Assembly: GCF_034314085.1 (NCBI RefSeq)
Contig: NZ_JAVIWI010000001.1
Coordinates: forward strand, 1-64,000
Direction: 5' to 3'
Source of the DNA: Undibacterium sp. 5I1
GTDB taxonomy: Bacteria > Pseudomonadota > Gammaproteobacteria > Burkholderiales > Burkholderiaceae_D
DNA: 64,000 nt
Made by a program: the position numbers and the translations under genes. Within the stretch, counting starts at the first letter, position 1; each line of letters starts with the position of its first letter. The notes beneath the pieces are model-generated. The model saw nothing but the letters and a program-made list of their open reading frames with translations. It was not told the DNA's origin and searched no databases. This document shows positions 1 to 64,000 of this stretch, piece after piece.

Positions 1-155
1 TTTGCTATAGTTCGGCTCCCGTCGAGAGGCGGGGAAATAGAGGTAGAAAGACAGTGAAACACGAGAAGTGAGTACGGTAGTTTGAAGGCAGAGAATTGAA
101 CAAGATCAGGTAGAAGAAACCGGATGGGATTTAAAAAGAAGCTTCAAAATAGGTA

Positions 156-184
156 TTGACGGAAAGCGGTAAGTGGTTCATAAT
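156..184 (+). promoter_or_regulatory. candidate rrn promoter (sigma-70 type)
   Basis: TTGACG (156-161) is followed after exactly 17 nt by CATAAT (179-184). Spacing and boxes match the sigma-70 consensus well, and the site lies about 310 bp before the mature 16S end, a normal distance for an rrn promoter with a leader. Confidence 0.6.
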
Positions 185-290
185 CTTGCTTCTTTGCTGC
201 TGACAAACAAAACGCTTTGTCAGAAAGTAGAGAGAAAAGAGTGGTTGATTCGCAAGAATCCTAGTCTTTTTAAAGCGACACAGAATACAG

Positions 291-300
291 ATCTTTAACA
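291..300 (+). promoter_or_regulatory. boxA-like antitermination site, 16S leader
   Basis: ATCTTTAACA resembles the rrn boxA core (CTCTTTAACA) bound by NusB/NusE. A second copy, GTTCTTTAACA at 2467-2477, lies in the spacer before 23S, which is the usual two-site arrangement. Confidence 0.55.
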
Positions 301-303
301 ATT

Positions 304-327
304 AACAGTCAATAAATGTGGGCACTT
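304..327 (+). other. left arm of the 16S rRNA processing stalk
   Basis: Positions 304-327 are complementary to 2043-2066 over 24 nt with two mismatches, flanking the whole 16S gene. This is the expected RNase III processing stem of the primary rRNA transcript. Seen directly by reverse-complement comparison; the RNase III role is family knowledge. Confidence 0.7.
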
Positions 328-493
328 GATAGAAGGCACCGTGATTTAATTTATTAGATCATGATACTTAAAAAATATCAAATGTTCGCAAAAGTAATAA
401 ATAGGATATCTCGCAAGAGATAGCCTGTCAGTTATTTGAGTGAGCGACACTGTTCGAAAGAACAGAGTTCAGCAATGAACAAAAACAGAGATT

Positions 494-2025
<1,532 letters not shown>

Positions 2026-2146
2026 GAGTTGTGCTGAAAGTTAAGTGTCCACACTTATTGACTGTTACTGTAAAGAACAAGGTAAGTTGCCAGGAAACTG
2101 GCGACAAGCTGTATAACTCACTCACGTGAGAATCGAGCAAGCACCT

Positions 2147-2223
2147 GGGTCTGTAGCTCAGTTGGTTAGAGCACCGTGTTGATAACGCGGGGGTCGTTGG
2201 TTCGAGCCCAACCAGACCCACCA
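2147..2223 (+). tRNA. ileT: tRNA-Ile (GAT anticodon)
   Basis: A 77-nt cloverleaf in the 16S-23S spacer. The acceptor arm GGGTCTG pairs with CAGACCC, the anticodon loop reads TTGATAA giving GAT, the T arm contains GGTTCGAGCCC, and the CCA end is encoded. tRNA-Ile followed by tRNA-Ala is the usual spacer pair in betaproteobacterial rrn operons. Confidence 0.95.
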
Positions 2224-2275
2224 AACTGGTGGAGCAGGTTGCAGGCAAGTGAGTGCAGGAAGACATCCAAGTTTC

Positions 2276-2351
2276 GGGGGTTTAGCTCATCTGGTAGAGC
2301 ACCTGCTTTGCAAGCAGGGGGTGAACGGTTCGATCCCGTTAACCTCCACCA
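2276..2351 (+). tRNA. alaT: tRNA-Ala (TGC anticodon)
   Basis: A 76-nt cloverleaf 52 nt after tRNA-Ile. The acceptor GGGGGTT pairs with AACCTCC, with one G-T wobble; the anticodon loop TTTGCAA gives TGC, the T loop contains GGTTCGATCCC, and CCA is encoded. Confidence 0.95.
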
Positions 2352-2764
2352 AGATTGAAACATTGAAGCAAAGTACAAACCTAAGTCAAGCAGCGCGCTC
2401 AACAGCGATAGCGGCAAGCGATTTAGGTTTGATCTTTCAACAGAGATTAAGCAAGACAGTATTACCGTTCTTTAACAATTGAGAAGAAGTAAAGTAGAAA
2501 TAATCAAAATTATTTCTGTAAAGAGAAGTTAGCAACGACAGTTGTTAATGGAAATTATGGAAGGGTTGTGATTGTATCGAACAAACATAGTATTACAAAG
2601 AGTTTGAAAAGCACTGCTGCAAAGCAGAGTTTTAGAAAAAATCAAATTCCTTGAGATACGGCAAACGCTAAAGAAATACTCATAAGTAATAAGAACTATA
2701 ACCGGTTTTTAGTGATGAACCTGGGTTCAGTAATGAACACAGACACTAGAAGCTAACGTTATAG
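2352..2764 (+). other. tRNA-Ala to 23S spacer with second boxA
   Basis: No gene is visible in this spacer. It contains a boxA-like GTTCTTTAACA at 2467-2477, and its end (2753-2771) pairs with 5632-5650 in 18 of 19 positions, forming the closing stem that brackets 23S rRNA for processing. Confidence 0.6.
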
Positions 2765-5640
<2,876 letters not shown>

Positions 5641-5730
5641 ATAACCTTAGCAGGTTATCTGTTACAAGTATTTGTGAAGTGTTTGCCTGAACCTTACGTC
5701 AGTAAGTTGTTCGACAACAGTCACAACCAC

Positions 5731-5759
5731 CACAGCATGCCATGGTCTGGCGTGCTGTG
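5731..5759 (+). other. hairpin in the 23S-5S spacer
   Basis: A 12-bp stem, CACAGCATGCCA with TGGCGTGCTGTG (one G-U pair) around a 5-nt loop, followed by an A-run and not a T-run. It is probably an rRNA processing structure and not a terminator, because 5S follows. Confidence 0.45.
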
Positions 5760-5867
5760 AAAAAAACATTGATTAGTGCGATTCAACCCGTACACTCTAC
5801 TGCGCTTCTTCCCAATTGGATTTGTTGACCCTCACAGAATAGCGTGACTTAACAGATCAACAAGTTA

Positions 5868-5982
5868 TGCCTGATGACCATAGCAAGTCGGTACCACCCC
5901 TTCCCATCCCGAACAGGACCGTGAAACGACTCCGCGCCAATGATAGTGCTGCAACCAGTGTGAAAGTAGGTCATCGTCAGGC
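5868..5982 (+). rRNA. rrf: 5S ribosomal RNA
   Basis: About 115 nt. The 5' TGCCTGATGACC pairs with the 3' GGTCATCGTCAGGC to close helix I, and the conserved CCATCCCGAACAGG loop is present near 5906. It is the last gene of the operon and is followed at once by a strong terminator. Confidence 0.94.
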
Positions 5983-5993
5983 TTTTATTCCGC

Positions 5994-6027
5994 AAAGCCC
6001 TTAACTCCATCCGAGTTAAGGGCTTTT
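5994..6027 (+). terminator. rRNA operon intrinsic terminator
   Basis: A perfect 14-bp stem (AAAGCCCTTAACTC with its complement) encloses a 5-nt loop and runs into T-rich DNA. It lies 11 nt after 5S. Confidence 0.9.
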
Positions 6028-6143
6028 GCCTTTTTAGAATTTTGCCTTTTTTTGTCTTTGCTTTCGCCTTCGTCTTTTTAGACGATTCAAACAATACCCC
6101 TTCCTTATCACATGACACCGCACTGGCTACGCTGCCGCTGTAC

Positions 6144-6338
6144 CTATCTCTCATTCTTCCTTCTCGGTAAACTCCCCAACCATTTCACCGCCGCTCTCGT
6201 ATTGGCCTTGAGTGTGTAATCTAATGACGCTACCTGTTCTTGTAGCGCTTCTTTAAACATACTGGATGCATCCGCCGGCAGTAGTTTTGCCAGTTAAATT
6301 CTAGATTCGTCGGTAAGTTTCAAGTGATAAGCGGTTGC
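6144..6338 (-). pseudogene. short degraded coding fragment, unidentified
   Basis: On the minus strand about 50 codons read openly down to a TAG at 6144-6146 with protein-like composition (segments LAKLLPADASS, FKEALQEQVASLDY, KANTRAAVKWLG). Further upstream the same frame contains AYHLKLTDESRI but is broken by a TAA at 6294-6296. I read this as the C-terminal end of a decayed gene left beside the rRNA operon. The family is not recognised. It could be chance coding potential, so confidence is low. The rest of 5983-6378 holds only the terminator and T-rich sequence. Confidence 0.3.
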
Positions 6339-6378
6339 TGTAGGAAATTATTTATATGTAGAATAGTATTCAATCAAA

Positions 6379-6978
6379 ATGTTAATACGAAATATTATGT
6401 TTATTGCAAATATAAAATATAGAGTAGGATTTTCGTTAGTCGAAGTATTAATCGCTGTTTTCGTGCTTGTACTAGGCGTCATCGGTGCGGCAGGATTGCA
6501 ACTCGCAGCGATACGTACTTCACAACAGACGAATTTCCAGACAAATGCAGTACAACTTGCGAATGAATTAGCCGATAAAATGCGTTCAAATTCCGCCCAG
6601 ATGGATTTGCCTGACGCTTCTAATTTATTCTTGAACATGAACTACAATTCCGCCACAGACCCAGCTCCCACAAAACCCGTTCTTTGCTATACGAGTAGCG
6701 CTAATTGTAGTGGTGCGAATTTGGCAGCAGCTGATATTTATGAGTGGCAAATGCGCCTTAATGCAGCTTTACCGAGCGGACGGGTCGTTGTTTGTCGCGA
6801 TTCTGCACCATTTGATAGTACCGCCGGTGCTTTAACCTGGACATGTACTCCCGATGCTAACGCAGGCCTTACTATCAAAATAGGTTGGAGAACTAAAAAC
6901 CCTGATGGTAGTTTTAATGATACCGCTGGAGTTACTCCCCCAGGTTTTGCCCTCACTGTTGAATCTTACGTGAAGTAA
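6379..6978 (+). CDS. pilV: type IV pilus minor prepilin PilV
   Basis: A prepilin-like protein of 199 aa. Near residue 17 it has the type IV prepilin processing site, GFSLVEVLIAVFVLVLG, where PilD would cut after Gly and methylate Phe. The following hydrophobic helix and the AAGLQLAAIRTSQQTN continuation are typical of PilV, a minor pilin that with PilW, PilX and PilE primes pilus assembly in the inner membrane. No clear ribosome binding site precedes the ATG; an in-frame ATG at 6397 is an alternative start. pilW follows after 3 nt, so the two are co-transcribed. The usual neighbours fimT, pilX, pilY1 and pilE are absent. Confidence 0.85.
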   Translation: MLIRNIMFIANIKYRVGFSLVEVLIAVFVLVLGVIGAAGLQLAAIRTSQQTNFQTNAVQLANELADKMRSNSAQMDLPDASNLFLNMNYNSATDPAPTKPVLCYTSSANCSGANLAAADIYEWQMRLNAALPSGRVVVCRDSAPFDSTAGALTWTCTPDANAGLTIKIGWRTKNPDGSFNDTAGVTPPGFALTVESYVK

Positions 6979-6981
6979 ATT

Positions 6982-8031
6982 ATGCCTATTGCTTTTTGTC
7001 AATTTCGCTCCCCCTTAAGAGCATCTATACGACAAGATGGGCTAACTATTGTCGAATTAATGATTTCGCTTACCCTTGGTCTTCTAGTGATATTGGGTTC
7101 TACCGCACTGGTCGTTTCAACTAAAACTTTATTTATTACGCAAACCGATGGAAATGATACGCAAGATACCGCTCGTTTTGCGCTCGACAATATTGCACGT
7201 CAGTTACGTCAAACTGGTTACGTGAATTATGACTTTTCTAATCCTAGCAACGTTCAAGTAACCCCATCAACGGCAAGTGCTGATTTGGCCGGAATGGATG
7301 CTAATAGTGTTAGTGCTACAAGTACTGATATTTCTACTCCTTTAAATACCTCAGTGAACTCAAGCGATGTACTGGCAATACGGTTTTTTGGATCCGGTAC
7401 GGGTGCCAGTGGTGATGGCACAATGTCAAATTGCGCTGGTTTTTCTGTCCCAGCACCGATGTCGGCTAGTAAAGCAGATACTGATAGAGGTTGGAGTATT
7501 TATTATGTATCGTTGGATGCGAATAATGAACCTCAATTGATGTGTAAATATTTGGGAAGTAATGGAAGTTGGTCTGCTCAAGCACTAGTTAAAGGTGTTG
7601 AGTCCTTTCAAGTTCTTTATGGGCTTGATACCAATACTCCATCAGACGGATTGTCGAATCAATATTTAACAGCATCGGGTATCAATGCTTTAGATGCCAA
7701 TCTGACTTTGACTGGTACTACAGCCGCACAGAAGCAACAAAGTTTATATTTGCAAACCTATTGGAAGAGGGTTTTAGTCGTGAAAATTGCTATTTTGGTA
7801 AGAGGTAAGGAAAATTCTCGCACTGATACAACCAGTACTATCTACAATTTATTTGGAGCAGATTATACCACTGTGAATGGCGCTAACGATCCCGGAACTA
7901 CCATTAATGAGCAGAGCTTGCCAGCATCCACCATTAATAGAGTAAGGAAAGTATTTTCTTCTACTATACAACTTCGTAATAATTGCCTGGTCGATCCAGC
8001 CAGAAATATCTGTCTCCCACCAAATATTTAA
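6982..8031 (+). CDS. pilW: type IV pilus minor prepilin PilW
   Basis: A 349-aa prepilin-like protein. The cleavage and methylation site DG/LTIVELMISLTLGLLV is near residue 20, with the conserved Glu five residues after the cleavage, followed by a single transmembrane helix and a Ser/Thr-rich exported domain with several Cys (near residues 152 and 193, and two at the C-terminus). Length agrees with PilW. It forms a two-gene unit with pilV. Downstream, where pilX and pilY1 would be expected, there are only insertion-sequence remnants, so the pair is probably an orphan of a larger minor-pilin operon. Function alone is doubtful. Confidence 0.85.
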   Translation: MPIAFCQFRSPLRASIRQDGLTIVELMISLTLGLLVILGSTALVVSTKTLFITQTDGNDTQDTARFALDNIARQLRQTGYVNYDFSNPSNVQVTPSTASADLAGMDANSVSATSTDISTPLNTSVNSSDVLAIRFFGSGTGASGDGTMSNCAGFSVPAPMSASKADTDRGWSIYYVSLDANNEPQLMCKYLGSNGSWSAQALVKGVESFQVLYGLDTNTPSDGLSNQYLTASGINALDANLTLTGTTAAQKQQSLYLQTYWKRVLVVKIAILVRGKENSRTDTTSTIYNLFGADYTTVNGANDPGTTINEQSLPASTINRVRKVFSSTIQLRNNCLVDPARNICLPPNI

Positions 8032-8095
8032 CAGTATTAGGAAGCAAACGAAGTTAAAGAAGATCATCTAAGTAATTTTAGCAGTACGAGATAGA

Positions 8096-8308
8096 GATCA
8101 TTATGACGATGGTTAAAGTGAAATTCGCACTCTTTTAAATGCAATGGGAACGTATGTTTTGCAATGCCATTTAATTTTGCCAGAAGACGTTTAGCAAAGC
8201 TCCAGAATGATTCAGTATCATTGACATGGTTACTGCCTGAGACGAATTCATTATTGTCATGATTTGATTGACCCTAAAATGCTTATCAAAGCCCAAATGA
8301 ACCAAGCT
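8096..8308 (-). pseudogene. IS1595-family transposase remnant (C-terminal part)
   Basis: No intact frame exists, but the minus-strand translation shows SLVHLGFDKHFRV, then after a frameshift EFVSGSNHVNDTESFWSFAK, LLAKLNGIAKHTFPLHLKEC and EFHFNHRHND. This order and wording match the C-terminal part of IS1595/IS1016-type (ISXO2-like) transposases, in which the Glu of the catalytic triad lies in the NxxESFW motif. The N-terminal half is missing. It abuts the IS3 remnant on its right. Confidence 0.75.
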
Positions 8309-8310
8309 AT

Positions 8311-8800
8311 CGGCAGCGAAAAACTACTTAAATTCCCAGCGCTTCTCGATCGAAATCATAGATCACCTTGAACAGTTGAATACTTCGTCTACTGCTAAAC
8401 TGATCGTGCATAAAATCCATCTACCGAACCTGATTGATCGACTCTGGTACCGTTAGCTTAGCTGGCTTCTTACGCACCATCAGCTTCTTTGGCTTGATTC
8501 GGAGATGAAGTTCCAACTCCCGATAAATTCGATACACACGCATATGGTTTTAAGGCGTCTCTTTCACGTTGCGAAGATACGGTTAGAACAGACCAAAGCC
8601 ACAATTCTGATTATAATCTTGGCATCAGCCAAACATCCATGCCGCCGAACTTTGCGCGCAATTTGTAAAACGTCGCACTGCTGACCCAGTGCTCACTAAA
8701 TAAATCCGGCACGGGCTTACCGACCTCAGATTACTTCAATGAGCCATGAACTGACTATCTATAAATCGTCATCTTTTCATTAAAGTACCACCTCAATTCA
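8311..8800 (-). pseudogene. IS3-family element remnant (OrfA and OrfB pieces)
   Basis: On the minus strand, from about 8780 downward, an OrfA-like piece reads MKR, stop, then PDLFSEHWVSSATFYKLRAK and FGGMDVWLMPRL. After a deletion, an OrfB-like piece (about 8549-8311) reads MRVYRIYRELELHLRIKPKK, LTVPESINQVR, a TAG stop, MDFMHDQFSS, then VIYDFDREALG and FSLP. These are the OrfA helix-turn-helix and the start of the OrfB integrase core (DFMHD, DFNREAL) of IS3-family elements. Stops, a frameshift and missing C-terminal sequence show it is dead. Confidence 0.8.
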
Positions 8801-8824
8801 TTTCAAGAAAATTCTATTTCTGTA

Positions 8825-10268
8825 GAGGTTCTTGCAAAACGAAACACCGGAGAGTAATTTTATTGCGAGAAGCGCAAAATAGATGAGAAAGGAGCGGCCA
8901 TTTCTGGCAAGATGAAAGTGACTAAACAACCATCTGCGCTCCGCTATGAATCCTACACAACGCCTGCTGATAATGCAACGCTGGAATTTACTGCAACACG
9001 ATTTGCTACCGGAGATAAAACAGCAATGCGGGTCACTGACGCCGAAGCTGGAAAAATTGATTCATGTACTAGACTGGGTGCGCATCGAAGAATTTGTGTC
9101 GGACCAATGGCAAGGGATAGGACGCAAACCGCATGACCGTGGTGCATTGGCCAGCGCCTTCATCGCCAAAGCTGTGTTGGGGCTCAATACAACAGCGGCC
9201 TTAATAGAACGATTGACGATGGATCGCAGTTTAAAACGGCTGTGCGGCTTTGAGATGTGGAAAGAAGTTCCGAATGAAGCCACTTTTTCGCGCGCCTTTG
9301 GCGAATTTGCCCAAGCCAAATTAGCGGAGAAAGTGCACGAAGCGCTGATCAAGAGTTATTTAGGCGACAGCCTCATTGGACACATCAGCCGTGACGGCAC
9401 GGCGATTGCGGCGCGCGAGAAGCCGAAGAAACACATGAAAGTTGTTTCCGTAGAAAAGGCCCAAAAGCAGCGCCGTGGACGGCCAAAGAAAGGCGAGATA
9501 AGGCCGCCAAAGGAAGAGAAAGTGACCAAGATAGGCTGGCAGTTGACGCAAACTTTACCGAGCATCGTCAATGCTTTACCCAAAGAGTGTGACCGCGGCA
9601 CTAAATGCAATGCGCAAGGTTATAAAGTGAGTTGGAACGGCTACAAGCTGCATATCGACACCGCTGACTGCGGCGTTGCCATCAGTGCGCTATTGACCAG
9701 CGCCTCGGTGCACGATAGTCAAACGGCGGTGCCGTTAGCAACGATGACGGCCGCACGAGTAACGAATTTGTACGATTTGATGGATGCAGCGTATTGCAGT
9801 GAAGAGTTAAGGGCACACAGCAAAAGTCTTGGCCACGTGCCATTAATTGATCACAACGCACGCGGCGGGGAGAAGAAACCGTTCGCCCCGCATGAACAAC
9901 AGCGTTATAAAGAACGCACGCAAGCTGAACGTACCAATGGCAGGCTGAAAGACGAATTTGGTGGCACGACAGTACGGGTGCGTGGTAGCGAAAAAGTGAT
10001 GTCGCATTTGATGTTTGGTTTATTGGTATTGACCGCAGATCAGTTGATGCGTTTATTTACGTAACAGCTTTGCTTTTAAAGAGTCGAAAAAAACAACGTT
10101 TCCCAACGTTCATAGGGGCAGTGATGGTCACATAGGGATTGACACGCCATAAAACGATAATCCGGCACAAATTCATGTCACATGTGCCGCTTCAAACAAG
10201 AAAACCAATCGCAACAGTGGCCACACCCATGCTCGACTTTACTGGTTTGGGTATTTTGCAAGAAGCTC
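8825..10268 (+). mobile_element. IS5-like insertion sequence, apparently complete
   Basis: A 1,444-bp element bounded by inverted repeats: GAGGTTCTTGCAAAA at 8825-8839 and its complement with one mismatch (GAGCTTCTTGCAAAA) at 10254-10268. It is flanked by a direct duplication TGTA at 8821-8824 and 10269-10272. It carries one transposase gene (8946-10064), then about 190 nt of noncoding DNA with a small hairpin (CGGCACA...TGTGCCG near 10160-10190). Ends, target duplication and an uninterrupted frame suggest a fairly recent insertion beside older IS debris. The remaining 10273-10420 shows nothing. Confidence 0.8.
8946..10064 (+). CDS. IS5/IS1182-like DDE transposase
   Basis: A 372-aa transposase. 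The N-terminal part (residues about 55-130, LIERLTMDRSLKRLCGFE) resembles the DUF772 domain. The C-terminal part is a DDE_Tnp_1-type catalytic domain, with candidate acidic residues in SRDGTAIAAR (about residue 149), YDLMDAAYCSEELR (about 277) and AERTNGRLKDEFGG (about 328). A basic stretch around residues 160-185 (KPKKHMK, QRRGRPKKG) interrupts the catalytic core. It is the only gene of the surrounding element and appears intact. Subfamily placement within IS5 is inferred by eye; IS1182 is the alternative. Confidence 0.85.
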   Translation: MNPTQRLLIMQRWNLLQHDLLPEIKQQCGSLTPKLEKLIHVLDWVRIEEFVSDQWQGIGRKPHDRGALASAFIAKAVLGLNTTAALIERLTMDRSLKRLCGFEMWKEVPNEATFSRAFGEFAQAKLAEKVHEALIKSYLGDSLIGHISRDGTAIAAREKPKKHMKVVSVEKAQKQRRGRPKKGEIRPPKEEKVTKIGWQLTQTLPSIVNALPKECDRGTKCNAQGYKVSWNGYKLHIDTADCGVAISALLTSASVHDSQTAVPLATMTAARVTNLYDLMDAAYCSEELRAHSKSLGHVPLIDHNARGGEKKPFAPHEQQRYKERTQAERTNGRLKDEFGGTTVRVRGSEKVMSHLMFGLLVLTADQLMRLFT

Positions 10269-10420
10269 TGTAGATTACTGTTTTGTGCGGGAGTTGCCTT
10301 GCATAAAAAGATATGGGAAATTATCAGGCGAAGCCGACGCAGTGATTTTATGAAACCAATTTTGTGTCAAAGCGACATTTGATTATGAAAAAATCAGATA
10401 ATAGGGGTTAATTTTGATAA

Positions 10421-11599
10421 CTATCTCCAGCCAAACATCATTTGTTCTGCAAGTATTTTTTTCGCTGGCTGGACAATATCTAATAGCCCCAAACCCAAGC
10501 CAAATATGGATTGTGTGAGTGCGCCATCTGGTGCGCTGGCAAATATTCTTGCCATGCTATCGGTTAGCCGTATGGTGGTATTACGGTCAGTTTGTCGTTG
10601 TTTTAAGAAAAACTGCAATTGTTCGCCGACTTGCTGAGCAGCAGTCGGCTGACTGGATTCATCTTGCAGTGGTATCTCCGCCAGCGTGCTTGCCAGGATT
10701 TTGGCGTCGCGCAAACCAAGATTTAAACCTTGTCCTGCAACTGGGTGCAGAGTTTGTGCCGCGTTGCCAATGGTGACGATTCGCTTAGTTGCTTGTGCCT
10801 GCGCATTCAAGCCTAAGGGGTAGGAGTGGCGTGGCGATGCGGTCAAAATCTGGCCCAGTCGCTGACCAAATGCTTGCTGTAGAGCAGCTTTAAACGCGTT
10901 ATCGTCCAAGCCCAAAAGCTGCTCTGCGCTTGGGGGGCGAACACACCACACCAGCGCATAACCATCCTCTTGCGGCAGCAGCGCTAACGGGCCTTGTTCG
11001 GTAAAGCGTTCAAACGCGCGCTGTGCAACCGACTGGCTGACCGTGATGTGAGAAATGATTGCCGTTTGCTGATAGTCGACACTGCGCACTTTTTGCATCT
11101 GATTACCAAAGGTGCCACCTTCTGCCTGCACCACGATGGTCGCGGTAATCTTTTCACCATTCTGTAAAGTCAGCGTGACCGCATCGTCGCTTTCTTCTAA
11201 CGCTGCCACTGTTGCCGGACGTTTGATCTGTATGCCACGCTGTTCTGTTGCCTGTTGTAAAGGCGCAATGATATCGCCGTAACGAGCGACATATCCTAGC
11301 GCCGGAATGGAGTAATCCTTGCAGTCAATCAAGCTACGGCCAAAATGTCCGCGGCGCGATACGTGTATCTGCCGGATGCTGGTCGCCTTGATCGGCCATG
11401 CACCTGCATTTGTGAGAATTTGCTGACTGCCATAGGACAGCGCGATTGAGCGCGCGTCTTGTTCGGCTTGCGCACTGGTTTTGGCATCCAGCAAAAGGAT
11501 GCGATCAGCGGCAATCCCCTGCTTGCAAAGCAACAGGGCTAAGCATTGTCCAACCGGACCTGCGCCGCAGATGGCGATATGGAAATCAGTAAGTTTCAT
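10421..11599 (-). CDS. ubiH: FAD-dependent ubiquinone-biosynthesis hydroxylase (UbiH type)
   Basis: A flavoprotein monooxygenase of 392 aa acting on the ubiquinone ring precursor at the inner membrane. Near the N-terminus IAICGAGPVGQCLALLL is the Rossmann GxGxxG motif. Near residue 280, GNAAQTLHPVAGQGLNLGLR is the second FAD-binding motif in the form typical of UbiH/UbiI/UbiF. I start it at the ATG at 11599, because its ATGA overlaps the stop of pepP and implies translational coupling; a longer frame upstream would lie inside pepP. The pepP-ubiH order matches E. coli. UbiH, UbiI, UbiF and UbiM are hard to tell apart by eye. Confidence 0.82.
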   Translation of the reverse strand: MKLTDFHIAICGAGPVGQCLALLLCKQGIAADRILLLDAKTSAQAEQDARSIALSYGSQQILTNAGAWPIKATSIRQIHVSRRGHFGRSLIDCKDYSIPALGYVARYGDIIAPLQQATEQRGIQIKRPATVAALEESDDAVTLTLQNGEKITATIVVQAEGGTFGNQMQKVRSVDYQQTAIISHITVSQSVAQRAFERFTEQGPLALLPQEDGYALVWCVRPPSAEQLLGLDDNAFKAALQQAFGQRLGQILTASPRHSYPLGLNAQAQATKRIVTIGNAAQTLHPVAGQGLNLGLRDAKILASTLAEIPLQDESSQPTAAQQVGEQLQFFLKQRQTDRNTTIRLTDSMARIFASAPDGALTQSIFGLGLGLLDIVQPAKKILAEQMMFGWR

Positions 11600-12936
11600 C
11601 GTTTCATGACACTTTCGATTTCCGCCACGGTTTTTGGCGTGTCGCGGCTCAGATTGAGATGACCTTCTGGTGTGATCAGGATGTCGTCTTCGATACGGAT
11701 ACCAATATTCCAAAATTCTTCGGGAACGCCTTCTGCCGGACGTACATAGATCCCGGGTTCTATGGTGATGACCATGCCAGGTTCCAACTGACGATAAGGC
11801 CTTTCATCACCTACTTTGTCTGCTTCACGATAGGAGCCTACATCATGTACATCGAGTCCTAGCCAGTGCCCTGTGCCATGCATATAAAACTGGCGGAATG
11901 CTAGGTTATTGATGGCATCTTCAACATTGCCAAGCTTATTTTTATCCAGCAAACCGGTATCGAGCATACCTTGCGTTAATACTTTTACAGCGGCGTTGTG
12001 ACCGTCCATATAGCGCGATCCCGGACGGGCACAGTCCAGTGCTGCCTGCTGGGATGCGAGGACGATTTCATACAAGGTTTTTTGTGCTGAACTGAATTTG
12101 CCATTGGCAGGAAAGGTGCGTGTGATATCGGAGGCGTAGCTATCAAATTCACAGCCAGCATCAATCAAAATCAAATCACCGTCTTTAATTAATGCATTGT
12201 TACTGCTGTAGTGCAAGACACACGCGTTGGCACCAGTTGCAACGATAGACCCGTAAGCCGGTGCTTGCGACCCTTGGCGGCGAAATTCATGATGTAGCTC
12301 CGCTTCAAGCTCATATTCATAACGACCTGCACCTGCGATCTGCATGGCTCTTGTGTGAGCAACGCCAGATATATTGGCCGCTTTTTGCATCAAAGCTACT
12401 TCAGATGCATCTTTACGCAATCGCATTTCATCCAGCAAGACGCGCACGTCGATTGTAGTGTCTGGCGCGCTGATGCCGCTACGAGATTTTGCACGTACCG
12501 CTTCTATCCAGTTATGCAGGCGTGAGTCGAGTTGAGTGTCGTTGCCCGTGCTGTAAAAAAGTGTAGGGACATCCGCTAGCAGATGCGGCATTTCTGTATC
12601 TAGCGCATCTATCGCAAAGCTTGCGTCAAAACCAAAATGCGCTTTGGCAGCAGCGGAACCGAATCGATAGCCATCCCAGATTTCGCGTTCCAGATTTTTT
12701 TCGCGGCAGAATAAGATACTGCGTTGCTCATGGCCGTTGGCGATGAGGACGATGAGCGCTTCTGGCTCTGTAAATCCTGATAGATAATAAAAATAACTAT
12801 CGTGCCGGAACGGGAAAAAATTATCGCTGTTACGCACCCTCTCATAAGCAGTCGGGATGATCGCAATACCGCCACCACGTGCTTGCATTTGTGCAAGCAG
12901 TTGCTGGCGACGACGCAGATAAGATGGCATGCTCAT
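11596..12936 (-). CDS. pepP: Xaa-Pro aminopeptidase
   Basis: A cytosolic M24B metallopeptidase of 446 aa that removes an N-terminal residue preceding proline. The N-terminal aminopeptidase-P domain (residues 1-140) is followed by the pita-bread catalytic domain. Dinuclear metal ligands are visible: Asp in LIDAGCEF, Asp in ASDITRTFP, His in MHGTGHWLGLDVHD, Glu in TIEPGIYV and Glu in IGIRIEDDIL. The start is supported by an AAGGAT ribosome binding site. It overlaps ubiH by 4 nt and follows murU by about 10 nt in a leftward operon amgK-murU-pepP-ubiH. Confidence 0.95.
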   Translation of the reverse strand: MSMPSYLRRRQQLLAQMQARGGGIAIIPTAYERVRNSDNFFPFRHDSYFYYLSGFTEPEALIVLIANGHEQRSILFCREKNLEREIWDGYRFGSAAAKAHFGFDASFAIDALDTEMPHLLADVPTLFYSTGNDTQLDSRLHNWIEAVRAKSRSGISAPDTTIDVRVLLDEMRLRKDASEVALMQKAANISGVAHTRAMQIAGAGRYEYELEAELHHEFRRQGSQAPAYGSIVATGANACVLHYSSNNALIKDGDLILIDAGCEFDSYASDITRTFPANGKFSSAQKTLYEIVLASQQAALDCARPGSRYMDGHNAAVKVLTQGMLDTGLLDKNKLGNVEDAINNLAFRQFYMHGTGHWLGLDVHDVGSYREADKVGDERPYRQLEPGMVITIEPGIYVRPAEGVPEEFWNIGIRIEDDILITPEGHLNLSRDTPKTVAEIESVMKR

Positions 12937-12946
12937 ACGGATATCC

Positions 12947-13693
12947 TTATGATTTTTTTACTGTGTTAGCCGTAGTGAAGGGCTCATTTAGCTGGGCTAG
13001 TTGCTCTGGCGTACCTACATTGTGCCAGTCGCCACGATACAGCTCACCACCGAGCTGACCACGATCAGCAATCTCGCGCAGTAAGGGACCGAGTTTGGCG
13101 TAACTGCCTGGTTCTATATCAGCAAAAATTTCTGGGCGGTACACACCGATATTACCGAAGGTCATGCGCGGCGATCCATCTGTACTGTCGTTGACCAAGC
13201 CCATCAAGTTCATTGCAAAATCACCATCGGGATGGAAGGACGGATTTTTTACCATATATAACCAGGCTAAATCGCGTTTATCTAACGGATGCGGATTACC
13301 CCACATATCATTGTCTTCCAGCGTATTTTTACATTCTTCAAAATTGAAATGAGGGATGTAAATATCGGACGATATGACGATAAACGGTTCATCCCCGTTC
13401 TCGGTCAACAAGGGCAGGGCTTTTGCAATCCCGCCCGCGGTTTCCAGCGCAGTTGCTTCTGCCGAATAACGGATATGCGCCCCAAATTTGCTGCCATCAC
13501 CCAGCGCATCAACGATCATCTGACCAAGATGTGCATGGTTAATGACGATATCGGTGATGCCGGCTTTAACCAGATTCAAAATATGCCAGACGATCAGTGG
13601 ACGACCGCGCACTTTCAGTAAAGGCTTTGGGCAAGTATCCGTGAGTGGTCGCATACGCTCGCCGCGACCTGCTGCTAATAACATGGCTTTCAT
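12947..13693 (-). CDS. murU: N-acetylmuramate-1-phosphate uridylyltransferase
   Basis: A nucleotidyltransferase of about 248 aa. The N-terminal signature MLLAAGRGERMRPLTDTCPK with PLL marks a sugar-phosphate nucleotidyltransferase; VISSDIYIPHF resembles the metal-binding Asp region, and GNIGVYRP lies further on. MurU converts MurNAc-1-phosphate to UDP-MurNAc in the cell-wall recycling route that bypasses MurA and fosfomycin. Identification as MurU rests largely on its position directly after amgK. I chose the ATG at 13693; an in-frame TTG at 13708 would add five residues. It could be annotated generically as a glucose-1-phosphate-type nucleotidyltransferase. Confidence 0.85.
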   Translation of the reverse strand: MKAMLLAAGRGERMRPLTDTCPKPLLKVRGRPLIVWHILNLVKAGITDIVINHAHLGQMIVDALGDGSKFGAHIRYSAEATALETAGGIAKALPLLTENGDEPFIVISSDIYIPHFNFEECKNTLEDNDMWGNPHPLDKRDLAWLYMVKNPSFHPDGDFAMNLMGLVNDSTDGSPRMTFGNIGVYRPEIFADIEPGSYAKLGPLLREIADRGQLGGELYRGDWHNVGTPEQLAQLNEPFTTANTVKKS

Positions 13694-13713
13694 TGGGGGT
13701 GTGTTCAATCTGA

Positions 13714-14754
13714 TTAAAACGTGTAGCCGATTTGCGGTGCCGTATCTTCCAGTACATCCAACAAGCGCAATAAGGGGATCAGGATGTTGTAACGCTGCGC
13801 AGTTTTGCGCACATATGTCATTACCAGTGGCATATCTTGCAGATAGGCGTCTTTGCCGTCGCGATGAGCAAGACGGGCAAAAATACCGAGAATCTTTAAA
13901 TGCCGTTGTAAGCCCATAAATTCAAAATCACGATAAAAGTTATCGACGTCAGGACTAACGGGCAGTCCGGCAGCACGGGCTTTTTCCCAATAACGGATGG
14001 CCCAGTCGATTACCATTTCTTCATCCCATTGCACATAAGCGTCGCGCAACAAAGAGACTAGATCGTAAGTTAATGGACCATACAAGGCGCCCTGAAAATC
14101 CAGAATGCCGGGATTACTTTTATCCAGCACCATTAAGTTGCGAGAATGGTAATCGCGGTGTACATACACTTGTGGCTGCGCCACAATATTGGCGAGCAAG
14201 GCTTCGAATACATTATTCAGGCTGGTACTTTGCTCTGTAGTTAATGTTAAGCCCAGATGTTTGCCGATATACCATTCGGGGAAAATCATCAGTTCGCGCA
14301 GTAAAAATTCTCTGTCGTATTCTGGCAATACATCCGCCTGACTTTGTGCTTGCATCAGAATCAAACTATCGATCGCATCCAGATAAAGTTTGTGAGCGGT
14401 ATCGTTATTCAGCGCATTAAAATAGGTTGTCGTACCTAAATCAGTTAACAGCAAAAAACCTTGTTCAACATCTTGCGCAAGAATATCCGGGATAGATAAA
14501 TTTATTTTTGTAAATAATTCTGCAATCTTGATGAATGGACGTACATCTTCTGCTGGTTGTGGTGCATCCATCACGATATAAGTTTTACCATCCTCACCGT
14601 CAATACGGAAATAACGACGAAAACTGGCATCTGCTGAGGCCGCACGCAAGCTCGCCACTTTTAAACTTGGACTAACAATACTTGTAAGCCAGGTATGAAT
14701 AGCGGACATGCGCAGATCTTCTGTAACTGAGTTGGACGAAACGGGTAGGGACAT
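13714..14754 (-). CDS. amgK: N-acetylmuramate/N-acetylglucosamine kinase (anomeric)
   Basis: A 346-aa APH-like phosphotransferase. SADASFRRYFRI near residue 40 is the N-lobe, the catalytic loop VHRDYHSRNLM lies near residue 198 and the metal-binding ILDFQGALYGPLTYDL near 217. AmgK phosphorylates MurNAc or GlcNAc at C1 for MurU to activate, recycling peptidoglycan sugars. Adjacent murU, pepP and ubiH point the same way, and the gene is divergent from lptD across about 200 bp. The start at 14754 has a weak AGAGA ribosome site; an ATG at 14709 is an alternative. Confidence 0.87.
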   Translation of the reverse strand: MSLPVSSNSVTEDLRMSAIHTWLTSIVSPSLKVASLRAASADASFRRYFRIDGEDGKTYIVMDAPQPAEDVRPFIKIAELFTKINLSIPDILAQDVEQGFLLLTDLGTTTYFNALNNDTAHKLYLDAIDSLILMQAQSQADVLPEYDREFLLRELMIFPEWYIGKHLGLTLTTEQSTSLNNVFEALLANIVAQPQVYVHRDYHSRNLMVLDKSNPGILDFQGALYGPLTYDLVSLLRDAYVQWDEEMVIDWAIRYWEKARAAGLPVSPDVDNFYRDFEFMGLQRHLKILGIFARLAHRDGKDAYLQDMPLVMTYVRKTAQRYNILIPLLRLLDVLEDTAPQIGYTF

Positions 14755-14897
14755 AGATCGATTCTCTTGGGTAGCGAGTTAATTTCGGATAAGTTATTTG
14801 TAAATTAATTAATATTTATATGCTGATTTGGTATGGAGATAAGTTACGAGTCGCAAGAACGAATAGTTTTGGTGGCAATCCGTGAGGATATTTCCCC

Positions 14898-14903
14898 TAT
14901 AAT
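14898..14903 (+). promoter_or_regulatory. -10 box before lptD
   Basis: A perfect TATAAT lies 52 nt before the lptD start in the amgK/lptD divergent gap. No good -35 box is found at 16-18 nt, so the promoter may depend on an activator or another sigma factor. Between the box and lptD, a 4-codon frame (14944-14958) overlaps the lptD ATG as ATGA. Confidence 0.45.
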
Positions 14904-14954
14904 AGGCGCTTGATTTCTGGTTCGAATGTCAAAAAAGCTAAAAATGACTTTTAA

Positions 14955-17246
14955 ATGATTTCTAAACCAGCTATACACCCTATAAAACGCCCGATAAGTC
15001 CTCTACTGAAATCATATTACATGCGCCGGAAAACTGTATTATCTCACCCGCAGCCCTTGTTTCCCACTATCTTGGCGATAGCCATATCAGCGTTATTTCC
15101 GGTTCCGGTTTTTGCCCAGGTGGCACCATTTAATCCCGTGAATTCGGCTATTTCAGCCAAACCAGTAGAAGTTGTCATCAAAGGTGATAAAGACCAACCA
15201 ACTGTTATACAAGCTGAACAAATGTCTGGACGTCCTGAGCGCTACGCCAATTTTGATAATGATGTAGAAGTGACGAAGGCCGACACAAAGGTTAACGCTA
15301 ATAAAGCGACTTACACTAATCTTGAGGATGAAATTAAAGCATTTGGTGATATTCGTATGTCACGTTCTGGAAATAACTACCTTGGCGACTCGATGCGTCT
15401 ACAAATGGATTCTGGTGTCGGATTCATTCTTAATCCAATTTATAAATTAGTACGAAATAATGCACAAGGTAGAGCAGAACGCGTTGATTTTGAAAGCGAT
15501 GAGCAATCCACAATCGTTAATGGTACTTACACCACATGTGATAGTAATGACCCCGATTGGTATCTGGAGTCAAAGTCGCTTTATTTAGACACTGAATTAG
15601 ATCGCGGTGTCGCCGGTAAAACTATAGTTTATTTTAAAGGTGTGCCAATTCTTGCGACACCGTTTTTGACTTTTCCTTTATCCGGTGCGAGGCATTCAGG
15701 ATTTTTACCGCCAATTTTTGGTGGCTCGTCTCGCGGCGGTCCTGAGTTAGCACTACCTTATTATGTCAACATCGCGCCAAACCGTGATTTGACGCTTTAT
15801 CCAAAATTAATTGAACGGCGTGGTTTCCAGCTTGGTTTGGAAGCACGCTATATGGGTGACACCTACTCAGGAAATACAACAGTTGAGGGTTTAATTGACG
15901 ATAAGCAGACAAATACAAATCGTTATGCTATCTCATCAATACACCAGCAAAGTTTATTGCCTCAGTTAGTTTTAGGATGGAACCTGAATGCGGCATCGGA
16001 CGACAATTATCCGAGTGATTTTTCGAGCTCCATTACGAAAACTGCCCAGCGATTATTGCTAAGAGATGTCAATACAACTTATTTTGGATGGTTAGGTTCT
16101 GCAACATTACGCGCATCGAATTATCAAGTTTTACAAGATCCGACGGCACCAATCGCTAGGCCGTATGATCGCTTGCCACAATTAGAACTTCATGCTGAGC
16201 GGCATGATGTTTTAGGCTTTGACTGGTCGGTCGATACGATACTTACGCGCTTTTGGCATCCTACGTTAGTACGTGGTGACCGCGCAGTTTTTAATCCTCA
16301 GATTTCATATCCTATTGTACAGCCTGGGTACTTTGTTATTCCTAAGTTATCTCTTAATGCAACCAATTATCATCTGGTTAACCCAGATGTAGGGCAGGAC
16401 AGTGATTTCCACCGAATTGTCCCGACCTTTTCGCTTGATAGTGGTTTAGTTTTTGAACGTCCCTCCACGTTATTTGGTAAAGCAGTTACGCAAACTTTAG
16501 AGCCACGGGTTTTTTACGTAAATACACCTTATCGTGACCAAAGTTTATTTCCAAATTTTGATAGCGGCATTGCAGATTTTAATTTCGCCCAGATTTTTAG
16601 TGAAAATCGTTTTACTGGTCTGGATAGGATAGGCGATTCTAATCAAATCACTGCAGCTCTAATATCTCGCTATATAGAAAGTGATGGCGAAGAGCGTTTG
16701 AAGTTGGCGATTGGACAGCGTTTTTACTTTAACACGCAAAAAGTGACCTTAGACAATACAACCGTTCCTCAGAGTCGCTCAGATTTATTGTTAAGTGCAT
16801 CTGGAAAATTTTCTGACCAACTAAGCGCGGATAGTGCCTTACAGGTAAGCCAGTCAGACCGTCATGCAGTACGCTCCAATTATGGTGTGCGCTGGCAGCC
16901 AGCACCACAAACCGTTTTTAATGCCGAATATCGTTATCAACTAGATACCTTAAAGCAAGTTGATCTCTCGACACAGTTGCCTATCAATAAACGCTGGTTT
17001 GTTGTCGCGAGAAGTAACTACTCTTTACCAGACAAAAAACTGGTAGATGGTCTGGCGGGTTTTGAATATAAAGATCCTTGTAATTGCTGGTCATTCAGGA
17101 TGGTAGCGCAACGTTTTTCTACGACTTCTGAAATAAGTAACACCTCCTTTTTTATTCAACTAGAGTTGAACGGTCTGTCAAAAATCGGATCAAACCCACT
17201 TGACGCCTTGAAAAAGAATATTTCGGGTTATCAGCCGATAAAGTAG
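14955..17246 (+). CDS. lptD: LPS-assembly outer membrane protein LptD
   Basis: A 763-aa outer-membrane translocon that with LptE places lipopolysaccharide in the outer leaflet. After a long N-terminus with a signal sequence (about residues 23-55, ending VFAQ), residues about 70-190 form the LptA-like jellyroll domain (VIQAEQMSGRPERYANFDND, VNANKATY). The rest is the beta barrel with the LptD family segment PFLTFPLSGARHSGFLPP. Cys near residue 195 (YTTCDSND) and the C-terminal DPCNCW cysteines fit the disulfides that control LptD maturation. The start could also be the ATG at 15021. It heads the lptD-surA-pdxA-rsmA series. Confidence 0.95.
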   Translation: MISKPAIHPIKRPISPLLKSYYMRRKTVLSHPQPLFPTILAIAISALFPVPVFAQVAPFNPVNSAISAKPVEVVIKGDKDQPTVIQAEQMSGRPERYANFDNDVEVTKADTKVNANKATYTNLEDEIKAFGDIRMSRSGNNYLGDSMRLQMDSGVGFILNPIYKLVRNNAQGRAERVDFESDEQSTIVNGTYTTCDSNDPDWYLESKSLYLDTELDRGVAGKTIVYFKGVPILATPFLTFPLSGARHSGFLPPIFGGSSRGGPELALPYYVNIAPNRDLTLYPKLIERRGFQLGLEARYMGDTYSGNTTVEGLIDDKQTNTNRYAISSIHQQSLLPQLVLGWNLNAASDDNYPSDFSSSITKTAQRLLLRDVNTTYFGWLGSATLRASNYQVLQDPTAPIARPYDRLPQLELHAERHDVLGFDWSVDTILTRFWHPTLVRGDRAVFNPQISYPIVQPGYFVIPKLSLNATNYHLVNPDVGQDSDFHRIVPTFSLDSGLVFERPSTLFGKAVTQTLEPRVFYVNTPYRDQSLFPNFDSGIADFNFAQIFSENRFTGLDRIGDSNQITAALISRYIESDGEERLKLAIGQRFYFNTQKVTLDNTTVPQSRSDLLLSASGKFSDQLSADSALQVSQSDRHAVRSNYGVRWQPAPQTVFNAEYRYQLDTLKQVDLSTQLPINKRWFVVARSNYSLPDKKLVDGLAGFEYKDPCNCWSFRMVAQRFSTTSEISNTSFFIQLELNGLSKIGSNPLDALKKNISGYQPIK

Positions 17247-17337
17247 CGTATATTTCAGCTTTTGCTAAAAAATTAGCGATGGAGATTGCGGAGCTTCTAT
17301 TCCCTTTCTTCCATGGTTAATATGAATTTGGATCACT

Positions 17338-18753
17338 ATGCGACATAACTTGCACATGAAACAACGTAATATCCTCTCACTCTTGGCTACCTCTGCTTTT
17401 TTGTTGGCGGGTTCTCCTACGTCGGCGCAGACGAAAATCAGCCCAACGATTTCTCCCATTCTTCCCGTGCTGCCTTCTAAGTCAGTGGGTAACGCATTTA
17501 ATGCTAATGAAAAAGGGCAGTTGGTTAATAAAATTATTGTAGTGGTTAATGACGATGTCATTACCAGCCAAGAATTGAATGATCGTTTGAAGGCAGTAGA
17601 GAAGCGGCTCTCAGCGCAAGGTACAGCCTTGCCAAGCAGAGCTGATCTGCAAAAGCAATTACTAGAGCGGATGATTGTTGATCGCGCTCAACTACAACTG
17701 GCCAAAGAAAACGGTATGCGTGTCGATGACATCATGCTGGATCGCTCTATGCAACGTCTTGCAGAGCAAAACAAAATGTCTCTGCAAGAGTTTCGTAATC
17801 AGGTTGAGCGCGAAGGCACGCCGTATGTACGTTTCCGCGAAGAAGTGCGCGACGACATCATGATGCAGCGTATTCGTGACCGCGAAGTTGATAGCAAGAT
17901 TCAGGTCTCAGAATCTGAAGTAGATAACTATATCGCGCAAGAGGCTGCACCAGGTAAGGTCGCGCAAGAATTGAATCTGTCGCACATTTTAGTAGTTATT
18001 CCAGAGAATGCATCTGCGGAGCAAATTGCGCAACGCAAAGCCCGTGCAGAAGAAGTCTTGAAAAAAATAAAAGCAGGCGAAGATTTTGCCAAACTGGCGG
18101 TCACTTATTCTGACGCCAGCGAAGGTATCAAAGGCGGTGACATCGGTTGGCGTGAGCAAGATCGTTTGCCGCAATTATTTTTGGATTCAATCAATAAGAT
18201 CAAGGTAGGCGAAGTTACTGAAATTATTCGCAGCTCTAACGGCTTCCATATTTTAAAGTTGACGGGCAAACGTGATGTCGGCAAGAGTAAAGCGGATAGC
18301 ACTGTCGTTCAACAGACGCATGTACGTCATATTTTGATCAAGCCAAGTCAAATCGTGACAACAGCGGAAGCACGTCGTAAATTGGTTGAATTAAAACAAC
18401 GTCTGGATAATAAGGCGGCTACATTTGAAGAATTAGCAAAGTCCTTCTCTAACGATGGCTCTGCTGCTAAAGGTGGTGATCTGGGTTGGATTTATCCCGG
18501 TGATACCGTACCTGAATTTGAACAAGCGATGAATAAATTGGCGATTGGCGAGGTGAGTGAGCCAGTCGAAACACAATTCGGTTTGCATCTGATTCAGGTA
18601 ACTGAACGCAAATCAGACGACGTTTCTAAAGAGCGTCAACGTTTGCTTGCTCGCCAGGCCGTGCGTGAGCGCAAGTCGGACGAGGCTTTGCAAGACTGGC
18701 TGCGTCAGTTACGTGACCGCGCTTATGTTGAGTTCCGTCTGGACGATAATTAA
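17338..18753 (+). CDS. surA: periplasmic chaperone and peptidyl-prolyl isomerase SurA
   Basis: A 471-aa periplasmic protein that escorts outer-membrane proteins such as LptD to the BAM complex. Signal peptide [18 protein letters not shown]; SurA N-terminal domain from [18 protein letters not shown]; then two parvulin domains, the first around [11 protein letters not shown] to [13 protein letters not shown] and the second around [11 protein letters not shown] to [17 protein letters not shown]. An in-frame ATG at 17356 would give a shorter signal peptide. It follows lptD and its stop overlaps pdxA as TAATG, so pdxA is translationally coupled. Confidence 0.96.
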
Positions 18754-19781
18754 TGACAAAAATTGCCATCACAGTAGGTGAACCGGCGGGCATTGGCCCA
18801 GAAGTTTCTTTATTGGCAGCATGGCAATTACGGTCAGAAATTCGTCCTGTCCTGATTGGTGACGCTGCTTATTTATCCATGCTGGCAGGAGAAATTGATC
18901 CTGCTATGCAGTTGATGGGCGTGTCATTAGAGGCTCTTCGTTACACTGGTTTGCCAGCCTGCGGCGTAAATCAAATTACCGTAATTGATTGTCCTCTAGC
19001 AGCTCATGTAATAGCTGGACAATTAGATCCTCGTAATGGCCGTTCGGTATTGCATACGCTGGATGTTGCTATAGAAAGCGTGCAGCAAGCCTGGTGCGAT
19101 GCGATCGTTACAGCACCCCTACAAAAAAGTACGATCAATGATGCCGGTGTTGCTTTTAGCGGACACACCGAATATTTCGCTGAAAAAACAAATACTGCGC
19201 AAGTTGTCATGATGTTGGCATGTGAAGCATCCGATCATTTGCCACACGCTTTGCGAGTCGCTTTGGCGACCACGCACCTTGCATTAAAAGATGTGCCTGC
19301 CGCGATTACTTTTGATCATTTACTTAAAACGCTGCAGATTATTCATCAAGACTTACAAGTCAAATTTGGTTTACAACAACCGCGTATTTTCGTTACTGGC
19401 TTAAATCCCCACGCCGGTGAAAACGGTTATCTTGGGCGTGAAGAGATTGACATCATCACTCCTGTGATTTTACATGCACAGGGTTTAGGGATGGATGTGC
19501 GTGGCCCATATCCAGCAGACACGCTATTCCAGCAAAAATATTTGCAGGAGGCTGATTGCGTGCTGGCGATGTACCACGATCAAGGTTTGCCTGTACTAAA
19601 GCACGCTAGTTTTGGTTTAGGGGTAAATATCACTTTAGGTTTGCCGCTGATACGAACCTCAGTCGACCATGGCACTGCACTTGACTTAGCCGCGCAAGGC
19701 GTAGGTAAAGCAGATGTCGGCAGTATGCTGGTAGCGGTACGAGTCGCAGCTGGTATGGTGAAGGCGCAATCTCAGCACTAG
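18753..19781 (+). CDS. pdxA: 4-hydroxythreonine-4-phosphate dehydrogenase
   Basis: A 342-aa NAD-dependent dehydrogenase of pyridoxal-phosphate synthesis; it oxidises 4-phosphohydroxy-threonine. The opening [20 protein letters not shown] is the family signature. Metal-binding histidines lie in [10 protein letters not shown] and in [11 protein letters not shown], and a conserved segment reads [16 protein letters not shown]. Length is normal. The start is fixed by its 1-nt overlap with the surA stop, the same lptD-surA-pdxA-rsmA order as in E. coli. Confidence 0.96.
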
Positions 19782-19926
19782 CTTGTCAGAAGTATTAAGC
19801 GTCAATAAAAAACTTAGACAACGAGAGCATTTCGCTGGCAGTCATTGATGATCGCTGACGATCATAGCTTCTATCTTACTTGTCACACATGTTCTACAAT
19901 CGTGAAATTCAGAATACCCAAAAATC

Positions 19927-20724
19927 ATGAAACACATACCTCGTAAACGCTTCGGCCAAAACTTTTTGACTGATCAATTGGTGCTCAGTCACATCACCAG
20001 TGCCATCAATCCTCAGCCTGATCAAACTATGGTTGAGATCGGCCCAGGTTTGGCTGCTATGACTAAACTCTTGTTAGAAGGATTAAGTCAACTGCATGTA
20101 GTTGAGCTGGATCGTGATTTGGTAGCGCGTCTGAAAAAGAATTTTGATCCTGCTAAATTGATCGTGCATGAAGGGGATGCTTTACGGTTTGATTTTTCGA
20201 CGATCCCATTGCCGCCGGATAAAAAGCTCCGTGTCGTTGGCAACCTGCCTTACAACATTTCTAGCCCTTTATTATTTCATCTGGCCGAGATTGCACATCT
20301 GGTTGAAGATCAGCATTTTATGCTGCAAAAAGAGGTTGTGGAACGTATGGTTGCAGAACCCGGTGGCAAAGCATATGGTCGCTTGTCCGTCATGCTGCAA
20401 TGGCGCTATCACATGGATTTATTGTTTATCGTACCGCCGACAGCGTTTGACCCACCACCTAAAGTAGAGTCTGCGATTGTCCGTATGATCCCGAAGGCGG
20501 AACGTCTAGAATGCGATATTCATAAATTGGAACAAGTAGTGACTAAGGCATTCTCACAACGCCGTAAAGTGGTACGTAATTGTGTCGCCGGAATGTTTAC
20601 TGAGCAGCAATTGATTGATGTTGGTATCAATCCGCAAATGCGACCAGAAACGATTCCGCTCGAACAGTATGTCGGTTTGGCTAGGTTACTCGTAGAACTG
20701 AAGCCCGATGTACCTGCAGATTGA
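19927..20724 (+). CDS. rsmA: 16S rRNA dimethyladenosine transferase (KsgA)
   Basis: A 265-aa SAM-dependent enzyme that dimethylates the two adenines in the 16S 3' terminal loop late in 30S assembly. KRFGQNFLTD opens the protein; motif I is VEIGPGLAAMT, where most relatives have GLGAMT, and the catalytic motif IV is NLPYNISSPLLF. The C-terminal region FSQRRKVVRNCV is typical. It lies 145 bp after pdxA. That gap holds no obvious gene, so it may have its own promoter or be read through from pdxA. Confidence 0.96.
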   Translation: MKHIPRKRFGQNFLTDQLVLSHITSAINPQPDQTMVEIGPGLAAMTKLLLEGLSQLHVVELDRDLVARLKKNFDPAKLIVHEGDALRFDFSTIPLPPDKKLRVVGNLPYNISSPLLFHLAEIAHLVEDQHFMLQKEVVERMVAEPGGKAYGRLSVMLQWRYHMDLLFIVPPTAFDPPPKVESAIVRMIPKAERLECDIHKLEQVVTKAFSQRRKVVRNCVAGMFTEQQLIDVGINPQMRPETIPLEQYVGLARLLVELKPDVPAD

Positions 20725-20734
20725 TTTGTAATTA

Positions 20735-20761
20735 ATAGGGCTTACGCAAAACCAGCCCTAT
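20735..20761 (+). repeat. dispersed repeat R1, copy A (one end only)
   Basis: ATAGGGCTTACGCAAAACC matches the end of the R1 family (consensus TAGGACTTACGCAAAA) with one change. The copy itself folds, AGGGCT against AGCCCT. It lies between rsmA and pgi. Confidence 0.55.
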
Positions 20762-20849
20762 AAATAAGCTTAGTTGCTTTAGCCGAGCAATACCGTTTGC
20801 CTGGATACTGATTTTTCTTATCTCTATCGATTTTCCTCCGATTGCAAAT

Positions 20850-22496
20850 ATGAACATTACTACTACGCCAGAATGGCAAACCTTGCTAGCGCATCAAGCT
20901 CGTTTAGAACACGTGCATTTGCGCGATTTGTTTGCTGCTGACCCACAACGTTTTCAACATTTTTCTCAGGAGCTGGATGGCTTGCTGGTAGATTATTCCA
21001 AGCAAAGGATAGATGCCGAAACATTGCAAAGTCTGGTTGCCTTAGCCAGATTATCGAAGGTAGAGGACTGGCGTGACCGCATGTTTTCGGGTGAGAAAAT
21101 CAATATCAGCGAAGACCGCGCTGTACTTCATACTGCTTTGAGGCACTCGGCTTTTACACCGTTCCCAAATCCAGAAGCCGACGTGATGCCTTTGGTACGC
21201 GCTGTGCGCAGACAAATGCGCGATATCGTCGAGCGGGTGCGCAGCGGATTATGGCGGGGCTTTAAAGGTGATGCGATTCAAAATGTGGTGAATATCGGGA
21301 TTGGTGGTTCTGACCTCGGCCCTAAACTGGCGACGCGCGCATTGTCGGCAATGCAGCATCCTGGCCTGAGTTTTTATTATGTTTCTAATTTAGACAGCGC
21401 CCATCTCGCACCTTTGTTGGAGACCTTAGACCCGCGTACGACCTTGTTTATTGTCGCCTCCAAGACGTTTACCACGCAAGAGACCAGTATTAACGCCAAC
21501 ACTGCACGTACCTGGCTGATGGCCGCGGCGATGGAGGAATGGGCGGTCGCTAAGCATTTTATTGCTGTTACTTCCAGCCCCGATAAAGCGCATGAGTTTG
21601 GTATTCCTGATGCCAATATTTTACAAATCTGGGACTGGGTTGGCGGGCGATACTCTTTGTGGTCGGCGGTAGGTTTATCAGTTGCACTCGCAATCGGGAT
21701 GAATGGCTTTGAGCGCTTGCTAGATGGTGCCGAGGCGATGGACAAGCATTTTTGTAAAACGCCGCTAGAGCATAATTTGCCGGTTTTGCTGGCGTTGATC
21801 TCCGTGTGGAACACGAATTTTCTTGGTGCTGAAACGACCGCAATCTTGCCGTATAACGAGTCCTTGCGTCACTTGCCCGCTTTCTTGCAGCAATTAGAAA
21901 TGGAATCGAATGGCAAAACGGTAGGACGTGACGGTGAGCCTTTGACTTGTCGCGCCAATCCGATTGTGTGGGGCGAAATTGGCGTCAATGGCCAACATGC
22001 TTTTTTCCAGCTTTTGCATCAGGGCGGCTGGTTGATTCCATGTGATTTCGTGGTGGCTGCTTCCAGTGATTATCCTTTGCCAGGGCATCAGGCGCCATTA
22101 TTAGCCAACTGTCTGGCGCAAAGTGCTGCTTTGGCTTTCGGCAAAACTGAAGAACAAGCACGCATAGAATTGTCTGCCGCAGGTTTGAGTGAGAGCAAGA
22201 TCGCCGCGCTATTGCCGCATAAAGTATTTGCAGGCAATCAGCCATCCACGAGTATTCTCATCCCTAGCCTTGATCCTTATCAGCTCGGCATGTTGCTCGC
22301 TTTGTATGAGCATAAGGTGTTTGTCCAAGGCGTGATCTGGGGCATTAACTCTTTCGATCAGTGGGGCGTTGAGTTGGGTAAGCAGCTTGCCAATCGCTTA
22401 TTGCCAGCAATTAAAGGCGATCAGGCCTACGACGTTCAACTGGACACTTCGACCACAGGTTTAATCGCTTATTTCCGTCGGCATGGGCATGTATAA
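20850..22496 (+). CDS. pgi: glucose-6-phosphate isomerase
   Basis: A 548-aa cytosolic enzyme interconverting glucose-6-phosphate and fructose-6-phosphate. Sugar-phosphate-binding segments are visible: VVNIGIGGSDLGPKLA near residue 148, the family signature near LPYNESLRHLPAFLQQLEME (about residue 330), which contains the catalytic Glu, the active-site His in LLHQGG, and GINSFDQWGVELGKQLA near 498 with the catalytic Lys. Length is normal for the bacterial long form. It stands alone between repeat copies R1-A and R1-B. Confidence 0.97.
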   Translation: MNITTTPEWQTLLAHQARLEHVHLRDLFAADPQRFQHFSQELDGLLVDYSKQRIDAETLQSLVALARLSKVEDWRDRMFSGEKINISEDRAVLHTALRHSAFTPFPNPEADVMPLVRAVRRQMRDIVERVRSGLWRGFKGDAIQNVVNIGIGGSDLGPKLATRALSAMQHPGLSFYYVSNLDSAHLAPLLETLDPRTTLFIVASKTFTTQETSINANTARTWLMAAAMEEWAVAKHFIAVTSSPDKAHEFGIPDANILQIWDWVGGRYSLWSAVGLSVALAIGMNGFERLLDGAEAMDKHFCKTPLEHNLPVLLALISVWNTNFLGAETTAILPYNESLRHLPAFLQQLEMESNGKTVGRDGEPLTCRANPIVWGEIGVNGQHAFFQLLHQGGWLIPCDFVVAASSDYPLPGHQAPLLANCLAQSAALAFGKTEEQARIELSAAGLSESKIAALLPHKVFAGNQPSTSILIPSLDPYQLGMLLALYEHKVFVQGVIWGINSFDQWGVELGKQLANRLLPAIKGDQAYDVQLDTSTTGLIAYFRRHGHV

Positions 22497-22519
22497 GGAA
22501 AATCAACGGTTTTAATTTT

Positions 22520-22558
22520 GATAGGACTTACGCAAAACTACCCTAACTGCGTTGCAGC
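22520..22558 (+). repeat. dispersed repeat R1, copy B
   Basis: This copy begins ATAGGACTTACGCAAAAC and continues TACCCTAACTGCGTTGCAGC. The same roughly 38-nt block appears in copy D (minus strand) and in more changed form in copy E. It includes the small palindrome CTGCNNTGCAG. It lies 24 nt after pgi. Confidence 0.7.
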
Positions 22559-22742
22559 TCCTAGCTGTACCGAGACAAATCAAAGGTTTTATTTCGGATC
22601 ATGTAATGGAGATAAGCTTTAACAAAAGTTGACACAAATTGACCGTCGGGTTGAAGCAAACTGAATATAATTGATTCAAGGCAATAAATTAATTGACTTG
22701 CAGAGATATAAATCACAACACTACACAATTGGCGGATCTATC

Positions 22743-22850
22743 ATGTTGACAGGAATTATCAGTGTTCTCACTTTCGCCCTCATTGTTGGTGTGATTGGCT
22801 TGATTAAAGTAATGAACAAGATTGCAGAGCAATCTGACCAGCCACAATAA
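22743..22850 (+). CDS. 35-aa single-span membrane protein, unknown
   Basis: A short frame, MLTGIISVLTFALIVGVIGL then IKVMNKIAEQSDQPQ, i.e. one transmembrane helix with a short polar C-terminal tail. A weak GGCGGA ribosome site is 8 nt upstream and a perfect TATAAT lies at 22666-22671. The stop codon is immediately followed by a strong intrinsic terminator, good evidence for a real short transcript. The family is not recognised; small membrane proteins of this kind often act as subunits or regulators of membrane enzymes, but nothing here shows a partner. Confidence 0.6.
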   Translation: MLTGIISVLTFALIVGVIGLIKVMNKIAEQSDQPQ

Positions 22851-22893
22851 AAAAAGCTGTCTCTAATCTCAACAGATCACAGACAGCTTTTTT
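22849..22893 (+). terminator. intrinsic terminator after the 35-aa gene
   Basis: Stem AAAAAAGCTGTCT with AGACAGCTTTTTT, 13 bp including the A/T flanks, around an 18-nt loop. It begins at the stop codon of the small frame. It also works in reverse, towards gloA from the right. Confidence 0.85.
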
Positions 22894-22966
22894 ATTTAAA
22901 CCTTCACTTGATTTGATCTGGTTCGTCCAGACTACAATTCCCTTCGTTTTTAACTGCCAAAGAGTC

Positions 22967-23374
22967 TTACAGACTGGTCGCTTGTTCGGCAGTTTTCCGC
23001 TCTATCAATTCTATTTTGTAGCCGTCAGGATCTTGTACAAAAGCGATAACGGTCTTGCCGCCTTTCACTGAACCTGCTTCACGCGTTACGTTGCCGCCTC
23101 TGGCTTTTACTGCATCACATGCCTTGTACGCATCTGGCACTGCGATCGCGATATGTCCATACGCGCTACCCAAATCGTATTTTTCGACGCCATAGTTGTA
23201 GGTCAACTCTAGTTCTGCGTGATCAGGGTTATTGCCATAGCCGACAAAGGCGAGGGTATATTTGTACTCGGGGTTATCCGATGTCCTGAGCAATTTCATA
23301 CCCAACACTTCAGTATAAAAATCAATCGAGCTTTGTAAATTACCGACGCGTAACATGGTGTGTAATAGACGCAT
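22967..23374 (-). CDS. gloA: lactoylglutathione lyase (glyoxalase I)
   Basis: A 135-aa metal enzyme converting the methylglyoxal-glutathione hemithioacetal to S-lactoylglutathione. Metal ligands can be placed at His5 (LLHTML), Glu near residue 56 (HAELELTYN), His near 75 (YGHIAIAV) and Glu near 122 (GYKIELIE). A good AAAGGA ribosome site supports the start. It is the last gene of the leftward block glyQ-glyS-gmhB-plsC-ygjP-like-gloA, although a repeat remnant separates it from the previous gene. Confidence 0.96.
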
Positions 23375-23390
23375 AATAAAATTCCTTTAA

Positions 23391-23475
23391 ATATACTGGA
23401 TATGAGTATGATAATTGAAGCACAGATTGTCCATAGAATGATTGGACGATCTTCTAAAAACTATAGATACTCCCC
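23391..23475 (-). repeat. dispersed repeat R2, degenerate copy a
   Basis: Between the metalloprotease-like gene and gloA. The core GTCCATAGAATGATTGGAC is almost the same as the core of copy d, but the terminal TATACTCCCC / GGGGAGTATA pairs are altered. The right side merges with a CTCCCC...GGGGAG hairpin overlapping the stop of the neighbouring gene, which may serve as its terminator. Confidence 0.45.
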
Positions 23476-24426
23476 TTAAAATACGGGGAGGTCGTGTGCT
23501 GCATGCTGTTTTAATGCATGCTTAGCATGTTCAAATTCTGGGAACACCGATTGTACTGTCGCCCAAAAGCGGGGGCTGTGATTCATCTCTCGCAAATGCG
23601 AGAGTTCATGCGCGATCACATAGTCAATCACCGTCAGAGAGAAATGAATCAGCCGCCAGTTCAGACGAATTTTACCTTGCGAGGTACAAGAGCCCCAGCG
23701 CGTAGTCGCAGCAGACAGTGCCATTGAATGATAACTAACATCCAATTTTTCCGCATAGACAGGCAAGCGCTCTAAAAATACCCGGCGGGCTTCTTGCTGC
23801 AACCAAGCCTGTACCCGGTCTTTGAGTTGTTGCTCCCCCGAGTCCGCAGGCAGACAAATTCTCAGCTCGTTACTATCGCTGTCTAAATGAATGCCCAGCG
23901 ATTGCGTGGCAAGAATTCGCAAAGTCAGTTGCTTGCCCAGATAAGGTAATTGAGCGCCATCTGCCCATACCATTTTAGGTTGAACCTGATGCGTAGCCCG
24001 TTCACGGCGCTCGGTAATTTTGGCGACGATCCAGCGCTGCTTCTCGTGAATTGCCTGCTCAATATCGCCAATTGTTACCCAGCGTGGTGCAGTGATTCTC
24101 AGTCCCTCGTCATTGATTAAAAAGCCAATGGTACGTCGCTTGGAGCGCAGCAGACTATATTCCAGCCATTGCTCTTGCAGGCGGATCTGACGTTTATTCG
24201 GAGATTTTTCTGGCGGCGTGGATGATGTCTTTGGCGGTGCCGGAAGACTGGGTGGCGTTGCTTTTTTCGGCGCCGGATCTTGCATTTTACGGCGGGGCGA
24301 TTGGAACATCCCGCCGTCGTCAGTCCGGCTATCTGAAAACAAATCCAGTTGCAGTAAAAACTGCAACGGCTTGGTCAATAATGAGAAACGTGATTTCAAA
24401 AAACTCTCTTGTTCCTGATTGATCAA
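23476..24426 (-). CDS. YgjP-like zinc metalloprotease-type protein (DUF45)
   Basis: A 316-aa protein with a C-terminal DUF45/YgjP domain. The zinc motif AHELSHLREMNHSPRFW (HExxH) is near residue 268, preceded by LSAATTRWGSCTSQGKIRLN, a family hallmark. The first 80 residues are Pro/Lys-rich and probably disordered. The start is uncertain: 24426 is a TTG only 13 nt after the plsC stop, and ATGs at 24309 and 24285 are possible. The substrate is unknown. It follows plsC closely and is probably co-transcribed. Confidence 0.82.
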   Translation of the reverse strand: MINQEQESFLKSRFSLLTKPLQFLLQLDLFSDSRTDDGGMFQSPRRKMQDPAPKKATPPSLPAPPKTSSTPPEKSPNKRQIRLQEQWLEYSLLRSKRRTIGFLINDEGLRITAPRWVTIGDIEQAIHEKQRWIVAKITERRERATHQVQPKMVWADGAQLPYLGKQLTLRILATQSLGIHLDSDSNELRICLPADSGEQQLKDRVQAWLQQEARRVFLERLPVYAEKLDVSYHSMALSAATTRWGSCTSQGKIRLNWRLIHFSLTVIDYVIAHELSHLREMNHSPRFWATVQSVFPEFEHAKHALKQHAAHDLPVF

Positions 24427-24438
24427 GAGTCGCTCTGA

Positions 24439-25179
24439 TCAATCCTTTTTGTATATATGCGGTGAGATCACACGCATTTCGCCTTCTATCCAAGCCTCTA
24501 CTTTTTGCATCATTTCAGCCGCACTCAAACCATCAGGTGGTATTGGTTTGCCGATTGATACCGTGATCAGACCTGGCATTTTGATGAAAGAATTTTTAGC
24601 CCAGCATTCACCGGAATTCATCGCGATCGGTACAACAGGAGTATTGGTTTCTGTCGCCAGGCGAGTACCGCCCATTTTGTAATTACCTTTTTGTCCCACC
24701 GGGATACGCGTGCCTTCCGGGAACATAATAACCCATTGTCCATCAGCGAGCCGGCGACGGCCATGTACCACGACTTGGGCGAATGCATCCTTACCTTTGC
24801 TACGATCAATCGGGATCATGCGCATCAAAGAAATGCCCCAACCGAAGAAAGGGATGTAGGTAATTTCTTTCTTAAATACGAAGACTAAAGGTCTTGGCAT
24901 GCAGGTCAAATAGAAAATGGTTTCCCATGCCGATTGGTGCTTAGACAGTAAAATAACCGGCGCATCTGGCAGGTTTTCCATTCCTTTGATTTGGTAGCGG
25001 ATGCCGCAAATAACTTTGGCCGTCCAGATCACAAATACATTCCAGCGCGCGGTCCAGTAGTAACGTTTGTTATACGGCAGTGGTGCAAACAGCAAGCAAG
25101 CCATAGACCAGATCACTGTCGCAACAGCCATCAGGCTAAAGAATAAAACCGAGCGTAAAAAATAATTAAAACGAAGCAT
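24439..25179 (-). CDS. plsC: 1-acyl-sn-glycerol-3-phosphate acyltransferase
   Basis: An inner-membrane acyltransferase of about 246 aa making phosphatidic acid. After two hydrophobic N-terminal segments come block I, SKHQSAWETIFY (HxxxxD-like, with Glu in the Asp position), then IPFFGWGISLMRMIPIDR, block III MFPEGTRIPVG and block IV VVPIAMNSG. I start it at the ATG at 25179; the frame stays open to 25230, but that extension is encoded by a 15-bp tandem repeat and looks spurious. It lies between gmhB and the DUF45 gene in the leftward block. Confidence 0.9.
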   Translation of the reverse strand: MLRFNYFLRSVLFFSLMAVATVIWSMACLLFAPLPYNKRYYWTARWNVFVIWTAKVICGIRYQIKGMENLPDAPVILLSKHQSAWETIFYLTCMPRPLVFVFKKEITYIPFFGWGISLMRMIPIDRSKGKDAFAQVVVHGRRRLADGQWVIMFPEGTRIPVGQKGNYKMGGTRLATETNTPVVPIAMNSGECWAKNSFIKMPGLITVSIGKPIPPDGLSAAEMMQKVEAWIEGEMRVISPHIYKKD

Positions 25180-25187
25180 TGCACATC

Positions 25188-25232
25188 CTAATAAGATCAT
25201 AGCTAATAAGGTCACAGCTAATAAGGTCACAA
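25188..25232 (-). repeat. three tandem copies of a 15-bp unit before plsC
   Basis: CTAATAAGATCATAG, CTAATAAGGTCACAG and CTAATAAGGTCACAA stand head to tail directly upstream of the plsC start. The unit is a multiple of three, so the plsC frame reads through it (LLAVT repeated). Slippage here would alter the leader length without breaking the frame. Confidence 0.8.
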
Positions 25233-25306
25233 TAAATTACAGAAAACTCCAGCAGACTCAATCAGCGATGATATGTTGTATTCGTTTGCTAATTTGTTAG
25301 ATTAGC

Positions 25307-25882
25307 TCAAACCGCCACAAAAAATTCCGCAGGTACAGTTTTTAAAAGAATATCCACCATCGAGGCGAGGTCTGGATAAATCTGTGTCCCCGGCGGTAGT
25401 CCTCCTTTTTCAAAGGTCTTTTTACCTTTGCCTGTCAGTACTAGATGCGGCAAGCAGCCGCATACAAATCCCGCCTGCAGATCACGCAGCGAATCGCCCA
25501 CACAATGGATGCCTTTTAAGCTGACATCGTAACGACTGGCGATTTCTTGCAGCATGCCTGGTTTGGGTTTGCGACAATCACAATTATCTTCAGAGACATG
25601 CGGGCAAAAAAACACGGCATCAATTTCAGCACCGACTTGCTGTGCTGCTGAATGCATTTTTTGGTGAATCGCATTCAGCGTCGCCATATCAAACAGCTTA
25701 CGTCCAATACCAGACTGATTGGTAGCAACGACGACTAAATAACCAGCCTGATTCAGTTTAGCAATCGCTTGCAATGAACCGGGTATCGCCTTCCACTCAT
25801 CAGGAGATTTGATGAACGCGTCTGAGTCCTGATTGATTACGCCATCACGATCCAGAATGATTAGCTTCATAGTTTTTTCCAT
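25307..25882 (-). CDS. gmhB: D-glycero-beta-D-manno-heptose-1,7-bisphosphate 7-phosphatase
   Basis: A 191-aa HAD-superfamily phosphatase of the ADP-heptose route for LPS inner core. HAD motif I is ILDRDGVIN near residue 9, motif II VVATNQSGIG and motif IV CVGDSLRDLQAG. The zinc-binding loop CPHVSEDNCDCRKPKPGM distinguishes GmhB from other HAD enzymes. An ATG at 25870 is an alternative start. It lies between glyS and plsC, with a 60-nt gap to glyS. Confidence 0.94.
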   Translation of the reverse strand: MEKTMKLIILDRDGVINQDSDAFIKSPDEWKAIPGSLQAIAKLNQAGYLVVVATNQSGIGRKLFDMATLNAIHQKMHSAAQQVGAEIDAVFFCPHVSEDNCDCRKPKPGMLQEIASRYDVSLKGIHCVGDSLRDLQAGFVCGCLPHLVLTGKGKKTFEKGGLPPGTQIYPDLASMVDILLKTVPAEFFVAV

Positions 25883-25942
25883 TGCTTCTTCTCTGTTCTG
25901 TTTGCGCGATCGATCTTGCTTAGTTGACTGATTAAACTGATT

Positions 25943-28087
25943 TTATGCTGCAAGTTTGGAAATGTCAGCCACCTGATTCAGCATGCCGTGCAACTCGTTT
26001 AGCAGCGCTAGACGATTATTGCGCAAGGCCTGATCCTCGGCGTTGACCATAACATCATTGAAGAAACTATCGACTTCAGCACGCAATGCCGCCAAGATTT
26101 TTAAAGCGCCGGAGAAATCACCTTGAGCGAACGCTGCATCGACCTTTGGCTTTACATCACACATCGCCGTATGCAATGCTTTTTCGGCTGCTTCTTGGAG
26201 TAACGGCAACTGTACCGATCCTAGCGCGCCATCTGTTTTTTTCAGAATGTTAGTGATTCGTTTATTGGCAGCTGCCAGCGCGCTGGATTCGGGTAAAGCA
26301 GCGAACGCTTGCACCGCTTGGTAGCGTTCTACAATATTATTGAGTTTATCTGGACGTTGACTAATTACCGCATCAATTTCATTCTGAGTATTGTTTTTAT
26401 CAGACAATGATTCTCTGATCTTTTTTCCCAGCGCCATTACTTGTAATGAACCGTCATATCCTCGGAGCAGTCCATTCAAGCGATCATAGATAAAATTCAA
26501 GACATCAGTTGTTGGGTCTTTAAAATTAACATTATTACTAAATTGATTTACAGTATTATTTATTAACTCTAACAGCGATAAATCTAATTTTTTCTCCATT
26601 AACATTCGTACGATCCCTAAAGCATGGCGACGCAAGGCAAACGGATCACGATCCCCCGTTGGTTGCAAACCTATGCCCCAAATGCCGACCAGCGTTTCTA
26701 ATTTATCGGCGAGCGCAACCGCGGTGCCTGTCGCGGTCGCAGGTAAGGCATCGCCCGCAAAACGTGGTTGATAATGTTCGGATGCGGCAGCAGCAACCTC
26801 TGGATTTTCATTATCATGTGAGGCGTAATACGTACCCATAATGCCTTGCAGTTCTGGGAATTCGCCTACCATATCGGTCAATAAATCAGCCTTTGCCAGC
26901 ATCGCACCGCGCTCTGCCAACGCAACATCGTAGCCCAGACTTTGTGCGATTTTTCCAGCGAGTGATTTCACGCGCTGCATACGTTCAGCCTGGCTACCTA
27001 GTTTGTTGTGGTACACCACATTTGCCAGCATAGGCAGACGCGCTTCCAAGGTTTTTTTCTTATCTTGCTCAAAGAAGAATTTGGCGTCAGACAGGCGAGG
27101 GCGTACCACACGTTCGTTACCTTGAATGATATGTTCTGGCGTCGCTGTTTCCAGATTAGATACGATCAAAAAGCGTGAGCGCAATTTGCCTGCGGCATCG
27201 GTCAGCGCAAAATATTTTTGATTCGTCTGCATCGTCAGTATCAGACATTCTTGCGGTACTGCCAAGAATTCATCCTCAAATTTGCACTCATACACAACTG
27301 GCCACTCGACCAATGCCGTGACTTCATCCAGTAATGGTTCTGGCATCAAAACCTGATCGTCCCCCGCTTTTGCGAGCAAGGCAGTGCGGATTTTTTCTTT
27401 GCGTTCAGTGACATTGGCAATGACTTTACCCTGGCTCAGCAGATCCGCAGCATAGTCATTTGCATGCGCTATATTGATTTGGCCGCTAGTCAAAAAGCGA
27501 TGTCCTAAAGTGATGCGGTCACTGGTCAGTCCCAGTAGTGCCAGCGGTACCACGTCAGCACCATGCAGGGCGATGATGCGATGTACCGGACGCACAAAAT
27601 GGACTGTCGCACCGTCTTGACGTTGATAGCTCATGACTTTAGGAACCGGCAATTTATTAATCGATTCTTCGACCGTTGCTTGCAAGCTATCGGCTAGTGC
27701 AGTACCTGATGCAGTGTAGTTATAGAAAAAACTCTCAGCCTTGCCATCGACCGCACGTTCTAACTGGCTGATTTGCAAATCTGGGAATCCCAGTGCCGCT
27801 AACTTCTTCGCCAGCGGTGCGGTGGCATTACCTGCCGCGTCTAATGCCACAGAAACCGGCAAGATTTTTTCACGGAGTATTTTGTCCGGCGAGGTCGGAC
27901 GCACATTGGTAATACTCACGGCCAGCCGGCGCGGTGACGCATAAGTTGTTGGGACAGAATCGCTCTCTAAAAAATCGCGTGACTTTAAGCCGTTGACGAT
28001 ACCCGCAGCAAATGCTTCGCCCAGCTTGGCGAGTGCTTTGGGTGGTAATTCTTCCGTGAGCAGTTCTACTAATAATGTTTGGTTCAT
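25943..28087 (-). CDS. glyS: glycyl-tRNA synthetase beta subunit
   Basis: A 714-aa beta chain of the bacterial alpha2beta2 glycyl-tRNA synthetase. The opening [15 protein letters not shown] is the family start. [37 protein letters not shown] and [17 protein letters not shown] are conserved segments, and the C-terminal region from about 600 on is the anticodon-binding domain ([16 protein letters not shown]). Its start lies 77 nt after the glyQ stop. Length is normal. Confidence 0.97.
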
Positions 28088-28163
28088 TTCTTTTATTCCA
28101 GAATGGAGATCGCTTGCGAGCAGATATATTGTCGTTTTTGTGATCGCTAAGATGTCACTAAAT

Positions 28164-29129
28164 TTAAGCGGCTTTCAGTTCCGCATTTGAGGCAGTCTCT
28201 AAAGCGGCTTTTTTATGCTGGCAATCTGGAGCACAAATCGGGAAGCCCAATGCTGCCCGCGAAGCCAAATAAGCCGCCGCGACCTTGCGTGATAAGTTGC
28301 GGATACGACCAATATAGGCAGCACGTTCCGTCACCGAGATCGCACCCCGAGCATCTAGCAAATTAAACGTATGGCCAGCTTTTAAGATCATTTCATAAGC
28401 TGGTAAAGCGAGTGATTTTTCTTCTACTGCCAGCAATTTTGCCGCCTCAGCCTCGTAGCTGTTAAATAGCGAGAACAAGAAATCGGTATTTGAGTACTCA
28501 AAGTTAAATGTCGATTGCTCGACTTCGTTTTGGTGGAATACATCGCCATAGGACAAGCGCACTGTTTTGCCGTTTTCTTCGCGCTCAGTCCACACCAGGT
28601 CATACACGTTTTCTACGCCTTGCAAATACATCGCCAGCCGCTCAATACCGTAAGTGATTTCGCCCAGAATCGGTTTGCAATCAATCCCGCCAACTTGCTG
28701 GAAATAAGTGAACTGGGTAACTTCCATTCCGTTCAGCCAGACCTCCCAACCCAAACCCCATGCACCTAAAGTCGGATTTTCCCAATCATCTTCCACAAAA
28801 CGCACATCGTTTTGCTGCAAATCCAGACCGAGCGCTTTTAAAGAACCAAGGTAGAGATCCAGAATATTTTCTGGTGCTGGTTTTAGTACCACCTGATATT
28901 GGTAGTAATGCTGTAAGCGATTAGGATTTTCACCATAGCGACCATCCTTAGGGCGGCGTGACGGTTGTACATAGGCGGCGCGCCAAGGTTCTGGTCCAAT
29001 CGCTCTTAAAAACGTGCCCGTGTGTGACGTACCTGCACCGACTTCCATGTCATAAGGTTGCAACAAGGCGCAACCTTGCGCAGCCCAGTATTCTTGCAGT
29101 TTGAGGATGATTTGTTGAAATGTAAGCAT
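28164..29129 (-). CDS. glyQ: glycyl-tRNA synthetase alpha subunit
   Basis: A 321-aa catalytic alpha chain. [20 protein letters not shown] is the standard N-terminus, followed by [18 protein letters not shown] and [20 protein letters not shown], which bind ATP and glycine. An open frame extends upstream to 29288, but the family start fixes the ATG at 29129. It heads the leftward block and is followed by glyS. Confidence 0.97.
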
Positions 29130-29275
29130 TATGATGTTCCGCTTTGATGAATGGCGCAGACTGAAGTTTGCTAAACCTTGGATTTTAGCGGGTTTTGCCC
29201 TAGATAGGCGAATTTGCTTGCAGCATTGACAGCTCAGATACTTGCTGAACCCAGAGTCACGGAGGCAAAAAAACC

Positions 29276-29306
29276 AAGAGGCAGTCACCGGTTGGCGCTG
29301 CCTCTT
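29276..29306. terminator. bidirectional terminator hairpin
   Basis: AAGAGGCAG pairs with CTGCCTCTT around a 13-nt loop, followed by a T-run on the plus strand. On the minus strand a run of seven T follows the stem after two nt. It ends transcription of the DUF805 gene before the glyQ block. Confidence 0.7.
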
Positions 29307-29335
29307 TTTATTGGCTACATGAGCAACCTTAAGTC

Positions 29336-29839
29336 TTACATCTCTTTTGGACAGGCACCGAATTGATTTTCTGAACGCTGGCTATCAGTTGCCCAAAATA
29401 CGATCAGTACGATGACGCCCACTACCGGCACCAGGCCGATCAACAACCACCATGCGCTACGGTCAGTATCGTGCAGCCTTCTTACTGAAACTGCCAGTCC
29501 GGGGATCAGAGTCGCCAATGAATATAAGCTGCTGAGCAGTCCAGAATCCGTCCCGAAGTATGATGTCCCGGTTACGCGATCAACGATCGATAATCCTATG
29601 TTGATTAATATCGTGAACAGAGTAAAAAACCAAAATTCTTTACGACGTGAACGACCGCTAAACTGGATATATTTTTTTAATACCAGCACATACCAGTCGA
29701 AGGCTTGTGAAATATCTTCCGACTCCACTGGCAGCGCTGATGATGTTGACGATACTGTCTGTGAGGCGCCGCAATGCGGACAGGTTGGGGCGGTTTCGTG
29801 AATTTCTTTACCGCAGCCGCGACAAAATACCATGCTCAT
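29336..29839 (-). CDS. zinc-ribbon DUF805 membrane protein
   Basis: A 167-aa protein with two parts. Residues 1-25 form a zinc ribbon (FCRGCGKEI, then CPHCGA). Residues about 45-160 are a DUF805 domain with [29 protein letters not shown] and four hydrophobic segments. DUF805 proteins are inner-membrane proteins of unknown activity. The ribbon is almost identical to that of the next gene to the right, so one module was duplicated and joined to two different membrane domains. Confidence 0.85.
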
Positions 29840-29954
29840 TTTGTACCCTCTATAAAGTTGTATTGCGTAGTCTTATGTTTTGTATTTTTAAAAATCTCAT
29901 TTTTTGAGAACGCATTTAGTAGTTGAAACCGCCAAGCGTTTTGTTCTCTAAAAT

Positions 29955-30269
29955 TTATGTCCAGAGATTAATCCTATTACCTTGTTTATCCGTAAAACTG
30001 CCGACCACAATCATAATAAAATCAATCAGCGCCCAAATCCCTAGGCCACCGAGTGTGAGCAATTGCAAAATACCTGTTCCGATTTTTCCAACATAAAATC
30101 GATGTACGCCAAACATGCCTAAAAAGAAGCAAAACAGCGCAGCCGGAAGTATTCTTTTTTCTGATTGGGTTTGCTGTTGCAAAGTGCCCTGTGGCGCACC
30201 GCAATGTGGACATGTGACAGCAGTTACATGGATTTCTTTTCCGCAGCCGCGGCAAAATACCATACTCAT
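29955..30269 (-). CDS. zinc-ribbon TM2-domain protein
   Basis: A 104-aa protein. Residues 1-25 are the same zinc ribbon as in the neighbouring DUF805 gene (starting [14 protein letters not shown]). Residues about 40-95 are a TM2 domain with two helices around FGVHRFYVGKIGTGILQLLT and ALIDFIMIV. An AAGGAG-type ribosome site precedes the ATG. Function is unknown; TM2 proteins are widespread small membrane proteins. The two genes are about 115 bp apart on the same strand and likely act together. Confidence 0.87.
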   Translation of the reverse strand: MSMVFCRGCGKEIHVTAVTCPHCGAPQGTLQQQTQSEKRILPAALFCFFLGMFGVHRFYVGKIGTGILQLLTLGGLGIWALIDFIMIVVGSFTDKQGNRINLWT

Positions 30270-30653
30270 TTTTTTCTCCTTGTCGTGTTGGTAGTGCGTG
30301 ATGACAGTGAATATCGATTACCAGCACTTGTTTTAAATAAGGTACTACCCGGTACCACTATGCAGAAAAAATTACCAATAAATCTATTAACACTGATAAT
30401 TTCATGAGAGTACTTGTTTTATTGAAACGACAAAACAAAAATGTCAAAAACTTGTAGAAACTGTTGGATTGATACCCTAAGCTCGTGCATAGATACAGTT
30501 AACAAATCGCTTTTCGCATCCCGCCGTATAGGGCAATCAGACTGCAGATCGTTGGACGGAACTATTGTCGCTATTGCCACTCTGACAGAAGTTATTTTTA
30601 GCATGTCGATTTTGTCGCATCTTATTCAACCCCAATTTTTATCCGAGGTAAAA

Positions 30654-31439
30654 ATGTATTCCACTCGATCGACGATGTTGTCCCGTATCTATTCAGTTGC
30701 TTTGATTAGTACCCTGTCAATCGGATCGCAATTTGCTTATGCCGACGGCTTAAGTGATTTAAAGACTGCTTTGATCAGGTTGCAAGGCGCGACACCGGTG
30801 AAGGCAAATTTGGAAGCAAAGACATGGAGTCGTCAGGGGGATGGTAAAGACGCAGATGAACGCAGTGGTATCGCCAGTGTGCAGATAGAGGAAGGGCCGC
30901 GTGGCTTGCAGGTGTATTACAGCAGAGACTTGTTGAGTCGACTGGAAACCGAAGAACGCGCCCGTGAAAAAGATCCAAAGGCCAAAACCCCAACGCTTTC
31001 TGCGCTCAACGATATCAATTCTAGTGAGCTGCGTCCGTTGATTTATGCCGCCAATAGTTTGTCCCGTGCAGTAGAAAAAGCCATATTCAAAAATGAAAAA
31101 GCGGATACCTACAATGGTAAGCCAGCGCGTCTGTTGAGTTTTGAAATGACCATCGACAAGATGACCGAAAAGGAGCGTAAGTATATTAAAAAGTATGAAG
31201 GTAATCTGGATATCTGGATCGCTGCCGACGGCACACCGCTGGCCAGTCGCATGCATGAAACCGCATCCGGGCGTGCTTTTATTGTGATTAGTTTTGAAAC
31301 CAGTAATGACAACGATCAGGTCTACGGTTTAGTCGGTGACCGTTTGGTGATGATACGCAAAGAGACCAAAAGCAGCGGTGCAGGTGCAGGCGAGAAGGGT
31401 GAAATGCGTAGTATTAAAACGCTGCAATTGCAGTCCTGA
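30654..31439 (+). CDS. exported protein of unknown function
   Basis: A protein of about 261 aa with an N-terminal signal peptide (LSRIYSVALISTLSIGSQFAYA). I place the start at 30654, where GAGGT precedes the ATG; the frame is open to 30441, but that extension looks non-coding. The mature part is hydrophilic, with a Lys/Glu-rich middle (KMTEKERKYIKKYEG) followed by LDIWIAADGTPLASRM, reminiscent of beta-sheet lipoprotein-like domains. No family is recognised. It lies alone, divergent from the zinc-ribbon pair. Confidence 0.75.
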   Translation: MYSTRSTMLSRIYSVALISTLSIGSQFAYADGLSDLKTALIRLQGATPVKANLEAKTWSRQGDGKDADERSGIASVQIEEGPRGLQVYYSRDLLSRLETEERAREKDPKAKTPTLSALNDINSSELRPLIYAANSLSRAVEKAIFKNEKADTYNGKPARLLSFEMTIDKMTEKERKYIKKYEGNLDIWIAADGTPLASRMHETASGRAFIVISFETSNDNDQVYGLVGDRLVMIRKETKSSGAGAGEKGEMRSIKTLQLQS

Positions 31440-31836
31440 TGCTTGCTTGGCGTTGCTATTGCAACCGCCTTTATTCTGTTATCTATTCTACCATCTCGCA
31501 GCATAGATAAATATATACTCCTATCCTGTATATTTAATTGTCCATAGATTAATTGGTCTATAAGCCAATTTTAATAAAAAATAGGGGGAGTATGTTGAAT
31601 TTTATCTATTTTTTGCTGCGGATTTCCCCATTTGATATGTTATTCGAGGCGAGACTGCTTTTTGTCTTACTCTGAAGTACGCCTTGATTTCCTGCATTTG
31701 CCCTGTTCACGCCCTCCGCCTATTTCCGTATCTAAAATGATGCAAATATTTTCAACTGTGCAGTAATTTTTGCGCATTTCTGTGACAATGTTTCTTCATC
31801 TCAATTCTGTTATTTCATCTAAAGAAAGCACATCCT
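31440..31836 (+). other. gap holding repeat R2 copy b
   Basis: No gene is seen. The region contains R2 copy b (31514-31593) and AT-rich DNA. The S9 peptidase gene starts at its right end, with a weak AGAAAG ribosome site. Confidence 0.6.
31514..31593 (-). repeat. dispersed repeat R2, copy b
   Basis: An 80-bp element beginning TATACTCC and ending GGGGGAGTAT. Its reverse complement aligns end to end with copy d, sharing ATACTCCCC, a T-rich arm, CTTAT, CCAAT, TATGGACAA, TTAAATATA and AGGAGTA in the same order and spacing. Confidence 0.8.
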
Positions 31837-34800
31837 GTGTTCTCCAGACAATCGCTCCTACCTTCCGCCGCCATTCTGTTTTTTAGTCTGACCAGTCAAC
31901 TCGGCCTGGCGCAAACTGCTACTTCAGCCAATCTAGCTAGTCAAACTATGACTGCAAGCAATACCACGGCGAACAACAAAAAAATGATCACTCACGATGT
32001 CTATGCTAATTGGCGCAGCATTCAGGGCGATAAGCTTAGCCGGGACGGGCAGTGGGCAGCGTATGCATTGGTCGCGCAAGAAGGTGATGGCGAGCTAGTC
32101 ATCCGTCATCTTGCCAGTGGACGCGAATGGCGTTACCCGCGCGGTACTGCACCTATCTTCAGCGCAGACGCTCACTATGTTGCATTTGCCATCCAACCCA
32201 CTCGTGCAGAAATCGACAAGGCCAAAAAAGAAAAGAAGAAAGGGGAGGATCTACCGAAACCCGGTTTTGGCGTAATGGATCTAGCAACGGGTAAAGTCGA
32301 GACGCTGAACCGCGTTAAACGTTTTGGTTTTCCAGAAGAAGGCGGCAATTGGCTGGCAGTCTTGCTGGAGGCACCGAAAGACGAGAAAAAAGATAGCAAG
32401 AAAGAATCTGAAAAAGAATCCACAACCGCAAAGCCGGACGATATTCAAGATGGCATATCCGACCAGCAAATGGCTGGCGCTGGCAGCGCATCCGCCAGTG
32501 GCAAAAAGAAAGAGGCAGGCAGCGAGCTACAACTATGGGATTTGACTAGCGGAAAGCACATTAGCTACAAAGACGTAGCGGAGTTTGTCTGGGCAAAAAA
32601 TGGTGGTTTGCTGGCCTATAGTGTGTCAGTAAAAGACGTCGTAAAAACGTCTGAAAAAGCTAGCGATAAGCTAATAGAGAAAGTGACAGAAAAATCAGCA
32701 GAGAAAGTGACAGAAAAAACCAATGAAAAAATAGGCGAAAAAACAGCTGAAAAAATAAATCAAAAAACCGACTCAACAATCGCTAGCAGCACCGACAAAA
32801 TAAAAGAAGCAGAAAAATCCAAAGAAGCCTCTAAGGAGGGCGTGTATTTATTCAGCACCGCCGATAGCAGCACGCAAAGTCTATTAACAGGTGCCGGAAG
32901 CTACAAGCAGTTGAGGTTTGACGACGCAGGTACGCAACTCGCCTTTGTCAGCAACCGTGATCAATTGCTTGCCCTGCGAAATGAAAAATCGAGTGAAAAA
33001 CTCGTTGAAAATACTACGCAAAAAGAAAAAAATAAAGAATCCGACAAAGCCAAAGACCCCGACCCAACAGCCTTCTCGCTGTTCTACTGGAATACCAAAG
33101 ATCAGGCCGCCAGCTTATTAGCCAACGGCGCAACTCCAGGCATGCCAATCGCCTGGTCACCTAGCGAATTTGGTGAGGTCGCTTTCAGCAAAGACGGCGC
33201 ACGGCTGTTTTTCGGCACCGCAGAAGATCCAAAAATAGAACCCAAAGACGCGCCAGAAGCGATGAAAGTCGATCTATGGCATTGGAAAGACCCAGAGCTG
33301 CAATCGATGCAAAAGGTCAAGGCAGAAAAAGAAAAGCAACGCAGCTATCGAGCCGTCGTGCATCTGGCCGACAAGCGTTTTGTGCAGCTGGCGAATAAAA
33401 CTATGCCGGTTGTCATCACCAATGACAATGCCCAGTTTGCGCTGGGTATCAGCGATTTGCCCTATCAGATTTTGCAGTCATGGGATTCTTTATATTACGA
33501 CGCCTATGCATTGGATTTGCAAACTGGCCAAAGTAAGCCCTTAGCAAAAAAATTACGCTTCGAACCCGCTCTGTCATCTGCCGGTAAATATATGCTGGCC
33601 TTTGATGCGGCGACCAGCACCTGGTTTAGCTGGAGTACCGCTGACGGTAGCAAGACCAACCTGACAGGCAAACTTAAAGTCCATTTTGAAGATATTAAAC
33701 AAGACACGCCAGAGCCACGTTCTGCCTACGGCTTTGCAGGTTGGACAGAGAATGACGCCAGCGTTGTTGTGTACGACCAGTTCGATTTATGGGAGATCAA
33801 TCCTGTCACTCATGTCAGCACTAATTTGACTGCTGGTTATGGCCGTAAAAATCATTTGGAACTGCGCTACGTCAGCTTAGATAAAGAACAAAAATTTTTG
33901 CCATCCGACCAAAATTGGGTGCTCGCTACGACCAATGATACTGATCGTTCTAGCGGCTATGTACAACAAAATCCCAAAGGGGGCGAGCCTGTCAAACTGA
34001 TCCATGCGAACAAAATGATCAGTGGTTTATTGAAGGCAAAGCTGGCCGATACTGTCTTATTCACCCAGCAAAGTTTTGAAGAATTCCCTGACCTGTGGGC
34101 CAGCAATTTAAAAATGCAATCACCACAAAAAATCAGCAACGCTAATCCGCAACAAAGCCAATACAACTGGGGTACGCAAGAGTTGATCAGCTATACCACC
34201 GCCGACGGCAAAAAATTAAAAGCCTTGCTTGCCAAGCCAGACAATTTTGACCCGAAGAAAAAATACCCGATGATGGTCTACATCTACGAAAACATGACAG
34301 ACAATTTATACCGCCATGTCCCGCCAGCACCTAGCCAGAATATCAATGTTACTCGCTACGTCAGCAATGGCTATATCGTGTTACGTCCGGATATTGTCTA
34401 CACCACCGGTTACCCGGGTAAGAGCGCGATGAACACTGTATTGCCAGCCATCCAGCAAGTCATTGCCAAAGGCTATGTTGATCCGCAACGTGTCGGCATA
34501 CAAGGCCACAGCTGGGGCGCGTACCAGATTAATTATCTGCTGACGCATACCAACATCTTCCGCGCGGCCGAGGCTGGCGCATCAATGGCAAATATGATCA
34601 GTGGTTACGGCGGCATTCGCTGGGGCACAGGGATGAGCCGCGCTTTTCAGTATGAACGCGGTCAGAGTCGTATCGGCGGCACGCCTTGGGGTGATCAGGC
34701 GAAGTACATCGAAAATTCACCTATCTTTAAAGTCGATAAAGTCCAGACGCCTTACCTGACCATTCACAATGATGAGGATGATGCGGTTCCGTATTACCAA

Positions 34801-35112
34801 GCAATTGAGTTTTTTACAGCGTTGCGACATCTAGGAAAAGAAGCCTACTGGTTCAATTACAACGGTGAAAAACATGGCTTAAGAGAGCGCGACAACATCA
34901 AACATTACACCGTTCACATGGCAGAATTTTTTGACCATTATTTGCTAGGCAGTCCACGCCCAGAATGGATGGATAAACCGGTTCCTTATCTGGAGCGCGG
35001 TAAGCGTGATGTGATGGGATTGTTTAAAACGGCGGAGCAAAAAGAGCAGGAGGCAAAAGCCGATGCCGATGCTAAAGCGAAAACGGCTAAGAAAGAGCCG
35101 GCACTAAACTAG
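31837..35112 (+). CDS. secreted S9 prolyl-oligopeptidase-family peptidase
   Basis: A 1,091-aa protein, long for the family. It starts at a GTG and has a signal peptide (LLPSAAILFFSLTSQLGLAQ). Residues about 50-750 form a beta-propeller; residues about 790-1070 an alpha/beta-hydrolase domain with nucleophile Ser in QGHSWGAYQINY, Asp in HNDEDDAVPYYQ and His in NGEKHGLRERDN. Three propeller loops carry Lys/Glu/Ser/Thr-rich low-complexity insertions, the longest near residues 268-333 built of EK-V/I-x-EK units. A Lys/Ala-rich tail follows the hydrolase. The substrate is unknown. Confidence 0.88.
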   Translation: MFSRQSLLPSAAILFFSLTSQLGLAQTATSANLASQTMTASNTTANNKKMITHDVYANWRSIQGDKLSRDGQWAAYALVAQEGDGELVIRHLASGREWRYPRGTAPIFSADAHYVAFAIQPTRAEIDKAKKEKKKGEDLPKPGFGVMDLATGKVETLNRVKRFGFPEEGGNWLAVLLEAPKDEKKDSKKESEKESTTAKPDDIQDGISDQQMAGAGSASASGKKKEAGSELQLWDLTSGKHISYKDVAEFVWAKNGGLLAYSVSVKDVVKTSEKASDKLIEKVTEKSAEKVTEKTNEKIGEKTAEKINQKTDSTIASSTDKIKEAEKSKEASKEGVYLFSTADSSTQSLLTGAGSYKQLRFDDAGTQLAFVSNRDQLLALRNEKSSEKLVENTTQKEKNKESDKAKDPDPTAFSLFYWNTKDQAASLLANGATPGMPIAWSPSEFGEVAFSKDGARLFFGTAEDPKIEPKDAPEAMKVDLWHWKDPELQSMQKVKAEKEKQRSYRAVVHLADKRFVQLANKTMPVVITNDNAQFALGISDLPYQILQSWDSLYYDAYALDLQTGQSKPLAKKLRFEPALSSAGKYMLAFDAATSTWFSWSTADGSKTNLTGKLKVHFEDIKQDTPEPRSAYGFAGWTENDASVVVYDQFDLWEINPVTHVSTNLTAGYGRKNHLELRYVSLDKEQKFLPSDQNWVLATTNDTDRSSGYVQQNPKGGEPVKLIHANKMISGLLKAKLADTVLFTQQSFEEFPDLWASNLKMQSPQKISNANPQQSQYNWGTQELISYTTADGKKLKALLAKPDNFDPKKKYPMMVYIYENMTDNLYRHVPPAPSQNINVTRYVSNGYIVLRPDIVYTTGYPGKSAMNTVLPAIQQVIAKGYVDPQRVGIQGHSWGAYQINYLLTHTNIFRAAEAGASMANMISGYGGIRWGTGMSRAFQYERGQSRIGGTPWGDQAKYIENSPIFKVDKVQTPYLTIHNDEDDAVPYYQAIEFFTALRHLGKEAYWFNYNGEKHGLRERDNIKHYTVHMAEFFDHYLLGSPRPEWMDKPVPYLERGKRDVMGLFKTAEQKEQEAKADADAKAKTAKKEPALN

Positions 35113-35187
35113 CGTTTTATATCTATTAACTCAGACTTAATCTGATAATAATTGCTAGATGGTTTAAAGTAGTTATTAGTTTGCAAG

Positions 35188-35224
35188 CAAATTGGAAGTG
35201 TCATTCGTATGCGCTTCCAATTTG
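35188..35224. terminator. inverted repeat after the S9 peptidase
   Basis: CAAATTGGAAG (35188-35198) and CTTCCAATTTG (35214-35224) form a perfect 11-bp stem with a 15-nt loop. A T-tract is lacking, so it is only a possible terminator. It also argues against coding starts upstream of 35225. Confidence 0.4.
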
Positions 35225-35270
35225 TTGCCAGAAAATATTTTTTAAAGCAATATACTTCAACCATTTTTCT

Positions 35271-35591
35271 ATGGTCGCTATGTCGATACTCCTTTGGTTA
35301 CTAGTTCCTTCTTGCGCCTTAAGTTTTGCGGCTTCTATTGATTTAAATGAAAGCGATTTGTTTTCGCGAACGGAAAAAATTTTATGGTTCTTTCTCATAT
35401 GCTTTATTCCTTATGCGGGCTTTCTTATGTTTCGGCGTACCTTACAAGCCAAAAACTGGTTACAGCGAAAATCTGATAAAGACGGTGTGCCAGTTCAATG
35501 GGACACAGCAGAAGCTGACTTTCAAGAGCCGAGTAGTTCGTCAGAAATCTATGATAGTTCAGACGGATTTTGGAGTGATGGACACCATTGA
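35271..35591 (+). CDS. small membrane protein, unknown
   Basis: About 106 aa. A signal-like first helix (MSILLWLLVPSCALSFAAS) is followed by a second hydrophobic segment, ILWFFLICFIPYAGFLMFRR, then an acidic Ser-rich tail ending GFWSDGHH. The second segment resembles the N-terminal domain of phospholipase-D-like proteins (PLDc_N) but is too short for firm assignment. Start 35271 or 35280; neither has a clear ribosome site. It lies between the S9 peptidase and another small exported protein. Confidence 0.55.
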   Translation: MVAMSILLWLLVPSCALSFAASIDLNESDLFSRTEKILWFFLICFIPYAGFLMFRRTLQAKNWLQRKSDKDGVPVQWDTAEADFQEPSSSSEIYDSSDGFWSDGHH

Positions 35592-35735
35592 TTTTTTTAC
35601 TGCTTATTTGCGACCGTCGGGTAGTGCATTTTATAAGCGCATGACAGGGTTCGCTTAAGGCTTATTTATCTATAATGAAAATTAAACGTTGTTGGCCATT
35701 AGAGGACGATCAGCGTAAGAGAACTTGACAAAAAA

Positions 35736-36092
35736 ATGATATCAAAAAACCTTATTTTTTTTTTGACACTTCTAATAGGTGTAATTGCTGGATTTGTTTT
35801 AGGTCAGTCGTTTAGAGCGACATATCGAGTGACGCCACCGCATCGTCCATCAAATGTTCCGGTCTCAAGTAGTTGGGAGGGAGGCGAATCTGGTGGTAAT
35901 TGGTTTGACTGCACCCATCAAGTTGATGGGAAATATCGATGTTTAGTTTTTGCTGATACGACTGGCGTGCTGATTTCCGATGGATTGTATACTTTCATGC
36001 CTGAGGACTCGGACGGGCGAATACACCCAGTGCTTCTTAGTTCCGACACCGAAATAAAAGTAAGTGGTTCAAGGCTAATCCGCATTAAGTAA
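35736..36092 (+). CDS. small membrane-anchored protein, unknown
   Basis: A 118-aa protein. An N-terminal anchor (LIFFLTLLIGVIAGFVLGQ) precedes a small exported domain containing WFDCTHQVDGKYRCLVFAD with two Cys that could pair, and ending VSGSRLIRIK. No family is recognised. It is downstream of another small membrane gene on the same strand with about 145 bp between them. Confidence 0.6.
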   Translation: MISKNLIFFLTLLIGVIAGFVLGQSFRATYRVTPPHRPSNVPVSSSWEGGESGGNWFDCTHQVDGKYRCLVFADTTGVLISDGLYTFMPEDSDGRIHPVLLSSDTEIKVSGSRLIRIK

Positions 36093-36288
36093 TTTGTTAA
36101 TTGTGCTCAAGCGGAATCGATGATTGCTATAGCTTGCAAGTTGCCAACATGCCAGCACGAAGCCTTAGGTTAAGTCTGAGTTACATTTTATAAAAATGAT
36201 ACTCATCGAGAAGATGTCAGCTACGTGGTGTATTTAGTAGGTATTAATCCGTGTTCATTTTTCCATGGCAACAGAGCGAACCAAAGAA

Positions 36289-37236
36289 CTACTTCAACAC
36301 AAAGCGCTGCTCTACAACTTCTTTACCCCATTGATTACCGATACACTCCTCCACCAATACAAAGCCAAATTTTTCATAGAGCCGGCGCGCGCTATCCAAT
36401 CCTTGAAATGTCCAGAGGTGTACTTCCGCGAAATTCTGTTTTTTACAAAACGATATCGCTACATTCAAAAGTTGATAACCAACACCTGCGCCACGTAAGT
36501 TATCGTCTACGATAAACCAGCGCAGATGTGCCAAGTTTTGTCCGAGATGCTCTCCATCTATGGCGATTGATCCTGCAATTCGCCCTGAGTCCAGCGCCAC
36601 CCACAGACCGTTCTGCGGGTTAGTTAATCGGGTCATAAATTCTGCAATGCCGGTCGCTACCTGGCTTTCAAAAAATTGCCCGAAGCCGATCAACGATGAG
36701 TAAAAAGATGCATGCATTTCTGTTACCCGACCAATTACGCCGGGTAAATATCCCTGCTTAATTGTAATGCCTTGATTTGATGTTGCTGAGTTACCTAGCC
36801 GGCTATTCTCCAGCGCCGCCGCATAAGTCTGTAAGCCCTGCGATATTGTGCGTTGCTGATAGTCGCTGAGCTGATCGATAGCGCTGGCGACCTGTCGCTG
36901 AGCAAACGTATTGATCGATGCCAAAGTACGTTTGCCTTGTGGAGTTAAATTTAATAGTTTTGCCCGGCCATCATTGTCGCTAATCGTTTCTTTCAATTCG
37001 CCTGCTTCTAATAATTTTCGGATCATCCGGCTAATACTGGATTTCTCTAAATTCAGTACGTCTGCAAGTTGCGCCGCCGTCAGGGTGCGCTCTTCACCGA
37101 TCTCTACCATCGCATGGACTGCGGACGGTTGATAGTTGGTCGCAGCAAGAGTTATTTGCATGAACCCGAGTTCACGCACCATTTTCCTAGACGCTTTACG
37201 AATCGGATCAATATGGGAATGATCAGAATTGGGCAT
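36289..37236 (-). CDS. MarR-family regulator fused to GNAT acetyltransferase
   Basis: A 315-aa two-domain protein. Residues about 10-145 are a MarR winged helix (LTAAQLADVLNLEKSSISR, MIRKLLEAGELKETISDNDG, RAKLLNLTPQGKRTL). Residues about 160-310 are a GNAT domain (MHASFYSSLIGFGQ, LRWFIVDDNLRGAGVGYQLL with the acetyl-CoA loop, YEKFGFVLVEE). Such fusions are known; the acetylated substrate is not. A perfect palindrome at 37257-37273, 20 bp before the ATG, is a likely site for self-repression. No neighbour suggests the inducer. Confidence 0.88.
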   Translation of the reverse strand: MPNSDHSHIDPIRKASRKMVRELGFMQITLAATNYQPSAVHAMVEIGEERTLTAAQLADVLNLEKSSISRMIRKLLEAGELKETISDNDGRAKLLNLTPQGKRTLASINTFAQRQVASAIDQLSDYQQRTISQGLQTYAAALENSRLGNSATSNQGITIKQGYLPGVIGRVTEMHASFYSSLIGFGQFFESQVATGIAEFMTRLTNPQNGLWVALDSGRIAGSIAIDGEHLGQNLAHLRWFIVDDNLRGAGVGYQLLNVAISFCKKQNFAEVHLWTFQGLDSARRLYEKFGFVLVEECIGNQWGKEVVEQRFVLK

Positions 37237-37256
37237 GCTCTCGTCCTAGGATATAA

Positions 37257-37273
37257 AGTTGTATTGTACAACT
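37257..37273. promoter_or_regulatory. candidate MarR operator
   Basis: The palindrome AGTTGTA-TTG-TACAACT has perfect 7-bp arms. It stands 20 bp upstream of the MarR-GNAT start, where a bound dimer would block its promoter. Size and sequence (TTGTA...TACAA) agree with MarR-type operators. Confidence 0.6.
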
Positions 37274-37882
37274 AAATTAGTTGACGTCAGGAAAAGGCAG
37301 AAAAGTCGAAAAGGCCGAAAAAGTAGGGAAGCGATGCCGTCTCATTTTGACGACGGTTACAAAATAGTTTTCAGCTAAAAGTCTCATTTTTGAAAATTTC
37401 GCCGGGTATTTTCAAATAATCCGTCTTGATTGCAACAGCTTTGCTCCGTCAATTTTTACATATCACTATCTGTTTTCCTGCTAAACCGTATTTTTTTACT
37501 TGCCTGTTTCATCGCATTTGATGAAAAACTCCTCTTTAAATTAGTAAAATAATTTACATAAATATAAATTGTGTAAATTATTTTCCGTGCCTATGATGTT
37601 CTTACAGTTTTCTCCCAGCTTAGCGATCACTTGGCATTTTTTAGGTTATCGATCATCAGGCGCATATCAAATGGATTTCAAGTAAGTGAAAACTGGTTCT
37701 GTGCAGATGGGCAGGTTGGTCAGACGGTAGCAAGACGGCGGACTGGTCCTAAGATTTTTGTTGTAATAAGTAATGGGTAATAGGCAATGGGTAATAGGCA
37801 ATAAGCAATAAGCAATTGAATTCATGTTGTTGAAAACAGATTGACGACATTTGATCGTCATCCAACTTTTAGGAAAGCAAAA
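37274..37882. other. long gap between MarR-GNAT and the cyanophycinase-like gene
   Basis: About 600 bp without a convincing gene. It is AT-rich around 37480-37600 and contains a heptanucleotide tandem repeat at 37763-37818. The promoter of the cyanophycinase-like gene must lie here but I cannot place it. A ribosome site AGGAAAG is present at 37871-37877. Confidence 0.5.
37763..37818. repeat. heptanucleotide tandem repeats
   Basis: A run of 7-bp units of the form AATRRGY: AATGGGT, AATAGGC, AATGGGT, AATAGGC, AATAAGC, AATAAGC after an irregular GTAATAAGT. Two 14-bp double units are identical. This resembles the short tandemly repeated heptamers known in cyanobacteria. Any translation on either strand is a by-product. 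Confidence 0.8.
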
Positions 37883-39217
37883 ATGAATAAAATGTTTTTG
37901 GGATTAACGATCAGAATGCTGACTTGTGCCGGCTTATTAGCGACACCTTTTACGACGCATGCCGCCAAGGTTTTTATGATGGGCGGTGCGACAGCAGAAA
38001 CCAATAATGAAATCTATGCCGGATTGCGCGCATCTACCTCGCGCAACTGGACGCCTAACACCAGCATCTATACCAATTGCGTGACTGATTGGAATACGAC
38101 AACTTGCCCGAGAGTTGCCGTCGTCACGGCATCGGCAGATACCGCTGCCTCCGGTGACAACGTGTATAACAATGATGATGCGACGACCGGTGCGCTGAGT
38201 TACATCAAGCTATTCCAAAAGCATGGTTTTGCTCCAAAGCATATCACTGCGCATGCGGATAATTACACCAACGATTCTTATTCTGGCAATGCAGTAGGAA
38301 ACGCTAATATCGCCATCATTAATCAGGCCGACGTGGTGTTTTTTAATGGTGGTGATCAGTCGCGTGCTGCCAGAACTTTTTTAACTAATAGTGGCGCTGA
38401 TACGCCATTGATGGCGGCATTGCGCACTCGTGTCAACAATGGCAGTCTGGTGATTGCAGGTACATCGGCAGGCACCATGATTCAGGCAAATCCTATGATG
38501 GGCGAGGGCGTTGCCTACGGTGTTTTGTACTTCAACGCCAACTTTGCACCTAAGAGTGTTGGCAGCGCGACCGGTTTAAAAGATGACCGCAGCGGTACCA
38601 GTTCACTCGCTTATTTAGAAAATGCCGGCACGATGACAGGCTTTGGATTTTCTGGCACCAATGTCGCAGTCGATACCCATTGCAATGCTCGCGGACGCGT
38701 CGCCCGCTTGCTGGCAGGGATGAGAAATACCTCAAAAACGCAAGGTGTTTGCGTGGATGAGGATACCGCTATTTATCTCAATGGCAGTGCCGCAACGATC
38801 TACGGTTCCAACGGCGTGAGCGTTGCCGATACGGCCAATGCGATCTTCCCAACGGCCTCGTATTTTAAAGTTACCGGCGCACAAATTACCTACCTGACCA
38901 GCGGTGACGCCTATAACTTTTCGACTAAAACAGCGACCAGCAGCAAGAGCCTGATTACACGGCCTTACAATGCAACCTACTATGACTCGGCTGCGATTTT
39001 AGACCCGAACGAGATTACTAAATCATTGACCTGGATCGTAGACAGCACCACGGCTTATAACGTCGGGACTGCACCCAAACCAGTCTATACATCGGGACCA
39101 ACTTACCCGTCCAGCGCGATTGCGTACAAAATTAAGTTCTACAAAGATAGCAATACCAAAGGCTATTACAGCAGCGGAAAATATAGTGCTGTCAGAGTAT
39201 TGGTCGATATTTATTGA
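37883..39217 (+). CDS. secreted cyanophycinase-like S51 peptidase
   Basis: A protein of about 444 aa starting at 37883 behind AGGAAAG. A signal peptide ends near TTHAA. The mature part matches the peptidase S51 family: KVFMMGGATAETNNEIY, then VVFFNGGDQSRAARTF, the nucleophile Ser in IAGTSAGTMIQANPMM, and a following region with FAPKSVGSATGLKDDRSG. Cyanophycinases cut cyanophycin (poly-Asp-Arg); exported versions may use extracellular polymer. No cyanophycin synthetase gene is in the window. Other S51 members cut Asp-dipeptides. It is followed by a strong terminator. Confidence 0.82.
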   Translation: MNKMFLGLTIRMLTCAGLLATPFTTHAAKVFMMGGATAETNNEIYAGLRASTSRNWTPNTSIYTNCVTDWNTTTCPRVAVVTASADTAASGDNVYNNDDATTGALSYIKLFQKHGFAPKHITAHADNYTNDSYSGNAVGNANIAIINQADVVFFNGGDQSRAARTFLTNSGADTPLMAALRTRVNNGSLVIAGTSAGTMIQANPMMGEGVAYGVLYFNANFAPKSVGSATGLKDDRSGTSSLAYLENAGTMTGFGFSGTNVAVDTHCNARGRVARLLAGMRNTSKTQGVCVDEDTAIYLNGSAATIYGSNGVSVADTANAIFPTASYFKVTGAQITYLTSGDAYNFSTKTATSSKSLITRPYNATYYDSAAILDPNEITKSLTWIVDSTTAYNVGTAPKPVYTSGPTYPSSAIAYKIKFYKDSNTKGYYSSGKYSAVRVLVDIY

Positions 39218-39234
39218 ACCTACTACGTTGAATG

Positions 39235-39268
39235 AAAAAGCCGCTGATGTTGAGTCAGCGGCTTTTTT
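39235..39268 (+). terminator. intrinsic terminator after the S51 peptidase gene
   Basis: AAAAAGCCGCTGA pairs with TCAGCGGCTTTTT around a 7-nt loop and runs into a T-tract. It starts 17 nt after the stop codon. Confidence 0.9.
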
Positions 39269-39360
39269 ATTGCTCAATTTCCTCGGTATATTTTGTATAT
39301 CGTTGCAGTATCGTTTATTTAGTGCGAACATCAAATACTGGCTTAATCTCTTATTTTATA

Positions 39361-39729
39361 ATGAAAAGAAAACCTCGAAAGACTATAGTCGTCGTCATTT
39401 TTTTAGGCTTGATCACAGCCGGAATTATGCTGACTCCTTTTGGTTGTTCCGTGATTGGTGGTCGATGGGGGAGCACTTGTGTTTCCCCTCTATGTGATTA
39501 TTTTGGCGATTGTGGTCAGTGGGCTGCGCCAATGATTAATTGCGATACTTTGCCGCTGCAAACATCTAAAGCGCGAGTGCATTTTTTGTTTGGGCGGCCA
39601 TGGCGTGTTAGTGGCAATACTGAATATTGGGCTTTTGAAAAAGTGCCAGTATTTCCGAAAATCACGTATAGCGATGCGCGTGTTAGGCATGTCGCTTGTC
39701 TGAAGACGCCTGAGTTGTCAGTCGAATAG
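39361..39729 (+). CDS. small exported cysteine-containing protein, unknown
   Basis: About 122 aa if started at the ATG at 39361, which begins MKRKPRKTIVVVIFLGLITA, a basic N-terminus plus hydrophobic signal or anchor. The exported part has several Cys (FGCSV, GSTCVSPLCDYFGDCGQW, INCDTL, HVACL) and would suit disulfides. The frame is open to 39232, but that extension overlaps the terminator hairpin, so I reject it. No family is recognised. Confidence 0.55.
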   Translation: MKRKPRKTIVVVIFLGLITAGIMLTPFGCSVIGGRWGSTCVSPLCDYFGDCGQWAAPMINCDTLPLQTSKARVHFLFGRPWRVSGNTEYWAFEKVPVFPKITYSDARVRHVACLKTPELSVE

Positions 39730-39757
39730 ACAGACCAATATTTTTATTAAGGATTTT

Positions 39758-40315
39758 ATGCCCTCCTTCGACCAACTTACGCTACAAACTGAACGTTTAC
39801 TACTGCGTCCATTTAAGTTAGACGATGCTGCCGACTTGCTGTCGATTTTTTCTGATCCGCTTATCACAAAATATGGCATTACTTTGCCATGGACAGAGTT
39901 AGAGACTGCGCAAAAAAGGATACAGCGTGATTTAAAAGAAATGCCTGTGGGTGACAGTTTGTGTTTGGCGATAGTGCGATTATCTGACAATCAATTATTG
40001 GGTGACTGTTCGCTTTTTCATTTCTCTGAACAATGTCGCCGTGCCGAAATTGGTTATGTCTTGAAACATGCAGCCTGGGGGCAGGGCTATATGCAAGAGG
40101 CTTTGCTGGCATTGATTCAGTATGGATTTTCTGAACTTCGGCTCAATCGTATTGAGGCGGATATTGATCCCATGAACCTGGCATCTGCCAGATGTCTGGA
40201 GCGACTTGGCTTTAAGCTGGAGGGCATGTTGCGCGAGCGCTGGATTGTGGCCGGCGTTGTGTCAGATTCGGCTATGTATGGCTTGCTTGCGAGTGACTGG
40301 GCTGCGCGTAGTTAA
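39758..40315 (+). CDS. GNAT N-acetyltransferase, RimJ/RimL type
   Basis: A 185-aa enzyme. The opening LQTERLLLRPFKLDDAADLL is typical of RimJ/RimL-like acetyltransferases; the acetyl-CoA region is RRAEIGYVLKHAAWGQGYMQ followed by EALLALI, and the end contains NRIEADIDPMNLASARCLER LGF, the usual family segment. The substrate, an N-terminal amine or another amine, cannot be told. It has a separate transcription context: a cysteine-rich small gene upstream and repeat R2 copy c downstream. Confidence 0.88.
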   Translation: MPSFDQLTLQTERLLLRPFKLDDAADLLSIFSDPLITKYGITLPWTELETAQKRIQRDLKEMPVGDSLCLAIVRLSDNQLLGDCSLFHFSEQCRRAEIGYVLKHAAWGQGYMQEALLALIQYGFSELRLNRIEADIDPMNLASARCLERLGFKLEGMLRERWIVAGVVSDSAMYGLLASDWAARS

Positions 40316-40372
40316 GCGTTGGAGCTTGCTGATCAAGGCATGAATTCTATAGTGATAGAGTGGTGTTATTTG

Positions 40373-40454
40373 TATACTCCTGCGGTGTATGTATTAGTCG
40401 TCCATATAAAGTTTGGTCAATCAGGCATATTTATGGAAAATTAGGGGGAGTATA
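40373..40454 (-). repeat. dispersed repeat R2, copy c
   Basis: An 82-bp element with left end TATACTCC and right end AGGGGGAGTATA. Its reverse complement aligns with copies b and d (CCCCCTA, ATTTTC, AAAT, GCCT, ATTGACCAA, TATATGGAC). It lies between convergent genes. Confidence 0.8.
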
Positions 40455-40488
40455 TTCATTTCTGACAAGGATAAGATTTATCTCTACG

Positions 40489-40908
40489 TCAGTTTGAGTT
40501 GAAAAACCTTGTCGCATAATATCCTGCCGATCCCGCCGCTGCGCTGACACATGCGCCCCAGATGATGTCGATGACGGTGAGTGTTGGAGACCAGCCTTTT
40601 AAGGTGGCAAGATTGCTGAGGTCGTAGGTGCCGTAGGCAACAATACCCAACAGGCCACTCATCAGTACAGCGGTCAGCCAGCTTTGTTCACGTACGGCTG
40701 GCATGATGGCGAATACCAGCAAGCCAAGCAGATAAACGAGATAAAAAGTGGCAGCCGGAATCATCTTGGGCTCGGCCAGCATCAGCGGGCCGAGTTGAGA
40801 TTGATAAAAGTTCTTGGCTACGATCGTAAGCCAGATAAAATCGAGTACGCAAAATACTACTGCCGCGACCAGATAGGCAACAAGGTAAGTGTTAAACGAT
40901 TTTGTCAT
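40489..40908 (-). CDS. DUF2177 membrane protein
   Basis: A 139-aa integral membrane protein with four predicted helices, beginning YLVAYLVAAVVFCVLDFIWL and containing GIVAYGTYDLSNLATLKGWS followed by VIDIIWGACVSAAAG, both typical of DUF2177. The activity of the family is unknown. It stands alone; the 272 bp to its right hold nothing I recognise. Confidence 0.85.
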   Translation of the reverse strand: MTKSFNTYLVAYLVAAVVFCVLDFIWLTIVAKNFYQSQLGPLMLAEPKMIPAATFYLVYLLGLLVFAIMPAVREQSWLTAVLMSGLLGIVAYGTYDLSNLATLKGWSPTLTVIDIIWGACVSAAAGSAGYYATRFFNSN

Positions 40909-41180
40909 GACAGTAGAGGATGGTTAGGTTAGGAGTGTTCGTTAGACTAACTCAATTTAGCCGAAATTTTCGATTACGATTCGAGATAATGAGGGATGCA
41001 CTTTTCGTGTAGTTTTGATGTGAGTTTGTTGTGAGTTTGCTCTGAATAAGACGCTCATGGCGAGCCATGAGCAACTAATAGTGTCAAAAATGACCAGAAA
41101 CGCGTGGCCAGCACGTAAATAGCACTACTGGCTTGCCTAATACATTCACTCCTAAGCATCAAGAATCAGCAGTGTTGATC

Positions 41181-41684
41181 TCAAAACTGAAGTTTGGCGT
41201 GTTCACCTAAATTCTGTTGATGTTCACCGGTAATCGCCGCTTTGGCCATCTGATATAGCATATCCATTTTATTCGTTTTGCTATCCCAAATCTCTGCCAA
41301 GTGGATATGCAATTTGATCAAAGAGAGTTGCGGATCATCCAGGCCGGATGGAAACCATGCCGCGACTTGGGATGTCCACAACTGTTTTTCTTTGGCTTGG
41401 TCTTTGACTAGTTCGACCGTACCGGCAATCGCAATGTAGAGATTGTCAGATGGATCTGCAAAGCTGACGTTGGTCTTTGGATGGCGCGTAAGATCTAAAG
41501 CCAGTTGAGAATTGCTGGACACAAAAAACCACATAATGCCATCGTCATCCGTCGCTTGAGCAGTCATTGGACGACTTGATAAACTCAGGTCTTCGTTGAT
41601 CGTTGTCATCATGCAGAAATGAATATGCTCGATTTTTGAACGTAAGGTTTGAATAGAATTGCTGTTATCTGACGACATGATCAT
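41181..41684 (-). CDS. pyridoxamine-5'-phosphate-oxidase-fold protein (stress protein 26 type)
   Basis: A 167-aa flavin-binding-fold protein. IEHIHFCMMTTINEDLSLSS with RPM, then DGIMWFFVSSNSQLALDL, PKTNVSFADPSDNLYIAIAG and LVKDQAKEKQLWTSQVAAWF give the order seen in the general stress protein 26 / PNPOx-like family. Members bind FMN or haem-like cofactors; the role is usually tied to stress. It is short for true PdxH and lacks PdxH substrate motifs, so it is not the B6 enzyme. Confidence 0.85.
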   Translation of the reverse strand: MIMSSDNSNSIQTLRSKIEHIHFCMMTTINEDLSLSSRPMTAQATDDDGIMWFFVSSNSQLALDLTRHPKTNVSFADPSDNLYIAIAGTVELVKDQAKEKQLWTSQVAAWFPSGLDDPQLSLIKLHIHLAEIWDSKTNKMDMLYQMAKAAITGEHQQNLGEHAKLQF

Positions 41685-41772
41685 TCTCCTGAATTAAGAA
41701 TGATTAACGATATAGCAGGTAACGGGATGGCTCTGTGCGGTATCACACACCGGCGAGCTTAGCATGCATATT

Positions 41773-41865
41773 GATAGGTCTTACGCAAAAAAGGAAAGCC
41801 ACTTGCGGCCTCTGTGTCTCTGTGCGTTTGTGGTGTGGGGTTTTAGTTTTTGCGTAAGTCCTATC
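41773..41865. repeat. dispersed repeat R1, copy C (both inverted ends)
   Basis: A 93-bp element. GATAGGTCTTACGCAAAA at the left and the complement of GATAGGACTTACGCAAAA at the right form 18-bp terminal inverted repeats with one mismatch. The interior (GGCCTCTGTGTCTCTGTG) differs from the other copies. The structure is that of a miniature inverted-repeat element. Confidence 0.8.
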
Positions 41866-41960
41866 GATTAGAAAGCGCAGGATATTCGACTTAGGAAAAC
41901 GCTATCGCCATGACGAGACGTGAACAGGCCGCTTGAGCGATAGCGTGACTAAAATAGTGG

Positions 41961-43025
41961 TTAGATAAAGTCTTGCTCGGATTCCCGCTTCAGTCTGCGT
42001 ACTACTTCCCAATCTAATTCGACATCACGTTTTTTTTCTAACGCGTCGATATTTTTGATTTTTTTGCCTTCTACAAATTTACCGGATAACAAGTGGCGTG
42101 GTTTGGTTGGCGCAGAGACAAATCCGTGGCTTTCCCAGAGCGATCGGCGCAGGGTAGTGCCCGCCAAAATACCATAATCGTCACCGCTGCTGACACCTTT
42201 TTCTGCGACGACGGATTCGCCTGCCTTGATGTATTTGGCCGCGTAGATAGTGGCTTTGGTGGCAATCCAGCGGCCGCAATGGATTTCGCCGTTCAGGCTG
42301 CTAATTTCACCGCTGGCGCGTAATGTGCCCCAGGTGCTGATGTCGCCATGGCAGACAATCGCGCCGGTTTCCAGATTGCCCTGGCAGGTAACATTGCCTG
42401 CGAATAGCGTGCCGGTGACAGTGATGTCGGTTTCGCTAAATACTTCACCTTTGCAATTGGCGTCGCCTGCGATCAGGACTTCGCTCGCGCTTAAATGACC
42501 GCCGATATATTGGACCTCAATCACATCAAAGACATCATCCAATTGCACGCTGCCATGACAATCCAAGACGTCGCAAGCCAGATAGCCGAGCGCTTGGATG
42601 TCGCCAAAGCCACCAAAAATTTCATGATGCGCATCACGTTGCAGAATAGAAGGATGGACTAATTTGTCCATATAGCTGCTGCCGTCCTTGCTGGCTTTGG
42701 CTTGATCAAGTTCCAGCATGCGCGCCATCCATTCGGCATTGCAACCTGTCTTGAGTAAAAATTCGACTTCGATATCGCCGCCGCAATCGAGTGCCTGGCC
42801 GACATACAGCGATTGAACCTGAATATTGCCTGTCACAGTAATTTTGCCAAGGCAAAATACTTCTTCTGCCTGCAGATCACCGTCTACCAGCAAGTCACCG
42901 CCGACGATGAGTTGTGTTGCGATCAGCAAATCGCCCTGAATATGCACATCGCCTGTGCTGGCAAATTGCTTGCGCTTAAGACGTTTAGCTTGAAAAGGCG
43001 CGGGTGTGTTTGACTTGGTAGACAT
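41961..43025 (-). CDS. beta-helix (bactofilin-like) repeat protein
   Basis: A protein of about 354 aa starting at 43025; a longer frame upstream looks non-coding. It consists of repeated short beta units of the type GDLLVDGDL, GKITVTGNIQV, GDIEVE, GSVQLDD, GEVFSETDITVTGTLFAGNV, GDISTWGTLRASG, the pattern of a right-handed beta helix as in bactofilins (polymer-forming cytoskeletal proteins). About 50 residues in the middle and the C-terminal 60 are charged and non-repetitive. No signal peptide is seen, so probably cytoplasmic. It follows an Arg-rich small gene by 115 bp. Confidence 0.7.
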   Translation of the reverse strand: MSTKSNTPAPFQAKRLKRKQFASTGDVHIQGDLLIATQLIVGGDLLVDGDLQAEEVFCLGKITVTGNIQVQSLYVGQALDCGGDIEVEFLLKTGCNAEWMARMLELDQAKASKDGSSYMDKLVHPSILQRDAHHEIFGGFGDIQALGYLACDVLDCHGSVQLDDVFDVIEVQYIGGHLSASEVLIAGDANCKGEVFSETDITVTGTLFAGNVTCQGNLETGAIVCHGDISTWGTLRASGEISSLNGEIHCGRWIATKATIYAAKYIKAGESVVAEKGVSSGDDYGILAGTTLRRSLWESHGFVSAPTKPRHLLSGKFVEGKKIKNIDALEKKRDVELDWEVVRRLKRESEQDFI

Positions 43026-43140
43026 AGTAGTTTCCAGTGGAGGGAACGCGGTGCGTCCGAGAATGAAGTCGCTATTATCCTCGGAGCTTGGCTTGCTGGG
43101 GAAGTTTAACTGACGCGATGCTTGATTGACCAAGCAGAAG

Positions 43141-43467
43141 CTATATTTTGATACTGAAGTTTTGTAGTTGCTCGTCGTCCTCATGACGACGAGAGGTTTT
43201 GCGACGGATTATTTTGGCGCGGGTATCAAATAAAATCGCTACCGAGGATGGCGCGCGCTCGGTCTGGCGGCGGTCGTTGCCACGGCGGCGATCTTCTCCA
43301 CTGCGGGCGCCATTGACAGAAGCAGGTGTCGCATTGCTCACGGGTTGGTCATCTGGTTTTACCTTCTGTGGAGCTTCGTCATCAGATTGCGCAACGGTTT
43401 CATAGCCCATATGACGTGTATCAGCGGGAATGACTTGGTTGACGCGAGGAAATGAAAAGAGTTTCAT
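43141..43467 (-). CDS. Arg-rich small protein, unknown
   Basis: About 108 aa from the ATG at 43467 (MKLFSFPRVNQVIP). The protein is hydrophilic and probably disordered, with two basic clusters, GEDRRRGNDRRQTE and IIRRKTSRRHEDDE, similar to xxxRRxxxDRR boxes seen in small proteobacterial proteins of unknown role. It precedes the beta-helix gene on the same strand and may work with it. No family is recognised. Confidence 0.55.
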   Translation of the reverse strand: MKLFSFPRVNQVIPADTRHMGYETVAQSDDEAPQKVKPDDQPVSNATPASVNGARSGEDRRRGNDRRQTERAPSSVAILFDTRAKIIRRKTSRRHEDDEQLQNFSIKI

Positions 43468-43984
43468 ACAAATTTGCTGAGTGTTATCTGTGACGTGCTG
43501 TATCAAGTAGTTTTAATCTAGTTAAGCTAAATAACGGCAAAACCTGCGCTAACTTAAATTAGCGATCAATTTTCTATAAGCGTGATTAAAAAATATATTT
43601 AAATGAGCAAGTTGTTGGGTGTTCTCTTGTTATTAACTAAGTGTCATTAACCAAGTGTCATTGACTACGCTAAAGAAAAAAGAGCATTTTGATCATTGAT
43701 GCCAGCCGTGAAATATCGAAAATCGGTACATGACCGACTTTAAGTTGTGAGCAAAACTAAGTGCATTGTCAATGTCGATTACAATGCGCTAGCGCAAAAC
43801 CAACCGAAAAAAGTACGGCAAAAAACTCAGTGGCAGACCGCATGACTCTCACGTAATCGATGTGTAATCGACGTGTAATCGACGTGTGATCGATGTCTAA
43901 TTGATTACGGTTGCTATCCGGTTCATTTGTGCCCGCGTATTTTTTCTGTTTGATAAGCGCTCCTTGCTACCCATTTTTGTAACG
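43468..43984. other. gap with short direct repeats
   Basis: No gene is seen. It contains AAGTGTCATTNAC twice (about 43638-43665) and, at about 43851-43908, four to five 11-bp units of the form GTAATCGACGT with drift (GTAATCGATGT, GTAATCGACGT, GTGATCGATGT, ATTGATTAC). The units lie just before the M29-like gene and could be protein-binding sites or slippage products. Confidence 0.6.
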
Positions 43985-45052
43985 ATGTACATCATGCCAA
44001 TGAACTCCCCAGATAATCCTCAAATCCACAGCGTTTTGCCAGAGTCGGCGATAGCAATGGCGACCAAAAATATTGCCGATATTTTGTCAATGGCGATGGA
44101 GCATCAGCTCGCACACAAAGCTCTGATCGTCGCTGATCGGGGCTGCGGTTTGTCTTTGGCGCTGAGTGAGGCGTATCGACGTTGTTTACCAGACGCACAG
44201 TTCATTGATTTTGATCAGGTAAGCCCGGAAGAGATCCATGCCGTGTTTGAGACTCTAGCGCCATCCGATCTGGTGGTGTTGGTACAAACTACCAGTTTCC
44301 GTCTGGATGCCTATAGGGTAAGGGTCGAGTTATTTAAGCGTGGTTTAAAAGTGATTGAGCATGTGCATCTGGCGCGCTTGTCGGCTGCTGAGGCATTGAT
44401 TTATATCGATAGTCTGGCCTACGACCCTGCGTATTTTCGCGGCGTCGGTCGGGCACTAAAAGATAAGATTGACCGCGCTGGCAGTGCGGTGGTCGAGAGC
44501 GGCGAGGGCGCACGTCTTGTATTTGCTTCGCCATTAGAGCCCGCTAAATTGAATATTGGCGATTACACTGGCATGACCAATGTCGGCGGCCAGTTTCCGA
44601 TTGGCGAGGTATTTACTGAGGCGCAAGATTTAGAAGCGGTTAGTGGTCGCGTGAGAATTTTTGTATTTGGCGACAGTAATTTTATGGTCAACAAACCAGC
44701 GCACCCGATTACGCTGGTCGTAGAAAAAGGCCGGGTCATCGACGTCATTGATTCCACGCCCGAGTTTGATGAGGTCTTAGCCAGTATCCGTGCTGCCGAG
44801 GGCGAAGTCTGGTTACGTGAATTGGGATTCGGTATGAACCGGGCATTTTCAGCAGATCGTACCGTATGCGATATCGGCACTTACGAACGCATGTGCGGTA
44901 TTCATTTATCGCTTGGTGCAAAACATGGCGTATACACCAAGCCGCAACTCAAGCGTAAAGATGCGCGTTTCCATGTCGATGTTTTTGCCGTAACCAATGC
45001 CGTGTTATTGGATGACGAAGTTGTCTACCGTGATGGTGCGTGGCTGGCGTAA
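43985..45052 (+). CDS. M29-like (thermophilic aminopeptidase fold) protein
   Basis: A protein of about 355 aa; ATG codons at 43985, 43994 and 44000 are all possible. Order and spacing of GGQFPIGEVFTEAQ, VWLRELGFGMNRAF, MCGIHLSLGAKHGVYTK and ARFHVDVFAV recall the metal-binding C-terminal part of M29 aminopeptidases and the related NicX dihydroxypyridine dioxygenase, where Glu, Glu, His and Asp bind metals. The N-terminal half (ALIVADRGCGLSLALSEAYR) fits the family alpha/beta domain. Whether it is a peptidase or another metalloenzyme cannot be told. Confidence 0.65.
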   Translation: MYIMPMNSPDNPQIHSVLPESAIAMATKNIADILSMAMEHQLAHKALIVADRGCGLSLALSEAYRRCLPDAQFIDFDQVSPEEIHAVFETLAPSDLVVLVQTTSFRLDAYRVRVELFKRGLKVIEHVHLARLSAAEALIYIDSLAYDPAYFRGVGRALKDKIDRAGSAVVESGEGARLVFASPLEPAKLNIGDYTGMTNVGGQFPIGEVFTEAQDLEAVSGRVRIFVFGDSNFMVNKPAHPITLVVEKGRVIDVIDSTPEFDEVLASIRAAEGEVWLRELGFGMNRAFSADRTVCDIGTYERMCGIHLSLGAKHGVYTKPQLKRKDARFHVDVFAVTNAVLLDDEVVYRDGAWLA

Positions 45053-45102
45053 TTGGTGGGTTTTGTAGCCGCTAATTTGGATGTGACTATCAAGGTCGGC
45101 TA

Positions 45103-45567
45103 TCAGGTTCGTGTATGGCGCAGCAATAGCAAAATGCGCTTATGAATATTCAGTATCCTTCTGCTCCATAAACGATTGTCATGCGCCTTAAACGCATGTA
45201 AAGAGCGTAAGTCTTTAATCTTGTCGTAGATACTCTCGATCAATTTGCCCGTGGGCTTGCCTGCCCATGTGGCGAGATCACTTTTCTCTATACCCTCGTA
45301 GCTTGGAATGTCGTGGCGCTGGACTGAATCAAAATCAAATCCGCTAGCGTTCAGACGATCAAACACTGTTGTTGAGAACGACGGGATGACATCGGCTGGC
45401 GGCACATGGTCTTGTACTACCCTAAAACATAAGCGGGAATTTTCTTTAATCTCTTCAATCAGGGCACGGACGTCGCCTTTGTTTTTCGCACTGACATCTC
45501 TGAACCATTGCATAGCTTTGGCAGCGGTAGAGATGACGTTGAGGAAGGGCAGTAGATTTTCTATCAT
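45103..45567 (-). CDS. hypothetical protein
   Basis: A 154-aa soluble protein, convergent with the M29-like gene. It begins MIENLLPFLNVISTAAKAMQ, continues through a charged helical stretch (VRALIEEIKENSRLCFRVVQ), and ends strongly basic (LWSRRILNIHKRILLLLR). Composition and length argue for a real gene, but no domain is recognised and no neighbour suggests a role. Confidence 0.5.
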   Translation of the reverse strand: MIENLLPFLNVISTAAKAMQWFRDVSAKNKGDVRALIEEIKENSRLCFRVVQDHVPPADVIPSFSTTVFDRLNASGFDFDSVQRHDIPSYEGIEKSDLATWAGKPTGKLIESIYDKIKDLRSLHAFKAHDNRLWSRRILNIHKRILLLLRHTRT

Positions 45568-45879
45568 AGGGATTACAAGCGGTCGCTGTCAGTATCGCGC
45601 TAGCTTACGTAAAGTTGAATTCCTTGTCTATCCGTTACGCTTAGATTTTCCACTTTGACTAGGATGACTTCTCAGAAGCGTAGATCGGATGCCTTGTTCT
45701 GCGTCATTCACCGATGTTTCGCTATTGACCGAACGATCACTGCTATTGGCCGAAATCAGGAAGACATTTTTCCCCACATCTATTATCTTGAACATGTCGA
45801 CGCAGCAAGAGCAAATTGATTAAAAAATATAGTGGGTCTGTACAAAGTACGATCCGTTCATTTTAATAAGGGAGTCATG
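45568..45879 (+). other. gap before the LiaF-like pair
   Basis: About 310 bp without a recognised gene. It has a short imperfect direct repeat GCTATTGACCGAA / GCTATTGGCCGAA (45721-45755). At its right end AAGGGAG (45868-45874) is a strong ribosome site for the next gene. Confidence 0.5.
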
Positions 45880-46296
45880 ATGAACTCTGATATTTCGCAA
45901 GCTAGTATTCAACAATACAGAAAACAACGTCAACGTAAATCGGTGATCTGGGGATTGGTATTGATCGCAGTCGGTACTATTTTTTTATTAGAGCGGCTGG
46001 GGTATGTTGATTTGCACCCTTACATCGGCGAAAAAATTCGCTGGTGGTACGGCTGGCCACTGGTGATCGCTATCGTTGGTTTGGTTGAGGCCTTAAGTGC
46101 CACTATGCTGGTGCAGGTGATTAAAGGGATCTCGCAAATAGCCATAGGATTGTGGCTGTATGTTTGTCTGACTCAACTCTGGGACTGGACATTTCAAACC
46201 AGCTGGCCGATTATCCTCATCATTTTTGGCGTTACTTGGGTCGCTACCGGCATAACGAATTTGTCAGAAAAATCAAATAAGGAATCACAATCATGA
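45880..46296 (+). CDS. LiaI/LiaF-type small membrane protein
   Basis: About 138 aa, started at 45880 because AAGGGAG is 5 nt upstream (45877 also possible). Helices include VIWGLVLIAVGTIFLLERLG and WPLVIAIVGLVEALSATML, with a WPIILIIFGVTWVATG near the end, the pattern of the LiaF transmembrane domain (DUF5668). It overlaps the next gene by 4 nt (ATGA), so the two are coupled. No enzyme motif is seen; a sensing or accessory role in envelope stress is inferred from the family. Confidence 0.75.
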   Translation: MNSDISQASIQQYRKQRQRKSVIWGLVLIAVGTIFLLERLGYVDLHPYIGEKIRWWYGWPLVIAIVGLVEALSATMLVQVIKGISQIAIGLWLYVCLTQLWDWTFQTSWPIILIIFGVTWVATGITNLSEKSNKESQS

Positions 46297-47021
46297 ACCA
46301 GTCACATAATCAACGTCGCGTCTTAATTGGCGCTATCGTTATCATCTTTGGTGTGTTGGCGTTGGTAGACAACTTACATTGGTTTAACGCTCGCGACTAT
46401 ATTCAATTCTGGCCCATGGTATTCATTGCTTTTGGTGTTTTAAAACTGTCGCAGACGCGTGCTACTTCAGGCTATATCATCGCTGGTGGATTAATTGCCG
46501 CCGGAGCGTTGATGACATTATCCAACCTTGGTTTTATTATTTTCCGGATGCGTGACTGGTGGCCGTTGTTTATTATTGTGGCGGGCCTCGCGGTCGTCTT
46601 CAAGGGTGTACGCAAAGACCGCTTTAGCGACAATAATAGTGACCAGCTTGGGGATAATACCAATACGGGATTATCTGGTTTGAGTAGCATGGGCGATAGC
46701 AGTATCGACGCAATCGCTGTCATGAGTGGCAATAATATGAAGGTCGTATCACAAAATTTTCGGGGTGGTGAAGCAACCGCGATTATGGGTTCAGTAGAGA
46801 TCGATTTACGCCAGGCATCTATTCAGTCTGAAGCAGTCTTGCAAGTCTTTGCTGTCTGGGGAGGCATCTCTTTAAAAGTACCTGCTGATTGGACCATTGT
46901 CAGTAATGGCATACCGATTATGGGCGGGATTGAAGATAAAACTATTCCTCCGATGACGGCGACCAAACGCTTGGTGATTGAAGGTTATGTCGTAATGGGT
47001 GGCGTTGAGATCAAAAATTAA
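46293..47021 (+). CDS. LiaF-like cell-envelope stress protein
   Basis: A 242-aa protein. Residues 1-110 form four hydrophobic segments (VLIGAIVIIFGVLALVDNL, FWPMVFIAFGVLKLS, WWPLFIIVAGLAVVFKG). Residues about 140-240 are the LiaF C-terminal beta domain: VVSQNFRGGEATAIMGSVEI, VFAVWGGISLKVPADWTIV, GIPIMGGIEDKT and VMGGVEIKN. In Firmicutes LiaF holds back the LiaRS cell-wall stress system; here a LytS/LytTR pair follows 170 bp downstream. Partner assignment is inference. Confidence 0.83.
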   Translation: MNQSHNQRRVLIGAIVIIFGVLALVDNLHWFNARDYIQFWPMVFIAFGVLKLSQTRATSGYIIAGGLIAAGALMTLSNLGFIIFRMRDWWPLFIIVAGLAVVFKGVRKDRFSDNNSDQLGDNTNTGLSGLSSMGDSSIDAIAVMSGNNMKVVSQNFRGGEATAIMGSVEIDLRQASIQSEAVLQVFAVWGGISLKVPADWTIVSNGIPIMGGIEDKTIPPMTATKRLVIEGYVVMGGVEIKN

Positions 47022-47038
47022 TTTATATTTATATAGAT

Positions 47039-47107
47039 GAGGACTTATGCAAAATTTCGCTAGCAAAGTGCTGCAATGCAGTTAGGGCAGTTTTGCGTAA
47101 GTTCTAT
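47039..47107 (-). repeat. dispersed repeat R1, copy D (both inverted ends)
   Basis: GAGGACTTATGCAAAA at the left and the complement of ATAGAACTTACGCAAAA at the right bound a 69-bp element. Read on the minus strand it gives the same ACGCAAAACTGCCCTAACTG continuation as copy B. It lies between the LiaF-like gene and the kinase gene and is followed by tandem TTTAGCTCTATTT units (about 47128-47165). Confidence 0.75.
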
Positions 47108-47190
47108 AAACGTAATTGGCTGTATTTATTAGCTCTATTTTTTAGCTCTATTTTTTAGCTTTATTTATATCAAGCACACCGATTAGACCA

Positions 47191-48294
47191 ATGATAAAAC
47201 CAATAGTCTCTAGCATGCGTAAGTTGATGTGGTATCTGATGGCATGGCTATTGGCTGGCGTGGTGATTGCTGCCTTATTAGTGACAATGGCAAATATTAG
47301 TTGGGGAGCAGGTCTTGGGTTTGCCATCCCGGTTAGTTTGATTTATGGCTTTGTCGCTGCTTCTGCATTCTATGTTTGCCGCTCTTTGCCTTTTGAAAAG
47401 CGGCAATTTCTTTTGACGCTGGTGATTTTTGGCGGCGCGTCATTGTTGTCTGGATTGATGTGGCTATTGCTCTGCTACGCATGGAATTATTTGGCGCAAG
47501 CAATACGTCATTCATTTTTATATGGTGCAGATACAGATAGTAATTTGACTGTAAATTTGATCGTAATAACGCAGCCGATGTCAGTCATGCTGTTTGTAGC
47601 TGGTTGTGGTTTTTATTTGCTTTCTATCTTAGTGCATGACGTTCTGATTGCACTTGACAATATGCGCCTGGCAGATCGCCGTGCAGCAGAGTCTCGGGTA
47701 CAGGCACGTGATGCAGAGTTGCAGGTTTTACGGACACAAATCAATCCTCATTTTTTGTTTAATAGCCTGAATTCAATTAGCGCTTTAACTTCGATTGATC
47801 CAATTGCCGCTCGTACGATGACTTTGGAGTTAGCGCAATTTTTTCGTCAGACTTTGGCTTTGTCGGAAAAAGAACAGATTCCCTTAACAGATGAAATCAG
47901 CTTATGTCGGCATTTTTTAGCGATAGAAAAAATCCGCTTTGGTAAAAAATTGCAAAGCGATATTCAGGTTAGCGACACTGCGCAAACGGCATTGATACCG
48001 CCTATGTTATTGCAGCCTTGTATTGAGAACGCGATCAAACATGGTATCCGTGATTTGACCGAGGGTGGGACTATTACACTACGCGCAATGACAAGAGGTG
48101 ACTGGTTACATGTCACGATAGAAAATCCTGTTGATATCAACCCAAGTACGACCGTAGGAAATGGCTTAGGCTTAAAAAATAGTCAGCAACGCTTACGTTC
48201 TTTGTATGGTGAAAAAGCGCGTATCAGTTGGACAAGAAATACAGAATTCTTTATCGTAGAAATAGCGATACCACTTAGTATCGTCAATCTTTAA
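47191..48294 (+). CDS. LytS/YehU-type sensor histidine kinase
   Basis: A 367-aa inner-membrane kinase. Four helices in residues about 15-160, then a coiled linker (RAAESRVQARDAELQVLRTQ) and the His_kinase domain with phospho-acceptor His in INPHFLFNSLNSISAL (about residue 191). The ATPase domain shows PCIENAIKHGI (N box) and GNGLGLKNSQQRL (G box). This is the LytS family that pairs with LytTR regulators; the adjacent gene is one, 12 nt after the stop. The signal is unknown, but the LiaF-like genes upstream suggest envelope state. Confidence 0.93.
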   Translation: MIKPIVSSMRKLMWYLMAWLLAGVVIAALLVTMANISWGAGLGFAIPVSLIYGFVAASAFYVCRSLPFEKRQFLLTLVIFGGASLLSGLMWLLLCYAWNYLAQAIRHSFLYGADTDSNLTVNLIVITQPMSVMLFVAGCGFYLLSILVHDVLIALDNMRLADRRAAESRVQARDAELQVLRTQINPHFLFNSLNSISALTSIDPIAARTMTLELAQFFRQTLALSEKEQIPLTDEISLCRHFLAIEKIRFGKKLQSDIQVSDTAQTALIPPMLLQPCIENAIKHGIRDLTEGGTITLRAMTRGDWLHVTIENPVDINPSTTVGNGLGLKNSQQRLRSLYGEKARISWTRNTEFFIVEIAIPLSIVNL

Positions 48295-48306
48295 AAATAC
48301 TAAAAA

Positions 48307-49050
48307 ATGATGAATCCTATAAATGTATTGATCGTTGATGATGAGGAATTAGCGCGATGCTTGATCCGGGAATATCTGCGCGCGCATCCAGATATTGTCA
48401 TCGTAGGTGAGGCAGAGCACGGACTTGATGCGGTGAAGCAGATTAACGCGCTTAATCCTGATTTAATATTTTTAGATATCCAGATGCCTAAGCTGACTGG
48501 CTTGGAAGTGCTGGAGCTGACGGGCAGACAGGCTGGGGTGATCTTTACTACCGCTTACGATCAATATGCCCTTAAGGCATTTGATCTACATGCGATTGAT
48601 TATTTACTCAAACCATTTTCACAAACACGATTTGATGAGGCCCTTGCGCAGGCACGTAAATCAATCGCGCAACTGGTCAATCCGCAAGCCACCGCGATCC
48701 AGCAATTGCTGTCAGTGCCGGGCAAACTACTGGACCGTATTTTGATCCGTGACCGAACTCAGGTGCATGTTATTCCCGTAGATAAGATGGAATATGTAGA
48801 AGCGCAAGATGACTACATCAGTATTGTCAGCGACGCAAAATCTTACCTGAAGACGCAATCTCTGTCGGAGCTGGAAGCGCAGCTCGATCCGAAAAAATTT
48901 GTGCGGGTGCATCGTTCATATTTAATCAATATTGAACAGCTGAAAAGTATAGAACGTAGCACCAAAGACAGTCATGTTGCGATCATGCGCTCTGGCAAAC
49001 AGATTCCGATCAGCCGGACTGGTTATGAACGTATCAGGCAGATTATGTAA
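48307..49050 (+). CDS. LytTR-family response regulator
   Basis: A 247-aa regulator. The receiver domain (residues 5-120) has acidic residues in VDDEELARC, the phospho-acceptor Asp in IFLDIQMPKLTG (about residue 58) and the conserved Lys in YLLKPFSQTRF. The LytTR DNA-binding domain (about residues 140-245) is marked by MEYVEAQDDYISIV, FVRVHRSYLINIEQLKSIE and GKQIPISRTGYERIR. It forms an operon with the preceding kinase. Its targets are unknown; the S46 peptidase gene lies next on the same strand but about 500 bp away. Confidence 0.94.
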   Translation: MMNPINVLIVDDEELARCLIREYLRAHPDIVIVGEAEHGLDAVKQINALNPDLIFLDIQMPKLTGLEVLELTGRQAGVIFTTAYDQYALKAFDLHAIDYLLKPFSQTRFDEALAQARKSIAQLVNPQATAIQQLLSVPGKLLDRILIRDRTQVHVIPVDKMEYVEAQDDYISIVSDAKSYLKTQSLSELEAQLDPKKFVRVHRSYLINIEQLKSIERSTKDSHVAIMRSGKQIPISRTGYERIRQIM

Positions 49051-49557
49051 ACAGGCCATGTCAGCAGATCATGCAAATTAAATGACACAAAAATCACAAT
49101 TACTTAGGGCTAATTGAAATAGATAATCACTAAGTTCTGGCGCAAGAAGGCCTTAGTATGTTGCGTAAAACTAACGGGCGATCTTGGATGGTAATCGATT
49201 ATTGTGTCGCATTTACGCACTTTGCCAGCGCTAACAATCGACGAAAAACGATCTAAAAATTGACAGTCGCTACTGATAATTTTTGGTCGCCTCAGATGGA
49301 GTATTTTTTGAATAGTTCACTTTTTTCTCAAAAAAACATAAAAAACAATGTTTTTTACCTCCCGCAGCGATAAGTCTTTTGCTCGCATTTCATTATCGCT
49401 TTTTATTCGCTAGTCCCATCCTAAAAAACAAGTAAAGAACTTGTAAGCAATTGTATTGACTTCATTCCATGACGATCAGATACTGCAATGCTATGAAAAA
49501 GAGACCCTCTTTTTCAGTCTATTTCAATAACGATCCCATAAAGATTCTGAGACTCCG
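49051..49557 (+). other. long upstream region of the S46 peptidase gene
   Basis: No gene is seen in 507 bp. Besides the promoter candidate at 49456-49484 it contains AT-rich stretches and AGCGATAAGTC / TTATCGCTTTT arms (49366-49402) that can form a hairpin. Such length suggests regulation. Confidence 0.5.
49456..49484 (+). promoter_or_regulatory. candidate promoter of the S46 peptidase gene
   Basis: TTGACT (49456-49461), 17-nt spacer and GATACT (49479-49484), 73 bp before the start codon. Spacing is ideal and both boxes are near consensus. Confidence 0.5.
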
Positions 49558-51738
49558 ATGAAAAAATCACTCGTATTATTTACTGCGCTGACAGCATTGA
49601 GCAGCGCTATCAGCGTTGCTTACGCCAACGAAGGCATGTGGATGCCGCAACAATTGCCAGCCATCGCCAAGCAATTAAAAGCGGCTGGCTTAAAGCTTGA
49701 TCCTGCCAGCTTAACTAAATTGACTGAGTTCCCTATGGGCGCGATCGTTAGCTTGGGTGGTTGCTCCGCATCGTTTGTTTCAGATCAAGGTCTGGTGATT
49801 ACTAATCACCACTGCGCTTACGACAGTATTGCCCGTAACTCCACACCAGAGCGTAACTATCTGGCTAATGGGTTTTTGGCAAAGACAATGGCGGATGAAC
49901 TCCCGGCATCCCCAGGCAGCCGGGTTTTTGTGACCAAGGATGTCAAAGATGTCAGTTCTAAAATTATCAGTCCTGAGGTCGCTAAATTAGTCGGTAAGGC
50001 GCGAGTAGATGCGATAGAAAAGAATGAAAAAGCATTAGTAGCAGAATGCGAAAAAGATGTCGGCCATCGCTGCAATGTTTATCCTTACTATGGTGGCTTA
50101 GAGTATTACCTGATCAAGCAATTAGAAATTAAAGACGTGCGCCTGGTACATGCACCAGCCGAAGGTGTAGGTAAATTTGGTGGTGATACCGATAACTGGA
50201 TGTGGCCACGTCACACCGGTGACTATAGCTTCTTGCGTGCTTATGTCAGCAAAGACGGCAAGTCAGCAGAATTCAGTAAAGATAACGTCCCATACAAGCC
50301 TACGCACTATCTGCGTCTGGCTAAAGAGGGCGTGAAAGAAGGCGACTTCGTCATGGTAACTGGTTATCCGGGACGTACCAATCGCCATCGTTTGCCTTCA
50401 GAAGTTGCTTATACATTCGACTGGAACTATCCAGCCTATGTCAAAGCCTCTGGCGAACAACTGGCTGTGATCGAACGTGAAACCAAAGATAGCCCGGACA
50501 AAAAATTGAAATACGCTGGCATGGTTGCAGGCGTTAACAATTACTATAAAAACCGCCAAGGTATGTTGGATAGCTATGCCGGTAGTGATTTATTAGCCCG
50601 CAAGCAAAAAGAACATGCGGACTTGAAGACATGGATCAATGCTGATGCTGGTCGTAAGCAAATGTATGCAGCAGATATCGACGCGATCGAAAAACTCATC
50701 TCTGAACGTGATGCAGAAAACCGCCGTGACTTCTTGCTAGCCTATTCTTCACCTCGTTTGTTAGCTTCTGCACGTAGCATGTATCGCCTGGCAAATGAGT
50801 CAACCAAGCCAGACGCAGAACGTAAATCTGGTTTCCAGACACGCGATCTGCCACGCTTTAAAGCGGGTGTCGCCGCGGTAGATCGTAGCTATGATGAGAC
50901 CGTTGATAAAGCATTGGTACTGAACTTCATGACTAAGTACGCAGCGCAAGCGAGTAAAGACCGCAATGCGAATTTTGATGCTGCCGTTGGTATTAAAGAT
51001 GGTATGAAAGAAGCCGACATTAAAGCTCTATTAGATGCAATGTATGCGGGTAGCAAACTGGCGATCAAAGAAGAACGTGCGCCTTGGCTGGAACGCAAAC
51101 CAGATGATTTCAAAGCTAGTAATGATAGTTTCATCAAAGCTGCTGTTGCGATGTATGACGAAAGTCTGAAGCGTGAAGCACGTGACGAAGAGATGGCTGG
51201 CAAAATTCAGCAAGCCTATGCAAACTACATGAAGGCAAAAATCGCTTTCATGAATAGCAAAGGTCAAGCGGTTTATCCTGATGCTAACAGCACTTTGCGC
51301 GTTACTTTTGGTAAAGTCGCTGGTCGTCCATATGGTGTTGATGGCACAAGTTGGACCGCCTTTACCAGCCTGCATGGTATCGAGAAAAAAGCGACTGGTA
51401 CTGGCGAGTTTAATGCCCCACAAAACCAATTGGATGCAATCAAATCCAGCAAATATGGTGCCGACAGCAAATACTATGATGCCAAGTTGAAATCAGTGCC
51501 GGTCAATTTTATGGCGACATTGGATATTACAGGCGGTAACTCTGGCTCTGCAGCATTGAACGCTAAAGGTGAATTGGTTGGCTTGGCATTTGACGGCACT
51601 TTAGATTCCATCATCTCTGACTGGGATTTCAACGATGCAAACACACGCGATATCCAAGTAGATTTGCGCTATGTATTGTGGGAAATGAAAAACGTTGATA
51701 AAGCCGATAACCTGCTGAAAGAATTACGCGTAGAGTAA
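49558..51738 (+). CDS. secreted S46 dipeptidyl-peptidase (DPP7/DPP11 type)
   Basis: A 726-aa exported serine exopeptidase removing dipeptides. Signal peptide LFTALTALSSAISVAYA, then NEGMWMPQQLP, the family start. Catalytic His is in ITNHHCAYDSIARNS and catalytic Ser in DITGGNSGSAALNAKGE (about residue 660); FGGDTDNWMWPRHTGDYSF carries the Asp region. Eighteen residues after the Ser stands Gly, where DPP11 has Arg for acidic specificity, so a DPP7-like preference for hydrophobic residues is inferred. The gene is alone, with its own promoter and terminator. Confidence 0.92.
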   Translation: MKKSLVLFTALTALSSAISVAYANEGMWMPQQLPAIAKQLKAAGLKLDPASLTKLTEFPMGAIVSLGGCSASFVSDQGLVITNHHCAYDSIARNSTPERNYLANGFLAKTMADELPASPGSRVFVTKDVKDVSSKIISPEVAKLVGKARVDAIEKNEKALVAECEKDVGHRCNVYPYYGGLEYYLIKQLEIKDVRLVHAPAEGVGKFGGDTDNWMWPRHTGDYSFLRAYVSKDGKSAEFSKDNVPYKPTHYLRLAKEGVKEGDFVMVTGYPGRTNRHRLPSEVAYTFDWNYPAYVKASGEQLAVIERETKDSPDKKLKYAGMVAGVNNYYKNRQGMLDSYAGSDLLARKQKEHADLKTWINADAGRKQMYAADIDAIEKLISERDAENRRDFLLAYSSPRLLASARSMYRLANESTKPDAERKSGFQTRDLPRFKAGVAAVDRSYDETVDKALVLNFMTKYAAQASKDRNANFDAAVGIKDGMKEADIKALLDAMYAGSKLAIKEERAPWLERKPDDFKASNDSFIKAAVAMYDESLKREARDEEMAGKIQQAYANYMKAKIAFMNSKGQAVYPDANSTLRVTFGKVAGRPYGVDGTSWTAFTSLHGIEKKATGTGEFNAPQNQLDAIKSSKYGADSKYYDAKLKSVPVNFMATLDITGGNSGSAALNAKGELVGLAFDGTLDSIISDWDFNDANTRDIQVDLRYVLWEMKNVDKADNLLKELRVE

Positions 51739-51756
51739 TTAGCTAAAGTAATAAAG

Positions 51757-51791
51757 AAAAAAGACGCCGTTCTTTGAACGGCGTCTTTTTT
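51757..51791 (+). terminator. intrinsic terminator after the S46 gene
   Basis: A 16-bp perfect stem (AAAAAAGACGCCGTTC with its complement) around a 3-nt loop, ending in a T-run. It starts 19 nt after the stop codon. Confidence 0.93.
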
Positions 51792-51866
51792 TATTTCTAT
51801 TCAGACTAAAACAGCAACTGGTAGCACGCGTAGTGTCAATGAGTCGCGATATTCAACGACAAAAAC

Positions 51867-52355
51867 TTATGATGGCAATGCGTTCAGCCGTCCGGCTTCT
51901 GCCATTTCTCTTATAACGCGTATCGTATCAATATCCGCTTCCTGATAAGCAGAGCGGCGATATTCGTTGTACATCTCATTCGCGATATCTTCTTCCGCGC
52001 TATGACCATCGTCATATAAAAAACGCACGAATAAAGCATCCGGCGAGGGTTCTTCAATCTTCATTAATAGCGACGACTGAGGAATATCCTTCTGCGCTGC
52101 TACGTCATACAACACCGAATCAAGTTCGACAAAACGAACCTCATCGCTAATCACTAAATCGCCATAACGCAGACTACGTGAGAATCCGTTTGTATTGCGT
52201 GCAGTGATCGTACTCTCATCAAGGTAAGGCACAAATAACTTGGGAGACTCGGCGCGCAACACCAAGCCACGCCACAATTGTTCGCGCGTAATGACATCGT
52301 TCAACGGATTAAGTATGTCGTTGATTTCTACTAAGTGTTCAAATTTCATATGCAA
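51867..52355 (-). CDS. DUF1857/AtaL-like SRPBCC protein
   Basis: A 162-aa cytosolic protein. FEHLVEINDILNPLNDVITR, EQLWRGLVLRAESPKLFVPY and RYGDLVISDEVRFVELDS give the DUF1857 pattern, a ligand-binding START-like fold, and the end contains EEDIANEMYNEYRRSAYQEA. Such proteins bind hydrophobic ligands or help polyketide chemistry; here no pathway neighbours exist. The start could be the first or third codon. It is convergent with the S46 peptidase gene. Confidence 0.85.
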   Translation of the reverse strand: MHMKFEHLVEINDILNPLNDVITREQLWRGLVLRAESPKLFVPYLDESTITARNTNGFSRSLRYGDLVISDEVRFVELDSVLYDVAAQKDIPQSSLLMKIEEPSPDALFVRFLYDDGHSAEEDIANEMYNEYRRSAYQEADIDTIRVIREMAEAGRLNALPS

Positions 52356-52514
52356 ATTCCTTGTGGACAGCGCTTAGTTTACTCTGCTTCTAAACCAATT
52401 GCCACGCAAGCGAGTCGAGCCTACTTTTGGGTTTGACATTGAGTTTCAAATTCAGGCGATTTATGCTGCGATGAAAGGCAGCTTATTTGTCTGGTCAAAT
52501 CTAACTCATGTAAA

Positions 52515-53636
52515 TCACAAAAACTTCATATCAAACGCACGCTCTATGAACCAGATCGCTGCCAGAATCGCGATGACGACCGAGCCACCAATCAAGATCA
52601 GGCGACGATAAAACCAGCTTGTTCTTAATGCAAATGCGATGGGTAAAAATGCGGCAACAATCGCTAACTGACCACCTTCAACGCCCAAATTAAATCCGAC
52701 CAATGCCAGGATCAAGGCACCTTGCGGCAATCCAAGATCAGTCAACACACTGGCAAATCCGAATCCGTGTATCAATCCAAATAAAAACGCCATGACCCAG
52801 CGTCGTTCCCGGAATAGAGGATAAATATTATTTAGTGCCGCGATGACGACCGATGCTGCAATCGTCGATTCTACCCAGCGCGATGGCAAACTAATGACGC
52901 CTAATGTTGCCAGCGTCAGCGTGATGGAATGCGCCAGCGTAAACGCCGTAACGATTTTTAATACCGACCAAAATGCTGGCTTAAAAGCGCTGACGGCCTG
53001 CCATTTTTTATCCTGGCGGAACACCACTGCTGGTAGGAGTAAAGCTAACAAAAATAGAATGTGATCAAAGCCGATCCAGATATGCCAAACACCTTCTCGG
53101 GCATAGTCCAAAAATTGTTTAAAGCGACTGACTTCACTGAGCTTGAATTCCTGAGTTGCTTTATCCGGACTAAATATCGCGGTACTGGATTGCCCTTGAT
53201 AATCGAGCCGCAACAAACCCTTGTGCTGGGGATCAATATCAAAAAACAGATTGTACTTAGCTTGCAGTACGCTGATGGGCGTAGGACATTCTGCTTTAAA
53301 GCGCATCACTGCATAAGCACCATCTGTATGATCATCGACCAAATGTTCTGTTACTTGTATCGGGCAATCCTTGCCTTGCGCTGAGACGTGCAAGCGTGAC
53401 ATGGCATAGGCTGCAATCTCCGTATGTTTGGCACGAACCTCGCCCCAGGTAATTTCGGCATCACCATTGGCGTCCAGGCCAATCGCAAAATCTAAATCGC
53501 GCAGGGCGATATCCCATTGTCCGATGATGGAGCTGTCCTTCACGCTCAGACTAAGATAGCTGTCGCTGGGTTTGTGGGCAGATGCGGTCAGAGCAAAAAA
53601 CAGACCGGCTAACAAGAGAATTAAGCGTTTCATCAA
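52515..53636 (-). CDS. HupE/UreJ-family membrane protein with EF-hand-like loop
   Basis: A 373-aa protein. Signal peptide LILLLAGLFFALTASA, a periplasmic domain beginning HKPSDSYLSLSV, then from about residue 195 a HupE/UreJ_2 membrane domain (VWHIWIGFDHILFLLALLLP, FGLIHGFGFASVLTDLGLP, LVGFNLGVEGGQL) with conserved His and Glu. The periplasmic part has LDANGDAEITWGEV (about residues 53-66), a fair EF-hand calcium loop. HupE relatives move nickel or cobalt, but this long type is uncharacterised. Its ATG overlaps the TPR gene stop by 4 nt, so it is coupled to it. Confidence 0.83.
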   Translation of the reverse strand: MMKRLILLLAGLFFALTASAHKPSDSYLSLSVKDSSIIGQWDIALRDLDFAIGLDANGDAEITWGEVRAKHTEIAAYAMSRLHVSAQGKDCPIQVTEHLVDDHTDGAYAVMRFKAECPTPISVLQAKYNLFFDIDPQHKGLLRLDYQGQSSTAIFSPDKATQEFKLSEVSRFKQFLDYAREGVWHIWIGFDHILFLLALLLPAVVFRQDKKWQAVSAFKPAFWSVLKIVTAFTLAHSITLTLATLGVISLPSRWVESTIAASVVIAALNNIYPLFRERRWVMAFLFGLIHGFGFASVLTDLGLPQGALILALVGFNLGVEGGQLAIVAAFLPIAFALRTSWFYRRLILIGGSVVIAILAAIWFIERAFDMKFL

Positions 53637-54871
53637 TGAGCTACCTGCATTGCTTGTAGTTGTTTTAATTGCTGACCCAGCTTGATTAAATAAGCGTCTT
53701 CTATGTGACTGCTATCGAGCCACTGCAAAACAGCTTGAGCCGCATTGGGGTCTTTGAGTGCTAAGGCGGATTCCAAAAAGATGCGCGCATCACGTGGTTC
53801 TAATTGGACTTTCCAGTTTTCTTGCGCCAGAGCCAGTGCTTTTTTAGGGTTGGCTTTTACCTGCAGTTCGAATCTGGCTTCTTCTTGTTGGTGTACTGTG
53901 TCGCCCCTTAGCTGCGCTGCGACATAGCGTGCTGTTAATATGGATTCACTTTCTTTTGCTTCCGGCATATTCAGAATTCGCTCAGCAAATACCAGGCGCA
54001 GCAATAAGTTATCCGAACGAATTTTGTCTTTTAACAGCGTGACCACTTCGGTAGGGCGTTTCTGGTCTAACAGAAAATCCGCATACGCCGCGAGTAGAAA
54101 TGTGTCTTGAATACCCAGTGCCAATGCTTGTTTGAAATGTGCTTCAGTGCGTTCAATTTTCCCTTGCCTCTGACTTAGTTCGGCAAGTCGTATCAGTACC
54201 CACAATTGTAGATCGGGCGCGACCTTATCTCCGTCGCTTTGTGCGTCTTTTAAAGCATCGTTAAAAGTGGTGTTTAAGGTATCGTAGGCGCTGGCTAATT
54301 TCCCGGTTAAACCATCAACCATGGTTTCGCAGCCGACTACGATCAAATCATTGGTTAGTCCATCCAGCGCGCGGCAATCGGATCTAGCCAAATCATATCG
54401 GGCCTGAACAATTTCAATCACCGCTCTCAGCACACGAGCTTGAGGATTTTTTGGATCGCGTGCGATTGCCTTATTCAGATCCGATGTCGCACCAGAAAAA
54501 TCGTGGCGGAATTGCAACAGCCCCGCGCGTAGCACCTGGACATCGATTGGCGGCTCCGGCATATCCCACCAAGGCTTGAGCGCAGCCTCCGCATAGCCTA
54601 GATAACGCGGATCGCCTTCTTCACCCACCATTCCATAATAGCGACGCGCCAGTTTGACGGCGACCTCAACATTCTTTGGGTTGCGCTGCAACTCAGCACG
54701 CATCTGCGCCAGCTCACGTGCCACAGGATCATTGGGCTTAAATGGTAGTCGCTCCAGCACGGTCGCGTCATTGGGCGGGATGTGCGCTGCTGAAAATGCT
54801 GTTGTTGCAGTGCAAAACAAGAGACTTAAAATGAGTAGCTGACGTGGCGCAAAATGGGTAAAAGAGGGCAT
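53633..54871 (-). CDS. exported TPR-repeat protein
   Basis: A protein of about 412 aa started at 54871 (MPSFTHFAPRQLLILSLLFC, signal peptide); the longer frame upstream is doubtful. It contains repeated helical pairs of TPR type: RNPKNVEVAVKLARRYYGMV, ATSDLNKAIARDPKNPQARV and RTEAHFKQALALGIQDTFLL. TPRs mediate protein contacts. It overlaps the HupE-like gene by 4 nt, suggesting a periplasmic partner for it. Confidence 0.83.
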   Translation of the reverse strand: MPSFTHFAPRQLLILSLLFCTATTAFSAAHIPPNDATVLERLPFKPNDPVARELAQMRAELQRNPKNVEVAVKLARRYYGMVGEEGDPRYLGYAEAALKPWWDMPEPPIDVQVLRAGLLQFRHDFSGATSDLNKAIARDPKNPQARVLRAVIEIVQARYDLARSDCRALDGLTNDLIVVGCETMVDGLTGKLASAYDTLNTTFNDALKDAQSDGDKVAPDLQLWVLIRLAELSQRQGKIERTEAHFKQALALGIQDTFLLAAYADFLLDQKRPTEVVTLLKDKIRSDNLLLRLVFAERILNMPEAKESESILTARYVAAQLRGDTVHQQEEARFELQVKANPKKALALAQENWKVQLEPRDARIFLESALALKDPNAAQAVLQWLDSSHIEDAYLIKLGQQLKQLQAMQVAH

Positions 54872-55201
54872 CGGACGATCCAAAAAATTGGGTGTGACTG
54901 CAAAGTGCCATCGATCGCGCATCATAGCAACAAGACTACAGGCATGCAATTTGACTGAAGCGACTTTGAATATGAACAGAACTTAGGATTGGGTAAATAC
55001 GCTTGATTGTTGATTAAATTAGAGTACGACTTTCGGGTCAAGACCAGTTCGCCAAAAAATAGATAAATCTTTTTTAAAATAAATCGTCAACCACTTATAA
55101 TTAATTTGCGTTAAGGGTACAGGTTCATGTGAATCGTAGATGTAGAAATTAGTAATTTTGATTTTAATTAACAACAACAGTTCTAATTACAGGGGTATAA
55201 A
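54872..55201 (+). other. gap before the Ala/Ser/Lys-rich gene
   Basis: About 330 bp between divergent genes, AT-rich from 55000 on. No gene is seen. The region must hold promoters for both sides. The ribosome site AGGGGT (55191-55196) precedes the next gene. Confidence 0.5.
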
Positions 55202-55426
55202 ATGAAGAAACTCATCGCTGCTTTGGTTACTTGCTTATTCGCCGCATCCGCTTTCGCTGCTTCCCACACGGCTGCTCCTTCAGCATCTGCAATGGCATCT
55301 GCAATGGCATCTGCACCAGCCGCTTCTGCTGACGCTTCTGCGCCAAAAGCGAAAAAAATGAAAAAAATGAAAGCAAAAAAAGCTGATGCGTCCGCATCAG
55401 CAGCTGCACCAGCCGCATCTAAATAA
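55202..55426 (+). CDS. small exported Ala/Ser/Lys-rich protein
   Basis: A 74-aa protein. The signal peptide LIAALVTCLFAASAFA is textbook. The mature 54 residues are nearly all Ala, Ser, Pro and Lys: tandem SAMASAMASA units, a basic KAKKMKKMKAKKAD cluster, then an Ala/Ser tail. It is probably disordered in the periplasm or at the surface. A strong terminator follows, so it is a one-gene unit. Low-complexity proteins of this kind are common in Burkholderiales; the role is unknown. Confidence 0.75.
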   Translation: MKKLIAALVTCLFAASAFAASHTAAPSASAMASAMASAPAASADASAPKAKKMKKMKAKKADASASAAAPAASK

Positions 55427-55779
55427 TTTGTAAGCTGTATTCGGGCAGAGCGGGTTACTCCCTCTGCTGCGGTTGGTAATTGTCTTTTTATGAGCCTCCT
55501 CTTTTTGCGAAGATGAGGCTTTTATTTTGACTTTTGACCTTATAATTTTATTGTTTTTCTTGCATTCTGCTCCTCTGTCATTTCAAGCGTACGCTTGCAA
55601 GGCGCCTGGCAGTCCATGAAGTATTGTTTGATTGCCGTCGGTGCGTGGCTACGTCCATACGGCAGAATGATTGAATACAGCTACAATAGCGCCTGCCCAG
55701 ATATCTGCTGACCATCCTTCAGATATACCAATTCGGCGCTGCTGCTCCGCTTTACATCACCTCAAAGTACATTCAACTC
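55427..55779 (+). other. gap after the Ala/Ser/Lys-rich gene
   Basis: No gene is seen. There are two hairpins: GCAGAG...CTCTGC (55445-55467) and a terminator at 55493-55520. The rep helicase gene follows at 55780. Confidence 0.55.
55493..55520 (+). terminator. intrinsic terminator
   Basis: AGCCTCCTCT pairs with AGATGAGGCT in nine of ten positions around an 8-nt loop and runs into TTTATTTT. It is 67 nt after the small exported gene. Confidence 0.75.
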
Positions 55780-57810
55780 ATGTCCCACGGCCTTAACCAA
55801 CCCCAACGCGATGCAGTCAACTATATGGACGGCCCTTGTCTGGTGCTGGCGGGTGCGGGATCGGGTAAGACACGGGTCATTACGCAAAAAATCGCCAACC
55901 TGATCGAAAAGCATGGCTATGATCCCAAGCACATTGCCGCGCTGACGTTTACGAATAAAGCCGCGCTAGAGATGCAGGAGCGCATTGCTAAGATTTTGCA
56001 GGAGCCTAAAAAAGCTAAGCAACTTACAGTGTCGACTTTTCACTCTCTTGGCGTCAAAATTTTACGGCAAGAGGCGCGGGCCTTAGGTTTGAAGGACCGG
56101 TTTTCGATCATGGATAGTGATGATTGCTTTTCTTTGGTGCAAGACTTAGCAATCACGACAGATAAGCAATTGATACGCCGTATCCAGACCGCAATGTCGC
56201 TCTGGAAAAATGGATTGATCGATCCCGAGCTGGCAATCCAGCAAGCTCAGGATGAGGATGAGGCCACCGCCGCCCGGATTTATCGCAGCTATGTAGCGAC
56301 CTTGTCTGCTTACCAGGCGGTTGATTTTGATGATCTGATCCGCCTGCCTGTTGAGTTATTCCGTACCAACGAACAAGTACGCGATAAATGGCAGCGCCGT
56401 TTGCGCTATCTGCTGGTGGATGAGTATCAGGATACCAATACCTGTCAGTACGAACTGGTTAAATTACTCGTCACCGGTATAGGTAAAAAACCGATGTTCA
56501 CTGCTGTGGGTGACGACGATCAGGCGATTTACGCCTGGCGCGGTGCAACGATAGAAAATTTGAAGACGCTGGGCATCGACTTCCCCGATTTAAAGCTGAT
56601 CAAACTGGAGCAAAATTACCGCTCCAGTACCCGCATTTTGCAGGCAGCGAATTCTGTGATTGGCAATAATCCTAAATTATTTGATAAATCGCTCTGGTCA
56701 GAACACGGCCTCGGTGATCCGGTCAAAGTCTTGGGTATGCAAGATGATGAGCAAGAGGCGGATCAAGTCGCCATCATGATTTCTGCCCATCGCTTTGAGC
56801 GTCGCGCCAAATGGTCGGATTACGCCATTTTGTACCGTGGCAATCATCAGGCGCGCGTGATTGAGAAAGCGCTGCGTAAAGAGCGTATTCCTTACACGAT
56901 CTCTGGCGGGCAAAGCTTTTTTGATAAAGCGGAGATCAAAGATATTATTTCTTATCTGCGTCTGATCGCTAACGAAGACGACGACCCGGCCTTCATCCGT
57001 GCGATCACCACGCCCAAACGCGGTGTCGGTCAGGCTACCTTAGAGGTGTTAGGCGCATTCGCCGGACAATGGCAATGCTCCTTATTTGAAGCCGTATTCA
57101 AAGGTGGGATAGAGGCCAAACTGACGGATCGCCAGCTCACGCCTTTACGTGATTTCTGTACCTTCATCAATCAGGTTGAAGCACATGCGCACCGCGAAAC
57201 CCATGCCGGAACCTTGCTCGACGATTTGATGAAAGAGATCAATTATGAAGGCTATCTTTACGACAGTTTTGATGATCGTGCCGCGCAAGCCAAATGGCAA
57301 AATGTGCTCGATTTCACCAACTGGCTCAAAGAAAAAGGCAGCGGCGGCAAAGAAGGTACCGACGATCATCGCAGCTTGTTGGACTTAACCCAGATGGTCG
57401 CATTGATGACCATGATGGAAGGTAAGGATGAAGATCCCGATGCCGTCAGAATGTCCACCTTACATGCATCCAAGGGGCTGGAGTTTCCCCACGTGTTTTT
57501 GGTTGGAGTGGAAGAGGGCATCTTGCCGCATAAAGGCGACCCTGATGCGCCGGTAGAAACCATCGCCGCCCGTATCGAGGAAGAACGTCGTCTGATGTAC
57601 GTCGGCATCACCCGCGCTCAGCGCAGTCTGCATATCACCTGGTGCAAAAAGCGCAAACGTGCTGGTGCGCCGGTGCATTGCGATGTCTCCCGCTTTATTA
57701 AAGAGATGAAATTAGACGAGGGTGATGCCGTGCCGACCGAGGCAGAAACGATCACGCCGCAAAATCGTCTGGCGAATTTGAAAGCCTTGTTAAGTCGTCC
57801 AAAAGAATAA
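55780..57810 (+). CDS. rep: ATP-dependent DNA helicase Rep
   Basis: A 676-aa SF1A helicase that moves 3' to 5' and clears proteins ahead of replication forks. Motifs are all present: Q motif LNQPQRDAV, I AGAGSGKTRV, Ia LTFTNKAALEM, II LVDEYQDTN, III GDDDQAIYAWRGA, IV LEQNYRSS, V STLHASKGLEFPHVFLVG and VI EERRLMYVGITRAQ. Length and the MDGPCLVLAGAGSGKT opening favour Rep over UvrD or PcrA. It is followed by repeat R2 copy d. Confidence 0.93.
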   Translation: MSHGLNQPQRDAVNYMDGPCLVLAGAGSGKTRVITQKIANLIEKHGYDPKHIAALTFTNKAALEMQERIAKILQEPKKAKQLTVSTFHSLGVKILRQEARALGLKDRFSIMDSDDCFSLVQDLAITTDKQLIRRIQTAMSLWKNGLIDPELAIQQAQDEDEATAARIYRSYVATLSAYQAVDFDDLIRLPVELFRTNEQVRDKWQRRLRYLLVDEYQDTNTCQYELVKLLVTGIGKKPMFTAVGDDDQAIYAWRGATIENLKTLGIDFPDLKLIKLEQNYRSSTRILQAANSVIGNNPKLFDKSLWSEHGLGDPVKVLGMQDDEQEADQVAIMISAHRFERRAKWSDYAILYRGNHQARVIEKALRKERIPYTISGGQSFFDKAEIKDIISYLRLIANEDDDPAFIRAITTPKRGVGQATLEVLGAFAGQWQCSLFEAVFKGGIEAKLTDRQLTPLRDFCTFINQVEAHAHRETHAGTLLDDLMKEINYEGYLYDSFDDRAAQAKWQNVLDFTNWLKEKGSGGKEGTDDHRSLLDLTQMVALMTMMEGKDEDPDAVRMSTLHASKGLEFPHVFLVGVEEGILPHKGDPDAPVETIAARIEEERRLMYVGITRAQRSLHITWCKKRKRAGAPVHCDVSRFIKEMKLDEGDAVPTEAETITPQNRLANLKALLSRPKE

Positions 57811-57838
57811 AATTGAGAGATATTTAAGCCGATTTAAA

Positions 57839-57921
57839 TATACTCCCCATTATTTTTATAGAAATAGCCTTATTGTCCAATGATTATATGGACAACTTAA
57901 ATATACTAATAGGGAGTAATA
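57839..57921 (+). repeat. dispersed repeat R2, copy d
   Basis: An 83-bp element with TATACTCCCC at the left and GGGAGTAATA at the right, and the central palindrome GTCCAATGATTATATGGAC. It is the best copy and serves as the reference. It starts 28 nt after the rep stop. Confidence 0.85.
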
Positions 57922-58007
57922 TAGTTTGAAGATTCGTTTAGCAGGCAAAGAATACCGTGCACACTTGAGGATTGATTTTATTTCCATCTGATGAAAACTA
58001 TTTTGAA

Positions 58008-58853
58008 ATGACGAATCAGACCGACGATAAGCTAGTTTCGGTTGACGGGCAAAGTACAGAGCAGCAAGCAGTACAAGGGGTGATTGAGCAAGCATTCATA
58101 CCAATATCGCCGTCAAACCCGTCAAACTCAGCAAACGGCTTGCATCATTATTGCAAAACCGAGTTACAAGATTTCTGGCGATTTATTAAACGTCCTACCC
58201 GCCGTTTGCAACCATCATTAAATGCCGGAGGACGCTGGCAGAGGCTAGCTTTTTTTCTATTCCTGAGTGTGTTGTTCTACCTGATTTATATGGTCACGAT
58301 AGGTTGGGCAATTGATGCGCTGACGAGTATCACCTCAGATTTAGATTTCTCTAATTTAAAATTATTTGCCTTTGCCGCATTGATCATAGCGCCCATTTTG
58401 GAGGAATTAATTTTCCGTCTTGGGCTTAGAAATGCGACCTACACCTTATTTTTCGGACCTATCTTAGTGACGATTTTTTCGGGCAGTTTTTTCGTCACGC
58501 TGGGATTGACGGCTGTGATCGTTTTAATGGCGTTGGTGTTTGAAATTCAAGAACGCTATCGAACTAGAAATGGAAAATCGGGGCATAATTTTTATCTAGG
58601 ACGCCAGTTTATCCAGGCTTACCCTAAGGTATTTTGGCTATATGCATTTGCTTTTTCGTTCGTACATATTGCCAACCACAGCTTTGACGATGCCTCTGGG
58701 TTTCTGGTAGTTTTTGCTGTTATCCCACAATTGGTATTGGGTATTTTTCTTGGCTACTTACGCTTACGTGATGGCATTACCAGCGCGATGAGCCTGCATT
58801 TTTTGAACAATCTGCTGGCAGCTAGTCTGATTTTTATTTCGCCAGATTCTTAA
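58008..58853 (+). CDS. CPBP-family intramembrane metalloprotease-like protein
   Basis: About 281 aa, started at the ATG at 58008 (an open frame reaches a TTG at 57972). A polar N-terminus is followed by at least six helices. The CPBP (Abi/Rce1) motifs are visible: PILEELIFRLGLRNATY (EExxxR), then FAFSFVHIANH (FxxxH) and SLHFLNNLLAA (HxxxN). Members cleave membrane substrates or bind prenyl groups; some protect against bacteriocins. No bacteriocin gene is nearby. Confidence 0.82.
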   Translation: MTNQTDDKLVSVDGQSTEQQAVQGVIEQAFIPISPSNPSNSANGLHHYCKTELQDFWRFIKRPTRRLQPSLNAGGRWQRLAFFLFLSVLFYLIYMVTIGWAIDALTSITSDLDFSNLKLFAFAALIIAPILEELIFRLGLRNATYTLFFGPILVTIFSGSFFVTLGLTAVIVLMALVFEIQERYRTRNGKSGHNFYLGRQFIQAYPKVFWLYAFAFSFVHIANHSFDDASGFLVVFAVIPQLVLGIFLGYLRLRDGITSAMSLHFLNNLLAASLIFISPDS

Positions 58854-58891
58854 GCGAAAATCTCAATCGACATCAGACTGAATGATCGCGA

Positions 58892-59440
58892 TTAGTCTGC
58901 CTTATTGGTTTTCCTTGCTTCCCTTACTTTCCAATCCGCACGCGATATTGCATACGTAGCCGTGTCCATATCGTTCCAGCGCTCAATGCCGCGGTACTGC
59001 ATGCCAAGTTTTTTCATGACATTGGCAGATCCGACATTATCCTGATCACAGATTGCAAACAGTGAGTCGCCGCCGATCTGATCAAAGGCAAATTCTGCCA
59101 TCCGCTGCGCTGCCTCGGACGCAAAACCTTGGCCCCATTTATCTTGCCGCAGGCGCCAGCCAATTTCTAAAGGATTTGCGGGATCACGTCCCAAATACTG
59201 TATGCATCCAGCACCGATAAGCTCGTTAGTCTTCAGCTCAATAAAACTCCACCAGGAAAAGCCAAATTCGATCCAGCGTACTTTGATGCGTTCAATCATT
59301 GCGATTGTCTCTTCGCGGGTTTCGGGTTTGCCGGTGATATAGCGCATGACTTCCGGATCACTGTTCAGGCGGAAAAGACCATCAAGATGGTCATCATTTA
59401 AAGGTTCCAGGCGCAGACGTTGGGTAGTGAGTATGCTCAT
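58892..59440 (-). CDS. GNAT N-acetyltransferase
   Basis: About 182 aa from the ATG at 59440. ILTTQRLRLEPLNDDHLDGL and SDPEVMRYITGKPETREE are the RimJ/RimL opening. GWRLRQDKWGQGFASEAAQR is the acetyl-CoA loop and DNVGSANVMKKLGMQYRGIE the closing segment. The frame is open to 59521, but that extension runs through repeat R1 copy E, so I exclude it. The substrate is unknown. Confidence 0.87.
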   Translation of the reverse strand: MSILTTQRLRLEPLNDDHLDGLFRLNSDPEVMRYITGKPETREETIAMIERIKVRWIEFGFSWWSFIELKTNELIGAGCIQYLGRDPANPLEIGWRLRQDKWGQGFASEAAQRMAEFAFDQIGGDSLFAICDQDNVGSANVMKKLGMQYRGIERWNDMDTATYAISRADWKVREARKTNKAD

Positions 59441-59456
59441 ATTCAGTCGGATTAGA

Positions 59457-59501
59457 TTAGGACTTGCGCAAAACTGCCCTTGCTGCGATGCAGTGCTTGT
59501 C
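59457..59501 (+). repeat. dispersed repeat R1, copy E (one end)
   Basis: TTAGGACTTGCGCAAAACTG, then CCCTTGCTGCGATGCAGTGC, similar to copies B and D. It lies 17 nt upstream of the GNAT start. Confidence 0.65.
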
Positions 59502-59795
59502 ATTCTAATTATCTCAGGCATGTTTGCTCCGAAAATAACATCTTGACGGAAATGTCACATGCATTAATATCATGATAAGCCCACCATATGATTGCTGTTT
59601 TATTTTTATGTAATTGTTGCCACCAATTTTAGTCAAACCGTGGAAATTTGTTGTTCTATAGCTTAATTCCTGCTTTGGTATATGATCAATTTCAGGCAAA
59701 TAGTGACCGTAATTAGCTAGCTTTAGAGCTAGTCATTTATCTACCTATCCAGTACCCACCCCATAGCTATTGAATACTTCCAATACTAAACATTC
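59502..59795. other. gap between GNAT and diguanylate cyclase genes
   Basis: About 290 bp without a recognised gene. It must contain the promoter of the diguanylate cyclase gene; no clear boxes were found. Confidence 0.4.
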
Positions 59796-61697
59796 ATGAA
59801 TCAAAGTCAGCCAAACAATAATGCCCGTCCTAACGCAGATCAGATTGATGATGGTAATCAACGTGTGCTGTTACTGTATCAAGCCTGTTTAGCAGAAATT
59901 GCAAAAAATGCACCGCTGGCTGAAACCCTTAGTCTGGTTACACATGGTATTGAAGAGCAATGCTCAGGATTGATTGCCACCGTTTTAGTGCTGACAGAGT
60001 ATCATCAGCTTGGGATGGTGGTTGCACCCTCTCTGTCGCCAGCTTGCGTTGCTGCGATCAGCAAAATGACGGTTGGTATGGACCTACTAGGATGTCGCTG
60101 CAATGTGGTAAGTGCGCCTGATATTGAAACTCGAGCTGACGATCCATGTACATACACCAGCTTGTTCTGGAATAACTTACAAGTGTTGGCCGCGCAACAC
60201 GAGTTGTTTGTCTCGTCAGCTTTACCTGTTGTTAACGGATCAGGTACCCTGATCGGGATGATTGCTTTGTTTGCAAAACATAGCGGCAGAATTTCTGTAG
60301 CCGATCATCACAGGATCTCTGGACTTAGTAGTTTAGTTGTCATCAGCATAGAGCGCCATCATGACCAACGCAGAACTATTGTAGCCAACGAGGCAATGAG
60401 ACAGAGTGAAGCCAATATGAGCCGTATGGCATTGGCGATTGAGGGCAGTGCGACTGGCATCTGGGATCGCCATATTCAAACCGGAGAAATTCATTATTCG
60501 TCAGGCTGGAAAGCACTATTAGGCTACACCGAGTCAGAAATATCCAACCGGATTGAAGACAGCTATACCCGCGTTCATCCTGATGATCTGGCTTATGTGC
60601 AAGCAACGATCCGTGCTCATTTTGAAGGTAAGACCGATAGCTATGCAGTAGAACATCGCGTGCGCTGTAAAAACGGCAGCTATATCTGGGTTTCTAGCCG
60701 CGGTAAAATTGCGGTTCGTGATGCCGACGGTACCCCATTACGCATGATAGGTACCACTACCGATATCACAGCAATGCACCTGCTGTCAGACCGGCTGCAA
60801 CACAGCGTTGATCTTGTCACCAATCTCACTAACGAAGTACCTGGATTGGCATATCAATATCAACAACTACCCAATGGCCCAGAACATTTTTCTTATGTCA
60901 GCGAAGGCATCAAGGATATTTATGAGTTGTCGCCAGCGCAAATCACGGATACAGTTGCGCTAGTCCATCAACTGATACATCCAGACGATTTTGGCGCTTA
61001 TCGTGCTGCGATCGATGCATCTGCCAAAGACCTGCATCAGTTGCACTTAGAGTTTCGCGTTAATCTGCCGCAACAAGGGTTGCAGTGGCGTCAGATGGCG
61101 GCTCGTCCACGCCGCTTGCCTGACGGGGGCACCTTATGGCACGGTTTCATTACCGATGTCACCGAGCGTAAACGGCTAGAAATTGAGTTGCAGGCACTTG
61201 CCACTATCGATTTTTTAACTCAAATACCCAACCGTCGTTATTTTATGGGACGCATGGCAGAAGAGCTGGCGCGCGTTCAGCGCGCCGTTGGTAAACCATC
61301 GGCAGTGCTGATGTGCGACCTTGATCATTTTAAAAGTATCAATGACCGGCATGGGCACGCCGTCGGTGACCTTGTATTAAAACACTTCGCTAACATTTTG
61401 CGCGACGAACTACGCAAGAGCGACTCCGCAGGCAGAGTTGGTGGTGAGGAATTTGCCGTCGTCTTATCCGGTACCAGCATCTTAGATGCGAATGTGTTTG
61501 CCCAGCGCGTCCAAAAACAGTTGCATGACACTCCGGTCAACGCCAACAATCAAATAATTCCAATTACTGTTAGCATCGGTATTGCCATGATGTCTGCCAG
61601 TGACACCAGCCCAGATGCCTCGCTGTCCCGTAGCGACATGGCTCTGTACCTGGCCAAGGAAAGTGGCCGCAATAAGATTACGATTGCGGCAGACTAA
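59796..61697 (+). CDS. GAF-PAS-PAS diguanylate cyclase
   Basis: A 633-aa cytosolic c-di-GMP synthase. Domains in order: GAF (about residues 25-190), PAS with PAC (about 205-325, ending MIGTTTDITAM), a second PAS (about 335-455, ending HGFITDVTERK) and GGDEF (about 465-633). The active loop is GRVGGEEFAVVLSG, an intact GGEEF. Five residues before it stands RKSD, a product-inhibition I-site (RxxD). No membrane segment is seen, so it senses internal signals. No EAL or effector gene is nearby. Confidence 0.93.
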   Translation: MNQSQPNNNARPNADQIDDGNQRVLLLYQACLAEIAKNAPLAETLSLVTHGIEEQCSGLIATVLVLTEYHQLGMVVAPSLSPACVAAISKMTVGMDLLGCRCNVVSAPDIETRADDPCTYTSLFWNNLQVLAAQHELFVSSALPVVNGSGTLIGMIALFAKHSGRISVADHHRISGLSSLVVISIERHHDQRRTIVANEAMRQSEANMSRMALAIEGSATGIWDRHIQTGEIHYSSGWKALLGYTESEISNRIEDSYTRVHPDDLAYVQATIRAHFEGKTDSYAVEHRVRCKNGSYIWVSSRGKIAVRDADGTPLRMIGTTTDITAMHLLSDRLQHSVDLVTNLTNEVPGLAYQYQQLPNGPEHFSYVSEGIKDIYELSPAQITDTVALVHQLIHPDDFGAYRAAIDASAKDLHQLHLEFRVNLPQQGLQWRQMAARPRRLPDGGTLWHGFITDVTERKRLEIELQALATIDFLTQIPNRRYFMGRMAEELARVQRAVGKPSAVLMCDLDHFKSINDRHGHAVGDLVLKHFANILRDELRKSDSAGRVGGEEFAVVLSGTSILDANVFAQRVQKQLHDTPVNANNQIIPITVSIGIAMMSASDTSPDASLSRSDMALYLAKESGRNKITIAAD

Positions 61698-61778
61698 TTC
61701 GTTTTAGGCGATAAAAATATCGCTTTGTTAATGCATCTTCAAAGAAATTTAGCGGTCTATTAGAAAATCTGGGTTGAA

Positions 61779-61860
61779 TATACTCCCCTACTTTTTTCTT
61801 AAAATAAGCCGGATGCCCAGACTTTGATTAGATAATTAAAACATATGGGTAGGGAGTAAT
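61779..61860 (+). repeat. dispersed repeat R2, copy e
   Basis: An 82-bp element with TATACTCCCC at the left and GGGTAGGGAGTAAT at the right. The centre (GCCCAGACTTTGATTAGA) is less conserved than in b-d, but the T-rich left arm and AATAAGCC agree. Confidence 0.75.
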
Positions 61861-61907
61861 TTTTTAATGCAGGCAGTTTGCAAGCATCCAGCTGCTACCG
61901 GTTAATT

Positions 61908-64000
61908 TTAAGCCCTGACATCCTTCAATTTTTCTATCCGGCGTTGTAATACAAAAATCGGTTGCGCCCACTCGGTGTCTTTTTTCTTTTTGCTGGTGAT
62001 CAGCGTCAATTCTGATGGATCGTAGACGTCGGTGTTGTGTGTCAGCGGGGTGGTCATTAGATACTGTGCATCGGTGTTTTTCAGGAATTCACCGACTAGC
62101 TGAATATTGCGGATGTCCAGATGAGCAAATGGTTCGTCAATGAAGACAAAGCCGCCGGAACCATCTTCGGATTTCAGCAAACCGATTAGCAGGATCAGCG
62201 ATTTCATCACTTGCTGACCACCAGACGCTTCGCCGTCATTCATACCGATCGGGCCTTTGCCGTCGAACTTAAATCGCACATGCAGGCCAGCTTGAGATAA
62301 CTGGATGTCGTCATTCTCCAATTTGACCGGATCGGTATGGACTTCGATCCCTGCGAGTTCGCCCAACTGTTTGATGTTTTTGCTGTAAGTCTTAATCGTA
62401 AACCGCAACCGGTCCATGTAGGCAGCACGGGCATTAACGGTGGCTTCTGAGGCGCGGTTATTCTGGTAGCGACGTTCGTCAGTTTCTGCCTGTCGACCTT
62501 GCAGCAATGCGTTGAGCCGGACAAACTGATCCACTACTGTGGAGTCAATCTCCCAGTCTACACGCGCCAGATTATTGCCCAGACTACGCAAGCGTAATTC
62601 TATCTGGTGGACGTTTTCATGTTCTGCGACTAGCTGTTGTCTGTGCTTGGCGCGCTTCCAGTTGAGGGGTAATTGATGCCAGGTCTGGCGCATGCTGGTT
62701 AGCGTTTCAAAATGTCCTTTACGTTCATCTGCCAAGCGTTTTTCTGCACTACGTAATTGGGATTCTGCGTCGGCAATCGCGGCTTTAGCTTGTTCCCATT
62801 TCAGATGGGCGACGGTACGTTGTTCGGTCGCTGATTTAAGCAAAGGCGAAATCTCACCAAGGCGGCTACCGACGACGATCCTTTGCTGTCTGAGAGGTTG
62901 TATGTGATGGCTAGCCTCTTCAAATTCAGCGTGACGGGCGCTGAGTTCTTTTGCCGCATCGACACCGGCCAGGCGCGCTTTAAAGGCACTGATTTCGCCA
63001 GCAAGTTTGCTGATGGTAATCGTGAGCTGGTCCTCTTGCGATTGTAATCGTGGTAAAGAGCGTTGCAATGCCTCCAGCCTTTGTGTACGACCTGCACTGC
63101 CAAAACGATAGCGTGAAGCCTCGACAAACAGCGACCGACCACCACGACGTTCGCCGTGATAGGCGTCGGGTGTGATCCATTCTTGTGACTTGGATTTTGA
63201 GTCGGACTGTGATTTATTAAAACTAAGGCCGACCTCAACAGAGTCGACCATTTCAATACGTTGCAATTGCTCGATCAACCAGGCAGGGGCAGCGGCGGTG
63301 AAGTTGACTACCGATAGCAGACTTTTATCTTTGACCACCGGTGCGTGGATACGTTCTGGCACGATGAAGTGACCATAGCGTTGCTTCTCACCGACGCGAT
63401 AGGCTGCGCTGGCATCACTGGCTTTATCCAGCAAAATGACCGAGGTGTAACCGCGCAAGACACCTTCGACCGCGCCTTGCCATTTGGGATCAGTCACTTC
63501 GACGATCTCCGGCAGCATACTGTGTGAAATGCCTGCATCGTTCAAAGCACGGCGCATATTGCGTACGTTCTCAGGATCGGGCAAGGTAGCTTTGCCTTGC
63601 AAGGCGGCGATGGTTTCCAGCTCGGCTGCGATGCGGTTAGACAGCGTGTCGCGCTCTTGTTTATTGCGTGATAGTTCGGCTTCTTTTTTCTCTAAATCGT
63701 CCGCAACGTTAGCGACGTCGGCATCTGCCTCTGCCGCAAGTTTTTGCAAGCGCGCTTTTTGCTCAAGCAGACTTTCTTGCGGCTTCAGCTTAGCGTTGAT
63801 GTGTTGTAGTTTTTCGCGTAGCTGTGATTCTTCTGCTTCTAATGCTGCCTCGTGTTGCTGCGCTTCGGAGCGACTTTGTGCTTGCATTGCCAGGTTGCCA
63901 CGGCGCTCTGACAAACCGTCTTCTTGCGTTTTTAATAGACGTTTTCCATTGCGCAGACTTTGACTGGTAGCAGACGCCTGTTGCAAGGCCTCGTGATATT
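61908..64000 (-). CDS. SMC-like ATPase, C-terminal part (cut by the window edge)
   Basis: At least 697 aa; the frame is still open at 64000, so the N-terminus with Walker A lies outside. Long coiled coils (about 63960-63640 and 63090-62500) flank a hinge-like region (VTDPKWQGAVEGVLRGYTSV, YGHFIVPERIHAP). The C-terminal head has the ABC signature EASGGQQVMKSLILLIGLL and Walker B GGFVFIDEPFAHLD. The hinge phrase WQGAVEGVLRGY resembles MksB/JetC-type condensins; RecN- or SbcC-like proteins are alternatives. No partner gene follows it, so any partners would be upstream, outside the window. Confidence 0.8.
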   Translation of the reverse strand, partial: YHEALQQASATSQSLRNGKRLLKTQEDGLSERRGNLAMQAQSRSEAQQHEAALEAEESQLREKLQHINAKLKPQESLLEQKARLQKLAAEADADVANVADDLEKKEAELSRNKQERDTLSNRIAAELETIAALQGKATLPDPENVRNMRRALNDAGISHSMLPEIVEVTDPKWQGAVEGVLRGYTSVILLDKASDASAAYRVGEKQRYGHFIVPERIHAPVVKDKSLLSVVNFTAAAPAWLIEQLQRIEMVDSVEVGLSFNKSQSDSKSKSQEWITPDAYHGERRGGRSLFVEASRYRFGSAGRTQRLEALQRSLPRLQSQEDQLTITISKLAGEISAFKARLAGVDAAKELSARHAEFEEASHHIQPLRQQRIVVGSRLGEISPLLKSATEQRTVAHLKWEQAKAAIADAESQLRSAEKRLADERKGHFETLTSMRQTWHQLPLNWKRAKHRQQLVAEHENVHQIELRLRSLGNNLARVDWEIDSTVVDQFVRLNALLQGRQAETDERRYQNNRASEATVNARAAYMDRLRFTIKTYSKNIKQLGELAGIEVHTDPVKLENDDIQLSQAGLHVRFKFDGKGPIGMNDGEASGGQQVMKSLILLIGLLKSEDGSGGFVFIDEPFAHLDIRNIQLVGEFLKNTDAQYLMTTPLTHNTDVYDPSELTLITSKKKKDTEWAQPIFVLQRRIEKLKDVRA

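Follow-up and report, generated by a model that had tools for sequence, protein, structure and literature searches.

Whether the repeats interspersed in bacterial chromosomes are parasites or working chromosome parts is an old question. ERIC/IRU elements are imperfect palindromes of about 100 bp between genes and are not known to have a transposase of their own. Correia elements and other IS630-type MITEs are short, with inverted ends and TA-rich borders. For the BIME and REP elements of Escherichia coli, a role in gyrase binding and genome organisation is proposed in two papers (PMC6379681, PMC3733652), one of which also describes binding of BIME-2 by gyrase in vivo (PMC6379681). Here we describe a repeat family of Undibacterium, called R2, for which literature searches turned up no description. 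A sequence-only reading of the locus knew of no named family with these ends, in line with our Rfam searches, which gave no match at the elements studied here (E up to 5) or at the loci of 12 relatives (E up to 0.5).

The window, that is, the whole 64-kb stretch of DNA analysed, holds an R2 element at each of the five places that had been picked out by eye, four of them with strong profile matches. Copy c, of type 1, lies at 57837..57924 on the plus strand (profile match 57838-57918, E 9.2e-19) between genes assigned by Pfam to a UvrD/Rep-type helicase (55780-57810, +) and a CPBP/Rce1-like protease (57972-58853, +), and its counterpart in the sister genome G035 (L119; contig C92) occupies the corresponding position. 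Within the collection searched, the one close named relative of the gene beside copy c (86% identity) is in an Undibacterium MAG, JANXTO010000224.1. Its left end module, ATACTCCCC (57840..57848, +), is followed by a T-tract and an A-tract, then by a core dyad of 19 bp, GTCCA-N9-TGGAC (57875..57893, +), and by a right dyad of the ATAC-N9-GTAT type, here ATAC-N9-GTAA (57903..57919, +). Copies a and b, also of type 1, are on the minus strand: copy a at 31512..31596 (profile match 31510-31596, E 6.5e-19), between tandem genes at 30441-31439 (+) and 31837-35112 (+, Peptidase_S9 by Pfam), and copy b at 40370..40456 (profile match 40372-40456, E 7.4e-17), between convergent genes at 39758-40315 (+, GNAT) and 40489-40908 (-, DUF2177; both by Pfam). 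Copy d (type 1, 61777..61863, +; profile E 4.2e-12), with the most degenerate core of the four, also lies between convergent genes, a PAS/GGDEF gene at 59796-61697 (+, Pfam) and a minus-strand gene ending at 61908. The fifth copy, of type 3, occupies 23389..23478 (-) between a glyoxalase gene (22967-23374, -) and a YgjP-like gene (23476-24426, -; both by Pfam). Its end module is inverted, with GGGGAGT 28 nt before the dyad, which explains its weak profile score (match 23388-23451, E 0.0075). Copies b and c had been read as matching d on the opposite strand; this is right for b and wrong for c, because c and d are both on the plus strand and a and b both on the minus strand. Similarly, the centre GTCCA...TGGAC ascribed to b, c and d is exact, as GTCCA-N9-TGGAC, only in c and the fifth copy and is degenerate in a, b and d. 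A very weak type-3-like candidate at 46172-46190, inside or beside the ORF 45832-46296, has six mismatches and no profile match and is probably due to chance.

R2 is abundant in the chromosome of the home genome (4.88 Mb, two contigs). The dyad GTCCA-N5-14-TGGAC, a pattern that is its own reverse complement and hence has equal counts on both strands, occurs 257 times genome-wide, against 35 in the reversed control. The composite pattern TACTCCCC-N26-GTCCA-N9-TGGAC, with up to 2 mismatches, gives 165+144 = 309 matches genome-wide and none in the reversed control. The conserved ends and central palindrome described from the window therefore belong to a real family, with far more than a few copies, and these copies share their ends. 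In a sample of 1264 kb (three stretches, 27% of the chromosome), a rule-based search found 133 elements (106 of type 1, 21 of type 3, and 6 of type 4), about one per 9.5 kb, against 5 in the same sequence reversed; a profile search of the sample gave 142 matches, 132 of them near full length, against none in the reversed sequence. Extrapolation from the sample would put the total at about 500 per chromosome. The profile search found no R2 on the second contig, C2 (171 kb), which carries integrase, primase, Tn3-type, and IS genes among the 10 of its ORFs that were scanned and looks like a plasmid; the lack of R2 may simply mean that this plasmid is recent. Contig C2 also has two ORF pairs that agree in their lengths (373 and 1108 aa) and arrangement ( L241:870-5322 and L249:4579-9031), probably a duplicated mobile module, the L241 pair being an integrase and a DnaG-type primase.

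The anatomy of R2 was defined by aligning 95 of 97 type-1 matches with single-base gaps only. The plan reads ATACTCCCC, T-tract, A-tract, GCC, the 19-bp dyad, a spacer, and ATAC-N9-GTAT. The aligned blocks are AATATACTCCCC, then about 4-5 nt further on TTTTT, AAA, GCC, and ATTGTCCA-N9-TGGAC; the core is separated by 8 or 9 nt of A/T-rich sequence from ATAC-N9-GTAT, sometimes N8. Columns outside the element carry about 0.05 bits. Among the 95 copies, ATACTCCC is exact in 92, an unaltered ATAC occurs in 87 and an unaltered GTAT also in 87, and the GTCCA/TGGAC pair is perfect in 46. In an alignment of 61 sequences (A1), ATACTCCC is invariant, as are A69 C70 and G80 T81 A82 of the right dyad (first-sequence numbering). 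The near-equal length remarked on in the window reflects a fixed geometry, as ACTCCCC (up to one mismatch, before the core) stands exactly 33 nt from the dyad in 55 of 60 sampled copies. In types 3 and 4, the ATACTCCCC and T-tract module is inverted in place, 28-29 or 17 nt from the dyad. The terminal inverted repeats of type 1 are ATACTCCCC and GGGAGTAT, with a degenerate right-hand GGG, and are perfect in several relatives' copies. Pairwise identity among the 95 copies averages 67%, with a 99th percentile of 81% and a maximum of 88%. AT and GC blocks alternate along R2 with periods of about 22 and 11 bp, the peaks of the AT profile lying near 21.5 and 11.5 bp (P values from shuffled columns, which take no account of local correlation); a clean nucleosome-like period of 10.5 bp was not seen, the period being mainly 22 bp. 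One home copy (C1:3739424-3739510, L067) has a GCCCA/TGGGC core, a form known from the relatives G015 and G014.

When genes are called simply from ORFs, 102 of 107 type-1 copies lie outside ORFs, which bears out the intergenic position, often after genes or between convergent genes, noted in the window. Of these, 66 are in tandem gaps, 29 in convergent gaps, and only 7 in divergent gaps, against 334, 119, and 139, respectively, of the 592 background gaps of at least 90 bp. Copies in tandem gaps show no preference of orientation relative to the genes (34 same, 32 opposite). The lack of orientation bias, together with the convergent and divergent pattern, suits a role at the DNA level, away from promoters. 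It is very improbable, in our view, that R2 elements are operators, bound by a transcription factor whose regulon would be very large: the fixed spacing of the 19- and 17-bp dyads would be expected of such sites, but the copies seldom lie in divergent gaps and often lie between convergent genes.

The elements are also spread out along the chromosome. With hits less than 300 bp apart merged (two pairs in stretch C, 68 and 247 bp apart), the 84, 23, and 19 gap-located elements of the three stretches each occupy a gap of their own. Their mean spacing is 9.6 kb, a scale matching the '10 kb domains' of supercoiling referred to in PMC3420936. In the 864-kb stretch, the elements are spaced more evenly than under a placement that keeps the observed preferences for gap class and length (CV 0.69, expected 0.90+-0.09, P 0.0034), with 12 gaps below 4 kb where 23.8 are expected (P 0.0006). 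Stretch C points the same way in its CV (P 0.031; short gaps P 0.09), and in stretch B (200 kb) the evenness is not significant (P 0.26 for CV, 0.49 for short gaps). The genes enclosed by close element pairs appear, from their translations by eye, to be ordinary chromosomal genes, with no transposase recognised.

Comparison with the sister genome G035 allowed single copies to be followed. All 26 home elements for which both flanks were found in the G035 stretches used have a counterpart there, of equal type and orientation. In the reverse direction, both flanks of 26 G035 elements could be located at home, and all 26 have a home counterpart. The G035 stretches were a non-random set, one part taken from contigs known to carry elements and the other part mostly chosen for an element resembling a home one. 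In 23 type-1 pairs, substitutions affect 17 of 552 cells (3.1%) in high-information columns, 42 of 368 (11.4%) in middle columns, and 59 of 368 (16%) in low-information columns, the classes being defined on the home genome, and close flanks differ at 69 of 949 positions (7.3%, measured only where lengths agree). Between the two species, TATACTCCC is unchanged in all 207 cells, which, set against the 16% in low-information columns, shows that individual copies are selected. At two loci (A 152920 and A 168872), the flanks align poorly and the element blocks are kept, and at another (C 149658) the element diverges more than its flanks, in drifting columns. This pattern of kept blocks and drifting columns indicates that selection acts on each copy, and not that copying is recent. 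With key letters and places kept while other letters drift, the tested copies look like working sites rather than junk. The drifting columns diverge more than the close flanks, for example at C1:3749663; locally raised mutation or gene conversion might account for this excess.

These results bear directly on mobility. The window had suggested a miniature element moved by a transposase acting in trans, and this proposal finds no support: all 26 testable copies are shared with the sister species, the 95 aligned copies never exceed 88% identity, the plasmid has no copy, and no parent IS was seen in the sample; mobility in trans is unproven. A parent IS with the same ends was sought by eye wherever ATACTCCC occurs in the 1264-kb sample and none was seen: 38 such sites lie outside type-1 copies, 10 of them in ORFs, and the other 28 are mostly inverted-module elements with a few degenerate or GCCCA-type copies. 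As each of the 26 testable copies has its partner in the sister species, the comparison offered no empty site at which a target duplication might show. One could still read R2 as a decaying non-autonomous element, MITE or ERIC-like, whose ends ATACTCCCC/GGGGAGTAT were once the recognition sequences of a trans-acting transposase, perhaps one that targeted TA, and whose copies are now inactive remnants. The inverted terminal sequences, the hundreds of dispersed intergenic copies, the patchy presence among species (see below), and the end motifs that are conserved in relatives while the middle changes all fit this possibility, which we nevertheless consider doubtful. Against it stand the column-specific purifying selection on fixed copies, the sharing of all 26 testable copies with the sister species, and spacing more even than random in two of three stretches; the closest of the 95 aligned copies are only 88% identical, and no parent IS was seen in the sample. 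A blastn search with copy c against plasmid and phage records and an exact-pattern search of viral contigs also gave no match. An old origin of R2 by transposition is compatible with these data.

The distribution among relatives is patchy. A sequence-only covariance model (E 0.01) run on 78 genomes matched 29, all within the 43 Undibacterium genomes and none of the 35 from outside the genus in that draw. Within Undibacterium, 17 genomes have more than one match, 12 have one, and 14 have none. At least 54 matches each were found in G000, G006, G011, G015, G017, G019, G020, G027, G029, G033, and G035, and the other multi-match genomes are G013 (53), G014 (47), G025 (42), G022 (26), G003 (11), and G021 (3). 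The single matches of G023, G032, G061, and G065 are weak (E 0.002-0.0095) and are taken as chance. As 26 of the 43 genomes have no match or one, the function of R2 must be dispensable or replaceable. Of 145 members of the family drawn for a wider search, 14 match: 6 Undibacterium, 4 of genus g45, 2 of g73, 1 of g74, and 1 weak single match in g61. At E 0.01, six of the matching genomes outside Undibacterium have between 11 and 95 matches each, and 20 short pieces from these six show the R2 plan with other dyads; in g73, for example, GGCCA-N9-TGGCC is accompanied by an inverted GGGGGTAT end, and g45 has CCGCA-N9-TGCGG, while the two g74 pieces keep the ends and have no clear dyad. A 400-kb portion of G015 gave 14 hits at 13 places, with GCCCA/TGGGC as well as GCGCA/TGCGC dyads among them. 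In a midpoint-rooted tree of one gene (rep), built from 30 of the 42 genomes matching that gene, rich and empty species are interleaved and rich species occur in both main clades, which requires repeated loss or gain.

We also considered whether R2 is a REPIN/REP population kept by a RAYT (HUH) transposase. In size, intergenic site, unidirectional or convergent placement, and long persistence, R2 resembles REPs and REPINs as portrayed in the literature (PMC3733652, PMC8049555), but the aligned copies include no abundant master sequence, and we regard this explanation as barely credible. A GTAG/CGTC tag beside the hairpin is lacking in the home consensus; CGTC does occur at the core in G020 copies and in some of the home genome. 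A RAYT link was rejected as a general explanation, as matches to NF047646 do not track R2 across the 43 genomes: they are strong in the element-free G009, G010, G012, G030, and G062, and in the element-rich G013, G017, G027, and G033 the best have E 1e-17 to 1e-20, in longer proteins. A second, longer RAYT-like protein (about 230-310 aa) is found in many Undibacterium species, with or without R2.

One copy has a history of its own. Eight species have a single clear match (G004, G018, G026, G031, G034, G063, G066, and G064; E 2.6e-4 or better), and all eight copies lie at one shared locus, between a SIS-domain gene and a gene for an ABC solute-binding protein, with flanking genes in the same direction and a fixed orientation. 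The genome of G064 is only 56% complete, and this species branches apart from five of the other single-copy species, those included in the rep tree. The solute-binding gene was found in 26 of the 43 Undibacterium genomes, and its upstream stretch was inspected by eye in 23 of these: 15, the home genome included, show the element in the same orientation (the stretches of G066, G004, and G018 ended inside it and were completed from their covariance-model loci), G060 has a relic whose two ends changed alike (ATGCTCCC / GGGAGCAT), and G061, G001, G012, G021, G016, G003, and G062 have none. This copy is therefore old and has been retained in species that lost the rest of the population, an indication of a local role at the SIS locus. 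In G066, G004, G063, and G018 (L290, L291, L292, and L312), the A/T inverted repeat TTTTTTAAAAACTTAAAAAA, or a form one letter off, stands directly before the retained element. The position of the single retained copy before the solute-binding gene is the other point in favour of an operator, the reading discounted above.

The retained copy, between two same-direction genes and in a fixed orientation, also fits action as RNA. R2 might be transcribed at 3' ends or between cistrons and protect, process, or terminate mRNA, with two alternative folds, an outer stem or a core hairpin plus right hairpin. The structured RNA or terminator module suggested from the window gains from the folding, which on both strands is better than that of shuffled sequences (z -2.65 on each for 50 of 95 elements, against -0.43 for 70 control flank stretches), and loses by the lack of clear covariation within the genome and of an orientation preference. 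Among the 95 home copies, compensatory changes were looked for against shuffles in the core, core flanks, outer ends, and right dyad, and none was clear: weak signals appear at 3 of about 40 pairs (43/65, 50/58, and 52/56; P 0.017, 0.009, and 0.042, uncorrected for about 40 pairs), and core columns 46/62 are mismatched (A-A or C-A) in 27 of 95 copies. Between species, the core dyad changes on both sides in 32 cells, against 17.2 after shuffling (none of 500 shuffles reaches 32), with a score of 0.243 against 0.177, although the shuffles ignore relatedness; the right dyad has no both-sided changes. Such core changes would suit recognition of the dyad by a protein no less than a hairpin. The matching changes at the outer ends of the G060 relic would also suit pairing, but the indifference to the direction of tandem genes and an ordinary terminator-like hairpin with a T-run beside one copy (by eye) speak against a general function in RNA. 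We consider such a function unlikely for the family, and RNA action is possible above all at the SIS locus.

The reading that we prefer, tentatively and by analogy, is that R2 is an old miniature-element family now serving as selected multipartite chromosomal sites, similar to BIMEs. It draws on the fixed spacing, column-specific conservation, positional orthology (26/26 each way), and restriction to the chromosome; counting against it, the evenness in stretch B is not significant, 26 of 43 Undibacterium genomes manage with no match or one, plasmid C2 may be recent, the AT period is not a clean 10.5 bp, and both the core covariation between species and the G060 end changes also fit base pairing. 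A role at the DNA level is suggested by the fixed spacing, the indifference to gene orientation, the even distribution, and the scarcity in divergent gaps. R2 would then consist of sites of about 85-90 bp, roughly one per 10 kb of chromosome, selected in gaps at gene ends, each combining, at fixed distances, a directional and invertible end module (ATACTCCCC with T-tract and A-tract) with two dyads, one of 19 bp and the other, ATAC/GTAT, of 17 bp. These sites would now be fixed, having probably spread as a miniature element in the distant past. A dimeric or multimeric protein, either a lineage-specific nucleoid protein or gyrase, may bind or wrap them, and the bound sites could anchor or insulate chromosomal or supercoil domains, as proposed for BIME-2 of E. 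coli. More speculatively, and with considerable doubt, R2 may be the cis half of a lineage-specific chromosome-organising system, in which one dedicated architect protein reads hundreds of evenly placed sites and co-evolves with them, and these decay when the protein is lost. The specificity of this protein would drift between species, as with the GTCCA, GCCCA, GCGCA, and GGCCA dyads, and its loss would let the population decay save for the copy co-opted between the SIS-domain and ABC solute-binding protein genes. Because species with many, one, or no copies occur within one genus, the partner protein could be sought through gene content. For the wider question of parasites or working parts, R2 has the merit that the same copies can be traced between species and that selected and drifting letters can be separated inside one element; a role in chromosome layout becomes directly testable.

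Among known systems, R2 shares with Correia and other IS630-type MITEs its short length, inverted ends, and TA-rich borders, and differs in that no parent transposase was seen in the sample and no polymorphic copy was found. Its likeness to ERIC/IRU is by description only, whereas column-wise selection and even spacing were measured for R2. Like REPIN-RAYT systems, it is a persistent, vertically carried intragenomic population missing from some lineages, but the R2 sample has no master sequence, near-identical pairs, or correlation with RAYT. By analogy, the nearest model is BIME-2. The BIME-2 and REP elements of E. coli are likewise short, palindromic, and intergenic, lying downstream of genes or between convergent genes. 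R2 is set apart from them by its lack of correlation with RAYT and, where BIME-2 is a mosaic of several REP units, by having one unit per gap (hits less than 300 bp apart merged): a single element of 85-90 bp with two different dyads, an asymmetric end module, and fixed spacing.
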